Origin: a virus
Length of the DNA stretch: 27,702 nt
IMG/VR virus record: IMGVR_UViG_3300035162_003786
Span: 1-27,702 of that record
Direction: 5' to 3' (one strand)
Shown here piece by piece: positions 1 to 27,702 of this stretch; within the stretch, counting starts at the first letter, position 1, and each line of letters starts with the position of its first letter. The position numbers and the translations under genes are program-made. The notes beneath the pieces are model-generated. The model saw only the letters and a program-made list of their open reading frames with translations. It was not told where the DNA came from and made no database searches.

Positions 1-843
1 CTCCGAGCCCTCCCATGCGTCGACCTTCGACGAGCCGTAGACCCAGGTCTTCGCGACGGCGGTGTGCTTGTCGCTGGCCGCGTTCGAGTAGACGCGCACG
101 GCGTCGCGGTTGTCGACGGCGGCGACACACCACAGCGTCTCGTCGAGGTCGGCGGGCAGGTCGCCGAGGCCGACGCCGACTTCGTACTCGCGGAAGTAGC
201 GCTCGGCGGTTTGGTAGGAGACGGTCAGCCCCGTGGTCGCCGGATCGGGCAAGACGAAGCCTTGGGCGGCTGACTGTGTGAGGTCCAGGAAGTGACCCAT
301 CCACAGCGTCTCGCCGCCCGTCGTGACCTGCGCCGTGGGGAAGGCGAGGGTGCCGGGGAGCTCGATGACCTCGACGGACGCACCGGAGAACGCGCCGCCG
401 TAGAGGCCGTTGAAGTTCGAGGCGTAACTCGTCGACCCGCCGCCCTGGAAGCGCATCCGCACGGCGGTCCCGACGACGTCGATTGTCACGCTGAGTGTGC
501 GCACCGTGCCGTCGATGGTGACGCGGAAGCCTGCCGTCGCGACGTTGTCGGTGACCGTGAGGGACAAAATCTCGTAGGTGCCCGCGTTGAGTCCGAGGTA
601 TGTGCCCGATGCGTCTCGAGCTCCGATCTGGGCGCGGTACAGGGGGTAGTAGCCCGTGCTGCCGTACTCGACCGAGATGAGGCCAGCGCGGAAGTCGCTG
701 CCCAGGCTGGCGTCGATGCGGTAGGTGGTCGCATCGGTGCCGCGCAGGGTGAGGATGTTCGTCGTCGGGTTGAGCGTGACGATCCCGGCGGCCTGGCCGG
801 CGGGGCCGTAACTAAGGGCGAAGTCGTTGATGACTTGGGGCAT
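1..843 (-). CDS. Beta-rich hypothetical phage protein (3' end cut by window edge)
   Basis: An uninterrupted minus-strand frame of 281 codons begins at an ATG at 843, three bases past the TAG of the methyltransferase gene, and stays open to the left edge, so the C-terminus is missing. The product starts MPQVINDFALSYGPAG and is rich in Thr, Gly, Ser, Val and short alternating strands, as in phage structural or carbohydrate-binding beta-sandwich proteins. It has one Cys and no visible signal peptide or transmembrane segment. Tight spacing suggests co-transcription with the methyltransferase. I do not recognise the family. A virion decoration, tail or fibre role is only a guess from composition. 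The plus-strand frames here are shadows. Confidence 0.7.
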   Translation of the reverse strand, partial: MPQVINDFALSYGPAGQAAGIVTLNPTTNILTLRGTDATTYRIDASLGSDFRAGLISVEYGSTGYYPLYRAQIGARDASGTYLGLNAGTYEILSLTVTDNVATAGFRVTIDGTVRTLSVTIDVVGTAVRMRFQGGGSTSYASNFNGLYGGAFSGASVEVIELPGTLAFPTAQVTTGGETLWMGHFLDLTQSAAQGFVLPDPATTGLTVSYQTAERYFREYEVGVGLGDLPADLDETLWCVAAVDNRDAVRVYSNAASDKHTAVAKTWVYGSSKVDAWEGSE

Positions 844-846
844 GGG

Positions 847-2136
847 CTACTTGGTTGGGTCGAGGGACTCGGGAGTGGAGCCACGCCGCTCGGCGTCGAT
901 CTCGTCAAAGGTGCGACCGTCACCCTCGAGGGTCGCAGCCTTGCCCGTGAGCTTCTGCCAGCGGCGCACGATGACGTCGACATAGCGGGGCTCTAGCTCC
1001 AGGCCGACGCAGCGGCGACCGAGTTGCTCGGCGGCGATGAGGGTGGTGCCGCTGCCGAGGAAGGGATCGAAGACGAGGGCGGCGTCGTGGTTACGGATCG
1101 GGCGGGCCATGCACTCGACGGGCTTCTGGGTTGAGTGCCCCGTCTCGTTATTCCGGTTCTTGTCGATCTCCCAAAGCGTTGCCTGCTTGGCGCCACCAAT
1201 CCACCCAGCCGTTTTCCCCTTACGCACCGCCATCCAGCACGGCTCATGCTTGTGGTGATAGTGTCCGCGCCCAAACGAGTGCTGGCTTTTGGCCCAGACG
1301 AGCAGGTAGCGCAGCTCGAAATCACAGGCAATAAGACTCTCCGCGACTGCGGGCGAGAAGATGTTAGCGTGCCAAATGTAAGCTACATCGCCCACGAAGA
1401 GAGCCCACGCCTCGCGCCAGTCGGCACGCCAGTCGTTCTCCACAACGCCAAGTGCCCGCTTGCAGTTTGGGCCGTCGTTGTTCGCCACCGACCGCCAGCT
1501 CGGGTCGTATTCCACGCCATATGGAGGGTCGGTCACCATCAGCCCGGGCGTCTCCCCACCCGTCACCCGAGCCACGGCCTCAGCGTCCGTGCTGTCGCCG
1601 CACAGCACGCGGTGCGCTCCTGCGGGGCCGTCGAGGACCCAGACGTCGCCCGTGCGCGTCGTCGCGTCAGCGAGCGGCTCAGGGGCCTCGTCCTCGACGA
1701 CCTCCTTCGGCTCGGCGGGTTGCTCGGGCCGCATGGCCTCGAGCGTCTCAGACATGGTGGCGGTGTCGAACCCGGCATCCTCCGGGGACAGGTCGTCGTC
1801 CTCATTGAGCGCCTCGAGCACGACAGCGAGCGCGTCGGCGTCCCACTCGGCCAGCTCGGCGGTGCGGTTGTCGGCTACGCCGAATGCGGCGAGGTCGAGG
1901 CCGGTGAGATCGGTAACGACGACGTCGCACTCGGACCACCCGAGAGCGCCCATCGCGACGAGGCGACCGTTGCCGGCGACGACCATGCCGTCCTCGTTGA
2001 CGACGAGCGGGTGCTGTTGACCGAAGCGGCGCAGGCTCGCCTTGATGGTCTCGAGGTTCTTCGGCCCGTGCCGCCTGGCGTTGGCCGGGTCGGTATAGAG
2101 GTCCGAGATGTTGCGACGTTCGATCCGCATAGGCAT
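847..2136 (-). CDS. ParB/sulfiredoxin-like domain fused to N4/N6 DNA methyltransferase
   Basis: This 429-residue protein probably methylates an exocyclic amino group of adenine or cytosine in phage DNA. Residues about 5-100 form a ParB/Srx-like domain, with the GNGR box near residue 55 and a typical LRRFGQQHPL helix. An acidic linker follows (about 135-160). The methyltransferase domain has the catalytic DPPYG motif near residue 203 and, downstream, the SAM-binding DPFLGSGTT motif, the order seen in beta-class enzymes such as phage and DNA-adenine modification methylases. The start is ATG 2136, with a second ATG at 2130. It lies 10 bp after the resolvase stop. The open frame runs farther upstream but there overlaps the resolvase. 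The target sequence cannot be read from the gene. Confidence 0.9.
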   Translation of the reverse strand: MPMRIERRNISDLYTDPANARRHGPKNLETIKASLRRFGQQHPLVVNEDGMVVAGNGRLVAMGALGWSECDVVVTDLTGLDLAAFGVADNRTAELAEWDADALAVVLEALNEDDDLSPEDAGFDTATMSETLEAMRPEQPAEPKEVVEDEAPEPLADATTRTGDVWVLDGPAGAHRVLCGDSTDAEAVARVTGGETPGLMVTDPPYGVEYDPSWRSVANNDGPNCKRALGVVENDWRADWREAWALFVGDVAYIWHANIFSPAVAESLIACDFELRYLLVWAKSQHSFGRGHYHHKHEPCWMAVRKGKTAGWIGGAKQATLWEIDKNRNNETGHSTQKPVECMARPIRNHDAALVFDPFLGSGTTLIAAEQLGRRCVGLELEPRYVDVIVRRWQKLTGKAATLEGDGRTFDEIDAERRGSTPESLDPTK

Positions 2137-2146
2137 TTCTGGGGTT

Positions 2147-2653
2147 TTATTCGTCTGTCCGGGTTTTGTCGGCCATCCGTCGGCCAGTCTCCGCGATGAG
2201 GGCGGCGTCCGCGATACCCCCTGCGGCCTTGACTTTGAGGGTGTCCGCGAGTTGCGGCCAGAGGAGGCTGGCCCGCTTGACGGCGGACTCCTTGACCTGG
2301 CTGCCGCGTGGCAGACCCTCGAGCATAGCGGCCTGCCATTGCTTCGGGCGCAGGTAGTGGGTGGGGATGTCGAGAGCCGCGAGCGCCCCCTCGACAGCCC
2401 CGAGGGAGCGCCCGAAGGAGAACATGGATGAGACGCCCTGGCCCGGCATGGCGTGGACATCCTCGACGTGGGCTGCGGCCAGGATGACACCGGCGGCCCG
2501 GATGTCCGCGACGAGCTGGTGGGCGTCGACGATGTGCCGCCTGCCGTGCTTGGCCTTGCGGACGCGCCCCCAGGAGTGCAGGCACCCGATCTCGTCGACG
2601 ATGGCCCAGGCACCGGACAGGCCAGGGTCGACCCCGATGTGGTAGCGGATCAC
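2147..2653 (-). CDS. RuvC-like Holliday junction resolvase
   Basis: The 168-residue product has the RuvC/RNase H-fold start IGVDPGLSGAWAIVD, with the first catalytic Asp at residue 9. A second acidic strand (AHVEDVHAM) and a C-terminal acidic helix (GGIADAALIAETG) follow in the expected order. The length matches phage and bacterial RuvC (about 160-175). The family cuts four-way junctions or branched DNA and so would resolve recombination or replication intermediates, perhaps before packaging. Translation starts at GTG 2653, overlapping the stop of the upstream HTH gene by 4 bp (GTGA). Confidence 0.88.
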   Translation of the reverse strand: MIRYHIGVDPGLSGAWAIVDEIGCLHSWGRVRKAKHGRRHIVDAHQLVADIRAAGVILAAAHVEDVHAMPGQGVSSMFSFGRSLGAVEGALAALDIPTHYLRPKQWQAAMLEGLPRGSQVKESAVKRASLLWPQLADTLKVKAAGGIADAALIAETGRRMADKTRTDE

Positions 2654-3393
2654 GGGAGTGGGGGGAGGGGCTTGGCGTTGGTGGGCAGCGTGTTGCTGCG
2701 CTCAGGCTCCTCGACTTCGCCGCGCAGGATGCCATCGACGAGGTGGAGGGGGTAGACGCGATGCCCGATGCGGGCGACGTGGGCTCCAGAGCCAACGTCC
2801 TGGACTAGCGCGAGGACGGGCGGTCGTCCTTGGCGGCTGCGCTCGACGGGTTGCGGCTCGACGTGGGGGTAGTGCTCGACGAGCCGGAACCGACGCCGCA
2901 CGAGCTCGTGCGATGGGTGGGCGGCTGACTCGGGCTCGTCGAGTGGCTGGCTGGCTGTGGCGATCCAGGTGGAGGCCGTGGACCAGGAGACGCCGAGGGC
3001 GGTCGAGATCTCCTCGACGGAGTGGCCCTCGAGGAGGACGTGCCGAGCCGCGAGGCGGGTTCGCTCGAGCCATGCGGCGATGCCCGCGATGTCGAGCGGG
3101 GCCTGCTCAAGGTCACCCGGCCTCACGTCGAGTTGGCGTGCGATGGCATGGGCCTCGTCCTCGCTTGGCGTGCGCTCACCCGCCGCGAGTTTTTCGGCCC
3201 ACTTGGCGGACCGTCCGACCCACTCTCCGACCTGCTCGTGGGTCGCGCACGCGAGCCGCTTTGCCTCGCGGTACGCCTCGCTGCTCCATCGTGCTGCGGG
3301 TGCTTGGCAGCTCGAGGCGAGCGATCCGTCGCACCACGCGACCAGGTCATGTCCATCCATGTGGGCCATTGTTGCTGCGAAGCAAGGCACCAT
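2650..3393 (-). CDS. Protein with two helix-turn-helix regions, putative DNA-binding regulator
   Basis: The 247-residue product has two HTH-like regions. One is Cro/XRE-like (residues about 35-90: THEQVGEWVGRSAKWAEKL, then a second helix pair). The other is homeodomain-like (about 105-140: HSVEEISTALGVSWSTASTW). The C-terminal third is Pro/Arg-rich and unrecognised. It is the first gene of the leftward unit and faces the rightward genes across the 3394-3856 control region, a normal place for a regulator. It could also be a terminase-small-subunit-like or other DNA-binding protein. The start is uncertain: ATG at 3393, 3369 or 3360 are all in frame and none has a clear Shine-Dalgarno sequence. 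Confidence 0.7.
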   Translation of the reverse strand: MVPCFAATMAHMDGHDLVAWCDGSLASSCQAPAARWSSEAYREAKRLACATHEQVGEWVGRSAKWAEKLAAGERTPSEDEAHAIARQLDVRPGDLEQAPLDIAGIAAWLERTRLAARHVLLEGHSVEEISTALGVSWSTASTWIATASQPLDEPESAAHPSHELVRRRFRLVEHYPHVEPQPVERSRQGRPPVLALVQDVGSGAHVARIGHRVYPLHLVDGILRGEVEEPERSNTLPTNAKPLPPLP

Positions 3394-3502
3394 CAAGCGT
3401 GCGCGTTCGGTTGCGTGGCTGCGCGGCTCTGGGGGTTGCGCCTAGCGCCGAGCCGCTCCAGCGTTTTGCGTTTCTGCGGAAGGTGGGTGTCTCCCTCTCA
3501 GT

Positions 3503-3619
3503 CCTCCCCCTCCCCCCCCGTGGGGCTAAACGCTATAGGTAGGTAGGTATCTGACTCATTATTACTATACACCTCTCCCCCCTCCCCCCCCCTACCCCAG
3601 AGGGGGGGGGAGGGGGAGG
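3503..3619. repeat. Inverted C-run/G-run repeats with AT-rich centre
   Basis: CCTCCCCCTCCCCCCCC at 3503-3519 is the exact 17-nt reverse complement of 3603-3619. A third, near-identical C tract at 3577-3592 forms a perfect 15-bp hairpin with 3602-3616 (arms 3578-3592 and 3602-3616, 9-nt loop). Two C arms compete for one G arm, so two alternative structures exist, and each G-rich strand could also form a quadruplex. The interval between the outer arms contains the AT-rich island. Confidence 0.8.
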
Positions 3620-3767
3620 CGTTTTGGAGAGACGGGGGGTCCCGGCATAAAAACATACGCATTATCCCCGCCAACCGCCGCCCCCGCCTCATCGGGCGAT
3701 CCGTATGCGTCGATGGGTCGCGGCTCCCCGGGCCGGGAGATTCCCTCGCTTTTTTCCGTTTTGGCTG

Positions 3768-3796
3768 TTGCGCTCCAGCGAAGAATAGCCGAGTAT
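3768..3796 (+). promoter_or_regulatory. Candidate rightward promoter P1
   Basis: TTGCGC (3768-3773), a 17-bp spacer and GAGTAT (3791-3796) lie 89 bp before the ATG of the first rightward gene. Two other rightward operon heads (6281-6309 and 14062-14090) have the same TTG-N17 layout at a similar distance, which is the main support. The -10 match is weak, as is common in GC-rich genomes. Confidence 0.4.
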
Positions 3797-3856
3797 ACCC
3801 ATGTCGCGGGACGAACCTGCGGCGCACACCCAACACCCCGAAACGGAGACCTAGCC

Positions 3857-4174
3857 ATGACCTCGACCAGCACCACGACCGCCAGCACGGACCTGAACGT
3901 GACCGACTTCCGCCAATGGGAGACCATCCATGGCGGCGTCGGCTTCGCCGGCATCCTCCGTCGCGGAGACCAGGAGATCGCGACGTTCCAGCAGAACGGG
4001 AACGGCGGCTGCGTCTGCTGGATGCACCTCGCCGGGTGGGATGCTCTCCGCGCCGCGCAAGACGAGCTCGGGAAACTGCCCGAGACCGTGGCGCTGCTGG
4101 AGGCCCTGGGGTTCGACCCCGCGACCACGCCCGAGATCGCGGACTGGGGGCTTGAGGCCCTGCTCCCCGAGTAG
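3857..4174 (+). CDS. Hypothetical protein, 105 aa
   Basis: First gene of the rightward unit. ATG 3857 is preceded by CGGAGAC (3844-3850) six bases upstream, which decides this start over the longer open frame. The product has a Thr/Ser-rich N-terminus, a central segment with GNGGCVCWMHLAGWD and an amphipathic, acidic C-terminal half. Two Cys (CVC) and several Trp residues suggest a small folded domain. I do not recognise the family. As a leading early gene it may act on the host, but nothing in the sequence shows this. Confidence 0.72.
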   Translation: MTSTSTTTASTDLNVTDFRQWETIHGGVGFAGILRRGDQEIATFQQNGNGGCVCWMHLAGWDALRAAQDELGKLPETVALLEALGFDPATTPEIADWGLEALLPE

Positions 4175-4211
4175 AGATCGCACACCCAACGCCTAACCCC
4201 TACCTCTAATC

Positions 4212-4718
4212 ATGCGCCCCATCATCATCATCGACATCAAGTCCACCCCGACTCACCTGACCGTCTCGCTCCCCGACCACCCCGCGCTCTCCGAGCACCT
4301 GTCCCTGGCCCACACCGAGACCGTCGAGGCGCTGATCGAGCACCTCGACCGCCTCGACCTCCCCGCTCACAGCGGCTGGAGGCTCGCCACCGAGGAGGAA
4401 CTCCCGGACCACGACCTGGTGGCCGAGATGGCTGACGGCTGCCCCGGCGTCGAGGCCTCCCTCATCCTGGACGCCAGAAGCTTCGAGCTCGCGCCGACCG
4501 TCGAGCAGGTCTCGGCGGCGATGGCGCGGATCGCGGAGATCGCCAAGGCCATCCAGGAGGATCGCGTTCTCCCCGGGCCGGGGCAGATCACTCGGGCGAT
4601 GCTCTGGGGCTACCTCTGCGCCCGTGAGGCGCTCGACGTCCTGAGCCTGGAGCAGGTCCGCGAGGCGGTCTACGATGGGTATATGGAGGCGGTCTACGCC
4701 GCCGAGGTGCAGTCGTGA
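4212..4718 (+). CDS. Hypothetical protein, 168 aa
   Basis: The product starts MRPIIIIDIKSTPTHL and has an N-terminal beta-like stretch, an acidic middle and a helical C-terminus ending AAEVQS. There are no recognised motifs. It follows the previous gene by 37 bp across a C/A-rich leader like those before other units here. Its last codons and the start of the next gene lie in a 23-bp direct repeat (4704-4726). The next gene starts at GTG 4715, inside the stop overlap. Confidence 0.75.
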   Translation: MRPIIIIDIKSTPTHLTVSLPDHPALSEHLSLAHTETVEALIEHLDRLDLPAHSGWRLATEEELPDHDLVAEMADGCPGVEASLILDARSFELAPTVEQVSAAMARIAEIAKAIQEDRVLPGPGQITRAMLWGYLCAREALDVLSLEQVREAVYDGYMEAVYAAEVQS

Positions 4719-4726
4719 GCCGCCTC
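4704..4726 (+). repeat. 23-bp direct repeat, copy 1 (gene junction)
   Basis: Identical to 5132-5154, 428 bp away. It encodes the EVQS-stop end of the upstream gene, contains GAGGTG as a Shine-Dalgarno sequence, and includes the GTG start and first codons (MSRL) of the downstream gene. The two copies exactly bracket the gene at 4715-5146. Confidence 0.9.
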
Positions 4727-5146
4727 GAGGTCGCGCCCCTGACCTACGAGGCCGACATCCAGACGGCTGGGAAGGTCCTCGGGGTCCACGTCTACCCCGA
4801 CCCAGGCCAGATCCACGCCACCGAGACGGTGAGCGACGAGCAGGACGAGGCCGCGTGGGCGGCGGTCTACCGCGCCGTGAGCGAGGTGGCCGAGCGCATG
4901 GGCTTCGGGATCGCTCGCCAGGGCCGCGATGCCGTGCTCCCCGAGACCCGCCGCGAGTGGCTGGACGAGGGCATGGTCGTGCTGGAGCGCAGCGAGTGCG
5001 ACTTCGGTTGCTACTGGGTCGCCGTGAGCCAGGACGGCCACTTCCAGGTCATGTGCCCGGGAGACGACGACTACAGCGAAGCGTCCGTGAGTGATGTCGC
5101 TGAGGCCATCCATCGCGCCCTCCAGGGCCTGGAGGTGCAGTCGTGA
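4715..5146 (+). CDS. Hypothetical acidic protein, 143 aa (repeat-bracketed gene)
   Basis: GTG start overlapping the previous stop (GTGA), with GAGGTG five bases upstream. The product begins MSRLEVAPLTYEADIQ, has a central helix (AAWAAVYRAVSEVAERMGF), a Cys pair (CDFGCYWVAV) and a C-terminal helix ending GLEVQS. I do not recognise it. Both ends of the gene lie in the two copies of a 23-bp direct repeat, so it could be gained or lost without damaging its neighbours. Confidence 0.75.
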   Translation: MSRLEVAPLTYEADIQTAGKVLGVHVYPDPGQIHATETVSDEQDEAAWAAVYRAVSEVAERMGFGIARQGRDAVLPETRREWLDEGMVVLERSECDFGCYWVAVSQDGHFQVMCPGDDDYSEASVSDVAEAIHRALQGLEVQS

Positions 5147-5154
5147 GCCGCCTC
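5132..5154 (+). repeat. 23-bp direct repeat, copy 2 (gene junction)
   Basis: Identical to 4704-4726 and in the same reading frame at both sites (EVQS-stop / MSRL). It joins the hypothetical gene 4715-5146 to the small HTH gene. Confidence 0.9.
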
Positions 5155-5349
5155 CCCGCCCGGGTTCCGCTGACCCCCTTCGTGGCCCGTGCCATCCGGC
5201 TATCGCTGGGGCTGACCCAGACAGAGTTCGCGTGGCGAATCGGCTACACCCAGGCACAGGTGTCACGCGCTGAGTCCGGCACCGCCCGGATCACCTCCGA
5301 CTACGCCGAGGCGGTCCTGTGGGCCTTTGAAGAGGAGGTGGGAGCGTGA
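5143..5349 (+). CDS. Small XRE-family helix-turn-helix protein, 68 aa
   Basis: The product is almost only an HTH domain. Residues about 15-65 read FVARAIRLSLGLTQTEFAWR, then IGYTQAQVSRAESGTARI, the usual Cro/C1 pattern with LTQTEFA as helix 2 and the recognition helix QAQVSRAESG. It probably binds an operator as a dimer and regulates phage or host genes. GTG start with GTGA overlap. The size is normal for Cro-like proteins. The target is unknown; the palindrome at 6266-6303 is one candidate. Confidence 0.85.
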   Translation: MSRLPARVPLTPFVARAIRLSLGLTQTEFAWRIGYTQAQVSRAESGTARITSDYAEAVLWAFEEEVGA

Positions 5350-5489
5350 GCAGTCCCCTCGACCGCAAGGGCCCCAGCCTGGACTCGTGCGAGGCTATGG
5401 CAATCGCCACGATCCTCTTTCTGGTCGCAGTCCTGGCTGCCCTGCGCTGCTACGACCTGTACCTCGCGCCATCCGGAGGTGCGCTGTGA
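5346..5489 (+). CDS. Small single-pass membrane protein, 47 aa
   Basis: A short gene tiled between neighbours by GTGA overlaps on both sides: start GTG 5346 inside the HTH stop, and stop 5487-5489 overlapping the next start. The product has a polar N-terminus (about 17 residues), then a hydrophobic span MAIATILFLVAVLAALRCY, and a short tail. It is predicted to be inserted in the inner membrane. The function is unknown; such peptides in early phage regions often affect host membrane processes, but that is not shown here. Confidence 0.65.
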   Translation: MSSPLDRKGPSLDSCEAMAIATILFLVAVLAALRCYDLYLAPSGGAL

Positions 5490-5743
5490 GCCGCTGCATG
5501 GACGGCGGCCCCATCGACCCGCCCGACGGCCCGGACGAGCGCCCGTGCCGCGAGTGCAACGGGTCAGGGAGCACCTGCGACTGGTGCGCTCTACCGCTCG
5601 CCAGCGGACCCGAGGCCGCCGAGCTCGAGTCGCCGCGTCCGCTCTGCTCCTGCCCTCCAGATGGTGAGGGTGATGACGAGTGGGCGCGGCGCGGCGAAGA
5701 GTGCCACCGATGCTTCGGGCTGGGGATTGATCGTGCAGACTAG
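5486..5743 (+). CDS. Small zinc-knuckle protein, 85 aa
   Basis: GTG start at 5486 in a GTGA overlap. The product is acidic and cysteine-rich, with CRECNGSGSTCDWC near residues 20-33. This is close to the CxxCxGxG pattern of DnaJ-type zinc repeats. Further Cys pairs follow, CSC near 54 and CHRCFGLG near 72-79. It likely binds one or two zinc ions. DnaJ-like knuckles serve in protein or nucleic-acid contacts; no partner is visible. Confidence 0.75.
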   Translation: MSRCMDGGPIDPPDGPDERPCRECNGSGSTCDWCALPLASGPEAAELESPRPLCSCPPDGEGDDEWARRGEECHRCFGLGIDRAD

Positions 5744-6257
5744 TTGCACGAAGATCGCAAGGATGAAGCACATCCCCTCCGAAGCGGTCGCCCTGCGTAA
5801 CCGCCGCGTCAATGCCCTCCTCACCCGCGAGCGCCTCGGCCAGGCCGTAGGTGCATCGAAGTGGACCGTCGGCGCGTGGGAGCGCGGCGACCGCTCGATC
5901 CCTCGCGAGGCCATCGAGCCGCTCTCCAAGGCCCTCGGGTGCTCGGCGAGCGAAGTGACCGAGCCGCCCGATGGATCGCGACCCGACGCGAGCTTGCACC
6001 CGCAGGGTGGCCGCAGAGCAAACGACCCGGGGCAGGAGTTCTCGTCGGTCTCGCTGCGGACCTGGCGAGCCCTGCGGGGGCTGACCCAGTTAGCCCTCTC
6101 CGAGTCGGCCAAGGTCTGCGTCACGACGATCTGCGAGTGGGAGCGAGGCCGCCGAGTCCCGAGCGCCGACCAGCTCGAGCGGGTCGCGCACGCGCTCGGA
6201 TGCACGCTGGACGACCTCGCCCGCGACCCGGTCCTGATTTGCCCGGACCCGGAATGA
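5733..6257 (+). CDS. Tandem XRE helix-turn-helix regulator, about 174 aa
   Basis: Two Cro/C1-type HTH domains lie in one chain. The first is about residues 16-70 (RNRRVNALLTRERLGQAVGA, then SKWTVGAWERGDRSIP). The second is about 108-160 (LRGLTQLALSESAKVCVTTI, then CEWERGRRVPSADQLERVA). The repeated WERG in each recognition region points to internal duplication. One chain may bind a pseudo-palindromic operator without dimerising. GTG 5733 has GGGGAT at good spacing and slightly overlaps the previous stop. ATG 5763 (164 aa) is the alternative. The palindrome and promoter just downstream (6266-6309) are plausible autoregulatory targets. Confidence 0.82.
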   Translation: MQTSCTKIARMKHIPSEAVALRNRRVNALLTRERLGQAVGASKWTVGAWERGDRSIPREAIEPLSKALGCSASEVTEPPDGSRPDASLHPQGGRRANDPGQEFSSVSLRTWRALRGLTQLALSESAKVCVTTICEWERGRRVPSADQLERVAHALGCTLDDLARDPVLICPDPE

Positions 6258-6258
6258 C

Positions 6259-6303
6259 AAAAAAACCAAGGCGAACCGGGTTGACCCGCCCTATCGCCCT
6301 TGG
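6259..6303 (-). terminator. Minus-strand hairpin plus T7 tract, possible antisense terminator
   Basis: The arms CCAAGGCGA (6266-6274) and TCGCCCTTGG (6294-6303) pair with one bulged base, and an inner CGGG/CCCG stem is nested inside. On the minus strand the hairpin is followed at once by seven T residues (6265-6259), the layout of an intrinsic terminator for leftward transcripts. On the plus strand no T tract follows. It overlaps the candidate promoter P2, so it may instead be an operator palindrome. Confidence 0.5.
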
Positions 6304-6309
6304 CACCCT
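6281..6309 (+). promoter_or_regulatory. Candidate rightward promoter P2
   Basis: TTGACC (6281-6286), a 17-bp spacer ending TGG (6301-6303) and CACCCT (6304-6309) lie 88 bp before ATG 6369. The same block at 14062-14090 reads TTGCAC-N17-CACTCT, also with TGG before the -10, and 23 of 39 aligned positions are identical. The -35 lies inside the hairpin at 6266-6303, as expected if a regulator binds there. Confidence 0.4.
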
Positions 6310-6368
6310 CACCTGACCGAGCGAGGACTGAGAGCCTCGCACCAACCCCAAACCCCAGGAGGACCGCG

Positions 6369-6764
6369 ATGAGCGGAACCACCGACATCGAGGCGCTCGC
6401 CGCCTCGCTCCTTGCCGCGAAGGAGAGCGAGCGACAGGCTCGCGACTCGCGGATCGTTGCCGAGACCGCGCTCGTGAGCGCCCTCGGCTTCTGCCGCCCC
6501 GAAGGCCAGCAGACCTTCGACGCTGGATCGATCCGAGTCACCTGCAAGCAGCCGCTTACCCGGAAGCTCGTCGATCCGGAGCGGGCGCTCGCCATCGCGG
6601 CGACCTGCCCGAGCATCCGCCAGGCGATCCGCACCAGGCACGAGCTGGACCCGGCGCAAGCCAAGCGACTAACCGACGACGAGTGGAAACTGCTCGCGTC
6701 CTGTGTCGAGACCAAGCCCGGCAAGGTCGCGGTGACCTTGGCCGTGCAGGAGGTGGCCCGATGA
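6369..6764 (+). CDS. Hypothetical protein upstream of Sak4-like ATPase, 131 aa
   Basis: Start ATG 6369 with a strong AGGAGGA about five bases upstream, after a C/A-rich leader. The product has an N-terminal coiled-coil-like helix (about 5-45), then a beta segment (GSIRVTCKQPLTRKL), then helices ending with KPGKVAVTLAVQE. From memory this layout resembles small phage proteins (DUF7173-like) often encoded beside AAA_24/Sak4 ATPases; that assignment is unverified. A helper role in single-strand annealing or replication is inferred from position only. Confidence 0.75.
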   Translation: MSGTTDIEALAASLLAAKESERQARDSRIVAETALVSALGFCRPEGQQTFDAGSIRVTCKQPLTRKLVDPERALAIAATCPSIRQAIRTRHELDPAQAKRLTDDEWKLLASCVETKPGKVAVTLAVQEVAR

Positions 6765-7117
6765 GCGCCTCGAGGGGCACCGGGTTCCCGCCGGCGGCAA
6801 TCCGCAACGGTGCAGACCTCCGCGCCTGGCGGAAGGTTGTCGGCGTGACCCAGGAGGCACTCGCCGCCGCGACCGCAGTGAGCCAGTCCTGGATTTCGCT
6901 ACTCGAGAACGACCCGAGCGTCCAGCCTTCCGATGAGTGGATCGCCCGCCTCCGAGCGATCACGACGATGCCCGTCCGGTGGGGGTCCGCTAGCTGCGAG
7001 GCGGCCCCGGATAGCCGCGAGGCGGCCCCGGCGCTTCTGAGCCCGTTCGCTGCTGGCATCCTGTCGGGAGCGGCGCTCGGATTCGCGATGGGAGTCGCGA
7101 TGGGGGTGACGCTGTGA
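6761..7117 (+). CDS. XRE helix-turn-helix protein with hydrophobic C-terminal tail
   Basis: 118 residues, ATGA overlap with the previous gene. Residues about 18-70 form a Cro/C1 HTH (LRAWRKVVGVTQEALAAATA, then VSQSWISLLEN). A Glu/Ala/Pro linker made by a 15-bp tandem duplication (about 7007-7037, giving EAAP twice) leads to a 26-residue C-terminal hydrophobic tail, SPFAAGILSGAALGFAMGVA, with GxxxG spacing. The tail would suit a tail-anchored membrane segment or a packing helix. A DNA-binding protein tethered to the membrane would be unusual. There is no catalytic motif. Confidence 0.8.
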   Translation: MSASRGTGFPPAAIRNGADLRAWRKVVGVTQEALAAATAVSQSWISLLENDPSVQPSDEWIARLRAITTMPVRWGSASCEAAPDSREAAPALLSPFAAGILSGAALGFAMGVAMGVTL

Positions 7118-7905
7118 GCCTCATGGGGACCGTGGCGAGCGGCAAGCGCATCCTGCCGCCAAAGGTCGTCATCTACGGAGTCGGTGGCATCGGCAAGACC
7201 TCGTTCGGTGCTGCGGCCCCGGACCCGGTCTTCATTTTCACGGAGGATGGCCAGGGGGCGCTCGATGTGGCGCGCTTCGAGCCGGGCGGCCAGCCGACCT
7301 TTCGGCGCTGGTCGGACATCCTCGACGCGGTCGGTGAGCTCTACACCGCCGATCACGCCTATAAGACCCTGGTGGTCGACTCCATCGACTTCGCGGAGCC
7401 GATGCTCTGGCGGCACACCGCCGACAAGCACGGCGCATCCGACATCGAGGACAAGGCGGTGCTCGGCTACGGCAAGGGCTACGTCTACGCCGCCGAGGAA
7501 CTCAGGCACCTGCTCGAGGGGCTCGACGCGCTGCGCCGTGATCGCGGCATGGCGATCATCCTGATCGCACACTCGGAGATCAAGCGCTTCGAGTCGCCGG
7601 ACGCCGAGAGCTACGACCGATACCAGATCGCGCTCCAGAAGCGCAGCGCGGCCCTGGTCCACGACTGGGCGGACTGCCTCCTGTTCGCAAACTGGAAGGC
7701 CCATATCGTCAAGGACGAAGAGAAGGGCCAGAAGCAAGACCGCCGCCGCGCTGTGGGGCGCGGTGAGCGCGTGATCTACACGGAGGAGCGGCCCGCCTAC
7801 TGGGCCAAGAACCGCTACTCCCTCCCGCACGAACTTCCCCTTTCCTGGCCGGCCTTCATCGACGCGATGAAGGGGGCCGACACCGACACCGACACGGAGA
7901 ACTAG
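7114..7905 (+). CDS. Sak4-like AAA ATPase (AAA_24 type), recombination
   Basis: 263 residues, GTG start in a GTGA overlap. Walker A is GVGGIGKTS (residues about 22-30) and Walker B is LVVDSID (about 87-93). A later segment, AIILIAHSEIKRFESP, matches the sensor region of RecA-core phage ATPases. The Asp/Thr-rich C-terminus is acidic. Sak4-type proteins are RecA-fold ATPases that help anneal single strands in phage recombination. The next gene is DUF669, its common partner, which supports this over a generic AAA call. No helicase or DnaB motifs are seen. Confidence 0.85.
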   Translation: MSLMGTVASGKRILPPKVVIYGVGGIGKTSFGAAAPDPVFIFTEDGQGALDVARFEPGGQPTFRRWSDILDAVGELYTADHAYKTLVVDSIDFAEPMLWRHTADKHGASDIEDKAVLGYGKGYVYAAEELRHLLEGLDALRRDRGMAIILIAHSEIKRFESPDAESYDRYQIALQKRSAALVHDWADCLLFANWKAHIVKDEEKGQKQDRRRAVGRGERVIYTEERPAYWAKNRYSLPHELPLSWPAFIDAMKGADTDTDTEN

Positions 7906-7907
7906 AC

Positions 7908-8414
7908 ATGGTCCAGATTGGCCAAGACGGAAACGTCTTCGACGCGGGCTCCATCGAGCCGAACACCTCCTTCGACCCGCTGCCCCCTGGGTGGTACGCG
8001 ATGCGGATCACCTCCAGCGAGTGGAAGCCCACGAGCAAGGGCGATGGGCACTACCTCCAGATGGTCCTCGAGATCGACGAGACGCACCACCCGGAGCACA
8101 AGGGCCGCCGGGTCTGGGAGCGGCTGAACCTCAAGAACCCGAACCAGACGGCTGTCGAGATCAGCCAGCGGACCCTCTCGGCGATCTGCCGCGCCGCCGG
8201 CGTGATGCAGCTCGGCGACACCGACCAGTTGCACGGTATCCCCATCGCCGTGCAGCTCAAGGTGAAGGCCGCGACCGAGCGCTACGAGGCGACGAACGAG
8301 GTCAAGGGGTACGACGCCGTGAGCGTTCGCCTCGGTCGCCCGGGCGGTCCGCCGGTCGCCCCGTCGAGCACCAAGGCCCCCGCGCCCGCTGCGGGGAAGG
8401 CCCCCTGGGCCTGA
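7908..8414 (+). CDS. DUF669 family protein, putative ssDNA-binding recombination partner
   Basis: 168 residues starting two bases after the Sak4-like gene stop. The central part (about 20-140) reads LPPGWYAMRITSSEWKPTS, then GHYLQMVLEID and RRVWERLNL, the recognisable DUF669 pattern with an OB-fold-like series of strands. The C-terminal tail is Pro/Ala-rich (APAPAAGKAPWA) and does not have the acidic tip of bacterial SSB. In other phages DUF669 genes sit next to Sak4/AAA_24 ATPases, where they are thought to bind single-stranded DNA. The stop is 10 bp before the pseudoknot-capable RNA element. Confidence 0.85.
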   Translation: MVQIGQDGNVFDAGSIEPNTSFDPLPPGWYAMRITSSEWKPTSKGDGHYLQMVLEIDETHHPEHKGRRVWERLNLKNPNQTAVEISQRTLSAICRAAGVMQLGDTDQLHGIPIAVQLKVKAATERYEATNEVKGYDAVSVRLGRPGGPPVAPSSTKAPAPAAGKAPWA

Positions 8415-8423
8415 CGAGATGAG

Positions 8424-8499
8424 CCACCGCCGAGGGGTTGGGTCTTGCCCGCCTCTCGGTTCCCATCGGCGGTGGAATCCTGAGGCCGAGAGGCGGGCA
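8424..8499 (+). promoter_or_regulatory. Interleaved inverted repeats: H-type pseudoknot or alternative hairpins
   Basis: Two perfect inverted repeats are interlaced. Arm A CCACCGCCGA (8424-8433) pairs with A' TCGGCGGTGG (8466-8475). Arm B TGCCCGCCTCTCGG (8446-8459) pairs with B' CCGAGAGGCGGGCA (8486-8499). The order A-B-A'-B' cannot form two ordinary hairpins at once: it gives either an H-type pseudoknot (10- and 14-bp stems, connecting loops of 12, 6 and 10 nt) or a switch between two hairpins. It lies in the 157-bp gap between the DUF669 stop and the nuclease ATG 8572. No T tract follows B', so it is not a plain terminator. Confidence 0.8.
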
Positions 8500-8571
8500 C
8501 CTAGCACCGCGCATAGACCGGAGCCGAGACTCGCTCGGCCTGTCGGCGCGAAACCACGGAGATACCCCCAT

Positions 8572-9486
8572 ATGGTCCAAGTTGACGACCCGCGCCTCGA
8601 GCTTGCTCGACGCATCTTCGCCTCGTACGAGGAGGGCCGAGAAGACTGGCGTCGAGACCACCTCGGCGCGAGCCAGATCGGCAAGGAGTGCCTTCGCGCT
8701 CTCTGGTACGGCTTCCGCTGGTGGACGCCTCCGAAGTTCCCCGGGCGCGTCTTGCGCCTCTTCGAGCGCGGCAACCGCGAAGAGCCCTGGCTGGTCGAGG
8801 ACATGCGCTCGACGAGGATGGAGGTCGTCACGGGCGACGAGCAGAGCGCCGAGCGCCGCAACGAGCTGATCGCGAAGATGGTCGAAGCGGGGCACCACGT
8901 CTACTTCCAGGAGGCCCGCGAGGGCGAGAAGGAGGGCCAGGTCGTCGTGCGACTGACGATGCACTTCGGTGGCTCGATGGATGCGCTCGTCAACGGCGTC
9001 CCACTCGGTGGCAAGAAGTGGCACGTCTGGGAGTGCAAGACCGCTGGAGCCAAGCCGTTCCGCGAGCTGGCGAAGAAGGGTGTGCAGGTCGCCAAGCCTG
9101 AGCACTATGCGCAGATGCAAACCTATATGCTCGGGACGGGCCTCGAGTCTGCGCTCTACATCGCCGTCTGCAAGGACAATGACGAGATCCACGTCGAGCG
9201 GATCGCGTTCGACCGCAAGTACGCGGAGGGCCTGGTCGCGAAGGCGAACAGCATCGTCTACTCGGCGCGTCCACCGGTCCGGATCTCGGAGGACCCGAGC
9301 TGGTACAAGTGCCGCTTCTGTGACTACCGCGAGGCATGTCACGGCGACGCGGAGCCGGAGGTGAACTGTCGGACCTGTCGGTCGGCTACGGTCCACGAGG
9401 ACGGCGCGTGGCGCTGCGACGGTAGGGCCAGGCTAACCAGCGAGGTGCAGCGCGAAGCGTGTGGCGGTTGGGAGGCGATCTCGTGA
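8572..9486 (+). CDS. Cas4/RecB-like PD-(D/E)XK nuclease with Fe-S cysteine set
   Basis: 304 residues. The nuclease core has GSMDAL (Asp 137), WECKTAG (Glu 154, Lys 156) and a QxxxY-like HYAQMQTYM, the RecB/Cas4 arrangement. Cys 40 plus Cys 247, 250 and 256 (CRFCDYREAC) reproduce the one-plus-three cysteine pattern that holds an iron-sulphur cluster in Cas4 and AddB. An extra C-terminal Cys group (266, 269, 282, 297) may bind zinc. It probably resects DNA ends for the Sak4-like ATPase. Start ATG 8572 follows CGGAGAT (8557-8563). The frame is open back to 8419, but that part translates the structured leader as Arg/Pro-rich sequence. Confidence 0.85.
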   Translation: MVQVDDPRLELARRIFASYEEGREDWRRDHLGASQIGKECLRALWYGFRWWTPPKFPGRVLRLFERGNREEPWLVEDMRSTRMEVVTGDEQSAERRNELIAKMVEAGHHVYFQEAREGEKEGQVVVRLTMHFGGSMDALVNGVPLGGKKWHVWECKTAGAKPFRELAKKGVQVAKPEHYAQMQTYMLGTGLESALYIAVCKDNDEIHVERIAFDRKYAEGLVAKANSIVYSARPPVRISEDPSWYKCRFCDYREACHGDAEPEVNCRTCRSATVHEDGAWRCDGRARLTSEVQREACGGWEAIS

Positions 9487-9581
9487 GCTTGCCGACCTGC
9501 GAGACGCGCCCGATGACCGGGGTGCGAAGTGACGCGCTAGGGCCCGTTAGCCGCGACAGGCGGGACTGCTCCGATGAGTAA
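9483..9581 (+). CDS. Small hypothetical protein, 32 aa
   Basis: A short frame from GTG 9483 to TAA 9579-9581 overlaps the nuclease stop by GTGA and overlaps the next gene's ATG 9574 by 8 bp. GGGAGG (9470-9475) lies seven bases before the GTG, a strong Shine-Dalgarno sequence. The peptide starts MSLPTCETRPMTG and is charged, with two Cys. Translation signals and exact tiling support it. Otherwise this is an 87-bp gap in a region with few gaps. Function unknown. Confidence 0.5.
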   Translation: MSLPTCETRPMTGVRSDALGPVSRDRRDCSDE

Positions 9582-9816
9582 CCTGACCCCGAAGCGCCCG
9601 ATGTCGGCGCTCCAACACGAAGCCCTCGAGCACCTGGCCGAGTTCCCCGATGGCGTGACATTCTTCCCGATCCTCGCCTGTCGCGGCCTCAAGCGCACCA
9701 CGCTGCGGGCCCTGGTTCGTCGCGGCTTGGTCCGCATGGACTTCGACACGCGCTCGACGCTGACCGAGGCCGGGCTCCGCGTCCTGGCCGGCGAGGGCGA
9801 GGAGGGCGACCTGTGA
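9574..9816 (+). CDS. Small winged-helix-like protein, 80 aa
   Basis: The product begins MSNLTPKRPMSALQHEALEH and continues with helix-turn-helix-like segments (LKRTTLRALVRRGLVRMDF) followed by a two-strand wing-like stretch (TRSTLTEAGLRVL), a MarR/winged-helix layout. It ends in an acidic tail. It likely binds DNA and lies directly before the helicase, whose GTG start overlaps its stop. It could be a helicase accessory or a regulator. Confidence 0.7.
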   Translation: MSNLTPKRPMSALQHEALEHLAEFPDGVTFFPILACRGLKRTTLRALVRRGLVRMDFDTRSTLTEAGLRVLAGEGEEGDL

Positions 9817-11498
9817 ACCTACGCCCGTACCAGGAGAGGGCCGTACAGGCCCTCTTTGACTACTTTGCGCGAGCTGACGGGCACCCGCTGATCGACGCGC
9901 CGACAGGCTCCGGGAAGTCGGTGATCATCGCTGAGTTCATCAGGCGAGCGATTGACCTCTACCCCAGAACGCGGGTGATGATGCTCACCCACGTCAAGGA
10001 GCTCGTCGACCAAAACCACACGCGGCTCGTCGACCTGTGGACGGACGGGGACCCGCCGGTCGGCATCTACTCTGCTGGGCTTGGTCGGCGCGACATCGAG
10101 GACCAGATCATCTTTGCCGGGATCCAGTCCGCGTACCGCTGCGCCAGGGACTTCGGGCACCGCGACCTGATCCTGATCGACGAGGCGCACCGGCTACCGA
10201 AGAAGGGCGCGGGGATGTACCGGGCCCTGCTCGAGGAGTTGACCGAGATCAACCCGAGCGTCAAGGTCGTCGGCTTCACCGCGACCCCGTACCGCCTCGA
10301 CGGAGGCTACCTCCACGCCGGCGACGACCGGCTCTTCACCGACGTTGCATTCTCGATCCCTGTCGGCCAGCTCGTCGCGGAGGGGCACCTGTCCCGCGTC
10401 GTTGCGCGGGAGCCGGACCAGGGGCAGATCGACACGGACGACGTCGCGACGCGAGGCGGTGACTTCGTCGCAGCCGACCTCGAGCGAGCCGCCCTGGCGA
10501 GCAACGTGCGCCTCGCCGTCAAGGAGATGGTGACCATCGGGACAGCCCGAGGGCTTCGATCATGGCTGGTCTTCGCTTGCGGGGTCGACCATGCGCACGA
10601 GATCGTCGGTCTGCTCGAGGCCGAGCACGGGATCGAGGCACGGACCGTGCTCGGATCGACCAGCAGCGCGGACCGCGAGGCGACCATTGCCGACTTCGTC
10701 GGTGGCCGCCTGAGGTGCCTGGTCAACGTGGGCGTCCTGACCACCGGCTTCGACGCTCCCGCTGTGGACCTGCTGGCGATGATGCGCCCGACGCAGTCGA
10801 CGAGCCTCTACGTGCAGATCGTCGGTCGAGGGACGCGCACCGCTCCCGGGAAGGAGAAGTGCCTTGTCCTGGACTACGGCGGAAACGTGCGCCGCCACGG
10901 CCCAATCGACAACGTGGCCCCCAAGATCGCAGGCAAGGGCGGCGCAGCCCCGGTGAAGGAGTGCCCGTCGTGCGGGTGCCTCCTAGCTTGCGGTAAGCGG
11001 GAGTGCGACGACTGCGGCTACCTCTTCGAGCTCGAGCAGCGGGAGGCGACCCACGACGCTACGGCAGACACCCTCGCGGTGATGAGCTTTGGACCGCCCG
11101 ATGTCGAGTGGGATCCGCCTCGCGAGGTCAAGGTCTACGAGGTGACGTTCGAGCGGCACACAAAAGAGGGCAAGCCGCCCTCGATGCGCGTGACCTACCT
11201 CCACGCCGCTGGCGCGGTCTCCGAGTGGCTCTGCTTCGAGCACGGCGGCTATGCGACCGAGAAGGCGCACGAGACCTGGCTCGCGCTAGGTGGCTCCGAG
11301 GTGCTCCCCGAGACGACGGATGAAGCACTTGAGCGAAGCTGCAACCTTCTACAACCATCGAGGATCACGATCAAGCGAGAAGGGAAATATGATCGCGTGA
11401 TGGCTCGAGACGTCAGCGAGCCGCTAGAGCCCAGCGGCAACGCCTGGGGCAGCTCGGAGACTTCCTCGTGGGGCGACCTCGACGAAGTGCCTTTCTAG
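9813..11498 (+). CDS. Superfamily 2 DEAD/DEAH-box helicase with zinc ribbon and SSB-like C-terminus
   Basis: 561 residues, GTG start. Helicase motifs are in order: RPYQERAV (Q-like), Walker A DAPTGSGKS (28-36), DEAH (123-126), FTATP (155-159), TGFDAPAVD (311-319) and QIVGRGTR (335-342). A zinc-ribbon-like Cys group follows (384, 387, 398, 401), then a beta-rich phage-specific domain (about 430-545). The chain ends WGDLDEVPF, closely like the acidic DDDIPF tip of bacterial SSB. It probably unwinds origin or recombination DNA. It sits between the nuclease and primase genes. Confidence 0.92.
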   Translation: MNLRPYQERAVQALFDYFARADGHPLIDAPTGSGKSVIIAEFIRRAIDLYPRTRVMMLTHVKELVDQNHTRLVDLWTDGDPPVGIYSAGLGRRDIEDQIIFAGIQSAYRCARDFGHRDLILIDEAHRLPKKGAGMYRALLEELTEINPSVKVVGFTATPYRLDGGYLHAGDDRLFTDVAFSIPVGQLVAEGHLSRVVAREPDQGQIDTDDVATRGGDFVAADLERAALASNVRLAVKEMVTIGTARGLRSWLVFACGVDHAHEIVGLLEAEHGIEARTVLGSTSSADREATIADFVGGRLRCLVNVGVLTTGFDAPAVDLLAMMRPTQSTSLYVQIVGRGTRTAPGKEKCLVLDYGGNVRRHGPIDNVAPKIAGKGGAAPVKECPSCGCLLACGKRECDDCGYLFELEQREATHDATADTLAVMSFGPPDVEWDPPREVKVYEVTFERHTKEGKPPSMRVTYLHAAGAVSEWLCFEHGGYATEKAHETWLALGGSEVLPETTDEALERSCNLLQPSRITIKREGKYDRVMARDVSEPLEPSGNAWGSSETSSWGDLDEVPF

Positions 11499-11538
11499 GC
11501 TAGGCTGTCACCCCCACACCCCAACGGAGACCACCCCC

Positions 11539-13944
11539 ATGCAGACCAAACTCGACCACGCGCTCGATCTAGCGGATCGCGGCTATGCGGTCTTCCCCTG
11601 CCACTCGCCGGCCAGGAACGAGGCGAAGTGCTCGTGCGGCAAGAGCGACTGCACTAGCCCGGCGAAGCACCCCCGCGTCCTGTGGCGCGACGAAGCGACC
11701 GACGACGAGGATCAGATCCGTGCATGGTGGGGGGAGTGGCCGGACGCGAACATCGGACTAGCCACCGGCCCGATCTCGGGGTTATGGGTGCTCGACCTGG
11801 ATCAGAAGGACTACGGCCCGGAGAACTTCGAGGGGTTCCGAGCCGGTCGCGATCTCGCGCCAGCCGTCGTCAAGACTGGCGGCGGCGGCGCTCACCTACT
11901 GTTCGCGTGGGAGGACCACGCCGAGGTCAGGAACCGTGCGGGCGTCCTTCGCGGTGTCGACGTGCGTGGAGACGGCGGGTACGTCATCGCGCCCGGGTCG
12001 GTCCATGCGTCGGGCGCGCTCTACGAGTGGGCGGTGGACGTCGAGCCGACACCGAGCCCGGCATGGCTGCTCGAGCTGGTGTGCGGGGAGGCGAGAGAGA
12101 TCGTTCGCCCGGCCAAGCCCTCCGTGGTGCGCGTCATCGACGAGACCGAGGAGCGGCGGATTCGATCCGCGCTCGAGGCCATCGACGCGGACGGGCGCGA
12201 CGAGTGGCTCCGTGTGGGGATGGCGCTGCACTCGACCGACGCGGGCGAGCAGGCGTACGGTATCTGGTCCGACTGGTCGCAGGGGTCGGCCAAGTTCGAT
12301 CCGGTGGACCAGGAGAAGACATGGCGGCACTTCAGCAAGCGCAACGACGCCGAGGTCACTCTGTCGACCGTCTTCTTCATGGCCCAGGACGCTGGCTGGA
12401 TTCCGCCCGAGTCCCGCACGGTCGAGGTCGCCGGGATCGCGCTTGAGGTCGGGAACCTCTGGAGCGCGAAGCCTGAGGCGGTCACGGTCGAGGTGGCCGA
12501 GGAGCCGTTCCCGATTGATCGCGCCTTCCCGCAGCCCTGGGCTCGCGAGTTCGTCGAGGCCATCGCGCACTCGTACCAGGTGCCGATTGATATGCCCGCG
12601 ATGCTGCTACTGCCGATCCTGTCGACGTGCCTCGCGGCGAAGTACGAGATCGCGCCGACGGGGAGTTGGGTCGAGAATACAGCGCTCTGGGCCGCTGTCG
12701 CGATGCGGTCCGGGGAGCGCAAGTCGGCGGTGCTTGGCGAGATCCTGAGGCCGCTCCATCGGTGGGAGCGTGAGCGTGGCAAGGACATGGCCGCGAAGCG
12801 CGTAGCCCACGAGCACGACGTGCAGATGGCCCGGGCGAAGCTGAAGGCTGCTCGCGACAAGGCCGCGCAGGGCAAGCCGGGCATGGACGCCGAGGCCCTG
12901 CACATCTCACAGGAGTTGGCGGCCATCGAGGCGCTCGAGCCGAAGACGCCGTCGGTCGTGGCGAGCGAACCGACGACCGAGAGCCTCGCGCAGTTGCTTG
13001 GTGACAACGACGAGCGGTTCCTCGTCGCGAGCCCAGAGGCGGACCCTCTCGACACCGCGCTCGGTCGGTACTCGTCGGGCTCCCCCAACCTAGGGGTCTG
13101 GCTCGCCGGCCACGCGGGCGATTCCTACAAGGTCACGCGCCGGACCCGCGACCACGACCTCTTGTCGAACCCGCGCCTCTCGGTCGCGATCACGCCGCAG
13201 CCGCAAGCGATGCGACAGCTCTTCGGCTCGCGACAGGCTATCGAGCGCGGCTTCGTGGCCCGGTTCCTGTTCTCGGTGCCGACGTCCACGATGGGCCGCC
13301 GTCGCCTCGTGCATGACGGCGTTCCCGCGAACCTGCGCGAGAACTGGGACGCGGTTTGCTCCTGGGCGCTCGAGCTGGGCGTTCCTGATGAGCCTTGCCG
13401 GGTCACCCTCGACGCCGAGGCACTCGCCCGATTCGAGTCGTGGTGGGTCGAGCTCGAGGAGTCGTTCCTCGAGGGCGGGCGCTCGGTTGCGATGCGGGCG
13501 TGGTACAGCAAGCTCGCGGGCACGGTGCTCCGGATCGCGCTCGCCCTGCACGGCATGGTCCTGCCGTGGGAGCCGAGCCGCACGACGCTGGGGCTCGAGG
13601 AGATCGAGCGTGCCCTCGATTGGGTGCCCTACCTCGAGGCGCACCTGCGCCGAGCGATGGGTGAGGTGACCGAGGACCCGGACGCGACGCTGGCGCAGCG
13701 CCTTTTGGTCTGGCTCGCGGACCACGACCGCGACGGAGGCGAGGTCACGCGGCGCGAGGCGTTCGACGCCCTGCGCGGCGCAAGCGCCGTGGGCCGAGTC
13801 AAGGACATTGACGGCGCGCTCGGACTGCTCGTCGACGGCGGCTGGTTGCGCGAGCAGACCGCTGGCTCCCGTCGTGGCCGTCCGAGCGTCCGCTACTCGG
13901 TCCATCCGGCGCTCTCGGAGCACCTGCGGCGGCCCGAGGTGTAA
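11539..13944 (+). CDS. Primase-polymerase with PriCT and DUF3987 helicase-like domains
   Basis: 801 residues. The N-terminal PrimPol domain (about 1-180) has GYAVFP, a Cys cluster (CSCGKSDC), the catalytic LDLDQ (Asp 86 and 88) and GGGGAHLLF (His 119). A PriCT-like helical part follows (about 205-290), then a DUF3987-type domain (about 330-690) with the weak P-loop-like MRSGERKSAV. A winged-helix-like C-terminus ends the protein (about 700-801). It likely makes primers and may translocate on DNA at the phage fork. ATG 11539 is preceded by CGGAGAC (11525-11531). No DNA polymerase is seen in the window. Confidence 0.9.
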   Translation: MQTKLDHALDLADRGYAVFPCHSPARNEAKCSCGKSDCTSPAKHPRVLWRDEATDDEDQIRAWWGEWPDANIGLATGPISGLWVLDLDQKDYGPENFEGFRAGRDLAPAVVKTGGGGAHLLFAWEDHAEVRNRAGVLRGVDVRGDGGYVIAPGSVHASGALYEWAVDVEPTPSPAWLLELVCGEAREIVRPAKPSVVRVIDETEERRIRSALEAIDADGRDEWLRVGMALHSTDAGEQAYGIWSDWSQGSAKFDPVDQEKTWRHFSKRNDAEVTLSTVFFMAQDAGWIPPESRTVEVAGIALEVGNLWSAKPEAVTVEVAEEPFPIDRAFPQPWAREFVEAIAHSYQVPIDMPAMLLLPILSTCLAAKYEIAPTGSWVENTALWAAVAMRSGERKSAVLGEILRPLHRWERERGKDMAAKRVAHEHDVQMARAKLKAARDKAAQGKPGMDAEALHISQELAAIEALEPKTPSVVASEPTTESLAQLLGDNDERFLVASPEADPLDTALGRYSSGSPNLGVWLAGHAGDSYKVTRRTRDHDLLSNPRLSVAITPQPQAMRQLFGSRQAIERGFVARFLFSVPTSTMGRRRLVHDGVPANLRENWDAVCSWALELGVPDEPCRVTLDAEALARFESWWVELEESFLEGGRSVAMRAWYSKLAGTVLRIALALHGMVLPWEPSRTTLGLEEIERALDWVPYLEAHLRRAMGEVTEDPDATLAQRLLVWLADHDRDGGEVTRREAFDALRGASAVGRVKDIDGALGLLVDGGWLREQTAGSRRGRPSVRYSVHPALSEHLRRPEV

Positions 13945-14003
13945 TAAGGGACACCCTGGGTCGGCAGCGGTCTCTCCGTGCCGCGATAGCCGCCTAGGGG
14001 ACA

Positions 14004-14047
14004 GGGGCGGGCGCCCTCCAGGGGTGGGGGGCACCCGCCCCGCTTTT
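14004..14047 (+). terminator. Intrinsic terminator after the replication unit
   Basis: Arms 14004-14016 and 14029-14041 pair over 13 positions with one C-A mismatch (GGGGCGGG on the left, CCCGCCCC on the right), with a 12-nt loop, followed by GC and TTTT (14044-14047). It lies 60 bp after the primase stop and before promoter P3. Confidence 0.75.
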
Positions 14048-14061
14048 CCTCGCTTTATCGC

Positions 14062-14090
14062 TTGCACAGGCTGATAGATGGTGGCACTCT
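14062..14090 (+). promoter_or_regulatory. Candidate rightward promoter P3
   Basis: TTGCAC (14062-14067), a 17-bp spacer ending TGG and CACTCT (14085-14090) lie 80 bp before ATG 14142 and just after the terminator. The block aligns without gaps to 6281-6319 (23 of 39 identical) and less well to 3768-3806. Confidence 0.45.
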
Positions 14091-14141
14091 CCCCTTGTCG
14101 CTGATTCGCAGCGGCGTCAAACCCCAACCACGGAGACAATC

Positions 14142-14282
14142 ATGGCACGCGCAATGACCTCGCTCGGCTTTGCCGCCGGGCTGATCGGCCTCACCATCCA
14201 GACGTCGGTCGCTCTCGGCCTGCTTCTCGTCGTCGGCCTCGCCGACCTGGCGCTCGACAAGCTCGAGAAGGTGGCGAGCTGA
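14142..14282 (+). CDS. Small membrane protein, 46 aa
   Basis: ATG 14142 has CGGAGAC (14131-14137) four bases upstream and follows promoter P3. The product is MARAMTSLGFAAGLIGLTIQ, then a continuous hydrophobic segment to LLLVVGLADL and a short charged end (KLEKVAS). One long or two short membrane helices are predicted. Its stop overlaps the next start (TGATG). Function unknown. Confidence 0.68.
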   Translation: MARAMTSLGFAAGLIGLTIQTSVALGLLLVVGLADLALDKLEKVAS

Positions 14283-14590
14283 TGGCTACGATCAAGGAGA
14301 CGCTGCACTCGGCTGGGCAGTCCCAGGATCAGCGGCTCGAGCGCAACGGCGACCAGACGAACCGCCGCCCGATTCCGACCGCCGCCCTGTCCGGGCTCGT
14401 GGGTGCTGAGATCCTGTCGGTCGGCACCTTCCGCTCGCACCGCGACTCGACCGACCTCGACGACGAGCGCGACGGGAGCCCGATGCTGCGTATCTTGCTT
14501 CCTGACGGTGAGGAGGTGCGGTGCGTCATCGCTTGCATCGATGGCGCACTCGATGTTAGCTACGCGCTGTGCTCTCGGAGGACGCTCTGA
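14282..14590 (+). CDS. Hypothetical protein, 102 aa
   Basis: ATG 14282 overlaps the previous stop. The N-terminal 35 residues are polar and probably disordered. The C-terminal half is beta-like (LRILLPDGEEVRCVIACIDG) with three Cys. I do not recognise it. Its stop overlaps the start of the pentapeptide gene (TGATG), so the three genes form one translational chain. Confidence 0.7.
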   Translation: MATIKETLHSAGQSQDQRLERNGDQTNRRPIPTAALSGLVGAEILSVGTFRSHRDSTDLDDERDGSPMLRILLPDGEEVRCVIACIDGALDVSYALCSRRTL

Positions 14591-15132
14591 TGGCGAGCAT
14601 GGAGAGTCTGACGCCCGCCGATCTGCGACTCGCCCTGATAGAGCACGGGAAGTGGCTGCGGGGAGAGGAGGGCGGCGAGCGCTTGGTCCTGTACGGGGCC
14701 GACCTGCGCGGGGCCAACCTGTACGGGGCCAACCTGAACTGGGCCGACCTGACCAATGCCGACCTGACCGGGGCCGACCTGCGCGGGGCCGACCTGCGCG
14801 GGGCCAACCTGTACGGGGCCGACCTGGCCGGGTCCGACCTGAGCAGGGCCGATCTGTACGGGGCCAACCTGTACGGGGCCAACCTGAACTGGGCCGACCT
14901 GCGCCGGGCCGACCTGCGCGAAACGGGAATCCTCCGCATCTCCACCACCTACGAAGTGACGGTCTACCCGGACGGCAGACTGCACTACGGGTGCGAGACC
15001 AGGGGCATGGACGAGTGGCTGGAGGTGTGTGACGAGCGGGCAGCGCACTACCAACCCGAAGACCCTGCTCGCTACGCCAACGAAATCCGGGCCATCATCG
15101 CGATGGCTCGCAACAGGAGCACCTTGCGATGA
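14590..15132 (+). CDS. Pentapeptide-repeat protein, 180 aa
   Basis: Start ATG 14590 with GGAGGA (14578-14583) at good spacing. After a helical N-terminus (about 1-32) come about 15 consecutive A(D/N)LxG-type pentapeptides (GADLR, GANLY, WADLT), residues about 36-112, which fold as a right-handed beta helix. A globular C-terminal domain follows (about 115-180). Pentapeptide proteins such as MfpA and Qnr mimic DNA and act on gyrase. That role is possible here, but the repeat alone does not prove it, since many such proteins do other things. Confidence 0.88.
   Translation: MASMESLTPADLRLALIEHGKWLRGEEGGERLVLYGADLRGANLYGANLNWADLTNADLTGADLRGADLRGANLYGADLAGSDLSRADLYGANLYGANLNWADLRRADLRETGILRISTTYEVTVYPDGRLHYGCETRGMDEWLEVCDERAAHYQPEDPARYANEIRAIIAMARNRSTLR
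14696..14924 (+). repeat. 15-bp coding repeats with a 150-bp block duplication
   Basis: The pentapeptide codons are repeated at DNA level, mostly GGGGCCRACCTG plus a variable codon. Within them 14709-14751 and 14859-14901 are 43 bp identical, exactly ten repeat units apart, which suggests recent growth of the array by unequal recombination. Confidence 0.85.
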
Positions 15133-16064
15133 CGCACGAACCGAACAAGCGGCACCTGCCGCCAGCCAGGAGCGCCGAGGAGTACGAGCGGCTCCTCTGC
15201 GAAGCCGCCGAGCGCGAGCGGGGGCTGGTCGAGGCGCTGGAGTGCGCCAAGATTGCCATGTGCGCCGTGGCTGTCCCGCACGCTGGCGAACGGAAAGTCC
15301 TGCAAGAAGGGGTGGACATCGTTCGCGCCGCCCTGTCCCGCCTGGACGTCCCGGCCCCCGAGCCTCCGTGCGACTGCATCTCCCGCAACGCCCACGGGTG
15401 GGTGCAGCGGTGCGACTGCCGGAACTCGGGCGACCTTGCGTCCGCTGAGGCGTGGTGCTGCGAGCAGAACGGCGAGTCGTCCGGGAATCCCGGACAAGTG
15501 GACGCCGGGGGCGAGCAGCCCGAGCCCCGCCACACCGTCGAGCGCATCAAGGCCCTGCGGGATGCGGCAGGGCACACCGAGTTCCTGCCTTCGGTCGCCT
15601 TCGATGGAGGCATCGGATGGAAGTTCTGCACCGACTGCGGTGGGGCGGTCTGGCGGGCGCGGGGCTACGAGCGGGAGGGCGAAGTGTGCGATCACAAGGG
15701 TTGCCCTGGCACGTTCCGCGCCCCCGAGCCCAGCGCCCCGTGCGGCGACGAGGAGCCGTGCGGCCTCTGGCGTTGCTCGTCCTGCGCTACGGCGTTGGGT
15801 GACGGCCCTATCTCAAGCTGGCGCTTCGTCGGTGCCGAGCCGCCACAACACAAGTGTGAAGGCAGCGACCCCCAAGCTGGGCACTTCACCGCCGAGTGGC
15901 ACGGTCCCGACTGTCCGTGCAAGGGGTACGCCCTGTCCCGCCTGGACGCCGACGAGCCCAGCGCCCCGTGCGCGGAGCCGAACTGCAAGGATGGTATGGT
16001 CTGGGTCGGCGTGCGCGGCATCGCCTTCGTGCCCTGCCCCTCCTGCTCCGGGGGCTCCCGATGA
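15129..16064 (+). CDS. Cysteine-rich, modular zinc-binding-type protein, 311 aa
   Basis: ATGA overlap with the pentapeptide gene. After an N-terminal helix (about 15-60) the chain carries many Cys pairs: CDCIS/CDC near 78-97, CTDCGG near 167, CDHKGC near 187, CSSC near 218, and CPC, CAEPNC and CPSC to the end. These look like successive zinc ribbons. Internal DNA repeats join the modules: a 20-bp block at 15329-15348 recurs at 15929-15948 (ALSRLD), and another 20-bp block at 15725-15744 recurs at 15953-15972 (EPSAPC). It looks assembled from shuffled pieces. Function unknown. Confidence 0.75.
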   Translation: MTHEPNKRHLPPARSAEEYERLLCEAAERERGLVEALECAKIAMCAVAVPHAGERKVLQEGVDIVRAALSRLDVPAPEPPCDCISRNAHGWVQRCDCRNSGDLASAEAWCCEQNGESSGNPGQVDAGGEQPEPRHTVERIKALRDAAGHTEFLPSVAFDGGIGWKFCTDCGGAVWRARGYEREGEVCDHKGCPGTFRAPEPSAPCGDEEPCGLWRCSSCATALGDGPISSWRFVGAEPPQHKCEGSDPQAGHFTAEWHGPDCPCKGYALSRLDADEPSAPCAEPNCKDGMVWVGVRGIAFVPCPSCSGGSR

Positions 16065-16582
16065 GCGGCTACGAGGGACGGATCATGGAACGTGTCGCAC
16101 TACTGCCCACCCTGGCTTACACGCAGGCGACAGAAGATGGTATCGCCGCCATCGCCGCCGAAGCAGACGCCGCCTTGGCCGAGAAGGACAAGCGGATCAA
16201 CGACCTCAAGGCCGAGCGCGACGAGTACGTCGAGGCCGCGATCCGCACGGAGCTTGCGGAGGCAGAGGTCGTCGCCCTGCGGGCCAAGTTGGAGAAGCCT
16301 AAGTGCCGATGCACGGGGTGGCACATCGTGCCCCCCGAGGTCTGCGACTCGTTCACCCCCTGGGATGGTGACGAGGATTGTCGTGAGTGCTCCCACGAAC
16401 TCGGATGCCATTCCTCCGTGGACCAGGAGGTCGCCGCCCTGCGGGCCAAGGTCGCGGCGGGGGAGGATGCGCTGTCCGGTCTACGCTACATCGAGATGAT
16501 GCACGGACGGCTTGACGGTGTCGGATGGGACCGCGTGTTCGACGCTGCGCGGGCCGCTGGCCTGGGAGGGGACGATGAGTAG
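16061..16582 (+). CDS. Coiled-coil protein with Cys/His cluster, 173 aa
   Basis: ATGA overlap. The product begins MSGYEGRIMERVALLP, then a heptad-rich helix (about 27-75: ADAALAEKDKRINDLKAERD). A Cys/His-rich insert follows (CRCTGWHIVPPEVC, then CRECSHELGCH, about 79-115), then a second helix (QEVAALRAKVAAGED). It likely oligomerises and may bind zinc. It ends RAAGLGGDDE, and the last part lies in a 26-bp repeat shared with the end of the next gene. Confidence 0.72.
   Translation: MSGYEGRIMERVALLPTLAYTQATEDGIAAIAAEADAALAEKDKRINDLKAERDEYVEAAIRTELAEAEVVALRAKLEKPKCRCTGWHIVPPEVCDSFTPWDGDEDCRECSHELGCHSSVDQEVAALRAKVAAGEDALSGLRYIEMMHGRLDGVGWDRVFDAARAAGLGGDDE
16549..16574 (+). repeat. 26-bp direct repeat, copy 1 (gene junction)
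   Basis: Identical to 17057-17082, 508 bp away and in the same reading frame. It encodes RAAGLGGD at the C-terminus of the coiled-coil protein and contains GGGAGGGG, the Shine-Dalgarno sequence of the next gene. The two copies bracket the XF1762-family gene. Confidence 0.9.
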
Positions 16583-17090
16583 CCGACTCCACGTCCGACC
16601 GCTCACCCTCAAGGTTGCCAACGACTGGGTGGCCCAGCACCACCGCCACCACAAGCGCGTGGTCGGGCACCGCTTCTCGCTCGGGGCCTTCCTCTGCCAC
16701 GACATAGTGGCCTGCGTGATCGTCGGTCGCCCGGTCGCCCGCAATACGGACCAGGAGATGGTGGCCGAGGTCACGCGCCTCTGCTCCATCGGCACGGATA
16801 ACGCCTGCTCGATCCTCTACGCCGCCGCCGCCCGCGCCTGCAAGGCGATGGGGTTCTGGTGGATCCAGACTTTCACACTCCCCGAAGAGGGCGGTGCATC
16901 TCTGCGAGCTTCCGGGTGGACTGAGGACGGTGAAAGCCCCGGAGGGTCGTGGGATACACCTACCCGCGCTCGCGGAGCCCGCCAGTTCCTCTACGCCGAC
17001 ATGGGCGACGACCACCCGAAAGGCCCAAAGACTAGATGGGTCAAACACCTCAACGAGCGGGCCGCTGGCCTGGGAGGGGACGGAGCGTGA
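16575..17090 (+). CDS. XF1762-family phage protein (GNAT/Mom-like fold possible), repeat-bracketed
   Basis: 171 residues. The N-terminal signature LTLKVANDWVAQHHRHHKRV, then VGHRFSLGAF, matches the XF1762 family of phage proteins. A following VTRLCSIGTDNACSILYAA segment has the look of an acyl-CoA-binding loop and helix of GNAT-type enzymes. The family has been compared with Mom-like DNA modifiers, but its activity is not settled, so function stays open. ATG 16575 has GGGAGGGG upstream. The gene lies between two copies of a 26-bp repeat. Confidence 0.82.
   Translation: MSSRLHVRPLTLKVANDWVAQHHRHHKRVVGHRFSLGAFLCHDIVACVIVGRPVARNTDQEMVAEVTRLCSIGTDNACSILYAAAARACKAMGFWWIQTFTLPEEGGASLRASGWTEDGESPGGSWDTPTRARGARQFLYADMGDDHPKGPKTRWVKHLNERAAGLGGDGA
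17057..17082 (+). repeat. 26-bp direct repeat, copy 2 (gene junction)
   Basis: Identical to 16549-16574. It encodes RAAGLGGD at the C-terminus of the XF1762-family protein and carries the Shine-Dalgarno sequence of the following GTG-start gene. Confidence 0.9.
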
Positions 17091-17212
17091 AGCGCACCCT
17101 GCGATTCATCGCGACCGTCCTTGTCGTGGCGGCGCTCGCTGCCCTTGGATTCTGGCTCGACTACGAGTACACCGCCTGGAAGGTCGAACGCATCACCGGA
17201 GGCCCCCGATGA
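17087..17212 (+). CDS. Small single-pass membrane protein, 41 aa
   Basis: GTG start in a GTGA overlap with the XF1762 gene, and a strong GGGAGGGG upstream. The product is KRTLRFIATVLVVAALAALG followed by FWLDYEYTAWKVERITGGPR: a basic N-terminus, one hydrophobic helix (about 6-24) and a polar tail. It resembles a signal-anchor. Function unknown. Its stop overlaps the next ATG. Confidence 0.62.
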   Translation: MKRTLRFIATVLVVAALAALGFWLDYEYTAWKVERITGGPR

Positions 17213-17523
17213 CGAAGCTTGACGAGACGCGGGCGCTGCTGCCGGAAAGGTGCCGCTCGATCCCACCGGCCCCGTCAGGAGCGCCGGGGCCCTGGCCTCG
17301 GGTGAGATCGAGCGGCGTGTGGCTACGAGTCGAGCCAGACGAGGTGGTCGGCGATAGCTCGTGGACTGTCTTCGCCGAAAATCAGAAGGCGCTGGCAGGG
17401 CACGTTCGTCGAGCCAATCCGCTCTCGAGCGAATGGGCTGTCGGTCTGAGTCGACCCGTTGAGATACCAGCTCTTTGGCCCGAACATGCCCGATGCCGGG
17501 ACGTGGAAGTGCCCAAAGATTAG
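17209..17523 (+). CDS. Short gene converging into metallophosphoesterase gene (doubtful)
   Basis: ATG 17209 overlaps the previous stop and has GGAGG (17199-17203) upstream, so initiation is likely. The first 38 codons (MTKLDETRALLPERC and a Pro-rich stretch) lie outside other genes. From 17323 on, the frame is antisense to the C-terminus of the minus-strand metallophosphoesterase for 201 bp. It may be a truncated gene that lost its own stop, or a genuine overlapping gene. The C-terminal two thirds should not be used for family assignment. Confidence 0.4.
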   Translation: MTKLDETRALLPERCRSIPPAPSGAPGPWPRVRSSGVWLRVEPDEVVGDSSWTVFAENQKALAGHVRRANPLSSEWAVGLSRPVEIPALWPEHARCRDVEVPKD

Positions 17524-18399
17524 CGCGTCAAACTCTCCATCCGCATCGAGGTTGAGGGCCCACTTCGCGAGCATCCGCGTGATCGCATAAAGCGGCAATC
17601 CGGCAAACCCGCCCGACCCGGAGAACTGGTCGCCGTGCACCGCCATGACGCGAGCACCGCCACAGCGGAAGTTCACCAGGAAGTCCTCCACCTCGACGTC
17701 GAACGTCAGGCGCTTACCGTCGACCAGAGGCCCAAGCATCAGCTTTGCAGCCATGCTGGCAACAGTGTCCCAGTTCACCGACGAGGGGTTCGGGTCGGCC
17801 TTCCTCGGGCCGCTGCGCCCGTGGTTTCCACGGATTGCGTGGACGTGGACCTCGGGGAAGAGATCCATCATGCCGAGAACCATGTTCGCCGTGATCCGAG
17901 GGCACGTCTCCATCGACTGCGTGAGGACGTGCTCAGTCACCTCCCAAGGGTGGTTTGCCCGCATCCCCGAGCCGTCGACCTGATCACCGCCGAGCACGAT
18001 GTGGATCTCGTCGAGGGCCGCGCTCGAGCGGCGCGCCTCGACGATCTTGCGCACCTTCGGCACTAGGCGCTCCTCGATCATCTCGCGGAGCACCTCGGTG
18101 TCGAAGGTCGTCGTGCGGGCCCCGGTCTGCCAGTCAGAGAGGTGCAGGAGCGCGTACTCCTTGCGGGCCTTGCGTGACTTGGCGGGCTTCCTCGGAGCCT
18201 GCGGCGGCGGACTCCCCTCGAGCACCTCACGGATGTGGTCGACGATCAGCTGGGTCCGACCGTCCCGCCGGCGAGCCTCGCGGTGCAGCCGCCGAAGCTC
18301 GCGTTTGAGCGCCTGGACGTCGGCGGGCTCGACTTCCGGCATGGTCTCGTCAGCGAAGTCCGCTACCGACTTCTTCGCGGCCTTGCGCTTGCCGCTCAT
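17323..18399 (-). CDS. Calcineurin-like metallophosphoesterase
   Basis: 358 residues. A basic, helical N-terminus (about 1-80) precedes the phosphoesterase motifs in order: LHLSDWQTG (Asp 89), GGDQVDG (Asp 139), RGNHG (Asn 192, His 193), VHGDQF (His 255) and FGHFHVP (His 297, His 299). These residues bind two metal ions. The first motif has Gln where most relatives have His (DxH). The family includes nucleases such as Mre11/SbcD as well as nucleotide and protein phosphatases. The DNA context makes a nuclease or nucleotidase likely, not proven. It is the last gene of the leftward late unit and overlaps the previous gene by ATGA. Confidence 0.85.
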   Translation of the reverse strand: MSGKRKAAKKSVADFADETMPEVEPADVQALKRELRRLHREARRRDGRTQLIVDHIREVLEGSPPPQAPRKPAKSRKARKEYALLHLSDWQTGARTTTFDTEVLREMIEERLVPKVRKIVEARRSSAALDEIHIVLGGDQVDGSGMRANHPWEVTEHVLTQSMETCPRITANMVLGMMDLFPEVHVHAIRGNHGRSGPRKADPNPSSVNWDTVASMAAKLMLGPLVDGKRLTFDVEVEDFLVNFRCGGARVMAVHGDQFSGSGGFAGLPLYAITRMLAKWALNLDADGEFDALIFGHFHVPASGMFGPKSWYLNGSTQTDSPFARERIGSTNVPCQRLLIFGEDSPRAIADHLVWLDS

Positions 18400-18659
18400 G
18401 CGTTCCTCATGCCAAAGTGGGAGAGGCCCATGTGCTCGCGAGCGTGCCGGATGAAGATCTTCTTATCGATCCGCTCCCCGTCGAGGACGTACTTCGGCAC
18501 GTACTCGCTCGCGAAGGTCAACACGCCGAACTGGCGGCGCTTCACATTCGGGAGGCTCGCGTACTCGCCGATAGCCTTCTCGATCTTCTTCCTTTCGGCG
18601 TGGTCGCAGATCGCGCATGGAGTGCGCGCCCTCTCGTTCGCGAAATCGGAAATCTTCAT
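18396..18659 (-). CDS. Small Cys/HTH-like DNA-binding candidate, 87 aa
   Basis: ATG 18659 with AGGAGAAGG close upstream. The product starts MKISDFANERARTPCAICDH, then ERKKIEKAIGEYASL, and ends IFIRHAREHMGLSHFG. A CxxC near the N-terminus followed by a helix and RHxxxH recalls small phage proteins that guide terminases or recombinases to DNA, with the pattern C-x2-C, HTH, RHxxxH. That likeness is from memory. It overlaps the phosphoesterase start by 4 bp, so the two may act together. Confidence 0.68.
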   Translation of the reverse strand: MKISDFANERARTPCAICDHAERKKIEKAIGEYASLPNVKRRQFGVLTFASEYVPKYVLDGERIDKKIFIRHAREHMGLSHFGMRNA

Positions 18660-19135
18660 TCCTTCTCCTGGTTAGTGTCGGTATCCCGACGGTCGAATCC
18701 GATCAGGTCGCCGAGCTTGCGCCGACCCGCTTTCCATCGTCTCGTCATCTCGCCAGGGCCGAGCAGGATCCAGCCGAGCAGGAAGGCGATGACGGTGATG
18801 CCGACGAGCGTTGCCCCGAACTCAGCCCAGAGGCTCCCCCATGTCGGCGGGAGCTCGATCCGCTCGATGACGCGGGCCTCTGCGGCCTGCTGGGTCGTCT
18901 CCTGCCATCCGAGCCATGCCGCAGCCCCATCGACGGCGACTCCGATCCCTGCACCCACGACGGCCCCGAGAGGGCCGCCGACAAGGGCACCAAGCCCCGC
19001 TCCGGTCGCCGGGATCATGGCCTCGGCCACGACATCACCGACGCCTGCGACCTTCTCGAGCACCGCGCACCCCGGAAGGGCGACGAGCGCGACCAGGGCA
19101 GCGAGCCTACCGTCTCGCACGGCGCTCCTTGGCAT
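18656..19135 (-). CDS. Lipoprotein with C-terminal membrane helix, candidate unimolecular spanin
   Basis: 159 residues. The N-terminus is basic, then hydrophobic, and ends in the lipobox LPGC (Cys 23). A Gly-rich stretch (about 43-76) and a short amphipathic part follow. A strong transmembrane helix comes next (about 105-126, FGATLVGITVIAFLLGWILL), then a basic cytoplasmic tail. A lipobox at one end and a membrane helix at the other is the layout of u-spanins such as T1 gp11, which link outer and inner membranes at lysis. It sits next to a holin candidate. The Gly-rich region is not typical of spanins, so another membrane role is possible. Confidence 0.65.
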   Translation of the reverse strand: MPRSAVRDGRLAALVALVALPGCAVLEKVAGVGDVVAEAMIPATGAGLGALVGGPLGAVVGAGIGVAVDGAAAWLGWQETTQQAAEARVIERIELPPTWGSLWAEFGATLVGITVIAFLLGWILLGPGEMTRRWKAGRRKLGDLIGFDRRDTDTNQEKE

Positions 19136-19340
19136 ACCGCACCCCGGCGTGGCCGAAGACGGGAGCGGCGAAGATCCCGAGCGGGATACGAGCCCAGAGC
19201 GACAGGTCGGCCCCGAGGGCCGCGACCAGGAGCGCGAAGGACGCGAACAGGAGGATGCGCGTGGGCACAGGGGCGAGCGCGTCGGCCAGCTCCTCGATCC
19301 AGAACCGTGCGAGATCGATTGCGGCGGTGAGTTTCTTCAT
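19107..19340 (-). CDS. Two-helix membrane protein, holin candidate
   Basis: 77 residues, ATG 19340 with AGGAGA six bases upstream. Helices lie at about 27-44 (RILLFASFALLVAALGADL) and 48-65 (IPLGIFAAPVFGHAG), between a charged N-terminus and a basic C-terminal tail (KERRARR). Size and topology fit class II holins. Its 3' end overlaps the lipoprotein gene by 29 bp. No endolysin gene is seen nearby, so the call rests on topology and neighbours. Confidence 0.6.
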   Translation of the reverse strand: MKKLTAAIDLARFWIEELADALAPVPTRILLFASFALLVAALGADLSLWARIPLGIFAAPVFGHAGVRYAKERRARR

Positions 19341-19349
19341 GGCGGTCTC

Positions 19350-19766
19350 CTAGCTGAAGGACTTGATGAGCGAGATGCCCGCGACGGCGAGCGAGAAAAG
19401 GCCGCCAATGACGACGGCGACAAGCTGAGATTTCGCCGAGCGGCGCTCCTTGTCGCGCTCGCGCTGCAAGGTGACCGCGTCCCTCTCCGATTCCTTGCGC
19501 CACCGCAAGAGCGCGGCGATGTCCCGCTCGAGGATCACTAGGCGAGTCGTGAGAGCCTCCTTTCCGTTGCCGAGGTGGATCGCCGTATGGAGTTCGCGCA
19601 CCTGGCTGGCGACCTTCTCAACGTCGATGCGTAGGCCACGTAGGTCAGCACCTCGCTCGGCGAGCGTGGTGGAGTTAGCGGTAGCCTTCTTATCGAGCCC
19701 CTCGACCATCCGGGCCACGGTTGCGATGCGCTCCAAGATCGCTGTAGTTTCGTCTCCCAGGCTCAT
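19350..19766 (-). CDS. Coiled-coil protein with C-terminal membrane anchor
   Basis: 138 residues, ATGA overlap with the PAS gene. Residues about 5-110 are heptad-rich helices (ILERIATVARMVEGLDKKA, then LVILERDIAALLRWRKES), interrupted by a GNG turn. A transmembrane helix (about 113-134) ends the protein. The layout recalls phage lysis-associated XhlA-type proteins, in mirrored or similar topology. Next to the holin candidate, it may help lysis or membrane attachment. Confidence 0.68.
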   Translation of the reverse strand: MSLGDETTAILERIATVARMVEGLDKKATANSTTLAERGADLRGLRIDVEKVASQVRELHTAIHLGNGKEALTTRLVILERDIAALLRWRKESERDAVTLQRERDKERRSAKSQLVAVVIGGLFSLAVAGISLIKSFS

Positions 19767-20428
19767 CCCGCGTCCTCCAATCCGCCAAGGTTCGGCCCGC
19801 TGTCCCGACCCCGGGAAAGTGAGTCGATGTCGGCGAGGTGCTGCTCTCTACGGATCGCCAGCCTGATGCGGTTGCGCTCGACCTCGAGCTCGGCCTCCGC
19901 CAGCCGGTCGCGGAGATGGCGAAGCTCTGCCTCGTCGCGGGTCCGGTCGATGATCTGGCTCACGAAGAAATCCACACCGCCGTCGTCGAACCGGACAACG
20001 CCGACTGCGAGCATGATATGCACCACCGAGTTGTCGCGCCTGATATATCGCTTCTGATAGGTGTATCGCGCAATGCGGCCAGCCTTCAGCCGCTCGAACA
20101 GCTCGAGGTCCCCAGCGAGGTCGTCGGGGTGCGTCACGTCGGCGAACGTCATGCCGCCGGTCAGCTCCTCTGACGTGTAACCTAGCAGGTCCTCGAGCGC
20201 GCGGTTCACGCGCATCCAGCGCCCATCGGGAGACAAAAGCGCCATGCCATGCGCGGCGTCCTCGAAGGCCCTCTCGAATGCCTTGGCCTTCTGGTGGGCC
20301 GCAGATCCAGGCGACGACTGGACGGGGCACTCGGCGCAAGGAGACGCCGTTCGGCGGGCGGCGCGACCGAGGGCCACGCCAAGGAGCGCGGCGCATGACG
20401 CGGCCATTGCTGATAGCGCGAGCGACAT
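19763..20428 (-). CDS. Membrane-anchored PAS-domain protein
   Basis: 221 residues from ATG 20428, overlapping the previous stop (ATGA). A hydrophobic N-terminus (about 2-20) acts as anchor or signal, followed by a CAEC pair (31-34). Residues about 50-160 are a clear PAS/PAC domain: FEDAAHGMALLSPDGRWMRV, then LLGYTSEELTG, VTHPDDL, the PAC strand KRYIRRDNSVVHIMLAV and FFVSQIIDRT. A coiled coil (about 163-200) ends the chain. No kinase, cyclase or DNA-binding output domain follows. PAS domains sense small molecules, light or redox state, or mediate protein contacts. The ligand is unknown. Confidence 0.88.
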   Translation of the reverse strand: MSLALSAMAASCAALLGVALGRAARRTASPCAECPVQSSPGSAAHQKAKAFERAFEDAAHGMALLSPDGRWMRVNRALEDLLGYTSEELTGGMTFADVTHPDDLAGDLELFERLKAGRIARYTYQKRYIRRDNSVVHIMLAVGVVRFDDGGVDFFVSQIIDRTRDEAELRHLRDRLAEAELEVERNRIRLAIRREQHLADIDSLSRGRDSGPNLGGLEDAG

Positions 20429-20826
20429 CAGACGGTAAGCTTGAAGCCGAACCATTCGGTGCCGTCGGAGTAGACCGCGACGGCGACGTGCTGGGTCGTC
20501 TGGGTGTAGTCGCTGGTCGAGCCGTTGATGGTCTCGCTGCCGTCAGCCGTGAAACCCACAGCGTTTCCGCCGGCGTCGGTCTTACGCATATAGACGACTC
20601 GACCGACGTCAGCTTCAGCGGCTGGGGGGAGAGTCCCGAGGACCGCACCGGACGTCGCGTCACAATGGTAGGTGTCGAGCGGGGATCCAGAACTGTCGTC
20701 GTCCCAGACATCGAAGCTCGCGGTCTTCTCGAAGAGGTTGAGGTTCCGCGCCTTGCGCAGGTTCTCGTTATAGGTCGTCGGGAAGTCGCTCGGCTGGTCG
20801 CCGCTACCTAGTGGGGAGTAGCTCAT
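20428..20826 (-). CDS. Phage tail/fibre-associated protein, 132 aa
   Basis: ATG 20826 overlaps the upstream stop (ATGA). The C-terminal half reads VGFTADGSETINGSTSDYTQ, then VAVYSDGTEWFGFKL, a beta pattern often seen in phage fibre tips and baseplate-type proteins. The N-terminal part (ARNLNLFEKTASFDVWD) would form a domain edge. A small head-binding or fibre role is likely from sequence style and position among tail genes. No enzyme motif is present. Confidence 0.65.
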   Translation of the reverse strand: MSYSPLGSGDQPSDFPTTYNENLRKARNLNLFEKTASFDVWDDDSSGSPLDTYHCDATSGAVLGTLPPAAEADVGRVVYMRKTDAGGNAVGFTADGSETINGSTSDYTQTTQHVAVAVYSDGTEWFGFKLTV

Positions 20827-21179
20827 TGCTGGGTCGGATCGAGTTGGTCAAGGGTGTCATCGTATCCCGAGAGCAGTTCGGCCCACGGGATCGCGTCGAG
20901 CTCATCCGGCGTCGACGCGGCGAGCGCATTGCTCTCGATGTAGTTGCTGATCTGCCGCACAGCGGCGCGAGCCTGCGCGACGTCGGTGGGGAGAGGCACA
21001 CCCGTCTCGAAGGCCTTGATCGTCTGCCAGTCGGTCGCAGCCAGGATCTCGCCAGCCCACGCCTTGACGTGAGCGACGAGCAGGGGTACGTACTCCTCGA
21101 GCGTGAAATGGTAGATCGTCTCGACGAGCTGGCCGTCTTCGTAGGATTCGGTGCGTAGTGGTGGAAGGGGCTGCTTCAT
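20823..21179 (-). CDS. Putative tail fibre assembly-type protein, 118 aa
   Basis: ATG 21179 is two bases after the stop of the fibre candidate; a longer frame upstream overlaps that gene and is rejected. The product has an N-terminal beta part (ESYEDGQLVETIYHFTLEEY), then AATDWQTIKAFETGVPLPTD, a segment like the AATDW motif of phage fibre-assembly and XkdW-like proteins. Helices follow. A chaperone for fibre folding or attachment is plausible. Confidence 0.6.
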   Translation of the reverse strand: MKQPLPPLRTESYEDGQLVETIYHFTLEEYVPLLVAHVKAWAGEILAATDWQTIKAFETGVPLPTDVAQARAAVRQISNYIESNALAASTPDELDAIPWAELLSGYDDTLDQLDPTQQ

Positions 21180-21181
21180 GG

Positions 21182-21862
21182 CTAGACCATCTGCACGCTG
21201 ACGATTGGGAAGGCTCCGGTCGAGACCCCAACGGAAGTCGCGGTAGCGGGCAGCGCAGCGTATGCGAAGATCTGGTATTGGATCGTGGGCCGCTTGGTGG
21301 CACTCGCTGCCCACGCGACCAGCGGTAGGTAGCCCGTGGTCGAGAGGACTTCGAAGGTCGGAGACGCCGACGAGCAGAGGAAGGCCGTCCAATGCCAGCC
21401 AGACCTGACGGGGATGATCTGCGACACACCCATCTGCTTGAAGGCAGCGGTACTGGTCGAGAGGCTACCGCTGTCGAGGATCTTCGTTCCCGGCTCGCCA
21501 TCCTCGTCGGAATAGAGGCCGACGCGGACGTTGCCCGCTGCTGCGCCACGGACGTGGCACCCGATATTTTTGACGTTGACGTTGTAGCCCGACGGGATGC
21601 AGATCGGGGCATAGTAGATGATGTTCGCCGCGACCGCCGCCGTCGCGTCCGCGATCAGTCCGGAGGGGTTCCTGATCCACCGCGACGAGGCCACGGGTGG
21701 GCAGGCGTTTCCGAACCCGCTCGGGTGCCCGCCGACGTAGAGGCCGCCGCCGAGCGGCCCGCTGTCGGTGGTCATGTGGGGCTCGCCATCGGCCACGCTC
21801 GCCAGCCTACGGGCCGAGTCGAGCCCACGCCGGATCAGGATCTCGCTATTGTCGTTCGCCAC
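21182..21862 (-). CDS. Fibre or tail-tip adsorption-protein candidate, 226 aa
   Basis: Starts at GTG 21862, sharing one base with the hub gene stop (TAGTG). The product has an N-terminal helix with EILIRRGLDSARRLASVADG, an attachment-type sequence seen at the base of some phage fibres, then Ser/Thr/Gly-rich beta-sandwich repeats (GNVRVGLYSDEDGEPGTKIL, WTAFLCSSASPTFEVLS) to the end. The position right after the gpJ-like hub and the composition suggest receptor binding, not demonstrated. Confidence 0.65.
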   Translation of the reverse strand: MANDNSEILIRRGLDSARRLASVADGEPHMTTDSGPLGGGLYVGGHPSGFGNACPPVASSRWIRNPSGLIADATAAVAANIIYYAPICIPSGYNVNVKNIGCHVRGAAAGNVRVGLYSDEDGEPGTKILDSGSLSTSTAAFKQMGVSQIIPVRSGWHWTAFLCSSASPTFEVLSTTGYLPLVAWAASATKRPTIQYQIFAYAALPATATSVGVSTGAFPIVSVQMV

Positions 21863-24800
21863 TAGTAGCTACCTCCATCGATGTCGCCCGGCTCGTAGTC
21901 CGCGACAGACAGGACGCGCACCCCAAACCGACGGATGCGGCAGTCAAAGGCGCTGGTCGGTCGCGTCACGCGGACCCGGAACTTCGCGGAGCGGAAGTGC
22001 TCCACGCCAGGATGCACCGAGGCGAAGTTGGTCGCCGGGGTGCCCGTCTCGCTCGGGGTCCACTCGATCACCAGCGACGAGAGCAGCGCATCGGACCCCC
22101 CCGTCGGGCCTTCCCACAGGCGGCCCGCCATCGTGCGGGAGTCCCACGGCTCGGTCCAGTCGGCCCAGGTGTCCGGGTGGACCTGCTCGGCCTCGACGCT
22201 CACCTCGACGAAGTAGCGCTTCGCGACGGTCATATCGACCTCGGGTGTGGTGAAGGTGCCCTCGAGCCCCGACCCCGTGAACTTGAGGTGCGGAGGCGTC
22301 GTGCTGCTGTCGATCTGGAGCCCGTCGAGCACCCCGCTAGCCCATGCGTCCTCGTGCGCCGTGGCGTCGAGTTCAGCCATCCCGAGCGGGGTCGCGTCGA
22401 AGTTCTCGAAGGTCGCAGCGGACGAGACCTGGCCGCTTGGCAGAAGGCTCCGCACATAGTGCGTGACCGCGCCAGCTCCGACCGAGTTGTCCGCACCGAA
22501 CACCCACTCGCCAACCAGGTCGCCGTCGCGCAGCGCGTGCGCGACCTTCTGGCCCAGGATCCATCCGCCGGCGCGCACCTCGACGCCTTCAGGCGTGCGG
22601 CCAGGCGGGAACGTGATCGAGTACGCCGCCTGAGCGTTGCGGGACTTCGGGGTCGTGATCGTCGGTGCCGCAGGGGTGAGCATCCGCCCCCCGAAGGTCA
22701 TGTCGACCGATGGGCAGGCGTGCGCGCTGCGGCCAACCCCCGACGCCGAGATGTGCTGGATGAAGAACCGCAGGCGCTCGCCCTGCGCGAACTCCTTGGC
22801 CGAGACCTCAACAGAAGCCTCGCCTGGTGCCGCTCGACCGACGAGGCGAGGTGTCGGGCGGGCCCCGTTCGTCAGGCTCCCGACATAGACGTTCGTGCCG
22901 CCCGTGGCCTTCTCCTGGATCGGCCAGGAGACCAGGACAACAGAGACGGGCTTGCCGCCGACCGTCGACTTCGTGCGCTCCTTGGCCGTGGGGAGTGCCC
23001 CGCCGAGACTTCCCGACCCGCTACCGGGCCGCTTGATCCCGCCACCAACCCCAGAGTTCCCGGGAGGCGATGGGAGATCGGCCCCGGGGTCGGCTGGTAG
23101 GTCCCCGAACTCGTTGTCGGTGTAGACGGATGCGTTGTATTCGACCGCCTCGACCGTCCGGAGCATAGACGCTGGGTCGAGCGTCACCCGAACCACGACC
23201 GCATCCTCCGAGGACGAGGCGGTCTCGCCGAACGAGTACACATCGCCCTGCTCGGGCGTGAAGTCCGTGAAGCCGGACCCGGCGAGCGTGATCGTGGAGC
23301 CAGCCGCGAGCGTCGAGGTGCCCGAGCCGGGGATCATGGTCGCATCAAGCGCGACGGTCTGTCGTAGCTCGGTCCCGTCGACGGCGACCTGGCCGCTCGA
23401 GCGCACCTCGATCTCATAGGTGCTGCCGAACGCGACCACAACGGGGCGGTCGAGCTCGATCTCGGTCGCCGTGGTGACGTCCGCGAAGACGCGCCCGGAC
23501 TCTCCAGAGAGGGCGACATCGTGCGAGATCCCGACGCGGTCCCCAGGGGCCAGGCCGAGCCCATCGGGCCCGAGCTGGAACGAGTGAGCCACGCGCAGGA
23601 GGTGTAACTGGTTCAGCCGGAACGTCGCATGGCGGCGCACCTCGCTGATCCGCGTGATGCCGCGCAGTAACTCCGGTGGCGCAACGCGGATCTCGCGGGG
23701 GTCGACCTCACCGCTGACGCTTGGGTGGTGCTCGATCCAGGGCTGCACCTCGTAGTCGAGGTTGCGGTCGACGAACTCGTACTCGAGGCCGTTATGCCGC
23801 TCCTCGTTGGACTCCCAGCGCTTGCTGTAGGAGCCCTCGACAATCTGCGCCTGCGTGATCAGGAAGTCTCGCGGGCGAGCGCGGTCGACCCACACCGAGA
23901 GCTTGTCGCCGAGCACGATGGGCGCGGCTCGAGCCGCTCGCATGACCTGGAGAACCGTGTCCCAGCCATCAGCGACCTTCTCGTCGAGGATCAGGTCGCA
24001 CTCGTGGCGGGCCTCGAACCCGACCGCCGTTCCGGTTACGTTGCTGACGCCTGGCAGGGAGTAGCTCGAGGTCCAGTCACACTCGATCTGCACCCAATGC
24101 TGGTAGCCGTTGGCTGCGGTGTCGTCGCTCTCCCACTTCATCGACGTGATCGCGAGGCGCACCGAGTCGTCAGCGCTCGCGACTTCCCACGACGAATCGC
24201 TCGCCGTCTTGATCCTGAGGGTGTGCCCGATGGTCCAGGTTGACGGGACGACTTCTCCGGTCGATACACCGCTAGCGTCGAGGAGCCCGATCTTGAAGTG
24301 CAGCTCGCCGTTCGGGTGGTCAGCGCTCGCCGACACCGGGTCGCCGTCGAAGAAGGCCGGCGTGCCTGCGGCATCCTCCACCCCCTCGTCGCAGTAGTCG
24401 GCCCAAGCCTTCCAGGCCGTGAGGTTGATGGCCGTCCGGCGGTCCCAAATCGCACCCAGGCCGACCTCCTCCTCGGTGAGCAGGTAGAGCGCGATCCAGG
24501 CCGGGTTCCGCGTCCACTCGGTCACGAAGGTCGGGAACTGCACGGACGCGCCGTCCCAGCGGGGGACCTTGACGCCACGAACGAGGACGCTCACGTCTGG
24601 TCGCGAGTTACTGATCTGGTCGTCGGCGTCGATGCTGACCGCGAGCTGCGCGACACCGGGGTGCGAAAAGTCCTCGTCGGTGATCAGGGTCACCTGATCC
24701 CATGTCGCCTTGTTCATCTCGACAGCCGGGTCATCGTCGACGGCGTCGCTGCGGAACAGTTCGACGTGGTAGCGGCCACGGAGCGGGATGCCTTGGTCGC

Positions 24801-26814
24801 CCGTCCACAGCGGCGCGTCGGTCTGGGGTGCCGCCTGGAGCGAGGAGCCCACGACGTCGACGACCTGCCCCGTCGTGGTCGAGGTCGGGAACGCCAGGCT
24901 CTCGATCTTGGCGCTAGCGATTTCCTCAGACAGGTAGGTGCCGAAGGCCAGGCCGGGCATCCCCGAGGCGAGCGTGGTCGTGCGCGCCCCCGTGTAGTCG
25001 AACTGCGTCGTCAGGCCCTGGAACCAGGCATCGTCTTCGACGCGCTCGGTCAAGATGAACTCGCACAGGTCCAGGTCTCCCGAGAAGTTCTCCATCGTGC
25101 CGCTCGGGACGCCCGAGTGCCCCAGCACGAAGTCACCCTCCTCCTGGAGGACAACGCCAGTCGGCCCCGCCCCGAGCGCCTGCGTGGACGCTGCGAGCGG
25201 AGTCCCGTCGAGGTAGAATGTGACCACACCCGTCGCGCCGCTGTAGCTCAAACCGACGTGCTTCCAGCCGGTGAGGCTCGCACCAATGTTGGCCGAGTAC
25301 CAGACGCGCCCGGTGGCACCTTCCCAGACGTAGAGGCAGACCCGGTGCTCGTCGGGGTTCGTGCCAACCAGGTCGACGATTCTGTCGATACAGAGCTGCA
25401 CACCGGCGTGCGACGTCGAGGAGGACGCGCCTCGAGGCCAGAACGGCCATGTCGTCAGGCTGCCCGCGCTGGTAGCCATTGACCCTTTCCGCGAGCTAAA
25501 GACGACGTATGACTGCCCCTTGAGCGTGGGTGGGTAGCCCGACGTGCTGGGCCGCAGCCAGGCCGCAGCGGAGAACTTGAGCGCGGAGGAAAGCTGGAAG
25601 TTCGCCGGCAGCATGTCCGGATCGACTGGCCCAGTCACCTTGGCGTGGGCCGACTGCCCCGAGCAGGCCAAGTAGCCGAACTGCGAAGTCCCCGCGTAGG
25701 AGTTCGGCGAGAAGAAGGCGGCGTCGAACTGGATAGTCTGCCCGGACGTCTCGTCGCCGGTCACCGTCCACTCAGGGAGCAGGACCGTGTCTCCCGTTCG
25801 GGTTCCGCCAGAGTCCACAGGCCAATACTGGAGGCGGAACGAAGCGCTCGAGGTCGTCGTGCCGCCACCGCCTGCATCCTTGTAGATGCCGCTCGGGAAC
25901 GAGATCGTGAGCAGCATTCGGTCGGCCTCGTCCGTCATTGTGTGCGACAGGGACTCGCCAGAGGCCGCGTCGATGTCGGAGCCTGACCCGTACACACCGG
26001 ACGGGAACCCGGCCTCCGTGATGTCGGTCGAGCTCGAATACTCGAGGATGTCCTGCTCGATGGTCACGTCGACCGAGGAGTCGGGGAATCCGCCCAGCGC
26101 GGTGATCGCGTCCTGCTCGATCTCGCCGGTTCGCCAGTAGACGAACACGTCGGAGTAGTTTGACGCGGGCTGGCCGTTGATCTTCAGGCCGATAGCGTCT
26201 CGGTCGTCGATGTTGATCGGGTTGCCGCTCTTGAGGGCGAACATCTCCTCGGTCTTGGAGACTTTGCCGGTCAAATCGCCGAGCCCCTCGATAGGGCCAT
26301 GCCCCAGGCAGAGCAAGAGCTTCATCGTCTCGCGGCCACCGAGGACCCACGAGCCGAAGCTGGACTCAATGGCCTGCCCGACCACGGGGGGCGCAAACCG
26401 GCGCAGGCCGAAGACCAGGGGGATGCTCCCACCGGGGAAGTAACTATTGGAGAAGCCGCGATAGCTCTCGCTCGTGCTGTCGTCCGCGACCGGCTGCTCG
26501 GCCTTCGGGGCCAGGTGCTTCTGGATCAGGTTCGAGGCGGCGGTCGTCCCGATGACGAAGAGCAGCTGACCCCACCACGGCAACGCTGCGACCGCCGCGA
26601 GGCCGGGCTTCACCCACACCGCTACCAACGATCCAGGAGCCACCTCGCCGTCGACGCGCTCCTCGCCGTCGACCGTGACCATGATCGAGCCGTCTCCAGC
26701 CTCACAGCCCGACGGGAGCACGTCGCGCAGGGCCTTCGGCTCGTCCGCCGCGACCACGTAGCTCTCACGCGACCCGACGTCGAAGATATTGCGCTGAAAA
26801 GTAACGGTGATCAT
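21862..26814 (-). CDS. gpJ/TipJ-like tail tip hub protein, 1650 aa
   Basis: Large central tail-tip protein that would plug the tube and contact the host. The N-terminus (MITVTFQRN) has a ubiquitin-like or docking part, then a hydrophobic stretch (about 71-103, ALPWWGQLLFVIGTTAASN). The region with IPLVFGLRRFAPPVVGQAI and LCLGHGPIEG is typical of TipJ. Residues about 405-600 look like an inserted laminin-G/ConA-like module (WKHVGLSYSGATGVVTFYLD). Later parts (about 700-1330) hold the hub and Ig/FNIII-like domains, including a Pro/Gly-rich linker near 1240. The length is in the range of lambda gpJ (about 1130) plus insertions. ATGA overlap with NlpC/P60. Confidence 0.88.
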   Translation of the reverse strand: MITVTFQRNIFDVGSRESYVVAADEPKALRDVLPSGCEAGDGSIMVTVDGEERVDGEVAPGSLVAVWVKPGLAAVAALPWWGQLLFVIGTTAASNLIQKHLAPKAEQPVADDSTSESYRGFSNSYFPGGSIPLVFGLRRFAPPVVGQAIESSFGSWVLGGRETMKLLLCLGHGPIEGLGDLTGKVSKTEEMFALKSGNPINIDDRDAIGLKINGQPASNYSDVFVYWRTGEIEQDAITALGGFPDSSVDVTIEQDILEYSSSTDITEAGFPSGVYGSGSDIDAASGESLSHTMTDEADRMLLTISFPSGIYKDAGGGGTTTSSASFRLQYWPVDSGGTRTGDTVLLPEWTVTGDETSGQTIQFDAAFFSPNSYAGTSQFGYLACSGQSAHAKVTGPVDPDMLPANFQLSSALKFSAAAWLRPSTSGYPPTLKGQSYVVFSSRKGSMATSAGSLTTWPFWPRGASSSTSHAGVQLCIDRIVDLVGTNPDEHRVCLYVWEGATGRVWYSANIGASLTGWKHVGLSYSGATGVVTFYLDGTPLAASTQALGAGPTGVVLQEEGDFVLGHSGVPSGTMENFSGDLDLCEFILTERVEDDAWFQGLTTQFDYTGARTTTLASGMPGLAFGTYLSEEIASAKIESLAFPTSTTTGQVVDVVGSSLQAAPQTDAPLWTGDQGIPLRGRYHVELFRSDAVDDDPAVEMNKATWDQVTLITDEDFSHPGVAQLAVSIDADDQISNSRPDVSVLVRGVKVPRWDGASVQFPTFVTEWTRNPAWIALYLLTEEEVGLGAIWDRRTAINLTAWKAWADYCDEGVEDAAGTPAFFDGDPVSASADHPNGELHFKIGLLDASGVSTGEVVPSTWTIGHTLRIKTASDSSWEVASADDSVRLAITSMKWESDDTAANGYQHWVQIECDWTSSYSLPGVSNVTGTAVGFEARHECDLILDEKVADGWDTVLQVMRAARAAPIVLGDKLSVWVDRARPRDFLITQAQIVEGSYSKRWESNEERHNGLEYEFVDRNLDYEVQPWIEHHPSVSGEVDPREIRVAPPELLRGITRISEVRRHATFRLNQLHLLRVAHSFQLGPDGLGLAPGDRVGISHDVALSGESGRVFADVTTATEIELDRPVVVAFGSTYEIEVRSSGQVAVDGTELRQTVALDATMIPGSGTSTLAAGSTITLAGSGFTDFTPEQGDVYSFGETASSSEDAVVVRVTLDPASMLRTVEAVEYNASVYTDNEFGDLPADPGADLPSPPGNSGVGGGIKRPGSGSGSLGGALPTAKERTKSTVGGKPVSVVLVSWPIQEKATGGTNVYVGSLTNGARPTPRLVGRAAPGEASVEVSAKEFAQGERLRFFIQHISASGVGRSAHACPSVDMTFGGRMLTPAAPTITTPKSRNAQAAYSITFPPGRTPEGVEVRAGGWILGQKVAHALRDGDLVGEWVFGADNSVGAGAVTHYVRSLLPSGQVSSAATFENFDATPLGMAELDATAHEDAWASGVLDGLQIDSSTTPPHLKFTGSGLEGTFTTPEVDMTVAKRYFVEVSVEAEQVHPDTWADWTEPWDSRTMAGRLWEGPTGGSDALLSSLVIEWTPSETGTPATNFASVHPGVEHFRSAKFRVRVTRPTSAFDCRIRRFGVRVLSVADYEPGDIDGGSY

Positions 26815-27218
26815 TTGACAAGCGCCTGCTTTCGTGGTCGGTAGACGCCCACGACCTCGCCCTCATCGTAGCATTTTGCCGACCCTACCGACTGACCAAT
26901 AGTCGTCTCGAGCACACGCCTGGGCCACTTCTCGGCGACGACCGCCAGGTGGGCCGAGCGGCCCCGCATCCCCGGGTCGAGCACGATCACGTCGCCGGGC
27001 ATCGTCGCGTCCGCCCAGCGGTCCCCGACGCGAACCCAAGCGTCTCCCCATGCCTCGACCGCCTCGGCGGGGCTCCGCGACTCGCTCGCCGGCAGCTCTG
27101 GCGTAGGCTCGCCGAGGCGGCGAAGCACCTCGAGGGCAAGCCCGGCGCAGTCGAGGCCGGCCAGCGTGCGCCCGCCGAGCTCGAACGGGATGCCGATCAG
27201 GTCGTCGAAGTCACTCAC
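26811..27218 (-). CDS. NlpC/P60 tail assembly peptidase (gpK-like)
   Basis: 135 residues, GTG start in a GTGA overlap. The signature IPFELGGRTLAGLDCAGLAL holds the catalytic Cys 24, and RSAHLAVVAEKW holds His 90, the NlpC/P60 cysteine peptidase pair. The order gpL-like, this gene, gpJ-like matches lambda-type tail tips, where gpK is a tail-tip assembly or cell-wall-cutting factor. It is shorter than lambda gpK and lacks its N-terminal JAMM-type domain. Confidence 0.85.
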   Translation of the reverse strand: MSDFDDLIGIPFELGGRTLAGLDCAGLALEVLRRLGEPTPELPASESRSPAEAVEAWGDAWVRVGDRWADATMPGDVIVLDPGMRGRSAHLAVVAEKWPRRVLETTIGQSVGSAKCYDEGEVVGVYRPRKQALVK

Positions 27219-27702
27219 AGGCCGCCACCTCCCTGGCTCTGCCGTGGCACCGACCTGAAGCCACCGAAGCGCTTAGGGTGGATCGCGGTCAGGCCCTCGG
27301 CCTCGTAAAGCGCACCCTTAGCCGCGCAGCCGTTCGCGCCGTCATAGGTGTGGTCGCAGGTGATTGCGCCGGTCGTCGCCTCGTCGATCGCGAACCCGCA
27401 GCGCGGACCTCGGAACTTGTACCAGCAGGCCGTCCGGCTGATCCTGCCTCCCGGCAGGGCTGCCCGGTGCGGGTTGTAGATCTGGAGGCGGAAGGTCGCC
27501 GCGTCACGGTTGACCTGGCCCGTGGCGATGGTGAAGTCCGCGAGCGAGACCGGCTGCCCGGAGGACATATCGCCTAGGGAGACCAGGGTGACGCGCACGG
27601 GCTGTCCGACAAGGCCGGCGTAGGCCGACATGACGGCGGTGATCTCGCGGCTGACGTTCGGGACCGTGAGCTGCACGGTCGGAAGGTTGCCCTCGGTGTC
27701 CT
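27215..27702 (-). CDS. gpL-like minor tail protein (5' end cut by window edge)
   Basis: The frame is open to the right edge (EDTEGNLPTVQLTVPNVSRE), so the N-terminus is missing and GTG 27676 is not a likely true start. The visible C-terminal 160 residues carry the gpL pattern: CWYKFRGPRCGF, then ITCDHTYDGANGC and the end motif KRFGGFRSVP. Four Cys in this layout bind an iron-sulphur cluster in lambda gpL. It works with gpK and gpJ at the tail tip. Confidence 0.82.
   Translation of the reverse strand, partial: DTEGNLPTVQLTVPNVSREITAVMSAYAGLVGQPVRVTLVSLGDMSSGQPVSLADFTIATGQVNRDAATFRLQIYNPHRAALPGGRISRTACWYKFRGPRCGFAIDEATTGAITCDHTYDGANGCAAKGALYEAEGLTAIHPKRFGGFRSVPRQSQGGGGL

Follow-up and report, generated by a model that had tools for sequence, protein, structure and literature searches.

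Most descriptions of holins present them as clocks with a fixed setting, T4 lysis inhibition being the classic exception in which a phage senses its surroundings to set lysis time. In T4, RI is reported to inhibit the holin T on superinfection (PMC11413866, PMC8385771). A later case of lysis inhibition was reported for a Vibrio cholerae phage (PMC7182436). T4 lysis inhibition (T, RI, RIII) may resemble the locus described here in purpose, namely sensing to set lysis time, provided that the present locus senses as we propose. T4 RI is a periplasmic antiholin and not a PAS protein; the likeness is thus one of role, with different parts.

The window, i.e. the whole 27,702-base IMG/VR virus record analyzed here (GC 67.5%, probably a fragment), encodes a protein that agrees with PAS signalling domains (PF00989/PF08447/PF13426) in fold and sequence and passes their cut-offs, but is a single, phage-encoded PAS lacking kinase, cyclase or DNA-binding output. 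Short LOV/PAS proteins (PpSB1/2-LOV) are among its closest solved folds and likewise consist of a single PAS with flanking helices. Unlike these, the window PAS is without the photoactive cysteine, has a membrane anchor and belongs to a phage gene. The next gene encodes a helical, C-terminally anchored protein (CC-TM) with the architecture of XhlA-type lysis proteins (xhlA/xhlB/xlyA of B. subtilis PBSX), namely a helical part and one C-terminal TM segment; however, it gave no XhlA or hemolysin profile match at E ≤ 1. We know of no PAS gene beside xhlA. Bacterial CheY-like single-domain-receiver two-component systems resemble viral relatives of the locus in their intact kinase and receiver residues, but the viral version is found in late gene groups and is fixed to a downstream coiled-coil two-TM protein.

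A sequence-only reading of this DNA had suggested a membrane-tethered PAS sensor inside a lysis-like gene group. We give about even chances to the proposal that the PAS protein is a sensor module which, through its CC-TM neighbour, influences holin-like membrane proteins and thereby tunes lysis time. Coordinates of the features are given in the table.

Features of the window and of the related kinase loci (L, other viral contigs).
Feature	Coordinates	Strand	Basis
NlpC/P60-like tail-tip peptidase, lambda K position	26811..27218	-	phrog_329 E=1.1e-6; PF00877 E=7e-4 (below cut-off)
Lambda J-like central tail protein, 1650 aa	21862..26814	-	phrog_31 E=2.3e-60
Tail-fibre-like/structural protein, 132 aa, adjoins PAS gene upstream	20428..20826	-	phrog_31104 (function unknown) E=4.5e-4 at C-terminus
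Membrane-anchored PAS protein (anchor predicted), 221 aa	19763..20428	-	PF00989 E=1.9e-11, AlphaFold, PDB fold matches, TM scan
CC-TM protein, 138 aa	19350..19766	-	translation, AlphaFold all-helical, TM scan
Small membrane protein, 77 aa, candidate holin	19107..19340	-	translation, TM scan (topology only)
Lipobox+TM protein, 154 aa, candidate u-spanin	18656..19120	-	topology only
87-aa protein with CxxC pair, downstream end of gene group	18396..18659	-	no Pfam/PHROGs family
Calcineurin-like exonuclease, end of minus-strand operon	17323..18399	-	phrog_284 E=8.8e-44
Kinase/receiver/CC-2TM trio	L018 7247-9455; L025 2448-5336; L039-L118		

The left part of the window carries plus-strand replication genes (helicase, Prim-Pol/DUF3987, Cas4-type exonuclease and Sak4-like annealing protein), and the right part a minus-strand operon beginning with lambda-like tail genes (NlpC/P60, J). 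J is followed by genes 21182-21862, 20823-21173 and 20428-20826, the PAS gene, three membrane-protein genes, the small CxxC gene and the exonuclease gene. The gene overlaps agree with the coupling described in the sequence-only reading: the PAS gene overlaps its upstream neighbour by 1 nt (TGATG) and the CC-TM gene by 4 nt (ATGA). No Shine-Dalgarno sequence was found ahead of the PAS gene, and with a start inside the TGATG overlap its translation would probably need coupling; the CC-TM gene has its own GGAGG 7 nt upstream of the start. Near the PAS gene group, no promoters or terminators stood clearly above chance.

Pfam placed the PAS domain at residues ~51-163 (44.4 bits against a cut-off of 22.6), with PF00989, PAS_3 (2.2e-10) and PAS_9 (9.6e-10) all over cut-off. 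AlphaFold modelled a helix (3-28), a PAS core (approximately 43-161) and a long helix of 46 residues (163-208), and a PDB search with the model matched hundreds of solved PAS/LOV chains. Residues 1-19 are hydrophobic (mean hydropathy 1.9) and are followed by RAARR in the TM scan, from which the PAS domain is predicted to be cytoplasmic. The full PAS domain, the N-terminal hydrophobic anchor and the lack of an output domain, for which Pfam gave PAS families alone over the 221 aa, had all been read from the sequence and are upheld by these results. A two-component sensor kinase was rejected as an identity of this protein, HisKA/HATPase output being absent. The coiled coil also ascribed to it is retained as a long C-terminal helix only; its heptad pattern did not exceed that of shuffled sequences (p=0.45, crude test).

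None of the cofactor types considered was supported. The photoactive cysteine of LOV photoreceptors (GxNCRFLQ) is absent, cysteines occurring only at positions 12, 31 and 34 and nowhere in the core 43-161, and the predicted F-alpha helix (101-115, PDDLAGDLELFERLK) has no histidine, the residue that is proximal in FixL/DOS-type heme PAS domains. LOV and FixL-type heme cofactors are therefore disfavoured. NifL, a FAD-type PAS protein, was among the fold matches, although a fold match does not tell FAD binding. The redox, ligand or energy input that had been suggested is hypothetical, and the domain may hold flavin, another ligand or no ligand. A CxxC pair (C31xxC34, SPCAECP) separates the TM helix from the PAS core, just inside the membrane, and is a possible redox or metal site.

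The CC-TM protein consists of long helices in the AlphaFold model, followed by one C-terminal TM segment (110-128, TM scan). Its heptad pattern reached p=0.05 against shuffled sequences in the same kind of crude test, and no convincing Pfam or PHROGs family was assigned. In the 77-aa protein, two hydrophobic segments and a basic C-terminus were noted, and its ATG is preceded by the Shine-Dalgarno sequence AGGAG. The lipobox+TM protein contains a lipobox-like LPGC, a glycine-rich middle and a C-terminal TM segment; as a candidate u-spanin it shows LPGC and TM by pattern only, with the proline and the glycine-rich middle being atypical. Its start was listed as ATG at 19135; GTG at 19120, with AAGGAG, is likelier. 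Both proteins thus have the topology of the holin and u-spanin candidates for which they had been taken, but neither gave a significant Pfam or PHROGs match. No endolysin, the gene by which a lysis cassette is recognised, was found by Pfam and PHROGs in the group or elsewhere in the 27.7-kb fragment; we therefore infer, rather than observe, a lysis group in the window itself, and on the window's own evidence the assignment is of moderate strength. The NlpC/P60-like gene was not taken as an endolysin owing to its lambda-K tail position.

For comparison with other viral contigs, IMG/VR was scanned by PAS sequence alone, ignoring context, using degenerate DNA patterns (N..A...L.GY..EEL and N..F..[ILV].GY..EEL) and an alignment scan. 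Stand-alone PAS genes were recovered in L006, L012, L014, L022, L037 and L038. Several other motif-scan matches were set aside, some for not being PAS and others as large kinases of bacterial type that probably come from host or prophage-edge DNA. In L012, L022, L037 and L038 the PAS gene adjoins a CC-TM gene, and an endolysin or hydrolase candidate is present in the region; the endolysin match is significant in L022, L038 and L037 (DUF5675-type) and weak in L012. L022 has the gene order of the window, i.e. a tail-fibre-like gene (phrog_24754 E=1.3e-3), PAS, CC-TM, a Peptidase_M15 endolysin (PF08291 E=3.3e-16; phrog_894 E=1.2e-26) and a lipobox+TM protein, with overlaps of 1 nt (tail/PAS) and 8 nt (PAS/CC-TM) compared to 1 and 4 nt in the window. 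The order in L038 is amidase endolysin (phrog_822 E=3.4e-39), holin-like gene, CC-TM, PAS and possible spanin, and in L037 CC-TM, PAS, TM protein and a DUF5675-type gene (phrog_1501 E=6.7e-24). Since their CC-TM proteins are 95% identical, L037 and L038 count as one lineage. In L012, a TM protein, PAS and CC-TM (weak match to phrog_1193 'hemolysin', E=0.014) are followed by a glycosyltransferase-like gene and, 1 kb on, by a peptidoglycan-hydrolase candidate that matches a tail-lysozyme profile. A Polaribacter match to the L012 PAS (E=1) was dropped, since the genes around it are unannotated and none is labelled as a lysis gene.

In L014 (9.5 kb taken), TM-CC, PAS and receiver (REC) genes are situated among DNA-metabolism genes without lysis neighbours, and in L006 the PAS gene has neither a CC-TM partner nor a lysis gene beside it. 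On the contig of L014 (L123 4048-5260), the TM-CC, PAS and receiver genes form an overlapping triplet, and most of the surrounding genes are on the other strand.

Counting the window by hand, a CC-TM neighbour was present at five of seven stand-alone PAS genes versus ~3% of background genes. A binomial value for this comparison serves only as a guide, since the background set is small and shares some loci with the PAS set, and since L037 and L038 are not independent. Lysis or late gene groups likewise hold five of the seven, window included, with L006 and L014 as exceptions; genes of this type are thus not placed mostly away from lysis genes, as had been named in advance as evidence against a lysis context. 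The lysis-like character of the gene group is supported by the relatives near endolysin or hydrolase candidates (L012, L022, L037, L038), but not by an endolysin in the window. Across lineages, the CC-TM proteins have their architecture in common and no detectable sequence likeness. The PAS proteins of L037, L038 and L022 have neither a TM segment nor a long C-terminal helix, and the anchored form is therefore not general. Exact 8-mer scans of viral contigs gave no close relatives of the window PAS, J or exonuclease, and tblastn of the window PAS and CC-TM against 50,697 phage records gave no match up to E=10. The CC-TM proteins of the window and of L038/L037 had no match in bacterial genomes.

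The same PAS scans yielded a TM-TM-PAS-histidine kinase gene followed by a single-domain receiver gene and a coiled-coil two-TM (CC-2TM) gene (L018, L025, L027, L028 and others; the L027 kinase is without TMs). A receiver-alignment scan with confirmation recovered at least 507 IMG/VR stretches encoding the receiver, of which 80 were kept. Among 87 loci examined (54 distinct receivers), the kinase was present in 86 and the CC-2TM gene directly downstream in 83, most missing genes being accounted for by contig ends. Receiver residues D9, D10, D63, S94 and K116 were invariant over the 87 loci, and the H, N and G boxes of the kinase were kept in nearly all sequences covering them. Such a receiver, lacking an output domain and encoded next to a membrane protein, agrees with regulation through protein contact. 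Structural genes lie close to the loci, and of the 37 loci with enough flank only 16 have a gene nearby that is related to any of the five endolysin queries. Around the L018 trio there are small TM proteins, a lipobox+TM protein and a DUF5675 gene. The isolated-phage collection gave no relatives of this receiver. The window itself encodes no kinase and no receiver, and the trio would be tied to it by shared design, not by homology of the membrane proteins.

In the mechanism proposed for the window, the TM helix of the PAS protein would anchor its PAS domain to the inner membrane on the cytoplasmic side, and the domain would change state with some signal during infection. This state might be passed, presumably by binding, to the neighbouring CC-TM protein, which as a putative member of the lysis module would promote or restrain a holin-like step, and lysis time would thereby track the state of the cell. 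The proposal draws on the PAS domain with its predicted anchor, on the overlap with the CC-TM gene, on the recurrence of this gene pair near endolysin genes in other viral lineages, and on the kinase trio and the Cellulophaga proteins described below as related designs. Weighing against it are the heptad signal of the PAS C-terminal helix, no higher than in shuffled sequences, the window without endolysin and with its holin and spanin named by topology, the unanchored PAS proteins of L022, L037 and L038, the CC-TM proteins without common sequence, the exceptions L014 and L006, and the proportion of kinase loci found near the tested endolysin types. A broader and more tentative proposal, to which we assign somewhat less than even chances, is that sensor-controlled lysis is widespread in phages, with PAS proteins and PAS-kinase/receiver pairs feeding coiled-coil membrane proteins of lysis modules and the window representing a minimal anchored version. 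If this is true, PAS modules and phosphorelays would make lysis timing a sensed decision in many uncultured phages. A search of the openly licensed literature returned no papers that deal with PAS or kinase genes as parts of phage lysis modules; such an absence does not prove novelty.

Accessory genes are commonly located behind tail-fibre genes. The PAS gene directly follows tail-fibre-like genes and has no output domain, and L006 and L014 carry PAS genes away from lysis genes; all this would agree with a host-directed accessory gene, whose membrane-bound PAS product acts on host signalling, for instance by associating with PAS kinases or cyclic-di-GMP enzymes of the host. We consider such a role unlikely in view of the recurrent overlap with a CC-TM gene and the endolysin genes nearby in other lineages, and of the phage kinase-receiver pairs having their own conserved adjacent membrane partner. 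Alternatively, the PAS fold could be a structural lysis factor that senses nothing and only provides a platform on which a CC-TM/holin complex dimerises or assembles. Several relatives are indeed bare PAS domains, and the window protein has no cofactor signature (LOV cysteine or F-alpha His). PAS domains are, however, mostly signal-input modules, and the kinase version retains an intact phosphorelay, so that a purely structural function is also given a low probability. Superinfection exclusion or another envelope function, with co-transcription by chance and no lysis role, would suit the predicted membrane anchoring and the late, tail-proximal site, but is very improbable because a cytoplasmic PAS is unusual among exclusion proteins and relatives show synteny with endolysin genes. 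A virion or adsorption component tied to the upstream tail genes, as might be suggested by the tail-fibre-like gene that overlaps the PAS gene both in the window and in L022, can practically be dismissed given the TM anchor with a cytoplasmic domain and the Cellulophaga gp90 and phiSM gp11 proteins being without the MS/MS virion label that other genes of the same records bear.

These latter proteins bear on the sensor reading as distant relatives at the level of fold. When viral proteins were searched by structure, the window PAS model retrieved proteins of Cellulophaga phages phi19:1 (240 aa) and phi18:3 (172 aa) and 'PAS domain' proteins of uncultured phages. By length and position, the phi18:3 protein is gp90 and, less surely, the phi19:1 protein gp108. 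No match to the PAS profile was obtained for gp90 (gp108 was outside the scanned stretch), and 'PAS-like' therefore refers here to fold. In phi18:3, gp90 is followed by a 5-TM protein and an endolysin; the phiSM gp11 gene overlaps a peptidase gene; and Ingeline gp36 is followed by a TM protein, a gene with DUF5675-like product and a lipobox+TM protein. The 'virion by MS/MS' label is borne by other proteins of the phi18:3, phi19:1 and phiSM records and is absent from the PAS-like ones, which weakly disfavours a virion role for this distant, fold-level relative only. In these Cellulophaga phages, the TM-anchored proteins that are PAS-like by fold adjoin three different endolysin types (L120 39102-39620; L129 3911-4546; L128 3935-4537). 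Since the phages exist as isolates and encode the PAS-like protein among their lysis genes, they are a possible laboratory model.

At the end of the minus-strand operon, the small CxxC gene (18396-18659) and the exonuclease gene share 4 nt. A short gene likewise precedes the exonuclease gene in Streptomyces phage Dagobah, and in phage DSL-LC01 the gene at this site is labelled terminase small subunit. Elsewhere in the window, two products point to possible DNA modification by the window phage: a Mom-like protein just under the Pfam cut-off (16512-17090) and an N6/N4 DNA methylase, part of which is weakly ParB-like (847-2613).
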